47,619 nt of DNA from Actinomycetes bacterium (GTDB lineage Bacteria > Actinomycetota > Acidimicrobiia > Acidimicrobiales > SZUA-35): NCBI GenBank assembly GCA_024280015.1, contig JAJRQY010000119.1, positions 1 through 47,619 of the forward strand, read 5' to 3'. Under the pieces are notes generated by a model. The model was not told where the DNA came from and did not search any database. It worked only from the letters and a program-made list of their open reading frames with translations. Both the position numbers and the translations under genes were made by a program. Below, piece by piece: positions 1 through 47,619 of the stretch (position 1 is the first letter of the stretch; each line of letters begins with the position of its first letter).

Positions 1-123
1 ATGGAGCGGCGGAGGGCGCAGGGCTTGTCGAAGAAGGACGTTATTCGTTGTTTGAAGCGTTCTGTTTGCCGTGAGGTCTACCGTCAGCTTCCGTCGCCTA
101 AACAGCTTGGAGAAACTGCTTGA
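1..123 (+). CDS. IS110-family transposase, C-terminal end (5' part outside window)
   Basis: The reading frame is open from base 1 and ends with TGA at 121-123, giving 40 residues. The segment LSKKDVIRCLKRSVCREVY matches the conserved tail of IS110/IS116/IS902-type transposases, where a Lys-Lys-x-x-Ile-Arg-Cys-Leu-Lys-Arg stretch precedes Arg-Glu-Val-Tyr near the C-terminus. The ATG at base 1 is probably an internal Met, since the catalytic DEDD and Ser domains are absent and must lie to the left. IS110 elements normally lack clear terminal inverted repeats, so the element's right end cannot be placed; no inverted repeat was seen in 124-182. Whether the full element is intact cannot be judged here. 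Confidence 0.72.
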   Translation: MERRRAQGLSKKDVIRCLKRSVCREVYRQLPSPKQLGETA

Positions 124-182
124 CATCTATAGGAGCCTCAATCCGGTGAATTGTGCCAAGCAAGCTGCCGCCCAGCGAACAG

Positions 183-428
183 CTAGGCAGGCAACCGCTC
201 GGCGGAGGCAGTAAGTGAGGCAAGAGTGGAACTCCACCAATCAGACTCGACCATATTGCGGCCCGGCACCGTCCCAAGTACCTCGTCGATGGTGGTGGTG
301 AGGTACGCATGCTCGCCAGCTTCGAGGCGAAGATCCAGGAGGTGGTCAATGACGCTGGCCCGGTCAATGACCTTGCCATCGATTTGCGACTTGAGTTCTT
401 CGATCAACTTGGTAATCACGATCTCCAT
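183..428 (-). CDS. Small acidic protein of unknown function (81 aa)
   Basis: I do not recognise the family. From the ATG at 428 the product is 81 residues, mostly helical in character, with many Asp/Glu (for example LIEELKSQIDGKVIDRASVIDHLLDLRLEAGEH) and no signal peptide or membrane segment. The frame stays open upstream to about 635, but the part before MEIVITKL reads as non-biological, so the internal ATG is preferred. There is no clear Shine-Dalgarno sequence ahead of it. The gene lies between an IS110 remnant and the L,D-transpeptidase, on the same strand as the latter. The biased, protein-like composition supports a real gene over the opposite-strand frames. A scaffold or regulatory role is possible but nothing shows it. 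Confidence 0.5.
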   Translation of the reverse strand: MEIVITKLIEELKSQIDGKVIDRASVIDHLLDLRLEAGEHAYLTTTIDEVLGTVPGRNMVESDWWSSTLASLTASAERLPA

Positions 429-591
429 GTTGCCATCAATCGGCACACAAAAGGGGGTCAGTAAGGGAGACAAATGACTCAATTGCGTCGGCAGAAGGCC
501 CAGAGACGAGGTTCCAGTAGCTCCCGTCGCCCGAAAAATCCCGTTTCGAGCGTCGACTTGGTCAAGAATCAGCCGCGTGCTCACTGACCAC

Positions 592-1596
592 CTAGGGCAA
601 AACAACAACAAGCGTGCCAACCGGAGCCCACTCATAGAGGGCTAGGGCCAAGTCATCTCGCTGGCGGACACACCCGGCTGACTGGTAGGTGCCTAGCTCC
701 TCCACCTCTTGCATTGGTTGGCCATTGCCGTAGCGAGGTATCGAATGGAAGCCGATGGAAAGCCGTCTACCCCAAGCGAAACGCACCATGTGCTCCATCG
801 TGATCCCCCCATGTCCAGCCCACGCCTTGGGCGACTTGGAATAGACGTGATAGGTCCCAGCAACCGGAGCGTTCCTCTTGCCCGACACCAGATAACTGTC
901 ATGAATCGTGTCGTCCTCGTTCACCATCCAGATCCGCTGGCCAGAGTTCGAATAGACAATCCGCCGACCCGACCCGGAATTGTCGGGAATAGACGGGTGA
1001 GGTGGAGCGACCGCACTTGCGGTTCCCGAGGCGGCAACAAACTCAATCGATTCGGAGAAACCCAGCAAAATGGTTGCGCGATGAGCACCCGACGCCAGCA
1101 GGTCAGCCCAATAGTCCCAACCTTCGTCGTCCGGTTGTCGGTCCAAAACGTTCTCATAAAGCAACTGGACAAAACGTCGATCATCAACGTTCCCATAGGT
1201 AGCAGTCCACTCAGCCGACTCGATGAAGTGGTTCGCAATCTTGGAAAGCGACGTCCCAGACTGGTAGCGCTGGACCCAGTATTGCTGCCCAGCCGCATCA
1301 GGGTCTCGATCAAAGACAGCAAAGTACAGACGCACAACCGAGTCCCTCACCCCCGGCAGCACTTGAGTTGTTGGCGCCCCAACCGGTACTTCGGGTGTTG
1401 TATCGGCCGGAACTTCAGGCGATGAGTCGGCCGGAACTTCAGGCGTCGCAGCGGCCACAACTTCCTCTGGAGCTAACGCGCCTGCGGTGCTCAAACCGGC
1501 GGCCAGCGGGCTCACCAGCCCGATCAAAGCGGCCAGAACGATGAGCACATGACGCAGCGCTCGATACGAATGATTTCCCAACAACTGCAATCCCAC
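592..1596 (-). CDS. Exported L,D-transpeptidase (YkuD) with two DUF4214 repeats
   Basis: The 334-residue product has an N-terminal hydrophobic signal segment (about 15-40), then a Pro/Glu/Ala linker with three PEVP repeats (about 52-72). Two DUF4214 repeats follow: LYFAVFDRDPDAAGQQYW (about 90-107) and LLYENVLDRQPDDEGWDYW (about 145-163). The C-terminal YkuD domain (about 210-334) has His284 in GFHSIP and catalytic Cys309 in SAGCVRQ. YkuD enzymes form 3-3 cross-links in peptidoglycan or attach proteins to it, so the site of action is outside the membrane. The usual His of the SHGC motif is Ala here, a variation seen in some actinobacterial members. The start is the GTG at 1596, without an obvious ribosome site; a GTG further in, before LIVLAAL, is possible. 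It is transcribed away from the potassium genes. Confidence 0.88.
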   Translation of the reverse strand: MGLQLLGNHSYRALRHVLIVLAALIGLVSPLAAGLSTAGALAPEEVVAAATPEVPADSSPEVPADTTPEVPVGAPTTQVLPGVRDSVVRLYFAVFDRDPDAAGQQYWVQRYQSGTSLSKIANHFIESAEWTATYGNVDDRRFVQLLYENVLDRQPDDEGWDYWADLLASGAHRATILLGFSESIEFVAASGTASAVAPPHPSIPDNSGSGRRIVYSNSGQRIWMVNEDDTIHDSYLVSGKRNAPVAGTYHVYSKSPKAWAGHGGITMEHMVRFAWGRRLSIGFHSIPRYGNGQPMQEVEELGTYQSAGCVRQRDDLALALYEWAPVGTLVVVLP

Positions 1597-1652
1597 CGGC
1601 GAATCATGCCAGATCGATCCTGCTAGATCCAGCTCGCATTACAGTGCAGCGG

Positions 1653-2999
1653 ATGCCACTACTGAAAGGACACAGCCGCCACCCTGGCCGACTCGTCGTT
1701 TCTGCCTTCGCCGCCTTCATCTTGATCGGCACCGTCCTGCTCTGGTTACCGATCAGCCATGAGGCGGGTCAGCCGGCCCTGTCACTAATTGACGCCTTTT
1801 TTACCGCCTCATCCGCGGTCACCGTCACCGGGCTCGTTGTGGTCGACACTGGCTCAGGATTGTCCAGATTCGGCGAGATCGTCGTGCTCGGACTGATCCA
1901 GGTTGGCGGGCTTGGCATCATGACCCTGGCTAGCTTCATGAGCGTCTTTCTCAGTCGAAAGCTTGGCATTAGCCGAGGTCGTTTGGTCGGAACCGAGATT
2001 GGAGTTGCCGACCTCGGCGAACTTCGTACCGTGATGCGTGCACTCATCCGATTCTCACTCGCCAGCGAAATTGTCGTGGCTGTCTTGCTCAGCATCCGGT
2101 TCATCGCCGAAGGAGGGCGGAGCATCGCTGAGTCCCTCTACCTTGGAGTCTTCCACGCCGTCTCAGCCTTCAACAATGCTGGATTCTCCACCCTTGATGG
2201 GGGCCTTGAGCGTTACGTATCTGACTGGTATGTCAGCCTTGTAATCGCCGGCGCATTCATTGGAGGCGGACTGGGATTTCCGGTCGTTATCGAACTACTA
2301 AAGAACGATCGAGGGCCGCGCCCCTGGTCGCTTCACAGCAAGGTCACCCTGATTTCCACCGCCGCCCTTCTCAGTGTTGGTACCGCCGTGCTAGTCGCGC
2401 TTGAATGGGCCAACCCAGACACACTCGGACCTCTCAGTAGTGCAGACAAGTTTCTGGCGGCGTTCTTCCAATCGGCAACAGCACGAACCGCCGGCTTCAA
2501 CACCATCGACATAGGGTCGTTGCATGCAAGCTCGAGTCTGGTCATGGTTTTGCTCATGGTGATCGGGGCCAGCAGTGCATCGACGGGCGGCGGCATCAAA
2601 ACATCGACCTTCGCCGTCGTTGTCTGGACAGCGCTAGCGGAGTTTCGCGGCGATCCTGAGGTCACGATCCTCAAACGTCGAATTCCTCGAACGGTGCAAC
2701 GCCAGGCACTGGCTCTGGTCATTGTTGCGCTGGGTACGATTGGGACGGCAACGTTCATCCTGTCAATCCTGCTACCTGACATCGGTTTGGACGACTTGCT
2801 GTTTGAAACTGCTTCTGCCTTCGCCACCGCGGGAGTAACTCGCGGGGTTACCTCTCAGCTTGGTCTGCTGGGAAAGCTACTGATTATCACCCTCATGTTT
2901 GTCGGCCGGGTTGGACCGATCACATTTGGTTCCGCCCTGCTTCTACGCAGCAAGGCGCACCGATTCCGGTATGCCGAAGAAAAACTCATCGTCGGATGA
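1653..2999 (+). CDS. trkH: K+ uptake channel subunit, TrkH/KtrB family
   Basis: This integral membrane protein (about 448 aa) has roughly eight to ten hydrophobic segments arranged as four M1-P-M2 units. The four pore-loop glycines of the selectivity filter are visible in VTVTGLVV, FNNAGFST, ARTAGFNT and FATAGVTR. The family forms the translocating subunit of Trk/Ktr systems, gated by a cytoplasmic RCK ring, and the next gene (start 3030) supplies that ring protein. The length matches KtrB-type proteins. The start could be the ATG at 1653 or a GTG at 1644; neither has a strong ribosome site. It is divergent from the L,D-transpeptidase, so 1597-1652 must hold the promoters of both. Confidence 0.93.
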   Translation: MPLLKGHSRHPGRLVVSAFAAFILIGTVLLWLPISHEAGQPALSLIDAFFTASSAVTVTGLVVVDTGSGLSRFGEIVVLGLIQVGGLGIMTLASFMSVFLSRKLGISRGRLVGTEIGVADLGELRTVMRALIRFSLASEIVVAVLLSIRFIAEGGRSIAESLYLGVFHAVSAFNNAGFSTLDGGLERYVSDWYVSLVIAGAFIGGGLGFPVVIELLKNDRGPRPWSLHSKVTLISTAALLSVGTAVLVALEWANPDTLGPLSSADKFLAAFFQSATARTAGFNTIDIGSLHASSSLVMVLLMVIGASSASTGGGIKTSTFAVVVWTALAEFRGDPEVTILKRRIPRTVQRQALALVIVALGTIGTATFILSILLPDIGLDDLLFETASAFATAGVTRGVTSQLGLLGKLLIITLMFVGRVGPITFGSALLLRSKAHRFRYAEEKLIVG

Positions 3000-3029
3000 G
3001 GGTCCATGTTCATTCGTTAGGAGTTCTTC

Positions 3030-3737
3030 ATGTCTCGCAATAGATTTTTCAGCCACTTCCTCGGGGATGATGAGCCCACTCCCCTCCAAGCCGATTCTGT
3101 TCTCCTGATCGGTCTCGGCCGGTTCGGTTCTGCCCTTGGCGAGACCCTGATGGACCTCGGGAGCGAGGTCCTGGCCATCGACACCAGCACCAAGCTTGTC
3201 CAGGAGTGGTCAGGCAAGCTCACCGATGTGCGCGAGGCCGATGCCACCAGTGTTGAAACCATGCGTCAGTTGGGAGCTGCCGACTTTGATGTTGCTGTTG
3301 TTGCCATCGGCAGCGCGGTTGAGGCATCAATTCTGGCCACATCAATCTTGTCTGACTTGGGGGTCAAGAACATCTGGGCCAAGGCCATTCGAGAGGACCA
3401 TGGCCGAATCCTGCAACGGGTAGGGGCCCACCATGTCGTATTCCCCGAAAAGCAGATGGGTGCCCGTGTCGCCCACGCCGTTTCTGGCCAAGTGGTCGAC
3501 TACTTCCAGCTGGATGAAGGCTTCGTCCTCGCCGAGATTCGAGCAAAGACGCCAACGAGCGGCGGAACACTGCAAGAACTCAATCTTCGAGAACGGTTTG
3601 GCATCACGGTGGTGTGCATCAAGCAAGGAGGGCGTGGATTCACCTACGCCACTCCAGACACTCATGTTTCGGAGGGCGATCTTCTGGTGATCGCAGGCAC
3701 CGCAGAAGACGCCGACCGATTCGCTAGCTACGGCTGA
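3030..3737 (+). CDS. trkA: RCK-domain K+ uptake regulator, TrkA/KtrA type
   Basis: The 235-residue cytoplasmic protein has an RCK_N Rossmann domain (about 20-140) with the nucleotide-binding glycines in VLLIGLGRFGSALG and an acidic residue ending the second strand (LAIDTST). An RCK_C domain (about 150-232) follows. It binds NAD(H) or ATP/ADP in relatives and gates the partner channel encoded 30 bases upstream. A single RCK unit makes it KtrA/CglK-like and not the double-unit TrkA of E. coli. A good ribosome site (TAGGAG) precedes the ATG by 7 bases. It very likely forms one transcription unit with the channel gene, ending at the hairpin at 3765-3780. Confidence 0.93.
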   Translation: MSRNRFFSHFLGDDEPTPLQADSVLLIGLGRFGSALGETLMDLGSEVLAIDTSTKLVQEWSGKLTDVREADATSVETMRQLGAADFDVAVVAIGSAVEASILATSILSDLGVKNIWAKAIREDHGRILQRVGAHHVVFPEKQMGARVAHAVSGQVVDYFQLDEGFVLAEIRAKTPTSGGTLQELNLRERFGITVVCIKQGGRGFTYATPDTHVSEGDLLVIAGTAEDADRFASYG

Positions 3738-3764
3738 AGCTGATCCGGCTAGAGCACGTCCGTC

Positions 3765-3780
3765 GGCGGCACCAGCCGCC
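3765..3780 (+). terminator. GC-rich hairpin after trkA
   Basis: GGCGGC at 3765-3770 and GCCGCC at 3775-3780 are perfect complements around a four-base loop (ACCA). It sits 28 bases after the trkA stop and before the SDR gene. No T-run follows, which is common for actinobacterial terminators, so termination is an inference from position and stem strength. Confidence 0.5.
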
Positions 3781-3824
3781 ACCCAGGCAACAGTTTGGGG
3801 CCGAGCACCACTAGATTTGTTTCT

Positions 3825-4565
3825 ATGGACTTAGGACTGGATGGGAAACGCGTGATTGTCGCCGGGGCTTCGGCTGGGCTTGGCCTTGGTTGCGCCAAAG
3901 CTCTGGCTGCTGAAGGCGCCATCGTGGCTATGGGCAGCCGAACCGAGAGCCGCATAACCAGCGCCGCAGCCGAGGTCCCCAACTCAATTCCCATCGTCGG
4001 TGATGTCTCCACACCAGACAGCGCCGTCGAGTTCATCAACTCGGCGATCGAAGCCCTGGGGGGAGTTGACATCTTGATCACTAACGCGGGCGGGCCCCCG
4101 CCAGGAAATTTCGCATCGACCAACATTGATGCCTACCCCACCGCCATCAATCTCAACCTCATGTCCGTCATCGCTATGTGCAAGACAGCGGTTCCTCATA
4201 TGCAGAAACAGGGATGGGGCCGAGTCGTAGCCATCACCTCCCTTTCCGTGCGCCAACCGATGGCCCAATTGATCTTGTCAAACACCGCACGGGCTGGAGC
4301 CACTGCCTTCCTCAAGACACTGGCCACCGAGGTAGCGGCTGATGGCATCACGGTGAATTCGATACAGCCTGGGCTTCACCTGACGGCAAGACTGGCTGGG
4401 TTGGCCGCCAGCCCGGACGAACTAGCGGCCAGTGTGCCAGCCAAGATGCTCGGTGATCCGGCAGATTTCGGCAAGGTAGCCGCCTTCTTGTGTTCCGATG
4501 CCGCCAAGTTCGTGACCGGCGTTGCCATTCCCATCGACGGCGGGACTGCATCAGGGTTGCAGTAG
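3825..4565 (+). CDS. Short-chain dehydrogenase/reductase, NAGGPPPG subfamily, atypical active site
   Basis: The 246-residue product has the Rossmann fold of the SDR family. The nucleotide-binding motif is GASAGLGLG (about 14-22), followed by NAGGPPPG (87-94) and Ser139 in AITSL. In the place of the classical Tyr-x-x-x-Lys the sequence reads SNTARAG, so the catalytic Tyr is Ser152 and the Lys is Arg156. Many bacterial proteins annotated as 3-oxoacyl-ACP reductase share this LSNxxRAG plus NAGGPPPG combination, so this is a subfamily trait and not damage. The substrate is unknown. The ATG at 3825 is chosen because the fold begins right after it; an upstream TTG at 3795 adds an unlikely tail. Confidence 0.87.
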   Translation: MDLGLDGKRVIVAGASAGLGLGCAKALAAEGAIVAMGSRTESRITSAAAEVPNSIPIVGDVSTPDSAVEFINSAIEALGGVDILITNAGGPPPGNFASTNIDAYPTAINLNLMSVIAMCKTAVPHMQKQGWGRVVAITSLSVRQPMAQLILSNTARAGATAFLKTLATEVAADGITVNSIQPGLHLTARLAGLAASPDELAASVPAKMLGDPADFGKVAAFLCSDAAKFVTGVAIPIDGGTASGLQ

Positions 4566-4701
4566 TTCCTGGCTTGCGGTTTCCAGCCTCTTGCTTGCGG
4601 TTTCCGGCCTACGGCCACTTGTTCCAGCTTTCGGACCCAGTTTCCAACATCTCGTTCCAAGACACAGTCCGAAAGGCATCAAAATCCGATTGACTAGTCG
4701 A

Positions 4702-4992
4702 ATGCGTTCTTCATTGGGTAAAACCGTTGGCAAAACCCTCGCCGCCGTCCTCTCACTGGGCCTGCTTCTATCAGCATGCGGAGGCGATAGTGCCGACCAT
4801 GACGCCCTAGTCAGAGCCCTCACTTCTCAAGACCAGATGAGCACCGAAGAAGCGACCTGTGTAGCCGATGCAATCTTCGCCGAAGGCAAGTTCGAAGAAG
4901 ACGAACTGAAAGAAGCAGCCGCTGACATCAAGGCCGTCACTGGGTTCGAGGATGCCGTCACCTCAGCCATTGAAACCTGCACTGGCTCCTAG
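4702..4992 (+). CDS. Small lipoprotein of unknown function (96 aa)
   Basis: The product begins MRSSLGKTVGKTLAAVLSL and has a lipobox ending LLSACGG, so it should be lipid-anchored at the outer face of the membrane after signal peptidase II cleavage. The mature part is about 70 residues, acidic, with two more cysteines (in EATCVAD and ETCTG) that could form a disulfide. The spacing of these cysteines and the alternating helix pattern resemble small actinobacterial exported proteins of unknown role. It ends 6 bases before the CHAD gene and may be co-transcribed with it. The ATG at 4702 is preferred to a TTG at 4690. The gap before it (4566-4701) holds a short direct repeat of TTGCGGTTTCC, about 19 bases apart. 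Confidence 0.72.
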   Translation: MRSSLGKTVGKTLAAVLSLGLLLSACGGDSADHDALVRALTSQDQMSTEEATCVADAIFAEGKFEEDELKEAAADIKAVTGFEDAVTSAIETCTGS

Positions 4993-4998
4993 CCAACC

Positions 4999-5835
4999 AT
5001 GAAGGCACCAGCTGGATCATGGGGCCCTTACATCCAGCTGCGCATCATCAAGGAATTGGACGAGGCAACACTCAGTCTCGCGCTGGCCAACCGAACTCCG
5101 ATCCACTCCGTGCATGATTGCCGTCGACGAATTAAGCGGGCCCGCGCTGGTCTGAAAATTCTGCGACCAGCAGATCCGAAAACACTTCGGCGAGAAGACC
5201 TTGTACTTGCCGATGCTGCACGACGTCTTGGTCCAATCAGAGACGGCCATGTCGCCTTCCTTCGTCAACCAAGCGTTGCCCTGCCACCCCCGTACTCACA
5301 CCAGGTACGTCAACTCATCATCGGAACGACGGTGCTGTTGACCAGCTCCGCGTCACGCGCCGCTCGCTGGGACGTCTCCGGGATCACGAGCCAAACCATT
5401 GAGTCCGAACTTGCGAGCGTATACAAAAGGGCTTGGCACCGTTGGCAAGACGCCTCGGCAACAATCGCTAGCTGTACGGGCGAAAACTGTCTGTGCGAAG
5501 GGTGCCTTGGCGACGATTGGGTGGGGTATGACCACTTCCATGATGCCCGCAAGTCCGTCAAGCGCTTGCACTACCAGCTCGCCATCCTCGACGACATCGG
5601 CTTCTTCGCCAAGAAGCGAACCAAGAAAACCGGCCCGAACAAACTCCGACGTGAACACCAAACCCTTGTACAACTTGGCGAGCTGTTGGGCGATCACCAC
5701 GATCTCACGATTCCGGGCAACATCGATCTGGCCGAAAAAGCAAGAATTGAGTCCAACCTGCTGGATTTGGGCCACAAGGCATTCGCCCGAAAACCCAAAA
5801 AGCATCACTCTTGGATGACAACCCAGATCCGCTAA
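4999..5835 (+). CDS. CHAD domain protein with an internal cysteine cluster
   Basis: The 278-residue product shows the two halves of the CHAD helical domain. The first has VHDCRRRIKRARAGLKIL (about 38-54) and ARRLGPIRD (about 74-82). The second has FHDARKSVKRLHYQLAIL (about 180-197) and LGELLGDHHDL. Conserved His, Arg and Lys faces in CHAD bind polyphosphate. Between the halves lies a cluster of four cysteines (159, 164, 166 and 169) in SCTGENCLCEGC, which could hold a metal. No CYTH domain is attached, unlike many CHAD proteins. It follows the small lipoprotein gene by 6 bases and is convergent with the thiolase gene across a hairpin. The polyphosphate link is family knowledge; the metal idea is inference. 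Confidence 0.83.
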   Translation: MKAPAGSWGPYIQLRIIKELDEATLSLALANRTPIHSVHDCRRRIKRARAGLKILRPADPKTLRREDLVLADAARRLGPIRDGHVAFLRQPSVALPPPYSHQVRQLIIGTTVLLTSSASRAARWDVSGITSQTIESELASVYKRAWHRWQDASATIASCTGENCLCEGCLGDDWVGYDHFHDARKSVKRLHYQLAILDDIGFFAKKRTKKTGPNKLRREHQTLVQLGELLGDHHDLTIPGNIDLAEKARIESNLLDLGHKAFARKPKKHHSWMTTQIR

Positions 5836-5847
5836 GGGCCGGTAGTC

Positions 5848-5876
5848 AGTCGGGGCTAGTTAACTTTGCCCCGACT
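5848..5876. terminator. Bidirectional hairpin between convergent genes
   Basis: AGTCGGGGC at 5848-5856 pairs perfectly with GCCCCGACT at 5868-5876 across an 11-base loop. It lies exactly between the CHAD gene (ending at 5835) and the thiolase gene (ending at 5893), which converge, so it can serve both strands. Confidence 0.65.
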
Positions 5877-5892
5877 AACTCCCAGGCCCGCT

Positions 5893-7101
5893 TCAGAGGC
5901 GTTCGATGATCATGGACATGCCCTGTCCACCACCAACGCACATGGTCTCCATGCCAATGGACTTATCATGCTCTTCAAGGTTGTTGATCAAGGTGGTCAT
6001 GATGCGAGCACCCGTCATGCCAAAGGGGTGGCCCAAGGCAATGCCGCCTCCATTGATGTTGAGCTTGTCGTGACTGATTCCCAGCTGCTTGGCTGAAGGA
6101 AGGACCTGTGCGGCGAACGCTTCGTTGATTTCAACCAGGTCAATATCATCAATGCTCATGCCGGCCCGACCCATTGCCTGGCGGCACGCCTCAACCGGTC
6201 CAAGTCCCATGATTTCGGGGTTGAGACCGGAGACACCGGAAGAAATGATACGAGCTAGAGGCTTGATGCCAAGTTCCTTGGCCCGGGTATCACTCATGAC
6301 AACTACCGCAGCCGCGCCATCATTCAGCGCACAGCAGTTGGCAGCCGTGACCCGACCATCGGGCCGGAAGACTGGCTTCATGCTACTGATGCTCTCGAGC
6401 GTGACCCCAGATCGTGGTCCATCATCGTCCTTGAGAATCGATCCGTCGGACAGGGTTACCGGAGTGATATCGATCTCGAAGAATCCACGTTCCTTGGCTG
6501 CCTCGGCACGGTTCTGACTGATAACGCCCCACTCGTCCATGTCTTGGCGCGAAACGTTCTCGATTTGGGCAACATTCTCGGCGGTCTGCCCCATGGCAAC
6601 GTAAATATCTGGCATTCCGTCTGGCGCTGACCAAACCTCGGCCCCAGCTTCTGAACGAGCAGCTGTTCGTGCCATTGCTTCACCGAAAACGGCCTGGTTC
6701 GTTGCATCACCGGCGTCTGACGCTCCGTAGCCATAGCGGCTAACGAACTCGACGCCCGCAGTCAAGAACGCATCGCCTTCGCCAGCCTTGATGGCGTGAG
6801 CGGCCATTCGGATTGTCTGCAAAGATGACGAGCAGTAGCGGTTGACGGTTACACCTGGGACATTTTCCAACCCGGACATGATGGCGACGACTCGAGCCAT
6901 ATTGAATCCCTGTTCACCTGCTGGTGAGCCTGTGCCGAGAATCAGGTCTTCAAGCTCGTTCGGGTCGAGCTCAGGGACCTTGGCCAGAACGGAGTGGATG
7001 ATCTGGGTCATGATGTCATCTGGGCGCTCGTCCTTGAGAGACCCCTTAAAGGCTCTGCCGATTGCACTACGCGCGGTGGAAACGATTACTGCCTCGGGCA
7101 T
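5893..7101 (-). CDS. Acetyl-CoA C-acyltransferase (thiolase)
   Basis: The 402-residue cytoplasmic enzyme has all thiolase landmarks: nucleophilic Cys90 in NRYCSSSLQ, the NEAFAAQ motif, His358 in GGGIALGHPFGMTGAR and the second acid/base Cys388 in CVGGGQG. Length and motifs fit degradative thiolases (FadA type), which cleave 3-oxoacyl-CoA in beta-oxidation, though biosynthetic thiolases share these residues. The ATG at 7101 is preceded by GGAG at a good distance. It stands alone, with no hydratase/dehydrogenase partner beside it, so its partner must be encoded elsewhere. The upstream gap 7102-7369 holds a repeated GGTCTCGTT (near 7234) and no convincing gene. Confidence 0.93.
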   Translation of the reverse strand: MPEAVIVSTARSAIGRAFKGSLKDERPDDIMTQIIHSVLAKVPELDPNELEDLILGTGSPAGEQGFNMARVVAIMSGLENVPGVTVNRYCSSSLQTIRMAAHAIKAGEGDAFLTAGVEFVSRYGYGASDAGDATNQAVFGEAMARTAARSEAGAEVWSAPDGMPDIYVAMGQTAENVAQIENVSRQDMDEWGVISQNRAEAAKERGFFEIDITPVTLSDGSILKDDDGPRSGVTLESISSMKPVFRPDGRVTAANCCALNDGAAAVVVMSDTRAKELGIKPLARIISSGVSGLNPEIMGLGPVEACRQAMGRAGMSIDDIDLVEINEAFAAQVLPSAKQLGISHDKLNINGGGIALGHPFGMTGARIMTTLINNLEEHDKSIGMETMCVGGGQGMSMIIERL

Positions 7102-7369
7102 GAGGACTCCATTCGGGTTGGATCCGCATCAATCGGATCCGTTCTAGTTGACTTGGTTTCTGACTTGGCATTCTAGCTAGCCAGTCTGGCAGCGAAGATG
7201 GTGACACTGTCGTCGTGTTCCGGTCAAGTTGACAGATGGTCTCGTTTGGTCTCGTTCTGCCGTGATCACTAGCAAATGTGGGTATTCCTCAACCAAACCG
7301 GTGGCGTCCCCCAATCAAGTGCGAACTGTGGTTCGCTCACATGTGGCTGCCATAGGCCGATAGGCCCAG

Positions 7370-7987
7370 GTGAGTAACGATGTTGACCAGCCCGAATCAT
7401 CTGGTTCGGAACACCACCTGACTAGCAAACCGGGCAGCGGGGAAAGTAGTGGGGGCAACGCCGTTGCGTTGGCCATGTTCGACGCCAAGCTCAAGTCGAT
7501 GGCGGACGCGCAGCAACAGAAAGCTGGGCGCAAGAACATGTGGTTGGCCCATCATTGGCCCGAGCACTACGCCGAACGTTGCACGGTCATTGGCGGTCGA
7601 CACGTTTGTCGCCGTTGCGCAGCTCTCTATCCGTTGGGACTTCTGGTTGCCGTCCTGGCGACCTTCGACATCGTTCCCTGGCCCGGAGCACTGGACCCAT
7701 GGGCCATCTGGATCCTGTCCCTTCCGGCGACTGTTGCCTACTGTGGCGAAGCGATTGGGGTTATTCGTTACTCGGCGAAGGTCCAGGTCAGTACCACCTT
7801 GATTGCCGCACTGGCGTTTGGCCGAGCACTCGGGTATGAGTTCGAGCAGAGGTGGAGCCCAGAGTTCTGGGGACCGATCTGTTTCTTTGGTCTGATCTGG
7901 TTCATGTTCACGGCAACGGGCATGGCGCTACGGAAAAAGCGTGGCCAACACCACGCTCACCAAGCAAGTAGCCAGGACAACAGCTAG
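7370..7987 (+). CDS. DUF2085-like membrane protein
   Basis: The 205-residue product starts with a hydrophilic Ser/Gly-rich part (about 1-60). It then shows HHWPEHYAERCTVIGGRHVCRRCAALYP, which resembles the conserved Cys-x-x-Cys and YxG region of DUF2085 membrane proteins. About three or four hydrophobic segments follow (roughly 85-105, 112-130, 140-160 and 165-185), and the tail is basic and His-rich. The function is unknown; Cys/His spacing suggests metal binding. The GTG at 7370 is the only reasonable start. The stop lies in a three-copy tandem repeat shared with the end of cobS, which converges. Confidence 0.65.
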   Translation: MSNDVDQPESSGSEHHLTSKPGSGESSGGNAVALAMFDAKLKSMADAQQQKAGRKNMWLAHHWPEHYAERCTVIGGRHVCRRCAALYPLGLLVAVLATFDIVPWPGALDPWAIWILSLPATVAYCGEAIGVIRYSAKVQVSTTLIAALAFGRALGYEFEQRWSPEFWGPICFFGLIWFMFTATGMALRKKRGQHHAHQASSQDNS

Positions 7988-8032
7988 ATCAGGACAGTAG
8001 CTGGATCAAGAGAGCAACTAGATCAGGACAGC
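7983..8032. repeat. Three-copy imperfect tandem repeat (about 17 bp) over two stop codons
   Basis: CTAGATCAGGACAG occurs at 7984-7997 and again at 8018-8031. A weaker middle copy (CTGGATCAAGAGAG) lies between them, giving a period of about 17 bases. The first copy contains the TAG stop of the DUF2085-like gene and the last contains the stop of cobS on the other strand. Confidence 0.7.
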
Positions 8033-8755
8033 GACTCCGGTTAGCAGTACCGCGCACTCTGAGACCTGTTCGACCGCACCAAGAATGTCACCGGTCGCTC
8101 CGCCAATCTTGCGGACGGCCCAGGCCGAAACCACGACGCCGGCGGCAACAACAGAGGCAACGACAGCGGGAGCCAACACCCCAAAGGCGACTATCGCACC
8201 GATCAACCCCAAGCCAGCAGCAACCATGGTCGGAACGAAAGGCAACGTCTTTCCGTAGTCAGCCCCCAACCCTTCCGCGCGGGCCGATGGAAGGATGGCC
8301 ATGACAACGACGGCGGCGGAACGAGCCATCACATGACTGGCAACAATCACCAGCGCAGCCGTCGAACCGGAGAGGGTCAAAAGGGCCGAGAACTTCAAGA
8401 GTGAGATCAGGACCAGCGACAGGACTCCGAACGTACCGTGGCGAGAGTCATGGAAGATTTCCATCCTCTGTTCACGGTCCCAGCCGCCAGCCAAGGCATC
8501 CATGGAGTCCGCCAGGCCGTCTTCATGCAGGCCACCAGTCACCAAAGCCGTCCCGATAAGGCTCAGGGCTGCACCAATAGCTGGGGTAAAGACTTCGCTT
8601 CCAGCCCAGAACGTTCCGGCGCCCAAGCCACCGACCAGTAGGCCAACCACCGGGAAGTAGGGGACGGATCGAGCGATTGCCTCTTGGTCCGACGGGTGAG
8701 CCCCACCAGGTAATCGGGTTAGGAAGGCAACCGCATGCCGAAACGAAATGATCAT
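8018..8755 (-). CDS. cobS: Adenosylcobinamide-GDP ribazoletransferase
   Basis: This polytopic membrane protein of 245 residues joins adenosylcobinamide-GDP to alpha-ribazole, the last step of cobalamin assembly. The family signature is clear: HEDGLADSMDALAGG followed by DSRHGTFGVLSL, with Asp and His residues that bind Mg2+. Hydrophobic segments follow at about 110-130, 135-155, 175-195 and 200-220. Its ATG overlaps the cobU stop by 4 bases, which points to translational coupling. Length is typical of the family. It is the last gene of the MBL-cobO-cobU-cobS operon. Confidence 0.94.
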   Translation of the reverse strand: MIISFRHAVAFLTRLPGGAHPSDQEAIARSVPYFPVVGLLVGGLGAGTFWAGSEVFTPAIGAALSLIGTALVTGGLHEDGLADSMDALAGGWDREQRMEIFHDSRHGTFGVLSLVLISLLKFSALLTLSGSTAALVIVASHVMARSAAVVVMAILPSARAEGLGADYGKTLPFVPTMVAAGLGLIGAIVAFGVLAPAVVASVVAAGVVVSAWAVRKIGGATGDILGAVEQVSECAVLLTGVAVLI

Positions 8756-9321
8756 GGGGAGTCGGCCTGAGACATTCCCGAGCGCAGCGTGTCCAGTACC
8801 TGCTCACGTGAAGCAAGAGGAAGCAACTGTCCGGCCATCACGAAGTACCCATGGTCGAGACTGGTCGCCAGGGCTTGGTTCACTCGGCCCTGGATGTCTC
8901 GAAAGGATCGGGACAGGGGATCACCCGGCACAATTCCGAGACCGACCTCGTTGCTGACGGCAATACTTGGACCCGATCGACTGGCCAAGGCTTCCGCCAG
9001 GGCTCGGCCTTGGCATCCGATCTCGGTCACATCGTCGCCTCGCACAAGCAAATTGCCGAGCCAGACGGTGACGCAGTCAACGAGCACGATCTCGCTGTCC
9101 GGCACATCATTGACGGCCTCGACCAGGTCATAGGGCGCCTCAACCACCGACCAATCTGCTGGTCGGTCTTGCTGATGCCGGCGGACTCGTTCTCGCATCT
9201 CGTCATCGATCAGCTCGGCCGTCACTACCGCGGTGACGGGCAGTCCCAACCCCGTTGCCAGGTGTTCAGAAAGAGCGGACTTCCCCGAGCGGGCACCACC
9301 GAGAAGAAACGTGCTCGCCAC
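8752..9321 (-). CDS. cobU: Adenosylcobinamide kinase / guanylyltransferase
   Basis: The 189-residue cytoplasmic enzyme phosphorylates adenosylcobinamide and then transfers GMP to it, making the substrate of CobS. Visible motifs are the P-loop LLGGARSGKS (about 6-15), the RRHQQDRPADWSVVEAP block that holds the guanylylated His in relatives, and VDCVTVWLGNLL. The start is GTG at 9321, overlapping the cobO stop by one base (TAGTG), and its end overlaps cobS by four. The length matches CobU/CobP. Confidence 0.94.
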   Translation of the reverse strand: MASTFLLGGARSGKSALSEHLATGLGLPVTAVVTAELIDDEMRERVRRHQQDRPADWSVVEAPYDLVEAVNDVPDSEIVLVDCVTVWLGNLLVRGDDVTEIGCQGRALAEALASRSGPSIAVSNEVGLGIVPGDPLSRSFRDIQGRVNQALATSLDHGYFVMAGQLLPLASREQVLDTLRSGMSQADSP

Positions 9322-9968
9322 TAGTAGTCGATGCCCTTCTTGGCCACGATTCCTGAGTCAAAGGCATGCTTGATGTTGGTCATCTCGGTCACCGTGTCGG
9401 CGACCTCAACGACCTTGGCGTGCATGTCACGCCCTGTCAGAATGACACTGGTCTTTGATGGGCGACTCTTGAGCGTGCCGACAACCTCATCCACGTCTAT
9501 CCAGTCCCAGGTCATGGCATAGCTGATCTCATCCAAGACGATGAGCCGGTGCTCCCCCGCCTCAATCAGGGCTTTTGCCTTCGCCCAAGCTCCAGCAGCG
9601 AGAGCAGCACTCTCGTCTAGGTCATCAGAGTCCCAGGTGAAGCCATCACCCTCGGCGTACCAGTCAACACCCAATTCTCGGCAAATCTTTTCTTCTCCCA
9701 CCTGCCAGTTCCCACTCTTGAGGAACTGGACCACGGCTGTTGACCATCCCCGTGCGACACCACGAATCAGAGTGCCAAAGGCCGCCGTCGATTTGCCCTT
9801 ACCGTGTCCCGTATTGACCAGTACCAGCGAGGAAGCAACTGTGCGCTTGGCCTGGCCGACCGCGCCATCCTCATCAGGCTTTTCCCCCGCGTCTCCATCA
9901 ACTGTCTCGGTTGGGGGCTTGTCGGTTGGGGGTTCTGCCGCCGGTGCAGTATCTAAGTTTTCAGCCAT
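9321..9968 (-). CDS. cobO: Cob(I)yrinic acid a,c-diamide adenosyltransferase
   Basis: The 215-residue enzyme moves the adenosyl group of ATP to the cobalt of corrinoids. Its ATP-binding loop is VNTGHGKGKSTAAFG, followed by VVQFLKSGNWQVGEE and the LDEISYAMTWDWID block of the CobO/BtuR/CobA family. The first 45 or so residues are a Pro/Glu/Asp-rich tail (for example PAAEPPTDKPPTE) that the family normally lacks and that is probably disordered. The ATG overlaps the end of the MBL gene by 8 bases, so translation of the two is probably coupled. It may also act in corrinoid salvage, since no early corrin-ring genes are in the window. Confidence 0.93.
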   Translation of the reverse strand: MAENLDTAPAAEPPTDKPPTETVDGDAGEKPDEDGAVGQAKRTVASSLVLVNTGHGKGKSTAAFGTLIRGVARGWSTAVVQFLKSGNWQVGEEKICRELGVDWYAEGDGFTWDSDDLDESAALAAGAWAKAKALIEAGEHRLIVLDEISYAMTWDWIDVDEVVGTLKSRPSKTSVILTGRDMHAKVVEVADTVTEMTNIKHAFDSGIVAKKGIDY

Positions 9969-11358
9969 CCTCGGAGGCTAGCTTGGCTTCGGACTCACGA
10001 ACTGCCCCCATATAGATGCCCTTGGCCATCAGGGACGTTTCCTCCTTGCGACGCTGGCGATACACGGCGGCCCTGACCTCATGAACGTCTCCATTGGCTG
10101 GTTCTGCCAGTGAGGCCGTTTCGACCAGGTGACAGGCCATTCGAAGATCGCCCGAGGCAGCCAGCTCCTGGGCGCGGGCCAGCAGCGGCTTCACTCCACC
10201 AGACAGATTGACAATTTCGGTGGCCAGGGTGGCCGCTGGCGCTGGCTTCAGCTCGGCCGGATCGCCATTCCACCAACCCCCGTAGAGGCGCCAGATGTTG
10301 CGAACCACGAACTCTGGTTCGTCATAGGTTGGGGTCATGTAGGGCAGAGCCAGCTTGTCCTGCGGCACCTTGACGGTGTGCAGGATCTCATCCAAGGGCG
10401 CGCCATCATTCATGAGGCTCACGACCTCAGCGACCAGGGTCTCCAACACTTCAGCAATGGTGACGAGAACCGTAGCGATGCGGTCCTTGCCGGCAATGGG
10501 TAGGCCATGGGCTGGAACCAGGAGCTCGGGGCTGAGAGAAGCCATCTCTCGAAGTGAGGTAGCCCACTCACCCGGATACCTCTGGACTTTCTGTGGGTTT
10601 CCAGCATTGGGGAACGCCCAGATCAACATGTCGCCCGAGCAAATGGTCTTCTTGTCAGCGATCCAGGCCCAGGCATGATCGTCGGTTTCCCCGCGCGCAT
10701 GTCGCAGCTCGACATCCAGGTCACCGACCTTGAAGGTGGTTCGGGTGGCGAAGGTGTCGGTCAGCTCGGCCACATCGTCAGGGAGGAATCGTGTCCACCC
10801 AGACTTCTTTGCTGGTGATCCCCCTCCTGAGCCAGCACCATCCTTGGAGCGGCCAAGCGCGTCATCAGAAGGAGGTGGGGCCAGCATGAGGCCTCTGGCT
10901 CCTCGAGCGCCCCCGAATTGGCGGCGGTTGATCCCAATATTCCAGTCGTTGGTCTTGCGGTACCGAGCGAACCGTTCGGCTACTTGCTCATGCCCGATGA
11001 CCCGCGGGTCTCGGTGGCCCCGGTCACGGTTGTCCGCAATCAGATTCCCGGATCCGCCAACATGATCAACATGTCCGTGGGTGTAGACCAGAGTGGCAAT
11101 TCGATCCTTGCTCCACGAGCGGAGCGAATCGGTGACAGTAACGGCTGAGTTTTTACCGCTGGAATCGAATAGGACCAGACCATCTTCGGTTTTGAAGGCG
11201 ACGCAGTGAGAGAACGACTCGACCATGGCCAAGTCATCGTTCAGCTCCGACAACCGTCCATCCACACGATTGACGGTGGCTCCACTCAGGTTCTCATCGA
11301 TGACCCGGGCGGAAAGGTCCAGGGGTGAGAGATCATCCAGATTCGGTTGTGCGGCCAT
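9961..11358 (-). CDS. MBL-fold hydrolase with alkylsulfatase-type dimerisation region
   Basis: The 465-residue protein has the metallo-beta-lactamase signature THGHVDHVGG, giving metal ligands His94, His96, Asp98 and His99. Further ligand regions include LRHARGETDDHAWAW and LVPAHGLPI. Toward the C-terminus, WRLYGGWWNGDPAELKP resembles the dimerisation domain of class III alkylsulfatases (SdsA1/BDS1 type), but the protein is shorter than those enzymes (about 600-660 residues). There is no signal peptide, so it should be cytoplasmic. The substrate could be a sulfate or phosphate ester; sequence does not decide. It is the first gene of the operon with cobO, cobU and cobS, overlapping cobO by 8 bases. 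Only 44 bases separate it from menC, leaving no room for a cobalamin riboswitch. Confidence 0.85.
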   Translation of the reverse strand: MAAQPNLDDLSPLDLSARVIDENLSGATVNRVDGRLSELNDDLAMVESFSHCVAFKTEDGLVLFDSSGKNSAVTVTDSLRSWSKDRIATLVYTHGHVDHVGGSGNLIADNRDRGHRDPRVIGHEQVAERFARYRKTNDWNIGINRRQFGGARGARGLMLAPPPSDDALGRSKDGAGSGGGSPAKKSGWTRFLPDDVAELTDTFATRTTFKVGDLDVELRHARGETDDHAWAWIADKKTICSGDMLIWAFPNAGNPQKVQRYPGEWATSLREMASLSPELLVPAHGLPIAGKDRIATVLVTIAEVLETLVAEVVSLMNDGAPLDEILHTVKVPQDKLALPYMTPTYDEPEFVVRNIWRLYGGWWNGDPAELKPAPAATLATEIVNLSGGVKPLLARAQELAASGDLRMACHLVETASLAEPANGDVHEVRAAVYRQRRKEETSLMAKGIYMGAVRESEAKLASEDG

Positions 11359-11402
11359 GAGGTATTGTTAGCTTCTCAGGGTGGCAAGGACCAATTCAGA
11401 GG

Positions 11403-12608
11403 ATGTCAACTCACGTGAACAAAGGTTTAGCTGACAGCCGGCCCAGCAGCCATGAGAACACTTCGACCACCGGCCGAACCGACCCTCTGACGGTCGACAT
11501 TCGTCTCCTGTCGATCCCGACGCTGACGGATATGCACACCTCTCGGGACGGGGGACCCAGCAAGCCGAGGTCCGCTAACAGCAAGCTGGAGAACACCACA
11601 AATCGACAGTTAACGGTCATCCGCTTCGAAGACTCAGATGGGTCAGTCGGGTGGGGCGAGTGCAGTGCGTTGAATGAGCTTGGGTACAGCAACGAGTCGG
11701 CAATGTCGTCATTCCACACGCTGACTGGAACTCGGGATCCTGACCCGAACCTGTTTCCGATGGCAGCCGCAGCGGTCGAGATGGCTCGGCTTGATTTGCG
11801 CCTTCGAAAAGCTGGCCAGTCGTTGGCTCAGTCTCTGGGAATCACCTGCACCCAAGTCAAGGCAGGTGCTGTGCTTGGCCTCATGACTCCCGACGACTCG
11901 GTGATCGCTGCCGCCCAGCTAGTGAAGCAGGGCTATCAACGAGTCAAGGTCAAAATCTCGCCCACTCAGGTTGAACTCATTCCCGCGGTCTTGCGAATGA
12001 CGTTTCCGGAATTGGAGATCCAGGTCGACGCCAATGGTTCATTGGACGAGAGCCACATGGAGCAGCTGGTCGAACTGGCTGAGCTTGGTGTCACCGCAAT
12101 TGAGCAGCCTTTCCCCCTCAACCGAAGTGGCCTCACTAGAGATCTGATCTTGCGACTTGGCGGACTCACAGAAACAGAATCAGCCACGCACACCGAAATT
12201 CCGGCAGTTGTCGCCGACGAATCTGCTCCAAATTTGGAGGCAGCCAAGCGGCTGTGGTCTGGGGGCGGGCTGTCCGGTGTCTCGATCAAGCCACCGCGGG
12301 TTGGGGGACTGAGTCGGGCATTGGAGCTCTTGGCCTGGTGTGTCGCTCAGGGAATACCAACAACCGCAGGGGGCATGCTGGAGTCGGCTTTGGGCCGCCA
12401 CGCCCTGGCCGCGTTTGCTGCCAACGATGGGTTAGAAATCACCGGCGATGTGTCACCATCCCGTCGCTGGCTAGCCACTGACCCGTGGCCAGACGTGAAG
12501 ATGAGTGACGGCATGATCGCCGTCCCAACGTCTCCGGGCGTCGCTCCCCTCCCCGACCAAGACCTGATTGAAGACCTAACCGTCTACCGGTGGACTGGAA
12601 GTTCCTGA
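11403..12608 (+). CDS. menC: o-Succinylbenzoate synthase
   Basis: This enolase-superfamily enzyme dehydrates SHCHC to o-succinylbenzoate in menaquinone synthesis. The 401-residue product shows the Lys-x-Lys pair (Lys182/184 in RVKVKIS), metal ligands Asp209 (QVDANGS), Glu234 (AIEQPF) and Asp272 (VADESA), the opposing Lys296 (SIKPPRVGG), and the family end motif GGMLESALGRHA. The first 30 residues are hydrophilic and probably not part of the fold; the region between about 42 and 68 is also longer than usual. The ATG at 11403 has a nearby GAGG, closer than ideal. The gene is divergent from the MBL-cob operon. Confidence 0.93.
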   Translation: MSTHVNKGLADSRPSSHENTSTTGRTDPLTVDIRLLSIPTLTDMHTSRDGGPSKPRSANSKLENTTNRQLTVIRFEDSDGSVGWGECSALNELGYSNESAMSSFHTLTGTRDPDPNLFPMAAAAVEMARLDLRLRKAGQSLAQSLGITCTQVKAGAVLGLMTPDDSVIAAAQLVKQGYQRVKVKISPTQVELIPAVLRMTFPELEIQVDANGSLDESHMEQLVELAELGVTAIEQPFPLNRSGLTRDLILRLGGLTETESATHTEIPAVVADESAPNLEAAKRLWSGGGLSGVSIKPPRVGGLSRALELLAWCVAQGIPTTAGGMLESALGRHALAAFAANDGLEITGDVSPSRRWLATDPWPDVKMSDGMIAVPTSPGVAPLPDQDLIEDLTVYRWTGSS

Positions 12609-12672
12609 ACAGTCACGTCATCATCTGCGACGGGGACTCGTCCAGACCCATGGCTGTCGAGCAAATCCACGG

Positions 12673-13521
12673 CTATTGAGCAAGTACAGTCTTGCCATCA
12701 GATGCCCGTCGAAGGGTGTAGATCCGAGGCTCAAGCTTGCCGATCATCTGATAGATGCCCCACATCGCGTTGGCGAGTTCAACCCGGTACGGAACCTCTC
12801 CCATAGCAAGCCGCAACTGAGGCTCGGCTCGGATCAGTCGGGCGGCGTGTAGTAGCTGGATGGAAGTCCGATGAGTGCCATCCTCTTCCCAAGCCTCACG
12901 CCACTCAGACCCAATGACATCAACTGCCTCAATAGCAAAGCCACAGTTCTTGGCCTCCCGCTCAAAGTGGTCCCGATCCAGCGAGGATGGCTCTACCGCC
13001 AGGTCAGCACAAATCCTTGTGGTCTCGCCCGGTTCAAGTTGGTCGGTCCCGAAGGTCTGGTAGACAACCATCCGGCCATCCATCGCCAGGACACGACAAC
13101 TGTCTTGAAGTGCTGCCCTCAGATCGGCGACATGGCTCAGCACATCCCGGCAAAACACCAGATCGAACGACCCGTCTTCAGCCGGAACCTGTTGAATCGA
13201 TCCTTGTCGGACCTCAATCCAGTCAACAAGACCGCTCTCTTTCACCAGCCGTCGTGCTTCCTCGACGTTCTGGACAACCGGTTCTACCGCAACGACCTTG
13301 CATCCGAGAAGTTGGTGAAGAGTGATGCTGTATCTCGCATCCCGAGCACCGATGTCCAGAACTCTTGCGGTGTTGGTAAGACCAAGAGAAGCGACTGTAT
13401 CGAACAGGGACGACGATGAACGAGGGTTCAGGCTGCGTTCATACTCAGACTGTGGATGCTCTTTTGTGGCCTGCCAGTCGCCATACATTTCATCCACACT
13501 GAGATTTTTGGTTCTACTCAT
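12673..13521 (-). CDS. SAM-dependent methyltransferase, class I
   Basis: The 282-residue product carries the class I SAM-binding fold. Motif I is ARVLDIGARDARYS (about 52-65), the acidic end of strand two is VVAVEP, and motif IV is FDLVFCRDVLSHV. The C-terminal 110 residues are mostly helical and hold no recognisable domain. Motif I reads DIGARDA where ubiquinone/menaquinone methyltransferases (UbiE/MenG) have D-x-G-C-G-T-G, and their specific signatures are missing, so an assignment as menG is not supported. It overlaps the end of menH by 8 bases and follows it on the same strand, so it is probably translated together with menH. Its substrate is unknown. Confidence 0.85.
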   Translation of the reverse strand: MSRTKNLSVDEMYGDWQATKEHPQSEYERSLNPRSSSSLFDTVASLGLTNTARVLDIGARDARYSITLHQLLGCKVVAVEPVVQNVEEARRLVKESGLVDWIEVRQGSIQQVPAEDGSFDLVFCRDVLSHVADLRAALQDSCRVLAMDGRMVVYQTFGTDQLEPGETTRICADLAVEPSSLDRDHFEREAKNCGFAIEAVDVIGSEWREAWEEDGTHRTSIQLLHAARLIRAEPQLRLAMGEVPYRVELANAMWGIYQMIGKLEPRIYTLRRASDGKTVLAQ

Positions 13522-14338
13522 GTCGTCGAACCTTAGGGGGTCTGAGCGAAGGGGTCGGGTGCGAGGCTAGACGCGGCAACAACAGCTCGGGTGATTCCAG
13601 GTGAACGGCATGGCCCCCGGAAATCTCCACCAACGCGGCATTGTCTCCAATGGCAGAAACCAGGCGCGAGGCCAACGGCCCGAATTTCTTGTCCTCAGTT
13701 CCAACAACCACCGAGACCGGCAATACCAACTCGTGCAGGCGGTCCCATAGGGGCTTCTGTGTTCCGGTGCCACAGTGCCGCAGGCTGGCGGCCAGTCCGG
13801 CGGCACGGTTGCCAAGGCGCGCCTCACGCGACGCCGACTCAGCTGACAAGGAAGCAAACATCGGCATGGCCAACCAGCGGTCGAGGAACGACCCAAGGCC
13901 TTGAGCTTCAAGGGCACTGGCCAGCTCTTCATCGGACTGCCGCCGAGCTATCCGATCGGTCTCGGTTTCCAGACCTCCGGTCGCTCCGATCAGTACCAGA
14001 CGCTCGATCACGCTGTCACCCAAAACGACCGGCGGCACAGACTCAGACAAGACAGACTCACACAAGGCCGCATGCAACAACATCCGCGCTCCCATCGAAT
14101 AGCCGACAAAGGTGCCCGGTCGAGATCCCGCCGCCTCCAAGATCAGTCGTCCGGCTTCGACCAGATCGACCTCGTCGTGGAACGACTGGCCGTGCCCAGG
14201 TGCATCAACCAGCACAACCTCATGATCAACCGCCAGAAGCGAAGCCAGCGGCTCCCAGCAACGACAATTCTGGGTAAAGCCATGAACCAGAACAATTCGT
14301 GGTCCGGATCCAATCGTCTCGGTATGCAAGCTCACCAC
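13514..14338 (-). CDS. menH: Alpha/beta hydrolase, MenH-like (SHCHC synthase)
   Basis: The alpha/beta hydrolase fold is clear: oxyanion segment VLVHGFTQNCRCWEP, nucleophile in VGYSMGARM, acid in VVGTEDKKFG and the catalytic His in ISGGHAVHLESPE. MenH proteins have the same G-Y-S-M-G and GH-x-x-H-x-E-x-P patterns, and the gene sits beside menD, so SHCHC synthase (pyruvate elimination from SEPHCHC) is the best call. Generic hydrolase remains possible. The frame is open to 14386, which would overlap menD; the GTG at 14338 fits where the fold begins and leaves 26 bases between the divergent starts. The start is therefore uncertain by up to 16 codons. Confidence 0.8.
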   Translation of the reverse strand: MVSLHTETIGSGPRIVLVHGFTQNCRCWEPLASLLAVDHEVVLVDAPGHGQSFHDEVDLVEAGRLILEAAGSRPGTFVGYSMGARMLLHAALCESVLSESVPPVVLGDSVIERLVLIGATGGLETETDRIARRQSDEELASALEAQGLGSFLDRWLAMPMFASLSAESASREARLGNRAAGLAASLRHCGTGTQKPLWDRLHELVLPVSVVVGTEDKKFGPLASRLVSAIGDNAALVEISGGHAVHLESPELLLPRLASHPTPSLRPPKVRRHE

Positions 14339-14364
14339 CCAAGGATGCCCGTATCGTGTCCCAG

Positions 14365-16110
14365 ATGCAGCCCCCGGCCTTGCCAACCGAACCTTCCATC
14401 ACCATCACCGCAACCTTCTGCGCCACCCTGGTCGATGAATGGTCCGCTCGTGGCGTCTCCGCCGCCTTTGTTTCTCCTGGCTCGCGCTCAACTCCTCTGG
14501 CCTTGGCCCTCAGCGCCAACACCAGTATCGAAACCAACATCTTTCACGACGAGCGCTCGGCCTCCTTCGCCGCCCTGGGTCACGGCCTGACTACGGGTCA
14601 ACCGGCGGTCTTGCTCTGCACCAGCGGGACCGCAGCAGCACACTTTCATGCCGCCGTCATCGAGGCTGACCTCTCGTGTGTCCCGATTCTTGTATGTACC
14701 GCCGACCGGCCGCCCGAACTCTGGGATGTTGGCGCGCCCCAAACAATCAACCAGACAGAGCTATACGGAAAGATCGTCCGAGCTTTCCATCAGCCCGGCC
14801 CTCCCGAAGACAGCATCCCCGATGATTGGCGACCATTGGCGACGACCAGCTATCGGCAGGCGACTGGGCAACGCCCCGGACCCGTTCACCTCAATCTCAG
14901 CTTTCGTGACCCGCTTGTCGGCAAGCCGGCTGAGCTGCCACCAAAGACTTCGGGTGAGGACTCACAGAACCCAAACTCTGACCAACCCGATACCTCCCAC
15001 CTCGCCGTCTCCCAGTTCGCCGCCTCCCAACTTCTGGAACGCTGCTTCACTGATGACGGCTCGGCGAGGAGAGGCGTCATCATCGCTGGGCGAGGCCAAA
15101 GCAACCCCGAAGCCGTCCAGGCGTTCGCTGAACATGTCGGATGGCCGGTCCTGGCTGACCATCGTTCGGGCTGCCGGGCTCCCGGCCAAGCAATCCGACA
15201 CTTCGATGGACTCCTTCGCTGCCCTGAGTTTGCTGCTAAACACCAGCCCGAGGTGATCCTGCGACTCGGAGAAATTCTCTCCAGCAAGGCCCTCAGCCAA
15301 TGGATCGCGGCGACAAACGCCGACGTGATCGCGGCGACACCGTGGGGGCGAAGGATCGACCCCGAAGCCGTCCTGCCCTTCGTGCTGCCTCAAATCAGTC
15401 TGATCGAGGCAGCAATCGAAGCTCTACCAGCCGAACCGTTGAAACCCCGCGACCCTGGATGGCTGGCATCGTGGAAAGCCGCGGACGAAGCGGCCAACCG
15501 CGCCATCATCAAAGTCCTCGCCACTCACGACGGCCTAGCCGAACCACATATTGCGCGAGAAACCTTGGAGCGTCTTCCCGCCCAAGCGGCCCTCGTTGTC
15601 TCCTCATCAATGCCCGTGCGCGACCTGGAGTGGTTCGGCGAGAACCGGGACGATGTGTCGGTCCATACCAACCGAGGGGCCAACGGGATCGACGGGGTTG
15701 TCTCCACCGCCATCGGTATTGCGCTCACTGGAGCACCGACGGTCTGCCTGATCGGTGACGTCGCGTTCCTCCACGACAGCAGCTCCTTGATCGGGCTAGC
15801 CCAACGTGAGCTTGATCTGACCATAGTGATCACCGACAATGATGGCGGCGGCATCTTCTCCTTCCTTCCCCAGAATTCGCTGTTGGAGCATGACCGATAT
15901 GAGCAACTCTTTGGCACTCCTCATAACACCAATCTGGAAGCTCTAGTGAACGCTCATAGCCTCAAGGTGACGCGCTGGGAGGGCGCGCGGCAACCTGAAC
16001 TGCTGGTGACTCCCAAGCAAGGGGTTCGAGTCGTGGTCGCTAGGACCAACAGGCAAGCCAACCTGGAGCTCCACAACCAACTCACCGCTGCCATCGCGGC
16101 CAACATCTAG
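14365..16110 (+). CDS. menD: SEPHCHC synthase (menaquinone biosynthesis, ThDP enzyme)
   Basis: The 581-residue ThDP enzyme condenses isochorismate with 2-oxoglutarate, the first committed step of the pathway. Landmarks are VSPGSRSTPLALAL near the N-terminus, the ThDP-activating Glu region HDERSASFAALG, LCTSGTAAAHFHAA, and the C-terminal ThDP/Mg2+ motif from GDVAFLHD to ITDNDGGGIFSFLPQ. Length is normal for MenD. The ATG at 14365 is chosen because the conserved part begins about 12 residues later; a GTG at 14299 would run into menH. The gene is divergent from menH and convergent with the EEP gene. Confidence 0.94.
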   Translation: MQPPALPTEPSITITATFCATLVDEWSARGVSAAFVSPGSRSTPLALALSANTSIETNIFHDERSASFAALGHGLTTGQPAVLLCTSGTAAAHFHAAVIEADLSCVPILVCTADRPPELWDVGAPQTINQTELYGKIVRAFHQPGPPEDSIPDDWRPLATTSYRQATGQRPGPVHLNLSFRDPLVGKPAELPPKTSGEDSQNPNSDQPDTSHLAVSQFAASQLLERCFTDDGSARRGVIIAGRGQSNPEAVQAFAEHVGWPVLADHRSGCRAPGQAIRHFDGLLRCPEFAAKHQPEVILRLGEILSSKALSQWIAATNADVIAATPWGRRIDPEAVLPFVLPQISLIEAAIEALPAEPLKPRDPGWLASWKAADEAANRAIIKVLATHDGLAEPHIARETLERLPAQAALVVSSSMPVRDLEWFGENRDDVSVHTNRGANGIDGVVSTAIGIALTGAPTVCLIGDVAFLHDSSSLIGLAQRELDLTIVITDNDGGGIFSFLPQNSLLEHDRYEQLFGTPHNTNLEALVNAHSLKVTRWEGARQPELLVTPKQGVRVVVARTNRQANLELHNQLTAAIAANI

Positions 16111-16357
16111 CCCAACGAGCCATCCAGCCAAACGAGATGGACGACACTCAGAATCCGAAATAGCCCCTGGTTGAACCGATTCTTCTGGCCTGACGTTGTT
16201 CGGCGGTGGCCGGCAAACTCTCCAGATGCCGGCGGGGTGAGACCGCTCGAAGCTTGCCCAGGACCTTGCCAACGTGTTGCACGATCGACTTGAGGGCCAT
16301 ACCCAACCCTAACCCTAGACCTCGGTCGGCTCCAGGCACCCCTACTTCCAGGCGTCC
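16111..16357. other. Gap between menD and the EEP gene without a convincing gene
   Basis: This 247-base stretch separates two convergent genes and is longer than other gaps of that kind here. A minus-strand frame of about 50 codons from an ATG at 16300 is present but has no ribosome site or family resemblance. No strong hairpin was found. It may be a degraded sequence. Confidence 0.4.
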
Positions 16358-17248
16358 CTACTCTGGACGGTTGAGCCACAAGACGTCAACGCACAAACCG
16401 GAATGATCGCTAGCCATGACGCCGGTTAACTTGGTGTTGAAGACGATCTCACAATCGAGTACCCGACCAGCCGAACCCTCACGCTTGAAGGCGTCGCCGA
16501 CAAACACATAGTCAATGCGTTTGCGGTGAAGATTCAACTCAGCCGAAGTCGGATTGTCACGCCAGTCCTGGGTATAGCCAGGACCATCAGCGCCGGCTAC
16601 CCGCCAGGCATCCTGGTAGAACGTGGTCTTGCCATTCAGCGGACTCAGCGAGGTCAGGAACCGAATCTCGTCACTATCTGGTTCGGCATTGAAGTCACCG
16701 CACAAGATGGCGGGCATGCCCTGGCGGTTCGACCCAAAGACATGAGAATCCTTGTCACCTCGAACAGTCTTGATGTGATCGTCGATGGCATCCACCTGCA
16801 AGATGCGATGCAAGCCATCGGTTGGTGCTGGACTCAGGTGGGTGGAGAAGAAGTCAATGCCTGCGGTTCGTACGTGCAACAGTTCCCAGGGAATGAGCGA
16901 AACGATCTTGGGTGCACCGTCGGCGAAGGGAAGCCGCCAAGCCTCAGAGTGCTCGATCGGCCAACGAGACAGGACCGCTGACCCAAAGAGCAAGGTCGGG
17001 TCGGGAATGAACGCGCTCACACCGAACCCTCCAAAGGCCCAATGCCAATCACTCCCCGACTTGCTCAATTCATCAGCAATCCAGCCGGCAGTATTTTCCT
17101 GAGCCTCGCTCTCCCAGACCTCTTGCAGACAGACGACATCTGGCGCCAACTTCTCTAGCCAAGCCACGATCTCGTGGCGACGAGAATGCCAATCTGCTTC
17201 GATCAACGAGCCGATGTTGAGCTGGACAACGCGTAGGGTTTGGGGCAC
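16358..17248 (-). CDS. Endonuclease/exonuclease/phosphatase (EEP) family protein
   Basis: The 296-residue protein carries the EEP fold landmarks: VVQLNIGSL near the start, CLQEVWES with the metal-binding Glu, the STHLSPAP block, LCGDFNAEPDSDEIR, RIDYVFVGD and a final ASDHSGLCVDV with the catalytic His. Such enzymes are Mg2+-dependent phosphodiesterases that act on nucleic acids, phosphoinositides or sphingomyelin; nothing in the sequence picks among them. There is no signal peptide, so it is probably cytoplasmic. The start is GTG at 17248, 21 bases from the divergent menB start. Its place within the men genes is probably incidental. Confidence 0.88.
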   Translation of the reverse strand: MPQTLRVVQLNIGSLIEADWHSRRHEIVAWLEKLAPDVVCLQEVWESEAQENTAGWIADELSKSGSDWHWAFGGFGVSAFIPDPTLLFGSAVLSRWPIEHSEAWRLPFADGAPKIVSLIPWELLHVRTAGIDFFSTHLSPAPTDGLHRILQVDAIDDHIKTVRGDKDSHVFGSNRQGMPAILCGDFNAEPDSDEIRFLTSLSPLNGKTTFYQDAWRVAGADGPGYTQDWRDNPTSAELNLHRKRIDYVFVGDAFKREGSAGRVLDCEIVFNTKLTGVMASDHSGLCVDVLWLNRPE

Positions 17249-17269
17249 GGCGACCTACCGTAGTCAACC

Positions 17270-18181
17270 ATGTCTGATGTTGCCGTTTCTGAAATCTTCG
17301 ACCCGTCTCTCTGGGACTCCGTCCCTGGTTTTGAGTTCACTGATATCACCTACCATCGGGCCAAGACCGTGGCCGCTGTCCGCATTGCCTTCAACCGCCC
17401 CGAGATCCGCAACGCCTTCCGACCCCACACCGTTGATGAGCTCTACCAGGCCCTGGACCACGCCCGCATGTCCAGCGATGTCGGGTGCGTCCTGTTGACC
17501 GGCAATGGACCCTCGCCCAGGGACGGAGGGTGGGCCTTCTGCTCTGGCGGAGATCAGCGTATTCGGGGCCGAGATGGCTACAAGTACGCCGAGGGCGAAA
17601 CCGCTGACTCCATCGACGCTGGCCGCAGCGGGCGGCTCCACATCTTGGAAGTTCAACGCCTGATCCGGATGATGCCCAAGGTGGTGATCGCCGTCGTGCC
17701 CGGCTGGGCTGCCGGTGGCGGACATAGCCTCCACGTGGTTTGTGACCTCACCATCGCCAGCGAGGAACACGCCAAGTTCAAGCAAACCGATACCGATGTT
17801 GCCAGCTTTGACGGTGGGTTTGGTTCGGCCCTGCTTGCCCGTCAGGTTGGCCAGAAGGTGGCCAGGGAAATCTTCTTCCTCGGCCGCACCTACAGCGCCG
17901 CTGAGGCCATGGCGCAGGGTGTCGTCAACTCTGTTGTCCCCCACGCCGAGCTGGAGACCGAGGCACTGCAATGGGCCAGGGAAATCTGTGGCAAGAGTCC
18001 AACCGCTCAACGGATGGCCAAGTACGCCCTGAACATGATCGACGATGGCATGGTTGGTCAGCAGGTGTTTGCCGGAGAGGCGACTCGTTTGGCCTACATG
18101 ACCGACGAGGCAGTCGAAGGCCGTGATGCTTTTCTCAACAAGCGCGACCCCGACTGGTCCGCCTTCCCGTACTACTACTGA
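17270..18181 (+). CDS. menB: 1,4-Dihydroxy-2-naphthoyl-CoA synthase
   Basis: This crotonase-family enzyme closes the naphthoquinone ring of o-succinylbenzoyl-CoA. The 303-residue product has the typical features: FNRPEIRNAFRPHTVDEL, the oxyanion-hole region FCSGGDQRIRG, PGWAAGGGHSLHVVCDLTIAS, the MenB-specific TDVASFDGGFGSALLARQVG, and a C-terminus ending in DWSAFPYYY, close to the usual end of the family. Length and motifs match actinobacterial MenB. The ATG at 17270 lies 21 bases from the divergent EEP gene, so their promoters overlap. It converges with menF. Confidence 0.95.
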   Translation: MSDVAVSEIFDPSLWDSVPGFEFTDITYHRAKTVAAVRIAFNRPEIRNAFRPHTVDELYQALDHARMSSDVGCVLLTGNGPSPRDGGWAFCSGGDQRIRGRDGYKYAEGETADSIDAGRSGRLHILEVQRLIRMMPKVVIAVVPGWAAGGGHSLHVVCDLTIASEEHAKFKQTDTDVASFDGGFGSALLARQVGQKVAREIFFLGRTYSAAEAMAQGVVNSVVPHAELETEALQWAREICGKSPTAQRMAKYALNMIDDGMVGQQVFAGEATRLAYMTDEAVEGRDAFLNKRDPDWSAFPYYY

Positions 18182-18270
18182 TGCCGCTCCTAGTGAGCGA
18201 CTGCTCCTGAGTAGCTAGCTGCCAACTATTGGCCCACGAGGCAACTATGGCTCGGGCTCCGGGTGATGAC

Positions 18271-19509
18271 TCAAGGCCGGATGAGCGCCCCCAGCATGGC
18301 TTTCAGCTTGGTCCGAGTCTCGGCTAACTCGGCTTCGGGATCACTGTCGCCAACAACGCCGACACCGGAGAAGACCGTGTAGCTATTGTCAGCTTCGACG
18401 GTGGCAGATCGGATACCGACGGCAAACGCACCATTGCCCGCACCGTCGAGCCATCCAACCGGGCCCGCATACAGTCCACGCTCGGCCTGCTCGATCTCTT
18501 GAATCAGTTGGATGGCGGTGTCTTGTGGGTCACCGCCAACTGCTGGAGTTGGATGCAAGGCAGCCACCAGCTCGAGGATTGATGCCGGAGGAGAGGACAG
18601 TCTTCCTTCTACCCGCGTACCCAGATGAAAGAGGTTGGCCAAGGTCACGATTGTTGGCTCGGGCTCGGCATCAACATAGGAGCAGAAGGGTAGGAGGGTG
18701 TCCAGCAACCATCTGATCGTGACTCGATGCTCCCACTGGTCTTTGGTCGAGGCCAATAGCTCTGCAGCCAGCTTGGCGTCTTCAGCAGCATCGGCACCTC
18801 GCGGCGCGGTTCCAGCCAGAGGGTGAGCCCAAACCACGTCGCCGGTCCGTGCGGCCAGCAGTTCCGGGGATGCCCCAAGGAACCCGTCCACCTGAAACAG
18901 GATGGCACTGGCAAACGTCTTGCGAAGCTGGTCAATCACCATTGCCGGGTCGATTGCATGATCGGTCCTGAGTCGGATTTCTCGAGCGAGAACGACCTTG
19001 TTCAGCTTGCCGCTATTGATCTCACTCACGGCCCGCCCAACAATGCTCTTCCAAGCCTCCGGTTCGACCACTGATGTGAGTTCCATCGTCGTCGGATCAG
19101 GCCCGGCCGGAACCCGGCGGGACAGGACTTCGTCCACCCTCCTCAACCCGGCCTGGACATCGGCATCGGTTGCTGGCGAGTCAGAAATCAGAGTGAGCCA
19201 GCGCCGCCCTTCGCTGCCGCTCCCGATGACGAGTTCGGGAACAATCAGCTCGGCTTGGGCCGTCCGGTCAAAGGGCATGGCACTAAAGCCGACCGGTCCG
19301 GTCCCGGGCCGTTGAACCTCGTCAGGGCCAGCAAGCGCGGTGAGCGTAACTTGGCCACGCTGCGCGCCTGTCGGCCGACTGATCGGGATCCGACAGGCTT
19401 CACCGATTCCAGCCAGGGACACCCGCTGGTCATGCCAGAGCAATCCCGAGCGCGCCCCCAAGGTGACTGGGTCAATATCGGGGTCGAGACGGATGGTGGT
19501 GGAAATCAC
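18271..19509 (-). CDS. menF: Isochorismate synthase
   Basis: The 412-residue chorismate-utilising enzyme has the signature blocks KLNKVVLAREIRL, HPLAGTAPRGADA, LFHLGTRVEG, ALHPTPAVGGDP, and ERGLYAGPVGWLDGAGNGAFAVGIRSA, with the Mg2+ and Lys/Glu positions expected of isochorismate synthases (MenF/EntC/DhbC). It feeds MenD with isochorismate. A siderophore-type EntC role cannot be excluded by sequence alone, but all neighbouring quinone genes favour MenF. The start is GTG at 19509 with AGGTGA just before it, which is closer than ideal. The gene converges with menB and is divergent from the SRPBCC gene. Confidence 0.93.
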   Translation of the reverse strand: MISTTIRLDPDIDPVTLGARSGLLWHDQRVSLAGIGEACRIPISRPTGAQRGQVTLTALAGPDEVQRPGTGPVGFSAMPFDRTAQAELIVPELVIGSGSEGRRWLTLISDSPATDADVQAGLRRVDEVLSRRVPAGPDPTTMELTSVVEPEAWKSIVGRAVSEINSGKLNKVVLAREIRLRTDHAIDPAMVIDQLRKTFASAILFQVDGFLGASPELLAARTGDVVWAHPLAGTAPRGADAAEDAKLAAELLASTKDQWEHRVTIRWLLDTLLPFCSYVDAEPEPTIVTLANLFHLGTRVEGRLSSPPASILELVAALHPTPAVGGDPQDTAIQLIQEIEQAERGLYAGPVGWLDGAGNGAFAVGIRSATVEADNSYTVFSGVGVVGDSDPEAELAETRTKLKAMLGALIRP

Positions 19510-19608
19510 TCACCTAGGCTAGACGCGACGCACTGTCTGGCAGCAGACTAGTGGCCAGCCTGTTTCCCAGGCGCCGTCACCTAAACGCCATCCCTGTCGA
19601 GGAATCTC

Positions 19609-20049
19609 GTGGATCGTACGATCACCGCCGCCATTTCTGCATCACCAGCCCGGGTCACAGACATCATTGGTGATCTTGCCACCTATCCCCACTGGATGGA
19701 GCTGGTTACCGAAGCGACACCGGATGAAGCCCACCATGACGACTCCGGTCCAGCCTGGCTTTGCACCCTGCAAGCCAAAATTGGCCCCTTCTCTCGATCA
19801 AAGCGTTTGCGAATGGTTCGGACCAATTTCTCTGGTGGCGAAGCACTGTTTGAGCGAGGGGAGATTGACGGCCGCCAGCATGCAACCTGGACCATGAAAG
19901 CCGCGGTCACACCCGACGGAGAACACGCCGAATTGGCGATCAGCCTGGCCTATGGCGGCAGCCTCTGGTCAGGGGCACTCGAGGCAGTGCTGGCCACTGT
20001 TGTACACAGCGCCGGCAAGAAGCTCAGCAAGTACGCCTCTGAGTGCTAG
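19609..20049 (+). CDS. SRPBCC (START-like) family protein
   Basis: The 146-residue protein begins with the SRPBCC pattern: TITAAISASPARVTDIIGDLATYPHWMELV, a strand, a helix and the conserved Tyr-Pro-x-Trp. A beta-rich middle and a long C-terminal helix (about 118-140) follow. The fold makes a hydrophobic pocket for polyketides, lipids or quinone-like rings; actinobacterial members are often annotated as polyketide cyclase/dehydrase or CoQ10-binding (Coq10-like). Being between menF and menE, a lipid- or quinone-binding role is attractive but unproven. The GTG at 19609 has GAGGAA 5 bases upstream. Confidence 0.83.
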   Translation: MDRTITAAISASPARVTDIIGDLATYPHWMELVTEATPDEAHHDDSGPAWLCTLQAKIGPFSRSKRLRMVRTNFSGGEALFERGEIDGRQHATWTMKAAVTPDGEHAELAISLAYGGSLWSGALEAVLATVVHSAGKKLSKYASEC

Positions 20050-20081
20050 TTAGCCGGAACGTGTGAATGCTGGCCGGACCA

Positions 20082-20996
20082 CTAGGCCATTGCAGTCAGC
20101 CAACGGTCGGAGAGGTCATGTTGGCCCATCGCCAACGAATCAGCCGCCTCCATCAGGCGACCGGTAACCGGGCCCGGTGACGGGTACTCCTGATCATCAA
20201 TATGGCTGACCGGCAACGCGCTGAGGTTGGCTGATGAGAGGAAAAGCTCATCAGCAGCCATGACCTCAATCCAAGGCACCGTCCGAACTTCAACCGTCAG
20301 TCCTTGGTGCTTCGCCACTTCGAGCATCATCTGCCGCGTGATACTGTCCAACACGTCATCCAGCGGTGGGACAGCCAAGGTCGAGCCAGTGATGACGGAC
20401 AAGGACTGGGTTGTCCCTTCGGCCAGATCGCCATCAGAGGTCTTGAAGACAACATCGTCGAATCCGGCGGCAACCGCGGCCATCCGCTGACGGACTCCAG
20501 CGGTATAGCTGGCCGCTACTTTCAGGCTTGGCGGCAGGATTGATGCTGGCATTTTAGGACATGAGGCCGTTTGCAGCTTGACTCCGGTGACCGGTGGTGC
20601 ATCAGCATTTGGGTCCGGGACCATCGCCGCGATCCAGACATGGGGAGTAGTGGTGATCGGCAGAGTTCGCAGGGGAATCTCGTTCCAGGCGGCCACCAGC
20701 TTCACCACGCCAGCACCAGGATTGGCCACAACCGTCGCAACGACCGCCGCCTCCAACTCATCAACGGTGTAGTCAGAGTCCATTCCCATCAACTTCATCG
20801 AACGCACAAACCGAGCAACGTGACCATTCAAACCCAAGGCATGAGGAACAGTTGCCGATCCATCAGTTGTCGGAACCGCCAAAATATTGATGACATCGAA
20901 GACCGCGGAACCTCGCTGGGTTGCGTGCGACAAGACATGCATCGTCGCGTCCTCGAATCGGATCATCTGGCCATCGGCCCACATCATTGCTTCCAT
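20082..20996 (-). CDS. Class IV PLP aminotransferase
   Basis: The product of about 304 residues begins at the fold start MEAMMWADGQMIRFEDATMHVLSH. PLP is held by Lys159 in PSLKVAASYTAG, with the family Glu in DGDLAEGTTQSLSVITG and the phosphate-binding region in VLDSITRQMM. Class IV includes branched-chain aminotransferase, D-amino acid aminotransferase and 4-amino-4-deoxychorismate lyase. The Lys-x-x-x-x-Tyr context resembles branched-chain enzymes, while the neighbouring chorismate enzyme menF makes a PabC-like lyase worth considering. An upstream TTG (21056) would add 20 residues without homology. It is divergent from menE. Confidence 0.85.
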   Translation of the reverse strand: MEAMMWADGQMIRFEDATMHVLSHATQRGSAVFDVINILAVPTTDGSATVPHALGLNGHVARFVRSMKLMGMDSDYTVDELEAAVVATVVANPGAGVVKLVAAWNEIPLRTLPITTTPHVWIAAMVPDPNADAPPVTGVKLQTASCPKMPASILPPSLKVAASYTAGVRQRMAAVAAGFDDVVFKTSDGDLAEGTTQSLSVITGSTLAVPPLDDVLDSITRQMMLEVAKHQGLTVEVRTVPWIEVMAADELFLSSANLSALPVSHIDDQEYPSPGPVTGRLMEAADSLAMGQHDLSDRWLTAMA

Positions 20997-21111
20997 CGGT
21001 CGCACGATAGTCCGTCGTTGCACCGTCTCGATCGGGTCAACTACTAGATTGACCAAATATGGTGCCGCAAGCAGACAGCCGAGATGAGACAGCGAACATG
21101 AGAAAGCCGAG

Positions 21112-22236
21112 ATGAATCAGCTCGTTGCTCTGGCCCTTGAGGGTGGGCCGTCTTTTGTTGATGCCATACAGCGAGTCTGGGCCAATGGTGACGCCGCCTT
21201 CCCACTGGATCTGCGACTGCCTGCTCAGGAACGTAGGCGAGTTCTGGCTGCCATCGCTCCTGGTGCAATCATTGAGTCTGACGGCGAGCAACGTCATCTC
21301 GACGGTGGAAAGCCAGTTGAACCCGGCGACGCCCTTGTCATCGCAACCAGTGGAACAACCGGCGAAGCAAAGGGAGTTGTACACACCCACGATGGACTGC
21401 TGGCTTCTGCGGTTGCCACCAGTTCGGCCCTCAACGTCGATCCGCATCGCGATAAATGGCTGGCTTGCCTGCCACTAGCCCACATTGGTGGTCTTTCTGT
21501 CATCACCCGAGCCCTCCTAACCGACACTCCGCTCGTCGTTCAGCCACGCTTTGAGGTCGAGGCCGCCAACGGGGCGGTCAGGGATGGGAGCACCCTTGTT
21601 TCGCTCGTTACCCGAGCTCTGAGCCAGATTGATCCTGCATTGTTCCGCACAGTCGTGATTGGAGGTGCCGCTCCCCCTGCTGACCGACCAGTCAACGTTA
21701 TTGCCACCTACGGCATGACCGAGACGGGATCTGGGGTTGTCTATGACCGCCATCGGTTGGCCGAGGTCGAGATCAAGATCGACGACACCGACGAGATCTG
21801 GCTGCGGGGACCCATGTTGTTTCGGACATATCGAGGTCCACTTGATCAGGCCGACATCGACCCAAAGACATCCGACGGCTGGTTTGCCACCGGTGATCTC
21901 GGTCGCCTTGGACAGGATAATGAGCTACAGGTCTTTGGTCGGCGGGGTGATGTCATCGTGACCGGTGGTGAAAAGGTCTGGCCCGCCAAGGTTGAGCCGT
22001 TACTCAACCAGCAGCCCGGAGTAGCCGAAGCCATGGTCATTGGCAGACCGCACCCGGAATGGGGACATGAAGTAGTCGCCGTTGTAGTGGCCACGCCATC
22101 ACAAGAGCCTTCGCTGGCTCAACTCCGATCTGCGATCAAGGCCGAACTCCCCGCCTGGTATGCACCCCGGTCCATCCAGATCGTGGATCAACTACCGAAA
22201 ACAGCATTGGGAAAGATCAAGCGAACAGCACGATAG
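21112..22236 (+). CDS. menE: o-Succinylbenzoate-CoA ligase
   Basis: The 374-residue adenylate-forming enzyme activates o-succinylbenzoate with CoA and ATP, making the MenB substrate. Landmarks are the P-loop-like IATSGTTGEAKGVVHTHDG, LPLAHIGGLSVI, IATYGMTETGSGV, GWFATGDLG, FGRRGDVIVTGGEKVWP and the catalytic Lys in LPKTALGKIKR. At 374 residues it lacks much of the N-terminal subdomain of longer MenE proteins, as do mycobacterial MenE proteins. The ATG at 21112 follows a purine-rich stretch. The gene is divergent from the aminotransferase gene. Confidence 0.92.
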   Translation: MNQLVALALEGGPSFVDAIQRVWANGDAAFPLDLRLPAQERRRVLAAIAPGAIIESDGEQRHLDGGKPVEPGDALVIATSGTTGEAKGVVHTHDGLLASAVATSSALNVDPHRDKWLACLPLAHIGGLSVITRALLTDTPLVVQPRFEVEAANGAVRDGSTLVSLVTRALSQIDPALFRTVVIGGAAPPADRPVNVIATYGMTETGSGVVYDRHRLAEVEIKIDDTDEIWLRGPMLFRTYRGPLDQADIDPKTSDGWFATGDLGRLGQDNELQVFGRRGDVIVTGGEKVWPAKVEPLLNQQPGVAEAMVIGRPHPEWGHEVVAVVVATPSQEPSLAQLRSAIKAELPAWYAPRSIQIVDQLPKTALGKIKRTAR

Positions 22237-22288
22237 GAAGCCCGCTCAACCGGTGCGCCCGCAAAGCCAGCCGCTGGACGACAGTTCC

Positions 22289-23125
22289 TCAGGAGACGGC
22301 TGTCACCGTGATCCTCAGATCACCAATCACAATTTCCTGCCGGTCAGGAAGAATCTGGCCGATCTGCCCCTCCAGCAGAATCGAGCCGGGCCTAATCCCA
22401 GAATCAACGGCCTCCTCGGCCGGACGCACCTCAATCACATAGCGATCTAGGTCCAGTCGGGTCAGCGTATTGAGGTCTGTCGTTCGAGAGTCCGAGTCGT
22501 CCTGAAATGTGACCTCCCAAACGGCGCCCAAACCAATCGGATCAGCGGGAGTCGGGCCTGCGAACACAACGGGCGCCCGCAAGAGCTGGCTTAGCCAGAA
22601 CGATTCACGAGAAGAAGACGTGGCCTCAATTGCGGATCCACCTTGGTTCATGAGCGACCCAAATTCCTCGACCGCCCGGTTGGGTCCACGGGTCACTCGA
22701 ATGCTGACTCCCCGATTCGACTGGAGCTCTTGTGTCATTGCCGTATCTGAGGCCGAGAACTCCAGCCCCGTGATGATCAGCGTGTCCGTCGAGCCATTGG
22801 CAGATGACCGTTCCGTGAGAACTTCAACAATGGCCGACACCCATGATTCGGGCTGCTCAATTCGAACCTCGAACTGTTGGAGACTCCCGACCGGAGATGG
22901 CTCAATCAGCGACCGCCGCAGCGAATCGCCAGCCGAAACAACCTTCAGCTCATAGGCAGCGGTACCAGAAGGAAGCTGAGCGAGTGAAGGATTCACGGTA
23001 GATGAAGCCACCGTTGTTGGCGGCGCCAGCTCCGGTGCTGCGGTGCAAGCAACCGTGGCAATGCTGATGGCAAGAAGAGCTGCTGTGTAGCCCAGGCGCC
23101 GGGCTCGAACAGGTACCGCTCTCAC
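22289..23125 (-). CDS. Lipoprotein of unknown function (DUF6263-like?)
   Basis: The GTG at 23125 overlaps the stop of the upstream nucleotidyltransferase gene by 4 bases (GTGA). The product is about 278 residues, with a signal ending IATVACTA, a lipobox whose Cys lies about 30 residues in. A Thr/Ser/Pro linker follows, then beta-rich domains with no catalytic motif. The later part GLGAVWEVTFQDD ... LDLDRYVIEVRP resembles the repeating pattern of DUF6263-type actinobacterial exported proteins, but I am not certain. The frame is open to 23191, but residues before the GTG would lie within the neighbouring gene. It should be anchored to the outer membrane leaflet of the cell membrane. Confidence 0.7.
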   Translation of the reverse strand: MRAVPVRARRLGYTAALLAISIATVACTAAPELAPPTTVASSTVNPSLAQLPSGTAAYELKVVSAGDSLRRSLIEPSPVGSLQQFEVRIEQPESWVSAIVEVLTERSSANGSTDTLIITGLEFSASDTAMTQELQSNRGVSIRVTRGPNRAVEEFGSLMNQGGSAIEATSSSRESFWLSQLLRAPVVFAGPTPADPIGLGAVWEVTFQDDSDSRTTDLNTLTRLDLDRYVIEVRPAEEAVDSGIRPGSILLEGQIGQILPDRQEIVIGDLRITVTAVS

Positions 23126-23949
23126 ACCCCTCGCTCGGCCAGCTTGGCTTGAGCCGGTACGAGGTCTTCCGGGTTCGTGATGCCAATCCACTGATCAGGC
23201 GATGAAGTCACCCGAATTGACAGGCGGCCGGCCTTCATCAGCTCACCAACCACGGTCGGTAACTGACACTCAGACTTCGGATCCTCAGAATTAGCCTCGT
23301 AGAACGATGTCCACCGTTCGGCGAAGTCTTCCATCACCGAATGATGGAAACACCATAAGTTCAACGACACGGGGGTTTCTTCGGATACAACCCGACCATC
23401 CGCTACAAGTTCGCCCGATTCCAGCCGCTCACATCCATTGGTCTCGACAATAGCGGTCAGCTGACCATCAGTAACCTCACATTGTGCCCGAGTTACCGCC
23501 CCACGAGATGGAACTGTCTTGCCAAGTTCGAAGGCAATGTTGGCCCCGACTCCAGCCTCGATAGTTTCCAATTCCTTGGCGGCCAGACGAAAGCTGGTCG
23601 GGCCGTAGTAGTCATCAGCATTGATGACAGCAAATGGTTCGTCAACGGCACCAGCGGCGCTAAGGACCGCATGCAGAGTTCCCCACGGCTTGTCCCGCTC
23701 AGGGCCAAGGTCTTCTTGGCGAACATAGCTAACTTCGAGCCCTGGGTGCTGCTCGGCCATATGATCTCGAACGTCAGCTTCAATTGCGCCCCGAATAACA
23801 AGAACGATCGATTCGAAACCAGCCGACTGGCCATCATTGATGGAAAAATCGAGAATGGCTTCGTTGTTTGCGCCGACACGGGCCAGCTGCTTGACCCCTC
23901 CGAATCGACTTCCGAGTCCGGCGGCCATGATGACAAGTGTTGGATTCAC
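23122..23949 (-). CDS. NTP-transferase (sugar nucleotidyltransferase family)
   Basis: The roughly 275-residue product starts with the nucleotidyltransferase signature LVIMAAGLGSRFGGVKQL, with the Lys that contacts phosphate and the Gly-rich loop for nucleotide. It continues with VINADDYYGPTSF, which holds the metal-binding Asp pair, and PVSLNLWCFHHSVMEDF. Such enzymes make NDP-sugars or related activated alcohols; the sequence does not identify the sugar. The start is GTG at 23949, since the frame beyond it (to 23988) has no homology. A lipoprotein gene is coupled to its 3' end by a 4-base overlap. It is cytoplasmic. Confidence 0.83.
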   Translation of the reverse strand: MNPTLVIMAAGLGSRFGGVKQLARVGANNEAILDFSINDGQSAGFESIVLVIRGAIEADVRDHMAEQHPGLEVSYVRQEDLGPERDKPWGTLHAVLSAAGAVDEPFAVINADDYYGPTSFRLAAKELETIEAGVGANIAFELGKTVPSRGAVTRAQCEVTDGQLTAIVETNGCERLESGELVADGRVVSEETPVSLNLWCFHHSVMEDFAERWTSFYEANSEDPKSECQLPTVVGELMKAGRLSIRVTSSPDQWIGITNPEDLVPAQAKLAERGV

Positions 23950-24045
23950 CTCGACATAGTGTCTGGCCTTTGACCCAGATCCAACCACGACCGCGGTATC
24001 AACCCCATGGATTGACCAATCAATCTTGTGTTAATATTGAAGTAT

Positions 24046-24825
24046 ATGAAGGCAGGACAACCACAGAATGCTCGGTCCGAAGGCGGATCTCACAAAAGAG
24101 GAATCGTCGTCATCACGTTCCTAGCCGCAGCAGCAGTCCTATTGGGAGTCTCCGGAGCCTTGGCCCAAACCCCAGATCCACAGATCGACTGCACGGTCGA
24201 AGTGACCTACGGCGAGCCGATCGTTTGCTCCACCAGCGGGGTCGATGAAGAGAAAACGTCCATTGACTGGGGAGACGGCACATCAACGCCGACGAGCACA
24301 AGCGCCCACTCACCAAAGGCCGTCGGCGCGGTTATCATCGCCCTGGTTGCCGAGGATGGACGTATTCTGGCTTCAAGCACGAGCAAGATCTCGCCCGACC
24401 TCGTCCTGAGTTGCGAAACCGCAGAGACTGCCGATGTCTACGAACTGGCAGCAAGTTCGACGGCCGAATCAGGCTGGGACTACGTCTATATCGAGACTGC
24501 AACCGGAACGCAGATCCTTCCGGGCGACGCGGGCTACCCATCAGGGTTTGATCTCACGGGTTTTGAGCGTGTCCAGTCTGGCCAGGCAGATGTCACCGGA
24601 AAGTGCACGGCCACCTCCCAAGCCGGAGAAGACCTTGATGGCGACTTCTCCATGACGATGACTTCAGAATGGGAAGAAGCACGATCAGTGCCCTTCGGCT
24701 ACATCGTTCCATGGACATCGCACCACTGGGCTGGAACCCAGCCTGGCGAACTTGAAGCCACCGTCACCATCGACGGCCTAGAAGCCTCCGAACGAATCGG
24801 CATCTACTTCGCAGGTTGCGGCTGA
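24046..24825 (+). CDS. Exported protein with a PKD-like segment, unknown function
   Basis: The 259-residue product has a basic N-terminus and a signal segment (about 20-41, ending near GALAQTPD) followed by a beta-rich mature part. The stretch SIDWGDGTSTPT (about 72-83) has the W-x-x-GDGT turn typical of PKD domains, and the mature part has six cysteines that could form disulfides. No catalytic motif is seen. The ATG at 24046 is preferred to the earlier frame opening at 24028. It is divergent from the nucleotidyltransferase gene (96-base gap, AT-rich) and converges on the large GGDEF-EAL gene across a strong hairpin. A surface or adhesion role is plausible but unproven. Confidence 0.65.
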   Translation: MKAGQPQNARSEGGSHKRGIVVITFLAAAAVLLGVSGALAQTPDPQIDCTVEVTYGEPIVCSTSGVDEEKTSIDWGDGTSTPTSTSAHSPKAVGAVIIALVAEDGRILASSTSKISPDLVLSCETAETADVYELAASSTAESGWDYVYIETATGTQILPGDAGYPSGFDLTGFERVQSGQADVTGKCTATSQAGEDLDGDFSMTMTSEWEEARSVPFGYIVPWTSHHWAGTQPGELEATVTIDGLEASERIGIYFAGCG

Positions 24826-24838
24826 GGCGGTTGATGAT

Positions 24839-24856
24839 GCGGCCCGGTCGGGCCGC
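24839..24856. terminator. Strong bidirectional hairpin between convergent genes
   Basis: GCGGCCC at 24839-24845 and GGGCCGC at 24850-24856 pair perfectly with a GGTC loop. It lies in the 38-base gap between the exported-protein gene and the GGDEF-EAL gene, so it can end transcription from both sides. Confidence 0.68.
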
Positions 24857-24863
24857 CACCAAC

Positions 24864-27800
24864 CTATGAGCTTGTCAGAACCTTGTTGTCATCAGAACCA
24901 TCGGTGCTACGGGAACCCTTCGAAGACTTTGATGCCTTCGACTTTCGCTTGGACTGGGCCTCAACCTTGTTCTCATCAACGACCTTGCGCTTGGACCTTG
25001 CCGAACGCTTGCCTGGTCCAAGGAACCGGCTACCGGAAGTTGCGACCAAACGGGCACGTCCCTCAGCAATATTCGTAGTCAGAAGCTTCTCCGCAGCAAT
25101 ACCGGACATCCAGTCCAAGGAGGTGAAGCGAGGGTCACCCATGGCACGACTGAGAGAGGCCGCTTCGACAATTCGGCCAGGTGAATAGTCCCGGTGTTCG
25201 GTACTCATTCGTCCGTCGTAAATGCGATAGACATCACCGTCAAGCAAGGCGATGGCGTAGGCCGCTAACTCGCCATCGAGGCGCAAGGTAGCAATCTCAA
25301 CTTCCCATTCTTCGTTTCCACCTTCAACAACTCGACGCCAGAACTCGCGCTCGGCCGGACGGTCAAGGTCAGAGTTACGACGAGCATGGCGGTCACGAGA
25401 AACGTGGACCGCTTCGACCTCATCAATCAGCTCAGAAGTCAGGGCACGACCACGGTCGAAACCAATAGTCATCTCGATGCCTTCGGCCTCAATCCTGGCC
25501 TTGGCCCGACGAAGAGCCTTACGCTTGGACTTGGTCAACACATCATCAATATTGTGCGAGGTCGAGAAGACCACTCGAGGAATACGTAGCTCAGGCAGTG
25601 ACTGACCATGGTCCAAAATGTCAACCAGATGCTGCATGACAGGATCCATCTCCGGAAGCTGTTCCAGGTCAACAGACCAGGGGGCCGGAAGTTCTTCGAT
25701 TGCTGAGACAATGGCCTGGGCAAGAGCTCGAGCTGAGTCGCCGTCGCGTGCGGGCAACGAGGCGAAGAGGGAACTGCCATGACCCATGGTCACGATGGTG
25801 GTTCCTTCTGGACGCTGATCGGTTGCCAACAAGGCGTAGGCCATCAGCTGCTCAGTTTGAGCCGAACGAACCTCGACCATGAGCGGGGTCCACTGCGGGA
25901 ACGACTCGGCCCAGTGCGATAGCCATGGGAAGGTCGCCATCAGGGGCAAGCCGAGATCCTGATTCATCTCATCGATGTCGTGGACAACCGAACGGATCTC
26001 ATTCATGCCGTTGTGCACGCTGGTGTAGAAGACACGCTCTTGGATCTGCTCTGAGGATCGACGCCAGGCTTCCAAAGGCTCGGTCTCATCATCAACATGC
26101 TCTTTCAACAGAGCAGTCAAGGCCGGGGCAGGAAGTGGGCGACAGTAGTAGAAGCCCTGGGCCTGGTCACAACCAAGCTTGCGCAGTTCTGCTGCCTGGT
26201 CGGCGTACTCAATACCTTCGGCCACGGTGTAGGCACCGAGGGCCTTGGACAGGTTTACGATTGCTTCGACCAGAGCCGAAGAGGTTGAAGACCGGTGAAG
26301 CTCACTGATGAAGGAACGGTCAATCTTGATGGCATCAACCGGGAACGACTTCAGGTAGCTCATGGAGGAGTAGCCGGTGCCAAAGTCATCAATGGCGAGC
26401 TTCACTCCGACGGTCTTGAGCTGTTCGAGAATTCCAGCACTGCGCTCGGCATCGACGGCCAACATTGACTCGGTGATCTCAAAGACAAGCTTGTTGGCGG
26501 CAAGGCCGGAGTCACGCAACACACTGGTCAGGGTGTTGACCAGCTGCAGATCGTGCAGTTGGCGAACCGAAAGGTTGACCGTGATGCTTATGTCTTCGCA
26601 CCCTTCGATCTTCTGCCAGATGGCGGCCTGCGTGCAAGCCTCTTTCATGACCCAATCGCCGATGGGGACAATGAGTCCACTCTCTTCGGCCAGGGGGATG
26701 AATCGGTCGGGGGCGACAAGTCCACGCTCGGGGTGCTTCCAACGAATCAAGGCTTCAACCAGTGAAACCTTGCCCGTCTTCAAATCAAAGATTGGCTGGT
26801 AGTGAAGAACGAATTGATCTTCGTCAATACCCCGTTGGAGGTCAGCCTTGAGGTCAAGGCGCTCAACGGCTTCTTCGTACATAACGGGTTCGAAGAACTC
26901 AAACCGGCCCTTACCGCGTGTCTTTGACAGATACATGGCAACGTCAGCATTGCGAAGAAGCGTGTCGACGTCAGCGGTGTCGTCAGCATCCATGGCGATG
27001 CCGATGCTGGCCGAACCTCGCACACTGCGAGGTCCCAGATCAATCGGCTCACCCAGAGCTTCCAGTGCTCGACGGGCTACCGCTACAGCATCTCGACGGT
27101 CAGCGGCAGACTCGAGGAGGATGGCGAACTCATCGCCGCCGAAGCGAGCCACCGTGTCACCGGGGCGGATACAGCGACCAAGGCGGCCAGCAATTTCGGC
27201 CAACATTTCATCACCAGCGGCGTGACCAAGACTGTCATTGACGGTCTTGAAGTCATCCAAATCGATGAACAGAACAGCAACGTGGCCAGGACCATCATTG
27301 TTGAGAGCGAGCTCGGTCCGCTCAGCAAACAGAACCCGGTTAGAAAGGCCGGTCAGAGAATCGTGTTCGGCATCGTGCCGCAAGCGATCCTTGCCTCGCT
27401 CGATGGCCTTCATCAGGGTGAAGACTCGTACCAAGATCAAGAGGAATAACAAGGCCGAAGCAATGATGGTGACCACACGGTCTTCTTGGGTACCCCACAG
27501 CAGGTCGATCAGGGGCACACTCAAGGTGGCGACGAACATCAGTACCAGCTGGGTTGCCGTCAACTTATCCTGGTTGTGCAGATCGCTGACCTCATGTTCA
27601 CCAGCATGGTGCAAGGCTGCGGCCGCGAAGCCAGCATAGAAGAATAGCCAGAACGCATCAATCGGTGTTCCGGTTCGGAAGGTCTCGTTGCTGAGCATGA
27701 TGTTGTAGCCAGTATCAGCAATGGCCAGCGAGCCAATGGCGGCAACAATGAAGGCGAATGGTGGGTGCTTGAGCTGGGCGGTCACAATCAATCGGGCAGC

Positions 27801-28316
27801 CACGGCCAGGAGCGCAACGTCCATGACCGGGTAGCCGAAGGAAACAGCCAGAGAAAGAATTGGCTCACCGCTGACGTACAGATTGTCAACAAACAGCACC
27901 CAGAGGGCACCAAACATGGCGATACCAACCACGGCAGCATCAATGAAGCTGGCGGTATTGCGACCCGGGGTAAGTGAGCGGACCATCTTTGTCAGCCCGA
28001 TAATCATCAACGGATACATCATCAGGTAGAAGAAGTCGGCAACGTTGGGGAAGGGGACGTTGTCCGGATTGGCCAGCTCCAACATGTAGTAGATGATGTC
28101 GGCAATCAAGAACGAGCTCAGACCCGCGGCGAACCACATCCACGGCTCCTTGGCCTCAGAGTGATTCCTCTTCACCCCATAGAGCAAGAAGCCAACGGAC
28201 AAGAGGCCAAGGCCGTTGTACAACACCAGCTTGGAGGTCGGGGTGTTCGGCAAGGCGAAGTACAACGTCGTGAGCACGACGGCGATTCCTAACCAGATCT
28301 TCCACATGTTACGCAT
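24864..28316 (-). CDS. Membrane GGDEF-EAL protein with C-terminal BioF2/FemAB-like acetyltransferase domain
   Basis: The 1150-residue product (ATG at 28316; residues counted from it) has four parts. Residues 1-306 hold about nine or ten membrane segments. A diguanylate cyclase domain follows with RFGGDEF (GGDEF at 393-397) and an I-site RPGD (384-387) five residues before it, so product inhibition is expected. An EAL phosphodiesterase domain has VEALIRW (EAL at 521-523), DDFGTGYSS (643-651) and AEGIE (about 699-703), so both active sites look intact. Residues about 745-1105 resemble a BioF2-like (PF13480-type) acetyltransferase: KRKALRRAKARIEAEG and IYDGRMSTEHRDYSPGRIV are characteristic. A Lys/Ser-rich tail ends the protein. 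I know no common architecture that joins these. An ATG at 28307 is an alternative start; the frame to 28391 has no homology. Confidence 0.88.
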   Translation of the reverse strand: MRNMWKIWLGIAVVLTTLYFALPNTPTSKLVLYNGLGLLSVGFLLYGVKRNHSEAKEPWMWFAAGLSSFLIADIIYYMLELANPDNVPFPNVADFFYLMMYPLMIIGLTKMVRSLTPGRNTASFIDAAVVGIAMFGALWVLFVDNLYVSGEPILSLAVSFGYPVMDVALLAVAARLIVTAQLKHPPFAFIVAAIGSLAIADTGYNIMLSNETFRTGTPIDAFWLFFYAGFAAAALHHAGEHEVSDLHNQDKLTATQLVLMFVATLSVPLIDLLWGTQEDRVVTIIASALLFLLILVRVFTLMKAIERGKDRLRHDAEHDSLTGLSNRVLFAERTELALNNDGPGHVAVLFIDLDDFKTVNDSLGHAAGDEMLAEIAGRLGRCIRPGDTVARFGGDEFAILLESAADRRDAVAVARRALEALGEPIDLGPRSVRGSASIGIAMDADDTADVDTLLRNADVAMYLSKTRGKGRFEFFEPVMYEEAVERLDLKADLQRGIDEDQFVLHYQPIFDLKTGKVSLVEALIRWKHPERGLVAPDRFIPLAEESGLIVPIGDWVMKEACTQAAIWQKIEGCEDISITVNLSVRQLHDLQLVNTLTSVLRDSGLAANKLVFEITESMLAVDAERSAGILEQLKTVGVKLAIDDFGTGYSSMSYLKSFPVDAIKIDRSFISELHRSSTSSALVEAIVNLSKALGAYTVAEGIEYADQAAELRKLGCDQAQGFYYCRPLPAPALTALLKEHVDDETEPLEAWRRSSEQIQERVFYTSVHNGMNEIRSVVHDIDEMNQDLGLPLMATFPWLSHWAESFPQWTPLMVEVRSAQTEQLMAYALLATDQRPEGTTIVTMGHGSSLFASLPARDGDSARALAQAIVSAIEELPAPWSVDLEQLPEMDPVMQHLVDILDHGQSLPELRIPRVVFSTSHNIDDVLTKSKRKALRRAKARIEAEGIEMTIGFDRGRALTSELIDEVEAVHVSRDRHARRNSDLDRPAEREFWRRVVEGGNEEWEVEIATLRLDGELAAYAIALLDGDVYRIYDGRMSTEHRDYSPGRIVEAASLSRAMGDPRFTSLDWMSGIAAEKLLTTNIAEGRARLVATSGSRFLGPGKRSARSKRKVVDENKVEAQSKRKSKASKSSKGSRSTDGSDDNKVLTSS

Positions 28317-28430
28317 GCAGTGCTTATCGGTTGCTGGCCGCCCAAGATAAGGATTCGACCAAGATGATTCTCGAGCCCGGATGCTCTGCAAGCCGCCTAG
28401 CTACTGGACGCCCGACTACTAGGAGCCTGC

Positions 28431-29315
28431 CTATTGACCGATGGCAACAAAGACCAAGGCACCGCCAGCCATGGCCATGCCGACCACCTGGAGAGCCGCC
28501 AGTCGCTCACTCAGAAAGACCCGGGCCAGTAGCACGGTGCTGACGGGATACAGGGAACTCAGAGCGGCAACCCAGGTAAAGTTGTCGCCATCAAGGGCCA
28601 GCAGATACAGACTGTTAGCGGCGAAATCCAACAAACCAGCAACGAGAAGGATGAACCACTGACCGGTGCGGATCGGAGCCCATCCGCGTTGTGCAGTCAA
28701 GGCCACGACAAGGATTCCGATCGAAGCGGCTCGCGCCCCGAGTAGCGGGTAGAGGCCCGCCTCGGCAGACGTTTGAGCCAGCGCGATAAAGAACCAGGCG
28801 AACCCAAAGCCAGCGACCACGGACAAGATGCGGGTCTGGCCAGCATTGCCCTTGGCTCCCACGATCTCTCGCGGTGGCATCATGGGTGAAGCTGCATGCA
28901 ATGCCATCCCTCCAACCGACACCAGGACGGCAGCCGGAATGGCCAATCCGATACCAGCCAGAGTCATCGTGCTGGGAACAATGCCCTTGGCCAATCCATA
29001 GAGAACAGGGATTGAGGCACTGCACAGGGCCGTTATCGAAGCGGCCGTCGACATTGGACCAATAGCCAGCGCCTTGTAGAAAGTGGTGAGTCCAAGGGTT
29101 GCGCCCAATCCTGCCGCCCCGCCCCAGAGGATGTCATTCACCTGGAACACCCCAAAGGGGTACACGACGAGGAGTACGACAACCGCTGCCAGGCTGACAA
29201 CTTGCACGGCGGCGGTCACAAGAACGGAGTCATTCTCCTTGCTGGCCAAAGCACCAGAGAAGTCCGAAGCTCCATAGGCCATGCCAGACACGGCGGCAAA
29301 CAAGACAGCAATCAC
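28431..29315 (-). CDS. EamA-family (DMT) transporter
   Basis: The 294-residue membrane protein is made of two repeats of about five hydrophobic helices each, as in the drug/metabolite transporter superfamily. The first repeat starts AVSGMAYGASDFSGA; the second ends SLYPVSTVLLARVFLSERLAALQVVG, the usual EamA end where the Glu-Arg pair is conserved. Substrates of the family vary (amino acids, nucleosides, drugs) and cannot be read from this sequence. The start is GTG at 29315. It lies 115 bases upstream of the GGDEF-EAL gene on the same strand, so a shared transcript is possible. It is divergent from the next gene. Confidence 0.88.
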   Translation of the reverse strand: MIAVLFAAVSGMAYGASDFSGALASKENDSVLVTAAVQVVSLAAVVVLLVVYPFGVFQVNDILWGGAAGLGATLGLTTFYKALAIGPMSTAASITALCSASIPVLYGLAKGIVPSTMTLAGIGLAIPAAVLVSVGGMALHAASPMMPPREIVGAKGNAGQTRILSVVAGFGFAWFFIALAQTSAEAGLYPLLGARAASIGILVVALTAQRGWAPIRTGQWFILLVAGLLDFAANSLYLLALDGDNFTWVAALSSLYPVSTVLLARVFLSERLAALQVVGMAMAGGALVFVAIGQ

Positions 29316-29352
29316 GAGATCGACCTAGCCGACTTCTGGCCGTCGCTGCTTG

Positions 29353-29390
29353 GGGTGGTAGGCACCGCAGGAGAATAGCAGCCACCACCC
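29353..29390. promoter_or_regulatory. Inverted repeat in the divergent promoter region
   Basis: GGGTGGT at 29353-29359 and ACCACCC at 29384-29390 are exact complements 24 bases apart, in the 125-base gap between the EamA gene and the divergent unknown membrane protein. The length and central position fit an operator or a hairpin near the transcript start. No known regulator site was recognised. Confidence 0.35.
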
Positions 29391-29440
29391 TCACAAGAGA
29401 GCAACCTCATGACAGAGACGGCCCGGCCGATGGATGCAAG

Positions 29441-30325
29441 GTGGATCCAAACATTCGCTGGCTACGGCGAAAAATACTTCGCTACCTAACCAAGCGCCTC
29501 GTGCTGGAATTTATTGTTCTCGTTGTCGCGCTCTGGAGCTTGTTGACCTTCCTCGGTTGGAGCCAGGTCGAGGTCGCTCCCTTTGCCATCGTTGCCGCCC
29601 AGATCATCGTCCTGCTCCGGGCCACCATCAGCTTGAGCACGAACCCCCTCAGCCAGCAAGCCGTAACCCAGATCATCGATAACCCGACCGTCCTCATCCG
29701 TTCATCCAGCGACCTCACAGGCCTTGGCAAGATCGGAGTCGAGCTTGGTCTGTTCGAGTTTCATCCCGTACTTTCCGCCTCGTTGCCCTTCGATGACACG
29801 ACAGCACCATCAGAGGATGGATCGACCGATGACGGGCTCATCCTCTTCGACGTGTTCCAGTCACGCGACGGTCACACCACCGCTGCCCTCGGGCGCCAGG
29901 GAGGAACCATCACCCTCATTTCACAACTAACAGATGGCAGGATCCTCGCCTCAACCGATCTACTAATTCCGCCATGTGAACGCCTTATTGTGAACCAGGT
30001 AGCCGGTGGCGACCTTGAAAGCCTCGTTCGGACTCACCGTCGCTTGCTGGACGGACTCACTCGACGAGGGATCCATCTACGCCCCGCACCACCGACTCTC
30101 TTGTCGGACCTTCTCGCAATCGAACACGACTGCTACCAGCAGCTTGGCCCGTTCTTCGCACCATTCTTGGCCCTAGATCCTGTCCGACGACCGTTTCGTC
30201 TCGCTCTGCGGATCGACGCATCCCAGCTGCTCGGAAGGAGCGGTCGTCGGCCATCGGCCACCCAGAATGGCACCGTGAAGGCGCAAACAACTCACACATC
30301 CCCGAATCTTTTACAGAATGCTTAG
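29441..30325 (+). CDS. Membrane-anchored protein of unknown function
   Basis: The 294-residue product has two hydrophobic segments near the N-terminus (about 22-39 and 46-62) and then a soluble part of about 230 residues without catalytic motifs that I recognise. The soluble part contains a Ser/Asp-rich stretch around 117-130 and a basic C-terminus. The start is the GTG at 29441, chosen because the frame has no better start. Nearby are two large c-di-GMP proteins, but no direct link is visible. It ends 74 bases before the tRNA gene. I cannot assign a family. Confidence 0.62.
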   Translation: MDPNIRWLRRKILRYLTKRLVLEFIVLVVALWSLLTFLGWSQVEVAPFAIVAAQIIVLLRATISLSTNPLSQQAVTQIIDNPTVLIRSSSDLTGLGKIGVELGLFEFHPVLSASLPFDDTTAPSEDGSTDDGLILFDVFQSRDGHTTAALGRQGGTITLISQLTDGRILASTDLLIPPCERLIVNQVAGGDLESLVRTHRRLLDGLTRRGIHLRPAPPTLLSDLLAIEHDCYQQLGPFFAPFLALDPVRRPFRLALRIDASQLLGRSGRRPSATQNGTVKAQTTHTSPNLLQNA

Positions 30326-30399
30326 GAAATTTCTAAAGTCGTCCTCCCCAACACCGATACCTATTTGCAGTGACGCACAGTCACTCACAGTAGTACCAA

Positions 30400-30473
30400 G
30401 CACTTGTAGCTCAATTGGATAGAGCATCTGGTTTCGAACCAGAAGGTTTGGGGTTCGACTCCCTGCGAGTGCA
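30400..30473 (+). tRNA. tRNA-Arg, anticodon TCG
   Basis: The 74-base gene folds as a full cloverleaf. The acceptor stem is GCACTTG/CGAGTGC with one T-G pair. The D arm is GCTC/GAGC. The anticodon stem is TCTGG/CCAGA around loop TTTCGAA. The T stem TGGGG/CCCTG closes the loop TTCGACT, with two wobble pairs. The anticodon at 30434-30436 is TCG, which reads CGA (Arg). The discriminator base is A and no CCA end is encoded. A hairpin starts 5 bases after its 3' end. Confidence 0.96.
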
Positions 30474-30477
30474 CGTA

Positions 30478-30492
30478 TTCGCCTCCGGCGAA
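30478..30492 (+). terminator. Tight hairpin directly after tRNA-Arg
   Basis: TTCGCC at 30478-30483 and GGCGAA at 30487-30492 pair perfectly over a three-base loop (TCC). It starts 5 bases after the mature tRNA 3' end, where a terminator or a processing signal is expected. No T-run follows. Confidence 0.5.
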
Positions 30493-30498
30493 ACTCGA

Positions 30499-30522
30499 GT
30501 TTGTTCGCTAGCGCTCACAAAC
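30499..30522 (+). repeat. Second hairpin downstream of tRNA-Arg
   Basis: GTTTGT at 30499-30504 and ACAAAC at 30517-30522 are exact complements over a 12-base loop that holds the palindrome GCTAGC. It overlaps the first copy of the TTCGCTAGCGCTCA repeat. Confidence 0.45.
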
Positions 30523-30583
30523 ATCGGGAAAGTAAAGATCGAGGCAACAGCTTCAGTCTCTTCGCTAGCGCTCAGAACATCGG
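30504..30583 (+). repeat. Two-copy direct repeat TTCGCTAGCGCTCA...ACATCGG
   Basis: The sequence TTCGCTAGCGCTCA is at 30504-30517 and 30561-30574. Each copy is followed by AACATCGG (30520-30527 and 30576-30583), so the units are 24 and 23 bases long, 57 apart. They lie in the 308-base stretch between the tRNA and the next gene, which holds no other recognisable gene. Confidence 0.72.
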
Positions 30584-30781
30584 AATGTAGTCACTGGGCC
30601 ACGCAGACTCGAAAACATCGAGGAAGCAGCGCAAGTCATAGGAGAAGTATCACGACGCGAAACCCGGGCTTCTGGTCTGGGTCTCTTTCGTTTTGAGATG
30701 CCTTGACCTGTCGCTTGACCCATCCGACTTGTTCCTTGTCCATGCAGTAAGGAATTGTGGTCTCCGGCCGACTATAAGGAG

Positions 30782-33316
30782 GTGTCCAGTGATCACCAGC
30801 CCCCAATCCCCGGGGCCTCACAGGATCGGGGGCTCCACGACCGCTCGCAGTTTCGCGTCCGGATCGTCATTGCTTTCAGTCTCGCCATCCTCGCGCCCTT
30901 CGTCCCACAGGTCGGCCCACATCGACTAGTCGTCGGAGCGATGCTTGGTCTCATTGCATTGCCAGCACATTTCGTCGTTCGCCATCTCACAGGCAGCCCA
31001 AATCCCAACGGCTGGCTAGATCTCATCGCCGTCACTGCCGCAAGCGCGACAGCAATTATCGAACCTTCAGCATTCGTTCCAGCATTCTTCTTCCAGACCA
31101 TCCATCTCATCGGAGCTATCCCCTTCCTCACGACCCGCTGGTCCTACTGGCTCGGGGGTGGTTCCTTCTTCTCGATGTTGGTGATCGCCATCGTCTTGCC
31201 TGTTGATTCTGTTGCCATACCACTGCTCATCATTGCTGCGGTTCTACTCCCCGCCGTCTTTCTAGGGACCACTCGCAAGCGACTCAAGGACCGCTGGAAA
31301 CAGGAACGAGTCGCCGCCATCACCGGATCACTGCCGACCGCTCTCTGGGAAGCTGACCTGACCACTGGAGACATGCTGACCGTCTTGGGTGCGCCAGAAC
31401 GAGTCCTGTTCACCACAGTCGACTGCTTGGTCGGGAGCGGCTATTTGGATCGAATCGACCCCCTGGATCGAGAACCATTTGAGAGCCGGTTCTCCAACGG
31501 CGACCGGGGCTCCCTGACCTATCGTTTTCATGGAGATGATGGCGTCGAACGTTGGCTGACCGATCAGGTGGAGGAAGTGGAAGTCGATGGGGAAAAGGTC
31601 CTCCGCGGAATCACCATCGATGTCACCGAACTACATCGGACTCAAGAAAGCCTGGTGCGACAGAGCAAGATCATCGAACGCATGTCAGCGACCACAATCG
31701 TTCTTGCCAACGATGCACTCCCAATCGCCACAATCATCTCCATCAGCGATCCCCGCCGAGATCTCCTCGATAGTCCCCAGGCCGCAGTTGGCCTGCCCTT
31801 TGGCGCGGTTTTTCCCGAGCTGGCCAAACAATCCTGGCTGGCTGTAGGGATCGAGCAGCTCGAGAGTTCGAGGACCATCCATGCCGGCCCCCAAGAACTC
31901 CACCGCCCCAACTCTGACTCACTCATTGTCGATGTGCAGCTCTTCTCCATGCCCGACCAAACGACAGCTCTCATCATCGAAAACGTCACCAGCCGGGAAC
32001 GGGCCCAAGCCACCATCCGATTTCAAGCACTCCACGACTCGCTCACTCATCTCCCGAACCGAACCGCGCTCATGGAGGAGATGGAACACTTCCTGGAAGA
32101 AGGCAGCCCATTCACCTTCGCCATGCTGGATCTGAATCGCTTCAAAGCAGTCAATGACACACTCGGCCATCTCACTGGCGACGAACTCCTCCAGATTGTA
32201 GCGACCCGTCTCAGTAACTCAGTCGGCGAAGGCGACCTGGTCGCGCGATTGGGCGGAGATGAGTTCGCCATCATCTTCTCTCACCAACCGGACTCCGAAA
32301 TTGACGAACGGCTGGATGCCGTCATTCGCGCCTGCCGTGATCGAGTCTCCATTGACGGGTCCTCCATCTCCGTTGGCGTAAGCATTGGTCTTGTTTCTGC
32401 TCCCGACTCTGACTCAGACTCAGAGACCCTCCTTCGACTAGCCGATGTAGCAATGTATGACGCCAAGCGTTCTCGAAGCACGGTCCGGTACTACGAAGCC
32501 AGCTTTGATACCTCACCCGAGCGGCTGGAACTCATGGCCGAGCTGGACCAAGCGTTCGCCACCGGCCAATTCGTGCCCTACTTCCAAGCAAAGTGCGACA
32601 CCCAGTCTGGGGCCATCATTGGAGCTGAAGCGCTAGTCCGGTGGGAGCACCCCACCAACGGCACTCTTGTCCCTGCCCAATTCATGGAACTCATCGCCGT
32701 CTCGGGACGTTTTGATGACCTGCTCCGAGCCGTGCTCTGGCCGTCCGTCCAAGCCATTTCCCAGATGCCTGAGCATCTACACGTTGCCATCAACTTGTCG
32801 GCCGTCAATCTGCTCAAGACCGACACCACCATTCTCTTTCGCCAGGCCATCGAGACCTTCGATATCGCACCAGCACGACTCGCCGTCGAACTAACCGAAT
32901 CAGAGTTCATGGATGACACCGGCAGGGTCGAAGCATCCCTTCAAGAGTTAGCCAAGTTAGGGGTCGGAGTTGCCGTCGATGACTTTGGCACCGGCTACTC
33001 CTCGCTTTCCCACCTCCGAAGTCTGCCACTCACCGAATTGAAGGTAGATCGCCAGTTCGTGTCGTCGATGGCCCACTCTCCACCGGATCGTGTCGTGGTG
33101 CAAGCACTCGTTGGTCTTGCACATGACCTCGGCCTAACTCTGACCGCCGAAGGGGTAGAAGATCAGGTGACTCTGAATCTCTTGCGAGAAATGGGTTGTG
33201 ACACCGTTCAGGGATACTTCTTCGGGCGACCGATACCCATTGCGCAGTTCAACCGTGACCATGTCGAGCAGAGACTGCTTTCGCACGATCCAAGCCTCGG
33301 CTCCGGCACCGCCTAA
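30782..33316 (+). CDS. Membrane GGDEF-EAL protein with PAS-like sensor region
   Basis: The protein is about 844 residues. Positions below count from the TTG at 30755. About five membrane segments lie at 35-170. A PAS-like segment with PAC end (GVERWLTDQVEEVEVDG ... RGITIDVTE) spans about 185-295, and a second PAS-like region follows to about 415. The cyclase domain has RLGGDEF (GGDEF at 500-504). The expected I-site Arg is missing: the matching positions read GEGD, so product inhibition is unlikely. The EAL domain has AEALVRW (EAL at 625-627), DDFGTGYSS (742-750) and TAEGVED. Both activities look possible. The start is uncertain: GTG 30782 directly follows AAGGAG, and TTG 30755 follows AAGGAA; spacing is too short in both. 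The protein probably turns over c-di-GMP at the membrane. Confidence 0.87.
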   Translation: MSSDHQPPIPGASQDRGLHDRSQFRVRIVIAFSLAILAPFVPQVGPHRLVVGAMLGLIALPAHFVVRHLTGSPNPNGWLDLIAVTAASATAIIEPSAFVPAFFFQTIHLIGAIPFLTTRWSYWLGGGSFFSMLVIAIVLPVDSVAIPLLIIAAVLLPAVFLGTTRKRLKDRWKQERVAAITGSLPTALWEADLTTGDMLTVLGAPERVLFTTVDCLVGSGYLDRIDPLDREPFESRFSNGDRGSLTYRFHGDDGVERWLTDQVEEVEVDGEKVLRGITIDVTELHRTQESLVRQSKIIERMSATTIVLANDALPIATIISISDPRRDLLDSPQAAVGLPFGAVFPELAKQSWLAVGIEQLESSRTIHAGPQELHRPNSDSLIVDVQLFSMPDQTTALIIENVTSRERAQATIRFQALHDSLTHLPNRTALMEEMEHFLEEGSPFTFAMLDLNRFKAVNDTLGHLTGDELLQIVATRLSNSVGEGDLVARLGGDEFAIIFSHQPDSEIDERLDAVIRACRDRVSIDGSSISVGVSIGLVSAPDSDSDSETLLRLADVAMYDAKRSRSTVRYYEASFDTSPERLELMAELDQAFATGQFVPYFQAKCDTQSGAIIGAEALVRWEHPTNGTLVPAQFMELIAVSGRFDDLLRAVLWPSVQAISQMPEHLHVAINLSAVNLLKTDTTILFRQAIETFDIAPARLAVELTESEFMDDTGRVEASLQELAKLGVGVAVDDFGTGYSSLSHLRSLPLTELKVDRQFVSSMAHSPPDRVVVQALVGLAHDLGLTLTAEGVEDQVTLNLLREMGCDTVQGYFFGRPIPIAQFNRDHVEQRLLSHDPSLGSGTA

Positions 33317-33363
33317 GCTGACCAGTGGTGTCGCCGTCCTCGTCTCCAAAGAAGAAGCGTTAA

Positions 33364-34041
33364 TTGTCACTGTTCATTCGCAGATGGCTCCTACGATTCA
33401 TCTTCCTCGCTGCCTTCGCTGCCATTATCTGGTACTTCGTACTCCCTCGAATTAGACCACCCCTGCACGAGGGTGAACGCTACGGGATTGACGTCTCGCA
33501 TCATCAGGGAGAGGTTAACTGGGAGGCTGTCGCCGGCGACAACATCACCTTTGCCTACATCAAGGCCACCGAGGGCGAAGACTTGGTCGATCCGCAGTTC
33601 GGACGCAACTGGCGACTCGCCGGTTCCGCAGGTCTTGACCGTGGCGCCTATCACTTCTTTACCGCCTGCACCTCGGGGGCAACCCAAGCCGAGAACTTCC
33701 TTCGAGTCGCCCCACCCCAGGAGGGCGTCCTGTCCCCAGCGGTTGATCTTGAGTTGGCCGGCAACTGCCTCAACCATCCATCAGCTTCTGTGGTCGCCAA
33801 CGAACTCGACGTCTTTCTCCGGTTGATCGAGGAAGCGTGGCAGCTTCCACCTCTGGTGTATATGAGCGATGAGTGGGAAGAGCTCTTTCCGACGTCGGAC
33901 CGGCTACATCACCAAATGTGGCGCCTCAACTACCCGTTCCGTCCGAGCAAAGAGTGGCAGATTTGGCAACTCCCGCCCTATGTAACCATCGACGGAATTG
34001 ATGGGCGCGTTGACCTTGATGTGATGGCCCAAGAGAAGTAG
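33364..34041 (+). CDS. GH25 muramidase (lysozyme), membrane-anchored
   Basis: The 225-residue product has an N-terminal membrane anchor (about 10-30), then the GH25 fold: YGIDVSHHQGEVNWEAV (about 40-56), FAYIKATEGEDLVDPQF, GAYHFF, PAVDLELAGN and a C-terminal WQIWQLPPYVTIDGIDGRVDLDV. The Asp and Glu residues at these places are the catalytic and binding residues of the family. The enzyme cleaves between MurNAc and GlcNAc in peptidoglycan. The start is TTG at 33364, because the anchor begins right after it. Unlike secreted phage lysozymes it seems tethered to the membrane. A NamZ-type exo-muramidase gene lies a short distance downstream on the other strand. Confidence 0.88.
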   Translation: MSLFIRRWLLRFIFLAAFAAIIWYFVLPRIRPPLHEGERYGIDVSHHQGEVNWEAVAGDNITFAYIKATEGEDLVDPQFGRNWRLAGSAGLDRGAYHFFTACTSGATQAENFLRVAPPQEGVLSPAVDLELAGNCLNHPSASVVANELDVFLRLIEEAWQLPPLVYMSDEWEELFPTSDRLHHQMWRLNYPFRPSKEWQIWQLPPYVTIDGIDGRVDLDVMAQEK

Positions 34042-34083
34042 CCCGTTTGGTTTGGAGTCGAAGCAGTCAAGTAGGGTCTCGGC

Positions 34084-35352
34084 ATGACAAGACTCAGTGG
34101 ACATCTTCGCAACGCGGGCAGGCCAGCCGACCAAGTACTGGCCGAACTTCGCGACAAGCGGGCGATGGATGCTCGTTGGCAGGACGGCAAGACCTTTGGC
34201 CTGGTCTATGACGGTGGAGCCGAAGTCCACGCCATAGCTGAGGAGGCAACAAAGCTGTTCCTCCACGAGAACGCGCTGAATCCCATTGCCTTTCCTTCGC
34301 TTGGTTCCATCCAGTCTGAAGTCTGTGACTGGACGGCCGAGCTGTTTCACGGACCCGACACCACGGCTGGCTTCATGACCAGCGGAGGAACCGAAAGCCT
34401 TCTCGTCGCGGTGAAGGCGGCCAGAGAACGCGGCAAGGCCGAGCGAGGCATTACCAAACCCCAGATGGTGATAGCGGAAAGCGCCCACGCCGCATTCCAC
34501 AAGGGAGCGAAGTACTTCGGTTTCGATGTGGCAAAAACACCGGTCAATGATGATTGGACGGCCAACGTCGATGCCATGGAAGAGGCCATGACCGAGAACA
34601 CCGTCCTGATGGTCGGGTCCGCTCCCCAATACCCCCAAGGAGTTGTTGATGACATTCCAGCAATTGCCGCCCTGGCCTCCAGCATTGGGGCTTCGTGTCA
34701 TGTTGATGCTTGCATTGGTGGTTTTGTTCTCCCCTTCGTCGAGAAGCTCGGTCGAAAGGTCGCTCCCTGGGACTTTCGGGTTGATGGCGTGACATCAATT
34801 TCGGCTGACATTCACAAGCTCGGGTACTCACCAAAGGGCGCCTCGGTCATCCTCCATCGGACCAAGAAGCTACGGAGCTACCAGACCTTCATTTTCGACG
34901 ACTGGCTCGGAGGGTTCTATGCCTCCCCCAATATGCAGGGCACTCGGTCTGGCGCACCAATGGCTGCCGCTTGGGCCGTGATCCAATTCCTCGGTGTCGA
35001 GGGCTACCTGGAACTCACTCGTCAGACACTGAGCGCCGCAGACCAGATGCGAAGCGCCATCAATGCCATCGATGGCTTGCGTGTACTTGGCGACGCCGAA
35101 TACCACATCATTGCCACCTCGTCTGACCCTCAGGCCGAGCAGCCAATGGATGTCTTTGCCTTGGGCGATGCTTTGAAGGAGCGAGGCTGGCACTTCGACC
35201 GCCAGGGTCCACCCGACTCATTGCATGGGACCATCTCGGCTGGCAACGAGGCGGTGGTTGGGCAGTTCATCGCCGATCTACAGACGGCTGCAGATCAGGT
35301 CGGAGCATCCCGAGTCGAAGACCGGTCAACCACCTACGCCGCCCTCGAGTAA
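34084..35352 (+). CDS. PLP-dependent lyase/decarboxylase, sphingosine-1-phosphate-lyase-like
   Basis: The 422-residue protein belongs to the group II decarboxylase fold. It has NPIAFPSLGSIQSEVC, GFMTSGGTESLLVAVKAARE (PLP phosphate binding), HVDACIGGFVLPF with the His-x-Asp-Ala pair, and the PLP-bound Lys in SISADIHKLGYSPKGASV. In eukaryotes and some bacteria this SADxHK-x-GYxPKG motif and length are typical of sphingosine-1-phosphate lyase. Glutamate or aspartate decarboxylase members differ in these motifs. Whether this organism uses sphingolipids is unknown. There is no signal peptide and no membrane segment is clear, unlike eukaryotic S1P lyase. It starts 42 bases after the muramidase stop and converges with the NamZ gene. 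Confidence 0.87.
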   Translation: MTRLSGHLRNAGRPADQVLAELRDKRAMDARWQDGKTFGLVYDGGAEVHAIAEEATKLFLHENALNPIAFPSLGSIQSEVCDWTAELFHGPDTTAGFMTSGGTESLLVAVKAARERGKAERGITKPQMVIAESAHAAFHKGAKYFGFDVAKTPVNDDWTANVDAMEEAMTENTVLMVGSAPQYPQGVVDDIPAIAALASSIGASCHVDACIGGFVLPFVEKLGRKVAPWDFRVDGVTSISADIHKLGYSPKGASVILHRTKKLRSYQTFIFDDWLGGFYASPNMQGTRSGAPMAAAWAVIQFLGVEGYLELTRQTLSAADQMRSAINAIDGLRVLGDAEYHIIATSSDPQAEQPMDVFALGDALKERGWHFDRQGPPDSLHGTISAGNEAVVGQFIADLQTAADQVGASRVEDRSTTYAALE

Positions 35353-35357
35353 CGAGG

Positions 35358-36824
35358 CTAGTACAGCAGGTAGGGCTGACGAAGCAGGCGGAATTGATCC
35401 AGTGCTGGCTCAAATTCGGACAACATTTCAAACAGGTCACGGTCGCTACCCAGGTCGACCCGTAGCTGACTAGATCCCGTAAGCAGATCAAACACCTGAC
35501 CTCGATCGATGATGGAGCCAAAGCCCTGTCGAGAAGCTTCATCCTCGATTGCTCCCAGCAATTCCAAGCCAGTACGGAAGGGCGAGTAGCTGACCGGATC
35601 GAGGATCTCGATCGCCACCCCAGACAGAGCTTGGCCTTCGAACCGCGGGTTCGGCGCCATGTTCGGAATCACCGCTGGCACATAGTCGACAGACTCAAAG
35701 CGGACACCCGGCAGATGGAGCTCGTTCATTTGAGATGCGAGGGCCTCCCCATCCAACCACAAAGCACCAACGGTGGTGAACGGTTGCAGGGTCCCGTTGC
35801 CGTAACTGATGGACGTGGCCTCGATCAGAACCGTGCCGGGATAGACCAGCGCCGACTCAAAGGTTGGCAGTCCCGGACTGGGGGCAACCCAGTCAAGGCC
35901 AGTGTCGGGCCAGTGCATGGCTCGCTGCCAGTTTTCCATTTCGACAATTCGCAGGTCCAGGGCCTCCAGACCAGGCAACCATTGCTCGCCCTTGATCATA
36001 AGGGCGAGTTCACCGGCAGTAAGTGCATACACCGACGGGATTGGATACTGACCAATGAACGACGTCAGTCCGCCCTCAAGGACTGGCCCCTCGATCCTTT
36101 CGCCCCCCAATGGGTTCGGCCGGTCCAGCACGATGAATGGGATCCCGACATCGGCCGCGGTCTGCATGGCCAGGCCCATGGTGGAGATGTAGGTGTAGTG
36201 ACGGGCACCGACATCTTGTAAGTCATAGACCAAGGCATCCAGGCCAGACAACATGGCGGCACTTGGCTGGCGGGTGCCTCCATACAAGCTGAAAATCTCG
36301 ACCCCGGTGCGGGAGTCGATCTCGTCATCGATCAACTCTCCGGCATCCGCTGTGCCCCGAACCCCATGTTCCGGGGCGAATATTGCTCCCAAGGAGACCT
36401 CGGACGAATCGTTTACCAGATCAATGAGGTGTATGCCTTCAACCACTGATGTTTGGTTGACAATGAGGCCCAGGGTCATGCCCTCAAGGGCACCAAAACC
36501 ATCACGGAGAATGGTGCCCGAACCAGGGACGACGGCGGCTTGTCCTGGTTCGGACAGCTCCGTTGTAGCAGTTGTGGAGGGTTCTCCCAACGAATCGACC
36601 AATGACACAGTAGATGGACCGGGCAGGGTCGTCGACACGGTCTGGTCCTGACGCAAATCATTGCTTGCACCCTCCGAGGAAGAGATGGCCCCGCACGACG
36701 AACCAAGGAGTCCGAGGGCCATGACACAGATCAAACAGTGGTCTCGCAATCTTGCCGGCAATAGCGGGCCGCGAATCTGGCTAGTCGACGCACCCCGAAC
36801 CGGCCACTGACTAGGGCAGAACAA
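35358..36824 (-). CDS. Exported exo-beta-N-acetylmuramidase, NamZ/DUF1343 family
   Basis: The product has the DUF1343/NamZ landmarks: GLIVNQTSVVEG, IFAPEHGVRGTADAG, LDALVYDLQDVGARHYTY, IVLDRPNPLGG, SPGLPTFESALVYPG, IEATSISYGNGT and PFRTGLELL. Such enzymes (GH171) release MurNAc from the non-reducing end of peptidoglycan chains. The start of about 34 residues is uncertain; a signal with a weak lipobox (LLGSSCG) implies export, and TTG at 36761 is a plausible alternative start. As drawn, the TTG at 36824 overlaps the sulfotransferase-like gene by 14 bases. It converges on the PLP lyase gene. An endo-acting GH25 gene lies nearby, which fits peptidoglycan turnover. Confidence 0.87.
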   Translation of the reverse strand: MFCPSQWPVRGASTSQIRGPLLPARLRDHCLICVMALGLLGSSCGAISSSEGASNDLRQDQTVSTTLPGPSTVSLVDSLGEPSTTATTELSEPGQAAVVPGSGTILRDGFGALEGMTLGLIVNQTSVVEGIHLIDLVNDSSEVSLGAIFAPEHGVRGTADAGELIDDEIDSRTGVEIFSLYGGTRQPSAAMLSGLDALVYDLQDVGARHYTYISTMGLAMQTAADVGIPFIVLDRPNPLGGERIEGPVLEGGLTSFIGQYPIPSVYALTAGELALMIKGEQWLPGLEALDLRIVEMENWQRAMHWPDTGLDWVAPSPGLPTFESALVYPGTVLIEATSISYGNGTLQPFTTVGALWLDGEALASQMNELHLPGVRFESVDYVPAVIPNMAPNPRFEGQALSGVAIEILDPVSYSPFRTGLELLGAIEDEASRQGFGSIIDRGQVFDLLTGSSQLRVDLGSDRDLFEMLSEFEPALDQFRLLRQPYLLY

Positions 36825-37539
36825 GAGACTGGGCCAGCAGTTGACGGTAGATCGCAGATGCTTCTTCAGCTACCGGTTCCAACTCAGTTGGCAGTTCGAC
36901 AAAAGAGCCAGGGTCTTGGAGTGCCGGACCAAAGCCGGTGGAGGCTTCAACTGATGCATACCAGGCAGGTGCCCAAGCCCCGTCACTCTCTCGCGGGCCT
37001 GCTGGCCACGACAGCATTGCCGGATCGAACTCAACACCAACAGTGCTACAGATCACTCGCAGGTATGCCTCGGGGTCACGCAAGAAGTTCCCACTGTCAA
37101 CAATGAGCGCTGCCTGCTCAGCCAGCTCTTGTTGTTGGGGCAGACCAATGTCGGCCAGGGTCACCGATGCTCGGACCTTGCTGTAGCTGGCCAGGACACG
37201 CCGCGGGTCACGCAACAACAAGATGATGGTCTGATTGGCGAGCCAGCCACGGTCCATCCCCGGCAGAAGATGCTGGGCCATGTGTTTCTGGTAGTCGATA
37301 CTGATGCCCTCATCCAGAGTCTGGAAGCAAGTCTGGATGGCATCTTGTTCGTCTTGAGGCTGTGAAGCCAGGATCTCCGCTCCTAGCGGGTGGTCGGTGA
37401 GCCCAGTCTTGGCCAAGTAGTGGGCATAGAGCGGCTCATCCATCACCCGCGTATCTGACCGGTTCTCCCAAGCTCGCATCATTGCGGTCGAGAGGTTCCT
37501 TGGTCCTGACCACATGGCCAATCGAAGTGGCTCGCTCAC
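36811..37539 (-). CDS. Sulfotransferase-like P-loop protein, partner of the class IV aminotransferase
   Basis: The 242-residue cytoplasmic protein starts RLAMWSGPRNLSTAMMRAW, matching the 5' PAPS-binding loop of the sulfotransferase fold. The conserved VMDEPLYAHYL and LLLRDPRRVLASY blocks follow, the latter being the 3'-phosphate-binding Arg/Ser region. Plant proteins annotated as branched-chain-aminotransferase-like have the same domain fused in front of an aminotransferase; here the next gene upstream on this strand encodes that aminotransferase. The two are only 4 bases apart, so they share a transcript. Substrate and chemistry are unknown; sulfate transfer is possible but unproven. The start is GTG at 37539. 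Confidence 0.83.
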   Translation of the reverse strand: MSEPLRLAMWSGPRNLSTAMMRAWENRSDTRVMDEPLYAHYLAKTGLTDHPLGAEILASQPQDEQDAIQTCFQTLDEGISIDYQKHMAQHLLPGMDRGWLANQTIILLLRDPRRVLASYSKVRASVTLADIGLPQQQELAEQAALIVDSGNFLRDPEAYLRVICSTVGVEFDPAMLSWPAGPRESDGAWAPAWYASVEASTGFGPALQDPGSFVELPTELEPVAEEASAIYRQLLAQSLVLP

Positions 37540-37543
37540 AAGC

Positions 37544-38476
37544 TCACACAGTCACTTCAGCTAGGAGGTCAAGATAGAAGCCCTGCAGCTGTTGGACTAC
37601 CGGGCCTCGCTCACCGCTACCGATGACTCGACCGTCGATCTCCGTAACTGGAGCGATGCCAGCAAAAGTCCCGGTGATGAATGCCTCGTCCGCGCTGTAC
37701 ACGTCGGTCAACGAGAAGTTCTTCTCATGGTGGATGAGGCCATGCCTGGCACAAAGACGCAACACATTGCGCCGGGTGATTCCGGGCATGCAGTAGTCGC
37801 CAGTTGACGTCCAGACTTCGGGTGGAGCCTCCGGACCGTCGGGACGTTTCACGATAAAGAAGTGGGTCGAGTTGCAGGTAGCGACAAAGCCTTGTGGGTC
37901 CAGCATGAGGGCCTCGTCGGCACCGGCCTTGCCTGCTTGGATACAGGCCGAGATGCAGTTCAGTTTGGAATGAGAGTTCCACTTCGGATCTTGCACGTCG
38001 GGTCTGCCTCGGCGGACGTGAACGGTAAACAGGCTCAAGCCGTCGGTCAAGGTTTCCGGATGCGGTTGTTTGTATTCGGGAATGGCGACGATGGTCGGAG
38101 CGGTGATGGTGAAGGAAGGGTCCTGGTAGGGAGTCGACTTCATCCCTCGAGTCACCATCAGCCGGATGTGGGTGTTATCCGTCATCTTATTGGCCTGAAT
38201 GGTCTCGAACAGCATTGCCGTCAGCTCGTCGTGGGTCTTACCGATGTCCATGTCCAGCGACTTCGCCCCCTCAAATAGTCGCCGAAGGTGCTCATCCAGA
38301 AATGCCATCTTGCCGTTGTGGACCCGGATGCCTTCCCAGATTCCGTCCCCAAGCATGAAGCCACTATCAAAGACTGAGACCATGGCCTCGGCCCGAGGAA
38401 CGAGTTCACCATTGAGGTGGATCAAGATGTTCTCGTTGCGAGGATCAATAGCGTAATCATGCGTTCCGTGGGCCAT
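37544..38476 (-). CDS. Class IV PLP aminotransferase (branched-chain/D-amino-acid-type)
   Basis: The 310-residue enzyme begins MAHGTHDYAIDPRNENILIHLNGE, where the fold starts. It has VFDSGFMLGDGIWEGIRV, the PLP Lys171 in NSHSKLNCISA, LDPQGFVATCNSTHFFIV with the conserved Glu earlier in the same block, and MPGITRRNVLRL for the phosphate. It pairs with the sulfotransferase-like gene that follows 4 bases later. The frame is open to 38614 but the extra part has no homology, so the ATG at 38476 is chosen. The specific amino acid cannot be told from the sequence. It is divergent from the SulP gene. Confidence 0.9.
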   Translation of the reverse strand: MAHGTHDYAIDPRNENILIHLNGELVPRAEAMVSVFDSGFMLGDGIWEGIRVHNGKMAFLDEHLRRLFEGAKSLDMDIGKTHDELTAMLFETIQANKMTDNTHIRLMVTRGMKSTPYQDPSFTITAPTIVAIPEYKQPHPETLTDGLSLFTVHVRRGRPDVQDPKWNSHSKLNCISACIQAGKAGADEALMLDPQGFVATCNSTHFFIVKRPDGPEAPPEVWTSTGDYCMPGITRRNVLRLCARHGLIHHEKNFSLTDVYSADEAFITGTFAGIAPVTEIDGRVIGSGERGPVVQQLQGFYLDLLAEVTV

Positions 38477-38559
38477 TGGATGATCGTAGCGAGCCACATC
38501 ACTCTGGGCGAGACTGCAAGCTGAAATCATTGCTGCCAAGCCCAGACGGTTGAGAAACC

Positions 38560-40095
38560 ATGATGATCTGGCACTATGTTCGGGTGCTAAATCGCTTGCG
38601 GCCTCCCCCGCCACAGCTCGGTGACTTCATCGCTGCGGCCAGCGTGCTCATGGTTCTCATCCCCCAAGTCCTTGCTTATGCTGAGCTGGCGGGCATGCCA
38701 GCCCGACTGGGCCTGGTGGCTGCTGCACTTCCGGCACTGGTTGCTGCGGTGTTCGTATCCTCGCCCTACCTGCAAACTGGTCCGACGGCTCTAACCGCCC
38801 TACTGGTTTTTGGCTCCCTCCAATCCCTAGCGACCGCAGGCACCGACGAGTACATCAAGCTGGGGATGTTGCTGGCATTGATTGTTGGTCTTGCTCGGTT
38901 GGCTATGGGTTTCCTACGCCTCGGCGTGATCGCCTACTTCCTGAGTCAACCAGTTCTCACCGGCTTCACAACGGGGGCCGCAATCTTGATCTGCGGCTCA
39001 CAAATCCCCAAGGTGCTCGGAGTCCAAGGCCAAGGGGGCCGGGTTCTCTCCCGTGCTTGGGACTCCATCAGCCAGATCGGTGAGTGGAACTGGTCAAGCT
39101 TGCTTCTTGGCTTGCTCGCCATGGTTCTGATCACCGGCCTGCGACGAATCAACCCCTTATTTCCCGCGGCCTTAGTCGCCGTGGTCGTCGGCTGGCTTAT
39201 CAGCGTGATTTTCAACCTTCCCGTACAGGAGGTTGGAGATATTTCCGGTGGCTTCATCAGCTTTAAGAGCGACTTTCCCTTTGACCGCACCCTTGACCTG
39301 CTTGTTCCCGGCCTGATCATTGCCCTGATCGGATTCGCCGAGCCAGCGTCCATCGCCAGAACCTTCGCTGCCGAAAAGCGAGAACGATGGAGTGCAAACC
39401 AAGAATTTATCAGCCAGGGCGCAGCCAACATTGCTTCAGCCTTCACTGGGGCCTTCCCCGTTGGTGGCTCCTTTGGCCGAAGCTCGCTGAACGTGACGGC
39501 TGGGGCCCAGACTCGCTGGTCCGGCTTCTTCACCGGCGTTCTTGTCCTACTAATGCTGCCCTTCGCCGGGGTGTTGGCGTCCATGCCGACGACAGTCTTG
39601 TCTGCGGTGGTCATCACTGCGGCCCTGCGTCTTATCCGCATAGATCGGATTCGAGCGATGTGGTCGTGGAGCCAACCTCAGTCTTTCTCCGCCGCTGCGA
39701 CCCTGGTGGCCACTCTTGCCTTTGACCCTCGGGTCGATCGCGCCATCCTGGTTGGGGTCGGCCTGTCCGTTGGCGTTCATCTCTGGAGGGAACTGAACGT
39801 CTATGTCGACATTGACGACACCGAGGATGGAGCATTGAGGATTCGTCCCCATGGCGTTTTATGGTTCGGTTCCATCACCAAGATCAGCCAGAAGATCCTC
39901 GATGCCATTGCTGACCACCCTGATATCGACCATGTTCGCATCTCCCTCCGAGGCGTTGGTCGCCTCGATCTGACTGCCGCCGGTGAGCTGGCCGAGTTGG
40001 CGGTTGATGCCCGCAGCAATGGCGTTCATGTTCGCTTCGAGGGAATCCCTCCCCATGCCGAGCGGCTCTTTCACTCAATCCTTGAAGCTAACTAA
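38560..40095 (+). CDS. SulP/SLC26 anion transporter with STAS domain
   Basis: The 511-residue membrane protein has about 10-12 hydrophobic segments, starting with FIAAASVLMVLIPQVLAYAELAGMPARLGL, the family signature. The sequence SSPYLQTGPTALTALL and GFAEPASIARTFAAEKRERW also fit SulP. The C-terminal cytoplasmic STAS domain (about 410-505) holds DHVRISLRGVGRLDLTAAGELAEL. Family members move sulfate, bicarbonate or other anions, usually with Na+ or H+; which one is not evident. The nearby sulfotransferase-like gene is a hint of sulfur metabolism, no more. The gene is divergent from the aminotransferase, and the 83-base gap must hold both promoters. Confidence 0.92.
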   Translation: MMIWHYVRVLNRLRPPPPQLGDFIAAASVLMVLIPQVLAYAELAGMPARLGLVAAALPALVAAVFVSSPYLQTGPTALTALLVFGSLQSLATAGTDEYIKLGMLLALIVGLARLAMGFLRLGVIAYFLSQPVLTGFTTGAAILICGSQIPKVLGVQGQGGRVLSRAWDSISQIGEWNWSSLLLGLLAMVLITGLRRINPLFPAALVAVVVGWLISVIFNLPVQEVGDISGGFISFKSDFPFDRTLDLLVPGLIIALIGFAEPASIARTFAAEKRERWSANQEFISQGAANIASAFTGAFPVGGSFGRSSLNVTAGAQTRWSGFFTGVLVLLMLPFAGVLASMPTTVLSAVVITAALRLIRIDRIRAMWSWSQPQSFSAAATLVATLAFDPRVDRAILVGVGLSVGVHLWRELNVYVDIDDTEDGALRIRPHGVLWFGSITKISQKILDAIADHPDIDHVRISLRGVGRLDLTAAGELAELAVDARSNGVHVRFEGIPPHAERLFHSILEAN

Positions 40096-40121
40096 GCACC
40101 TTGGTCTGGCAAGCTAAGCGA

Positions 40122-41612
40122 ATGGAACGTCGTCACTTTCTTGGAGCAGCGCTTGTCGGGTTCGTTGGCGCTTGCACTCAGGACGTCCAACTTCTCGATA
40201 GCGAACCGACAACCACGGCCGCCTCAGCCACCGAACGCTCGCCCGGTGCCACAACCAGTTCCCTTGCACCCACTACTCCCACTCCTGTTGATGCTCTGGA
40301 TACCGACCCGGTCGCTCTTGGTGCGTTCCCCTTCGACTTAGGGATTGCCTCCGGAGACCCGACCTCGGGCTCGGTCATGCTTTGGACCACCCTGACCGGC
40401 GAACTGCCCGACGAGGTTCCCTTGGTTTGGGAAGTTGCTGGAGACGCAGACTTCGACTTCCTCTATGCCACTGGCCGAATCCGGACCACAACCGGCGAGA
40501 ATCACAGCGTTAGGGTTGACGCCACTGGGTTACCTCCGGCCAGCTCAGTGTTCTACCGGTTTCGTGTCGGAGACGAAGTCTCTGAGATTGGCAGAACCAA
40601 GACGTTCGCTCCTGCCGGAACTCAAGTGCCGGTATTGCGCCTGGCCGTTTCTTCTTGCCAGGCTCGCACCGACGGGGCCTATGCCACCCACCGCTCGATC
40701 GCCGGAGCGGATATTGATGCGGTGATCTGGCTCGGCGATTACATCTACGGCCAATCAGAAACTCTGGAGGAATACCGCGCAACCTACGCCCAGTACCGCG
40801 GTGACGCTGCGCTTCGGGCCGCACATGCCGCTCACCCGTGGATCATGATCTGGGATGACCATGAGGTAGCCAATGACTTCGATGCCAATGTCGATCCCCG
40901 ACGGCTCCAAGCAGGCTTGCGGGCCTGGCGAGAGAACCAGCCCGTGCGACTACCGACTCCGGATGAGACTGGCCTGATCGGCTACCGATCCTTTGTGGTT
41001 GGTGATGTCTGCCAAATACTCATGCTCGATGCTCGGCAGTACTCCAGCAGTGGCCAGTCAGGGGCAGCCTCAATCCTGGGAGCGTCCCAGCAGCAGTGGT
41101 TACTGGACAGTCTCGACAACGAGGCTGCTTGGTCAGTGATCGGTAGTCCAGTCCTGGCTTCGGGGTTGAGCGCTCCGGTCGATCAAGAGGGCCCATTGCT
41201 GCCCTACACCTGGGACGGTGCTCCCCAAGATCGTCGGGAGTTGGCCGAAGCGTTGGCCGACAAGAACGCCATTATTGTTTCTGGGGATCTACATACGTCC
41301 ATGGTTCTCGACTTCACCGCCGACCCGACGGACCCGGCAGCAAAGCCGGTTGCGACGGAATTCATGGCGCCGTCCGTCAGTTCTCAGTTCCCTGCCCGGT
41401 TCGAATCGGCCGCACCCCTTCTGCCCCTGTTCAACCGCCACCTGCGACACATTGACACTTCGAATGGCTGGCTGCTTTTGGAGATCACACCAGAAAAGAT
41501 TGTTGCCACCTTCCAATTCGTCACTGACGTGCAAGATCCAGAATCTGATGTGCTTCCTGGTCCGGCCTATGAGGTGTTGCTGGGTGAGGCCGAAGCCAGG
41601 CTTGTTACCTAG
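40122..41612 (+). CDS. phoD: Exported alkaline phosphatase, PhoD family
   Basis: The 496-residue product has a signal with MERRHFLGAALVGFVGAC, a twin-Arg-like pair plus a Cys in a lipobox-like place, then a Thr/Ala/Pro linker (about 25-60). The PhoD N-terminal domain follows with GIASGDPTSGSVMLWTT. The metallophosphatase part has LAVSSCQ, WLGDYIYGQ, IWDDHEVANDFD, LDARQYSSSG and VSGDLHTSMVLDF. PhoD enzymes use Fe3+/Ca2+ to free phosphate from diesters and monoesters at the cell surface. The ATG at 40122 starts the signal; a GTG at 40101 is possible. It follows the SulP gene by 26 bases. Confidence 0.9.
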   Translation: MERRHFLGAALVGFVGACTQDVQLLDSEPTTTAASATERSPGATTSSLAPTTPTPVDALDTDPVALGAFPFDLGIASGDPTSGSVMLWTTLTGELPDEVPLVWEVAGDADFDFLYATGRIRTTTGENHSVRVDATGLPPASSVFYRFRVGDEVSEIGRTKTFAPAGTQVPVLRLAVSSCQARTDGAYATHRSIAGADIDAVIWLGDYIYGQSETLEEYRATYAQYRGDAALRAAHAAHPWIMIWDDHEVANDFDANVDPRRLQAGLRAWRENQPVRLPTPDETGLIGYRSFVVGDVCQILMLDARQYSSSGQSGAASILGASQQQWLLDSLDNEAAWSVIGSPVLASGLSAPVDQEGPLLPYTWDGAPQDRRELAEALADKNAIIVSGDLHTSMVLDFTADPTDPAAKPVATEFMAPSVSSQFPARFESAAPLLPLFNRHLRHIDTSNGWLLLEITPEKIVATFQFVTDVQDPESDVLPGPAYEVLLGEAEARLVT

Positions 41613-41722
41613 AGCAGTCGGCGGGTAGGCCATTCGAACTAGGGGCAACCGGCGTCTGCTCAAGACGTGTGGAGGTCAGCAACCTAGCTTTTTGGTCCAA
41701 CCTTGCTCTCGATTGGATCACC

Positions 41723-43729
41723 ATGCCCGGACACCGCCTGCCTAGAAAGCCCGCCGCAGCGCGCCCACGCACCCTGATTGTCGCCCTCTCCTTGATGGCG
41801 AGCATCCTCACTGGCTTGGCTACGCCGGCCAGTGCCGCTCCCAGTGGCGTTATTGTCGATGCGGGCGGGCTAGCAGACCTGGCTCTGATCCCGAGGTCTC
41901 CGGGGGCCTCGGCTGCCCCATTTACGGTGACGGGAACAGCCAGCAACGCGGTGTCGGTGGTGGCCACCGTCTCCGCTGACAACCAGGCCAACCGGATTTT
42001 CCGTACCACCGTTGGCGCTGACGGTCGGTTCTCCCTGGTCGGTTGGATCCGGGTTGAGTTGGTGGATCATGACGTGGTGATCGAGGCGGTCGATGCCCAA
42101 TGGGCACGCACGCCCCTGGCCAATTACACCCGAGTGGTCGCGGGGGACGTCTTCGTTGTCCAAGGACAATCCAATGCCGTCCAAGCGGGAGGTACCGCCC
42201 ATTCGGAGTTTGCTCGAACCTATGGCGGCCTCGGCCAATCCGTGACCTTGGAAACCAATCGACGCTGGTTCGTTGCTGCTTCGAGTGGAGAGGGAGGAGC
42301 CGGAGGGTTTGGCAGCCATATGGCCGCGGTCACGGTGCAAGAGACCAGTGTGCCCATGGCGATCTTCAACCATGCCAACGGCGGAAAACCCGCGAGCTTT
42401 TTCCAACGAGACGATGCCAACCCTTTCAACCTTGACACCAACTATGGCCGAATGCTCACCCGACTGAACGAGGCAAGAGTGACTGCCAGCGTGCGGGCAA
42501 CCATCTACTACCAGGGCGAGAACGATCAGCACCAGCCTGAGCAACACGCGGCCCTGGTCCCCGAACTCATTGCGGACTGGAACGACGACTTCACCATGAT
42601 GGATCACACCTACGTGATCCAGATTCGAGAGGGTTGCGGAGTTCCGCCTGATTTCGCCGTTCGAGAGATCCAGCGGAGCTTTGGAGAACGGTTCGAGGAT
42701 GTAACCACGGTCTCTGTCAATCATGTTGCTGGCTTTGATGGCTGCCACTACAACCCTGCTGGGTACGCCCAGATCGGTGATGAGCTTTCCGATCTGCTCT
42801 TGCGGGACTACTACCACCGGGGCGGGCTGGTGGGAATCGATTCTCCACTCCCCTATTTCGCCCGAGTCGGTGCCAACGACAACACCCTTGAGCTGTACTT
42901 CGCCAACCAGACTGACCAGGTTTCTGGCGGCGCCGCTTCCCAGTTTGTGCTCTCTCCCGGAGGGTCACCGGCTACCGCTACCGCCTCACCGGGCAAGCTC
43001 ACACTCAGCTTCGCCAACACCATCACCGTCGGATCGACTCTCAGCAATATCTCTGACCAAGTCGGTCTGTGGTTCTCGCCGGCTGGGCGTTCGATGTTGG
43101 CAGTTGACGGACTAACGGTGGCTGCCCCCGGCACGACCGTGCCAGGGCTTGGCCCCGATGTGACCCGACCATCTCGAGCAAGCCAGATGCGGTTAACCGA
43201 GACCGGACCTGGTCAGGTCTCCATTGATTGGATGGCGGCCACCGATGACGTCGCTGTTGATCACTATGACCTCTACCGATCCGAGAATGGTGGCGGATTC
43301 TCTCTCCTGGATTCCACGCAAGGGCTTAGCCTGGTCGACAATGGGGCGGTCGCCGGTGGAAGCTACTCCTACTACTTGCGGGCAGTCGATGCTGCAGGAA
43401 ATGCCGGCTGGCGTAACGGAATCCAGACGATCACTCTTGCCGGTCTCAATGTCGACACCGAGCGACCGTCGACGCCGACCGGGCTGCGAGTGGTGGTGAA
43501 CGGTGACCAGGCGACCCTTGTTTGGGGCGCTTCGACTGACAATGTTGGGGTCACGGGTTACGTGATCTACAACGCTACTGACAATGCCGAGATCCAAACA
43601 ACGGGTGATGCCACGACGACCACCATCAACGGACTTCCCCCTGGCCAACACCAATTCTTCGTCAAGGCATTCGACGCCGCAGGCAACACCAGTTGGCGAA
43701 CCAATACGGTGTTGGCGGCGATTCTCTAG
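41723..43729 (+). CDS. Exported SGNH esterase (sialate O-acetylesterase-like) with two FN3 domains
   Basis: The 668-residue product has a signal peptide ending near TPASAAPSG (about 35-40). A beta-rich N-terminal part and an SGNH/SASA esterase domain follow: FVVQGQSNAVQAGG with the nucleophilic Ser, GENDQHQPEQ, and DGCHYNPAGYAQIGD with the catalytic Asp-His. Then come a linker region and two fibronectin type III domains (about 490-580 and 590-668), each ending with AAGNxxWR. The enzyme probably removes acyl groups from cell-surface or environmental glycans. The ATG at 41723 starts the signal; the frame opens earlier. It converges with the ProA-like gene, overlapping by 4 bases at the stop (CTAG). 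Confidence 0.85.
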   Translation: MPGHRLPRKPAAARPRTLIVALSLMASILTGLATPASAAPSGVIVDAGGLADLALIPRSPGASAAPFTVTGTASNAVSVVATVSADNQANRIFRTTVGADGRFSLVGWIRVELVDHDVVIEAVDAQWARTPLANYTRVVAGDVFVVQGQSNAVQAGGTAHSEFARTYGGLGQSVTLETNRRWFVAASSGEGGAGGFGSHMAAVTVQETSVPMAIFNHANGGKPASFFQRDDANPFNLDTNYGRMLTRLNEARVTASVRATIYYQGENDQHQPEQHAALVPELIADWNDDFTMMDHTYVIQIREGCGVPPDFAVREIQRSFGERFEDVTTVSVNHVAGFDGCHYNPAGYAQIGDELSDLLLRDYYHRGGLVGIDSPLPYFARVGANDNTLELYFANQTDQVSGGAASQFVLSPGGSPATATASPGKLTLSFANTITVGSTLSNISDQVGLWFSPAGRSMLAVDGLTVAAPGTTVPGLGPDVTRPSRASQMRLTETGPGQVSIDWMAATDDVAVDHYDLYRSENGGGFSLLDSTQGLSLVDNGAVAGGSYSYYLRAVDAAGNAGWRNGIQTITLAGLNVDTERPSTPTGLRVVVNGDQATLVWGASTDNVGVTGYVIYNATDNAEIQTTGDATTTTINGLPPGQHQFFVKAFDAAGNTSWRTNTVLAAIL

Positions 43730-45228
43730 CGACGAAGATCAGGGTTGGTTTGCGCGACACGGCTGCGGACCGTGAAGACGCTGTCTCCGGCCAGAACACC
43801 GCCTCGGGAGAAGAGTCGGCCAAAGTCCCAGTTGGACAAGCCGAGTTCGGGCTTGTTGAGCGCGTACTGCCCGTCGACCCAGCGGGTGAATCCATCGCCG
43901 ACAAAGGGGGCGTCGATTGCTCCCCAGAACCAGTCTTGCTCAGCCTGGTCTTCAGAGATCATGGAGGCGACGAAACGGGGTGACTGTCCATTGAAGAGTG
44001 CGACTGCCTCGGTCACGTCATCGACGACGACGAGGGTCATTTCCGGAGATGTCTCCCACTCCCATTCGTGACCAAGTTGGTCGCGACCAATACTCTCTGC
44101 TCGGGCTTCTTGCACATCACCTTGGGCTCGGCCGATGGCTACCTGGTCAGTGAACATCTCCGCCGGTACGAATGACTCACTGCCCTTGGCCACATGAAGT
44201 TTGGCGTTCACCCCAAGCCGCTTGGCTGCATCCGCTAGTCCGGCAAGAATCGCTGGTAGCAGATGCTCCGCCCGGCTTCGGGGGATCGCACAAGTGTTGA
44301 GGGTGTTGCAGACCTTGCGGTCCAGTGAGGCCGACACGACCGCCTGAAGCCGCATCGGATCCGCTTGCTCGCCGACGATGATCCAGGCCCCACCTGTGCC
44401 GTGCAAGCTGACCGAGGTCCCGGCCTGGCGGGCAACCGAACCAAGCTGATTGACTGCTTGCCCGCTGCCTCGGGCGACGGCCAAGGCCAGGCGAGAGTCG
44501 GAGAACAGGGCCCAACCCGCGGCATGGGCCGCGCTAGGAACCAGGGAGGCAAGCCCTGGAGGTAAACCTGCTTCTTCCAGGGCCGGATCCAGGGCGTGTT
44601 GGACTATGGCTTTGGCCGTGCCCAGGGCGTCGGAGCCAATGCGAAAGACCACGGCGTTACCGCTTCGGATCACTCCGCACGCATCGGCAAAGACGTTCGG
44701 TCGGCCCTCGAAAACGAACCCGACCACGCCAAGTCCAGCGATTCGCTGCTGGACACGCCAACCGTCATGTTCGATGGTTTCCAGAACAGAGTCTCGGGTT
44801 GTTTTGGTATCGCGCCACATCTGCAAGCCCGAGATCATGTCGGCTCGCATCACATCGCTCAATACGAGTCGCGTGGTTGAGCGGCCCCTTGCTTGGGCAC
44901 GCTCGACGTCTTGCGCGTTGGCCTCGGCAATCAGGGCAAAGACCTCGTCATCGGCTAAGCGACGAGCGAAGACATCAAAGAACTGAGAGATGGACTGGTC
45001 GCTAACTGAACCGATAGCGAGAAAGGCCTTGCTGGCCCGAGTGACCGCGGTTGCGGCGATGTCCCATTCATTGGCTGGGATATGCAGCAGTGCTCCAGTG
45101 TCATTGACAACGACCAGGCGGTCGCCCGACTCAAAGGCGGCTGCGAGTTCGGCTGAGACGGTACTGAGCTGGTTGCCACCAAAGATGATGGCTTGCCCCT
45201 CTTGCAGGGACGTCAACGATTGGATCAC
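43726..45228 (-). CDS. ProA-like aldehyde dehydrogenase (glutamate-5-semialdehyde dehydrogenase-like)
   Basis: The 500-residue protein resembles ProA: LGVVGFVFEGRPNVFADACGVIRSGNAVVF matches the ProA NAD(P)-binding region, SLHGTGGAWIIVGE follows, and the catalytic Cys is in DRKVCNTLNTC. ProA proteins are near 415-430 residues; here the N-terminus has an extra 50-60 residues (about 1-56) of unknown role, with no internal Met to shorten it, and the C-terminus ends with GRLFSRGGVLAGD. ProB is not next to it. So it may reduce gamma-glutamyl phosphate to make proline, or a related acyl phosphate. The start is GTG at 45228. It converges with the SGNH esterase gene. Confidence 0.8.
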   Translation of the reverse strand: MIQSLTSLQEGQAIIFGGNQLSTVSAELAAAFESGDRLVVVNDTGALLHIPANEWDIAATAVTRASKAFLAIGSVSDQSISQFFDVFARRLADDEVFALIAEANAQDVERAQARGRSTTRLVLSDVMRADMISGLQMWRDTKTTRDSVLETIEHDGWRVQQRIAGLGVVGFVFEGRPNVFADACGVIRSGNAVVFRIGSDALGTAKAIVQHALDPALEEAGLPPGLASLVPSAAHAAGWALFSDSRLALAVARGSGQAVNQLGSVARQAGTSVSLHGTGGAWIIVGEQADPMRLQAVVSASLDRKVCNTLNTCAIPRSRAEHLLPAILAGLADAAKRLGVNAKLHVAKGSESFVPAEMFTDQVAIGRAQGDVQEARAESIGRDQLGHEWEWETSPEMTLVVVDDVTEAVALFNGQSPRFVASMISEDQAEQDWFWGAIDAPFVGDGFTRWVDGQYALNKPELGLSNWDFGRLFSRGGVLAGDSVFTVRSRVAQTNPDLRR

Positions 45229-45299
45229 TCAGCCACTCTATTGAATCGAGGGCGAGGCGCTTGAATACCGTTGAGACTTCGTGTTCTGTACGCGCTCGG

Positions 45300-45317
45300 C
45301 GACCCACTAGCGGGTCG
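45300..45317 (-). terminator. Hairpin downstream of the GNAT gene
   Basis: CGACCC at 45300-45305 pairs perfectly with GGGTCG at 45312-45317 over a six-base loop. It lies after the restored stop of the GNAT gene (45351) and upstream of the ProA-like gene, both on the minus strand, so it probably ends the GNAT transcript. Confidence 0.5.
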
Positions 45318-45350
45318 GTGAGGCCGCACGGAACTAGCCATCAAGAGGAT

Positions 45351-46168
45351 CTAGGCCGTCGTCCTGAGCGCAACAACCAGAAGTTCGGCCACTGATTCGA
45401 ATCCCAGTCGTCGGTACAGGCGATTCGTGCTCGGGTTTGATGCCTGAGATTCAGCGTGACCTCATCAACTTCGGGGCGGGCCCGCTGCGCTCGAGACACC
45501 GCAGAGGTCAGAGCACTGGCATAGCCGTGGCCTCTCTGTTGGGCAGGGGTGAACACGCCACCGATGCGCACCACGCCATAGCGCTCAGCCGAGCAGCCAA
45601 GCTGGGCCACCAGCCCATCTGCATCCATCCAGCCATACAGGCGTCCTTCGGACACAGCCCCCTCCACCTGTGCTCTGGCTGTCTCTTGGTTGACAACAAG
45701 GCCCGTCTCATGACCAAAGTCCATCATCCACTCAACCGCCAGATCGACGTTCTCTCCTCCAAGCACAACTATGCGACCAGCTACGTCTGGAGGTCGGAGT
45801 GCCTTGAGCCGGTAGACCCGAAAGAGCTCGACTGTCTCGACTGCACCGCCGACGCGCTCAGACCAATACCCGGCAACGTTCGCTGTGTCGCTCGGAGAAC
45901 CCATCAGCCGAAGGTCATCAGAGACCGGAAGCTTGTCGGCAAGCAGGCCAGCTGCTGCTCCCGACAGAGGCGTCAAGGTGTAACTGTCCCTCCACCTCAC
46001 CGCGGCGCCGAGCACCTTGTTCACATCCGTGGCGAGAAGTAGTTGGACGTCCCGCCCAGAGCTGAGCGATGTCGCCACCAGGTTGCAGCCGATTGGATCA
46101 CTCACAAATAAGTCGCGGCACCGTTCCAGGCCAACCGGTCCCTCGGTGATCGTCTCGACAATTCCCAT
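45351..46168 (-). pseudogene. GNAT acetyltransferase broken by an apparent one-base loss
   Basis: The uncorrected frame runs from the ATG at 46168 to 45341 (about 275 residues). It contains the GNAT acetyl-CoA-binding motif GGVFTPAQQRGHGYASALTS. After VTLNL the encoded tail loses family character. One extra base near 45446-45451 switches to a frame that reads QASNPSTNRLYRRLGFES followed by VAELLVV, the standard GNAT end, and stops with TAG at 45353-45351. The gene thus looks like a normal GNAT protein of about 273 residues disrupted near its end. Either it is a true decayed gene or the base is a sequencing error. The substrate is unknown. A GTG at 46183 is an alternative start. Confidence 0.8.
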
Positions 46169-46258
46169 GAGCCATCTTCTCACAACACCAGCCGACCGAG
46201 TCAGAATTACTACTGATGCGAACCTTGAGCAGTGCCGTCGTTCAAAAGCGGTGAGTGG

Positions 46259-46815
46259 CTAATTCTCAGAGCCGGCAAGGGCAAGCCACATCGCCACTTC
46301 CTCCTGGTCGCGAAGTCGGTGGACAGACAGGTGAGACCAGTCACCGGCCAACTTGGCTGAGTACTGCCTCCGGTACTTGTCGAAATGCACCCAGGCCCAG
46401 CGGATGATGTTCTTCTCTGGATCCCAACGGTAGAAATTGCTGAGAGGCTCTCGGTTCCCGTTCCAGAGCTCCTCCCTCATCACCGCTCGACGCAATGTCC
46501 GCCACTCACTCGGCGCACGATGATTGATTTGGATAGGTCGAGCCAGACAACGGTGTCTGCCCGCTCATGATGAATCTCACCGGACTGACTGTTGTAGTTG
46601 CCGCAGGTGACCCAGCCATCGGTGATTTCGTCAGCCTCATCCAAAGCGAGGCGAAGGCTTGCTTGGAACTGATCGTTGCTGGCGGCCGTCCAACCTGGCT
46701 GATGGAAGAGGGCATCAAGTTCGATGTGGGACAGCTCTAGTTTCTTCGCGAGTTGGCGGGCAATCGTCGACTTTCCAGACCCAGGGCAACCAACAACCGC
46801 AATTCGTCTCACCAT
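46259..46815 (-). pseudogene. P-loop kinase-like protein (adenylate-kinase/topology-modulation-like) broken by an apparent one-base loss
   Basis: From the ATG at 46815 the frame encodes a P-loop (VVGCPGSGKSTIARQLAKKL), a conserved HIELDALFHQPGW block, and ADTVVWLDL, then stops at 46480. In the other frame the family continues with WRTLRRAVMREELWNGN (from 46504), and then DPEKNIIRWAWVHFDKYRRQY to the stop at 46259. These blocks together are the usual end of this family. One added base near 46504-46508 joins them into a protein of about 185 residues, the family's typical length. So the gene is either decayed or carries a sequencing error. The family is a small nucleoside-phosphate kinase-like group with no firm substrate. 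Confidence 0.82.
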
Positions 46816-46938
46816 GCCCCAACTATCCCTCATTGGGGTAGACGATACGTCCCAACGGCGACCCAACCACCCGACAGTAAAGCTCCACAAGACTGCAACC
46901 GATATACAACACGTGACCAAGAGTGGGACGGCAACGCC

Positions 46939-47451
46939 ATGAGCGACATTGTTCCCGGCTGGTATGAGAATCCCCTGCGCCCTGGCACCCAGGCCCATTG
47001 GGACGGCCAAGTCTGGTCTGAACCAACGCCTGAAACAGCGATTCCCCGGCCAGACTTTCTACCCCGTTCTCGTCGGGTCTGCGGAATCTTGAACGCCCTT
47101 CACCTGCTGGCCGCTGTACCCCTCGTGGCTTTCATTTCTCTATATGCTCTCGTTGTTGTTGGCTTGACGACAACAGACGGGTCAGTGCTTCCATCAGTTG
47201 CCTTGATCACTGTTGTCGTCGCCGTTGTCGCCGTCATTCCACCGATGCTGATTCACTGGGGTTTGGTAGGTGAGTCTGAAGCAAAGGTCAGCTTTGGCAT
47301 CGCCATTACCCTGATGCAACTCATCCCAATCGCCCGCGAGTTCTCAAGCAGTCCCATCCTGATCCCTGTTGCGGCCTTGGCTTCTGCCTATCTCTTCACC
47401 CTTCTTGATGCCGCATCATCACGACTGCGCGCTAGTGGATGTTCGCGTTAA
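46939..47451 (+). CDS. DUF2510-type membrane protein
   Basis: The 170-residue product starts with a DUF2510-like motif VPGWYENPLRPGTQAHWDGQVW, in which Gly-Trp-Tyr and a Trp-Asp-Gly-x-x-Trp repeat are characteristic of actinobacteria. Hydrophobic segments follow at about 50-75, 80-105, 115-130 and 135-155. The role is unknown; such modules often sit on small membrane proteins. The ATG at 46939 begins at this motif, though the frame opens earlier. It is divergent from the kinase-like gene. It ends with TAA at 47449-47451, only 26 bases before the IS630 transposase ATG, so the insertion may lie at or inside its natural end. Confidence 0.68.
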   Translation: MSDIVPGWYENPLRPGTQAHWDGQVWSEPTPETAIPRPDFLPRSRRVCGILNALHLLAAVPLVAFISLYALVVVGLTTTDGSVLPSVALITVVVAVVAVIPPMLIHWGLVGESEAKVSFGIAITLMQLIPIAREFSSSPILIPVAALASAYLFTLLDAASSRLRASGCSR

Positions 47452-47477
47452 ACATGGTGATGTGACAGAATGTGGCT

Positions 47478-47619
47478 ATGCGACTAAACCCACTGGACCT
47501 TAATCCTGGCGACCGCGAAGTCCTAGAGACTCGTGTTCGTTCAGGAACCGGTGAAGCCCGCTCCGGAAAACGGGCCCGATTGATACTCCTGGCCGCTGAT
47601 GGCCAATCGAACCGGGCGA
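47478..47619 (+). CDS. IS630-family transposase, N-terminal part (cut by window end)
   Basis: The ATG at 47478 opens a frame that runs to the window end (47 codons). The protein begins MRLNPLDLNPGDREVLETRV and continues through SGKRARLILLAADGQSNRA, the helix-turn-helix start of IS630/Tc1-like transposases, where R-A-R-x-x-L-L-A-A-x-G-x-S-x-x is conserved. The catalytic DDE part lies outside. IS630 elements insert at TA and duplicate it; two TA sites (in TTAAAC at about 47449-47453) lie upstream. Terminal inverted repeats could not be confirmed from one end. Confidence 0.78.
   Translation, partial: MRLNPLDLNPGDREVLETRVRSGTGEARSGKRARLILLAADGQSNRA

Follow-up and report, generated by a model that had tools for sequence, protein, structure and literature searches.

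The window, the whole stretch of 47,619 nucleotides analyzed here, carries a gene in which a membrane domain, a GGDEF domain, an EAL domain and a double GNAT are joined in one polypeptide (Table 1). The frame is open over the full span originally assigned to it, and the two motifs first picked out in its C-terminal part lie at aa 931-946 and 1033-1048. A longer TTG start exists at 28391, and conservation in the alignment begins near the ATG at 28316. The GGDEF, EAL and PF13480 matches each exceed the Pfam cut-off, and the GNAT shares one long frame with GGDEF-EAL in all 11 relatives fetched. Purifying selection acts on the second GNAT (aa 926-1098) to a degree comparable with the GGDEF and EAL parts, with dN/dS of 0.026, 0.041 and 0.116 in three sequence pairs, where five pairs were computed and synonymous sites are saturated in two of the five. 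The single frames of the relatives and the purifying selection rule out a frame artefact or a chance read-through as the origin of the GNAT part.

Table 1. Features of the fused gene and its recurring neighbours, with positions in the window.
Feature	Position	Strand	Evidence
Fused gene: membrane domain - GGDEF - EAL - double GNAT, 1150 aa	24864..28316	(-)	open frame, Pfam, orthologues
N-terminal membrane domain, aa 1-310	27387..28316	(-)	predicted model, hydropathy
GGDEF domain, aa 316-470	26907..27371	(-)	PF00990 148 bits; RxxD I-site and GGDEF motif intact
EAL domain, aa 491-727	26136..26846	(-)	PF00563 255 bits; all catalytic motifs checked present
Double-GNAT acyltransferase-like part, aa 739-1102	25011..26102	(-)	AlphaFold model, fold matches, invariant residues
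Second GNAT, PF13480 (Acetyltransf_6), with DGR strand and SPG loop	25089..25529	(-)	65.7 bits here
Lys/Ser-rich tail, aa 1099-1150, not conserved	24867..25022	(-)	alignment, segment dN/dS
EamA/DMT-type transporter, 294 aa, conserved neighbour	28431..29315	(-)	PF00892 53.7 bits
Hydrophobic-N-terminus protein, recurring neighbour of the EamA-fusion pair	29441..30325	(+)	no Pfam match

An intact GGDEF domain with an I-site, followed by an intact EAL domain, had been proposed for this protein, and both the Pfam scores and a table of motifs bear this out. Every one of the 19 sequences tabulated retains the GGDEF and EAL motifs, L055 in variant form (GGDDF, ECL and one change in the metal-site motif), and the RxxD I-site is present in 16 of the 19. 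Ahead of them, the membrane domain is predicted to form about nine long helices, followed by a helix that enters GGDEF (model pLDDT 78.4; hydropathy). It belongs to no Pfam family in the window protein, gives weak DUF matches in some other members and has no PDB match at E ≤ 0.001. By sequence comparison, the same domain is common to the fusion and to the GGDEF-EAL proteins of the split form described below; that of L055 is too diverged to be found with the window sequence or with profile A3 at 1e-8. GGDEF and EAL likewise follow a hydrophobic N-terminal part in ordinary proteins of this class; one of them, the 853-aa protein encoded at 30755-33316, stops after EAL and has no transferase.

The C-terminal part had been read as BioF2/FemAB-like, and a search against profiles of both kinds upholds this through PF13480, a BioF2/CelD-like GNAT family. 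PF13480 covers aa 930-1075 of the full-length protein with 61.2 bits against a cut-off of 22, and it is matched by all 14 members of alignment A1. The FemAB profiles fared otherwise: PF04339 (FemAB_like) reaches 13 bits, under its cut-off of 27, and PF02388 (FemABX) has no match in the fusion protein up to E 0.1 or in the window genome at E 0.001; on this ground we discarded the idea of a classical FemAB that would make peptidoglycan bridges. Sequence searches of PDB chains gave nothing useful (best E 0.28 with the single protein, 0.21 with profile A1); the C-terminal part is placed solely by fold comparison. The expected double GNAT fold is indeed predicted (AlphaFold model m23892ce1ac18, pLDDT 85.5), and the nearest solved fold to the predicted model is FemX (Foldseek E 5.9e-13; Z ~21, 3.8-4.0 Å, ~300 residues), with 6snr at Z 21.1 over 301 residues and 4.0 Å. 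FemX and FemA (PF02388) have the tandem GNAT fold in common with this predicted model, but at ~12% identity, and the fusion adds the signalling domains. Seven residues, R974, R980, S982, E1007, D1034, P1046 and G1047, are invariant in alignment A2, which holds 19 sequences and includes stand-alone genes. The Lys/Ser-rich tail, which had been counted among the features of the protein, is poorly conserved, and only the window protein and L018 have a long one.

The same fused architecture, for which a survey of Acidimicrobiia had been suggested, recurs at 15 loci of Acidimicrobiia-type genomes, with the window and near copies counted. On a GGDEF-EAL tree all 15 fused rows fall together in a single group (support 100/99), a tree that does not settle the placement of fused relative to split forms and that was built from 32 of 33 hits (L085 was too short), along with 13 of 17 other EAL places of the genome and the second GGDEF-EAL protein of the window. 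The split form is found in three genomes of another family, f11 (L029, L053 and L054), where a membrane-PAS-GGDEF-EAL gene is followed by a separate GNAT gene, with a gap of 61 nt in L029 and 14 nt in L054 and the same order in L053. The extra domain of the split forms is PAS, not GAF. In L057, a PAS-GGDEF-EAL gene, a Polysacc_synt (Wzx-type) flippase gene and a PF13480 gene follow one another on one strand. The single group of fused forms, and a split operon whose GGDEF-EAL protein has the same membrane domain, show that evolution has kept the link to c-di-GMP turnover. Several loci were treated apart: L021, a near copy of L020, was left out of A2, A3 and the tblastn search of neighbours; L022 was left out of A3 because its frame start is atypical, with homology only from about window aa 79; L055 was also left out of A3; and L056, L048 and L050, which are cut by contig ends, stand outside the fused and split classes. 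Crude GC-based gene calls were set aside for some window neighbours, the L029 EamA gene and the strand of the L057 GNAT gene.

The EamA gene of the window lies ~0.1 kb upstream of the fusion and is co-directional with it. Of the 19 loci compared, 15 have an EamA homologue next to the unit, on one side or the other: in most it lies upstream of the fusion, and in L029 and L054 it directly follows the GNAT. The window genome holds 29 EamA domain matches in ~17 proteins, and because the family is large and versatile, the substrate of the transporter cannot be read off. The protein at 29441..30325 has homologues in 10 other loci, with the near copies L020 and L021 counted as two. Among the genes scanned, those of polysaccharide type lie beside the relatives L057, L070, L072 and L030, and not beside L071 or the window gene. 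Four of these relatives are stand-alone: L071, and three with Wzx or Wzy-type neighbours, of which L070 sits inside a Wzy/Wzx/glycosyltransferase cluster, L072 adjoins a Wzx-type gene, and L030 adjoins a Wzy_C gene and a low-molecular-weight phosphatase gene. These neighbours, the transporter and the Wzx/Wzy-type genes, fit the early guess that the transferase acts on cell-wall or lipid material of the envelope. One of the ten window proteins scanned around the fusion is nucleotidyltransferase-like, and a hexapeptide acetyltransferase is encoded a few genes off L071.

On genomic evidence alone, we see somewhat better than even chances that the fusion is a transferase anchored in the membrane, that its own local turnover of c-di-GMP gates it, and that it modifies an envelope glycan or lipid precursor moved by the neighbouring transporter. 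The N-terminal multi-helix domain would sense a putative cue and set the balance between synthesis by GGDEF and breakdown by EAL, while the FemX-like double GNAT would be kept close to the inner side of the membrane. There it would transfer an acyl or aminoacyl group to an amine of the envelope precursor, where the acceptor may most likely be an exopolysaccharide or glycan unit carried on a lipid. Transport of either product or precursor across the membrane would fall to the EamA/DMT neighbour, or to a Wzx-type flippase in one lineage. We infer here the gating of the GNAT by c-di-GMP state, the donor, the acceptor and the role of the transporter. Some observations count against this reading: no polysaccharide polymerase, flippase or glycosyltransferase is found among the ten window proteins around the fusion, and the four genes scanned at L071 include none of polysaccharide type; no EamA homologue is found near the fusion in L051 or L055; in L051 both genes scanned next to the fusion are amino-acid metabolism-type genes; the breadth of the EamA family hides the transporter's substrate; and L055 lacks the basic RKxLRRA motif in A2 and has the diverged membrane domain noted above.

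A transferase of this design also recalls MprF/LPG synthase (PF09924), which is likewise a membrane protein with a C-terminal double GNAT. MprF works with a flippase function, which resides in the N-terminal part of MprF itself, whereas in the fusion the membrane part stands ahead of GGDEF-EAL, and an EamA gene of its own encodes the transporter. Following MprF, the GNAT would add an amino acid (from aminoacyl-tRNA) or an acyl group to a membrane lipid such as phosphatidylglycerol, EamA would flip the lipid, and c-di-GMP would set the rate. The membrane anchor and the neighbouring transporter fit, no PF09924 match turns up in the window genome at E 0.001, MprF-type domains fit the predicted GNAT model at Z about 16-18, and a weak similarity to PF09924 (LPG_synthase_C) appears in 7 of 14 members of A1 (best E 0.0018). 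Lipid modification of this kind is nonetheless improbable, given that up to E 0.1 the fusion protein lacks any PF09924 match, that PF13480 scores far higher, that FemX outscores MprF on the model, and that several stand-alone relatives adjoin polysaccharide genes.

Fusion and operon linkage show coupling, not its direction, so that the GNAT might instead be a sensor: by binding its substrate or its donor, and so following the state of acyl-CoA or aminoacyl-tRNA, it would adjust the balance of GGDEF and EAL and report metabolism to c-di-GMP. We give this little credence, as the seven residues invariant across A2, stand-alone genes included, are expected of a working enzyme, and a sensor is already available in the N-terminal membrane domain, at the end where sensor domains of GGDEF/EAL proteins usually lie. 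The membrane GGDEF-EAL part could also merely dock the GNAT at the membrane and on a partner protein, with its own turnover exerting no control over the transferase. The long Pro-rich linker that separates EAL from GNAT in L055 would weaken allostery, and HfsK, discussed below, needs membrane association for its activity (PMC5362036). A mere tether, however, would need neither the retention of the GGDEF and EAL motifs throughout the tabulated set nor the purifying selection, and the partnership persists untethered in the split form, which leaves this a small chance. A bolder reading than local gating, possible but doubtful, is that a single polypeptide does the sensing as well as the synthesis and breakdown of its own local c-di-GMP pool and, without a diffusing messenger or a separate receptor, uses this pool to switch a FemX-like transferase, which would tailor an envelope precursor together with a dedicated flippase of the DMT type. 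If such a self-contained membrane machine exists, the split operon would be a looser version of the same module.

The original prediction knew of no established coupling of this kind; HfsK and PixB already link c-di-GMP to GNAT (PMC5362036; PMC8316039). HfsK (CC3689) of Caulobacter crescentus is described as a c-di-GMP effector with two GNAT domains, soluble and membrane-associating, whose c-di-GMP binding is aided by a 25-residue C-terminal extension and R112, and its authors propose acylation of holdfast polysaccharide (PMC5362036). Binding of the HfsK type would involve a C-terminal extension with an Arg pair. Genetic coupling of HfsK homologues to surface-polysaccharide systems has been reported (PMC5362036). 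The idea that the Lys/Ser-rich tail mimics this extension was dropped, given the narrow distribution of a long tail. HfsK and the fusion are both tandem GNATs with FemX as nearest solved fold, and both are c-di-GMP linked and membrane-associated, but the GNAT of the fusion shares its chain with membrane-bound domains for synthesis and degradation and adjoins an EamA transporter. PixB of Myxococcus xanthus, a PilZ-PilZ-GNAT protein (PMC8316039), resembles the fusion in joining c-di-GMP and GNAT in one polypeptide. PixB reads c-di-GMP through PilZ, whereas the domains of the fusion make and break it, no PilZ is among the Pfam matches of the fusion protein up to E 0.1, and its GNAT is a predicted FemX-like tandem in PF13480.

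While the coupling of c-di-GMP to GNAT is already known, its fusion to synthesis and degradation enzymes looks new, as no published GNAT fusion to c-di-GMP turnover enzymes was found among the titles and abstract openings searched. Local c-di-GMP signalling may directly steer chemical change of the cell surface; the fusion would extend the c-di-GMP control of surface-polysaccharide tailoring proposed for HfsK to an uncultured actinobacterial lineage, and it points to the EamA transporter as a partner. It also touches on the open question of how cells with many GGDEF/EAL proteins keep their outputs apart; the window genome has 19 EAL matches. Since the output enzyme is covalently joined to the makers and breakers of its signal, and a natural split version exists, local signalling becomes testable in one purified protein.

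The fused gene lies on the minus strand as a single open frame of 1150 aa with three Pfam domains, which bears out the GGDEF-EAL-acyltransferase fusion of the original prediction, and the PF13480 search of the C-terminal part that it had proposed scored above the cut-off (see the table below). Hydrophobic stretches are abundant in the first 300 residues, and a model of aa 1-310 (pLDDT 78.4) contains about nine long helices, followed by a helix that continues into GGDEF. This membrane domain of the window member belongs to no Pfam family, and no PDB chain matched it at an E value of 0.001 or lower. The GGDEF and EAL motifs are present in all 19 tabulated rows, where the divergent locus L055 has the variants GGDDF, ECL and one metal-site change. 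The RxxD inhibitory site is found in 16 of the 19, the arginine being absent from L022, L051 and L052.

Domains of the fused protein and coordinates of the genes discussed
Feature	Position	Strand	Remark
Fused gene	28316-24864	minus	
GGDEF	aa 316-470		148 bits (Pfam)
EAL	aa 491-727		255 bits (Pfam)
PF13480	aa 930-1075		61.2 bits, cut-off 22 (Pfam)
Secreted-looking protein	24028-24825		265 aa, no Pfam match
EamA gene	28431-29315		
Recurring neighbour	29441-30325		no Pfam family
Second GGDEF-EAL protein	30755-33316		853 aa
Glycosyl hydrolase family 25	33364-34041		lysozyme-type
Divergent fusion, locus L055	8141-12064		1308 aa
Three-gene run, locus L057	6866-11978	one strand	
Tandem PF13480 genes, locus L070	7602-9910		two stand-alone genes

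When aa 739-1102 were modelled from 14 aligned relatives (mean pLDDT 85.5, pTM 0.82), the predicted fold was the anticipated double GNAT, with FemX as its best structural match. FemX entries were the top Foldseek matches (E 5.9e-13), and a second aligner gave Z 21.1 over 301 residues at 4.0 Å for FemX (6snr) and Z of ∼16-18 for MprF-type chains. Sequence identity in these fold matches is ∼12% and sequence searches of PDB chains returned nothing useful, so the likeness to FemX is one of fold only. Invariant over the 19 aligned GNAT sequences (numbered as alignment position + 738) are R974, R980, S982, E1007, R1012, the LAAY strand, D1026, R1031, D1034-G1035, P1046-G1047 and D1068.

The fused architecture is real, conserved and well supported. 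When only the C-terminal part was used to scan the genome collection, 11 loci were recovered, every one a full fusion (11/11) and every one from a metagenome-assembled genome assigned to Acidimicrobiia, Acidimicrobiales, Acidimicrobiaceae or Actinomycetes. A single-protein search at E 0.001 matched 13 of 395 genomes of the class, most weakly, while a 14-member profile of the C-terminal part matched 18 of 397 genomes of the order at 1e-10 and the 19-sequence GNAT profile matched 4 of 396 genomes of the phylum at 1e-8. Twelve of the 18 order genomes read as fusions (frames of 1055 to 1308 aa), several being the same contigs as the 11 loci (the place in G658 matches L021). Three are split (G138, G451 and G468); in G451 the GNAT gene itself stands behind the EAL gene, and its 1059-aa frame is counted stop to stop. 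The GNAT of G399 is located past a flippase gene, and G571 and G484 are truncated at contig ends. The L055 fusion carries a Pro-rich linker of ∼170-200 residues between EAL and GNAT and has lost the basic RKxLRRA motif.

A 32-row GGDEF-EAL tree unites all 15 fused rows in a single group (100/99) and places the three split rows in a second one (98/97); the tree gives no settled placement of these groups relative to each other or to most paralogues. The membrane domain is common to 14 of the 15 fused and the three split forms (122 to 155 bits in the latter), whereas a search at E 0.001 did not detect it in the paralogue frames taken from 14 places in the window's genome. The GGDEF-EAL proteins of the split forms therefore appear to be orthologues of the fused ones. 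Nor was the domain found at that threshold in L055, which aligns in this region only with the full-length profile, or in L057. At 1e-8 the membrane-domain profile has one match in the window's genome; more distant matches occur in other genomes of the order, some of which (e.g., G396, G398 and G002) have no GNAT match by the C-terminal profile. The split proteins carry an extra PAS domain ahead of GGDEF, and the GNAT gene follows after 61 nt from the GGDEF-EAL stop in L029, after a 14-nt gap in L054, and likewise after GGDEF-EAL in L053.

The transferase part of the fused gene is under selection. Among five fused-gene pairs, dN/dS was 0.026, 0.041 and 0.116 for the second GNAT in three, with synonymous sites saturated in the other two, 0.046 to 0.331 for the first GNAT and linker, and 0.027 to 0.26 for GGDEF and EAL, all rough values, since most of the pairs are close to saturated at synonymous sites. 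The tail is under weak or no constraint.

A homologue of the EamA gene lies beside the unit in 15 of 19 compared loci: directly upstream on the same strand in 11, upstream and divergent in L052, downstream and convergent in L026, and immediately behind the GNAT gene, co-directional with it, in L029 and L054. Pfam backs the EamA identity of the window, L029 and L054 copies. No homologue was found in L051, L055 or L057, and the L053 sequence ends too early for the check. The family is common, with ∼17 EamA proteins in the window's genome. Since the other neighbours mostly vary and the EamA gene has switched sides, we read the association as functional linkage. The recurring neighbour accompanies the EamA-fusion pair at 10 further loci; it runs divergently from EamA at most of them and in the same direction in L020, L021, L023 and L025.

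Polysaccharide genes adjoin several relatives. In L057, the gene of a PAS-GGDEF-EAL protein whose N-terminal membrane part differs is followed by a Polysacc_synt (Wzx-type) flippase gene and then by a PF13480 gene. The stand-alone relative L070, from outside the class (E 1.7e-85), lies in a cluster with Wzy_C, Polysacc_synt (Wzx), glycosyltransferase and asparagine-synthase-type genes. Of the other stand-alone relatives, L072 adjoins a Polysacc_synt_3 gene, L030 (same class) adjoins Wzy_C and a low-molecular-weight phosphatase gene, and L071 has no polysaccharide gene among four scanned. Ten scanned window proteins included none except one that is nucleotidyltransferase-like.

DMT-type proteins can be flippases of lipid-linked sugars (ArnE/F type). 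In the mechanism that we consider most likely, the membrane domain would balance GGDEF against EAL activity, and the local c-di-GMP state would shift the tethered double GNAT or change its activity; the GNAT may in turn modify an amine on an envelope precursor that the EamA protein (Wzx in L057) would then move. The gating of the GNAT by c-di-GMP, its donor and its acceptor are what we infer.

The original prediction regarded such coupling as not known in an established system, a view overtaken by two precedents for the c-di-GMP-GNAT concept. HfsK, a Caulobacter protein with tandem GNAT domains, binds c-di-GMP and has FemX as its nearest solved fold; acylation of holdfast polysaccharide was proposed, with c-di-GMP causing membrane release and inactivation (PMC5362036). 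PixB of Myxococcus is PilZ-PilZ-GNAT (PMC8316039). The fused protein shares with HfsK the c-di-GMP-linked tandem GNAT and the nearest fold, and is a variant of c-di-GMP-linked transferase, not a new kind. No report of a GNAT fused to GGDEF-EAL was found in the literature searched, of which coverage was partial. The interest of the fused protein lies in the physical joining of signal turnover and output, the natural split control and the conserved transporter partner.

Within the window, the secreted-looking protein is convergent with the fusion and has no homologue in the other compared loci. The second GGDEF-EAL protein, ∼2.4 kb from the fusion and without a transferase, is a distant paralogue on the 32-row tree; adjoining it is the glycosyl hydrolase gene, whose product has an N-terminal hydrophobic stretch.
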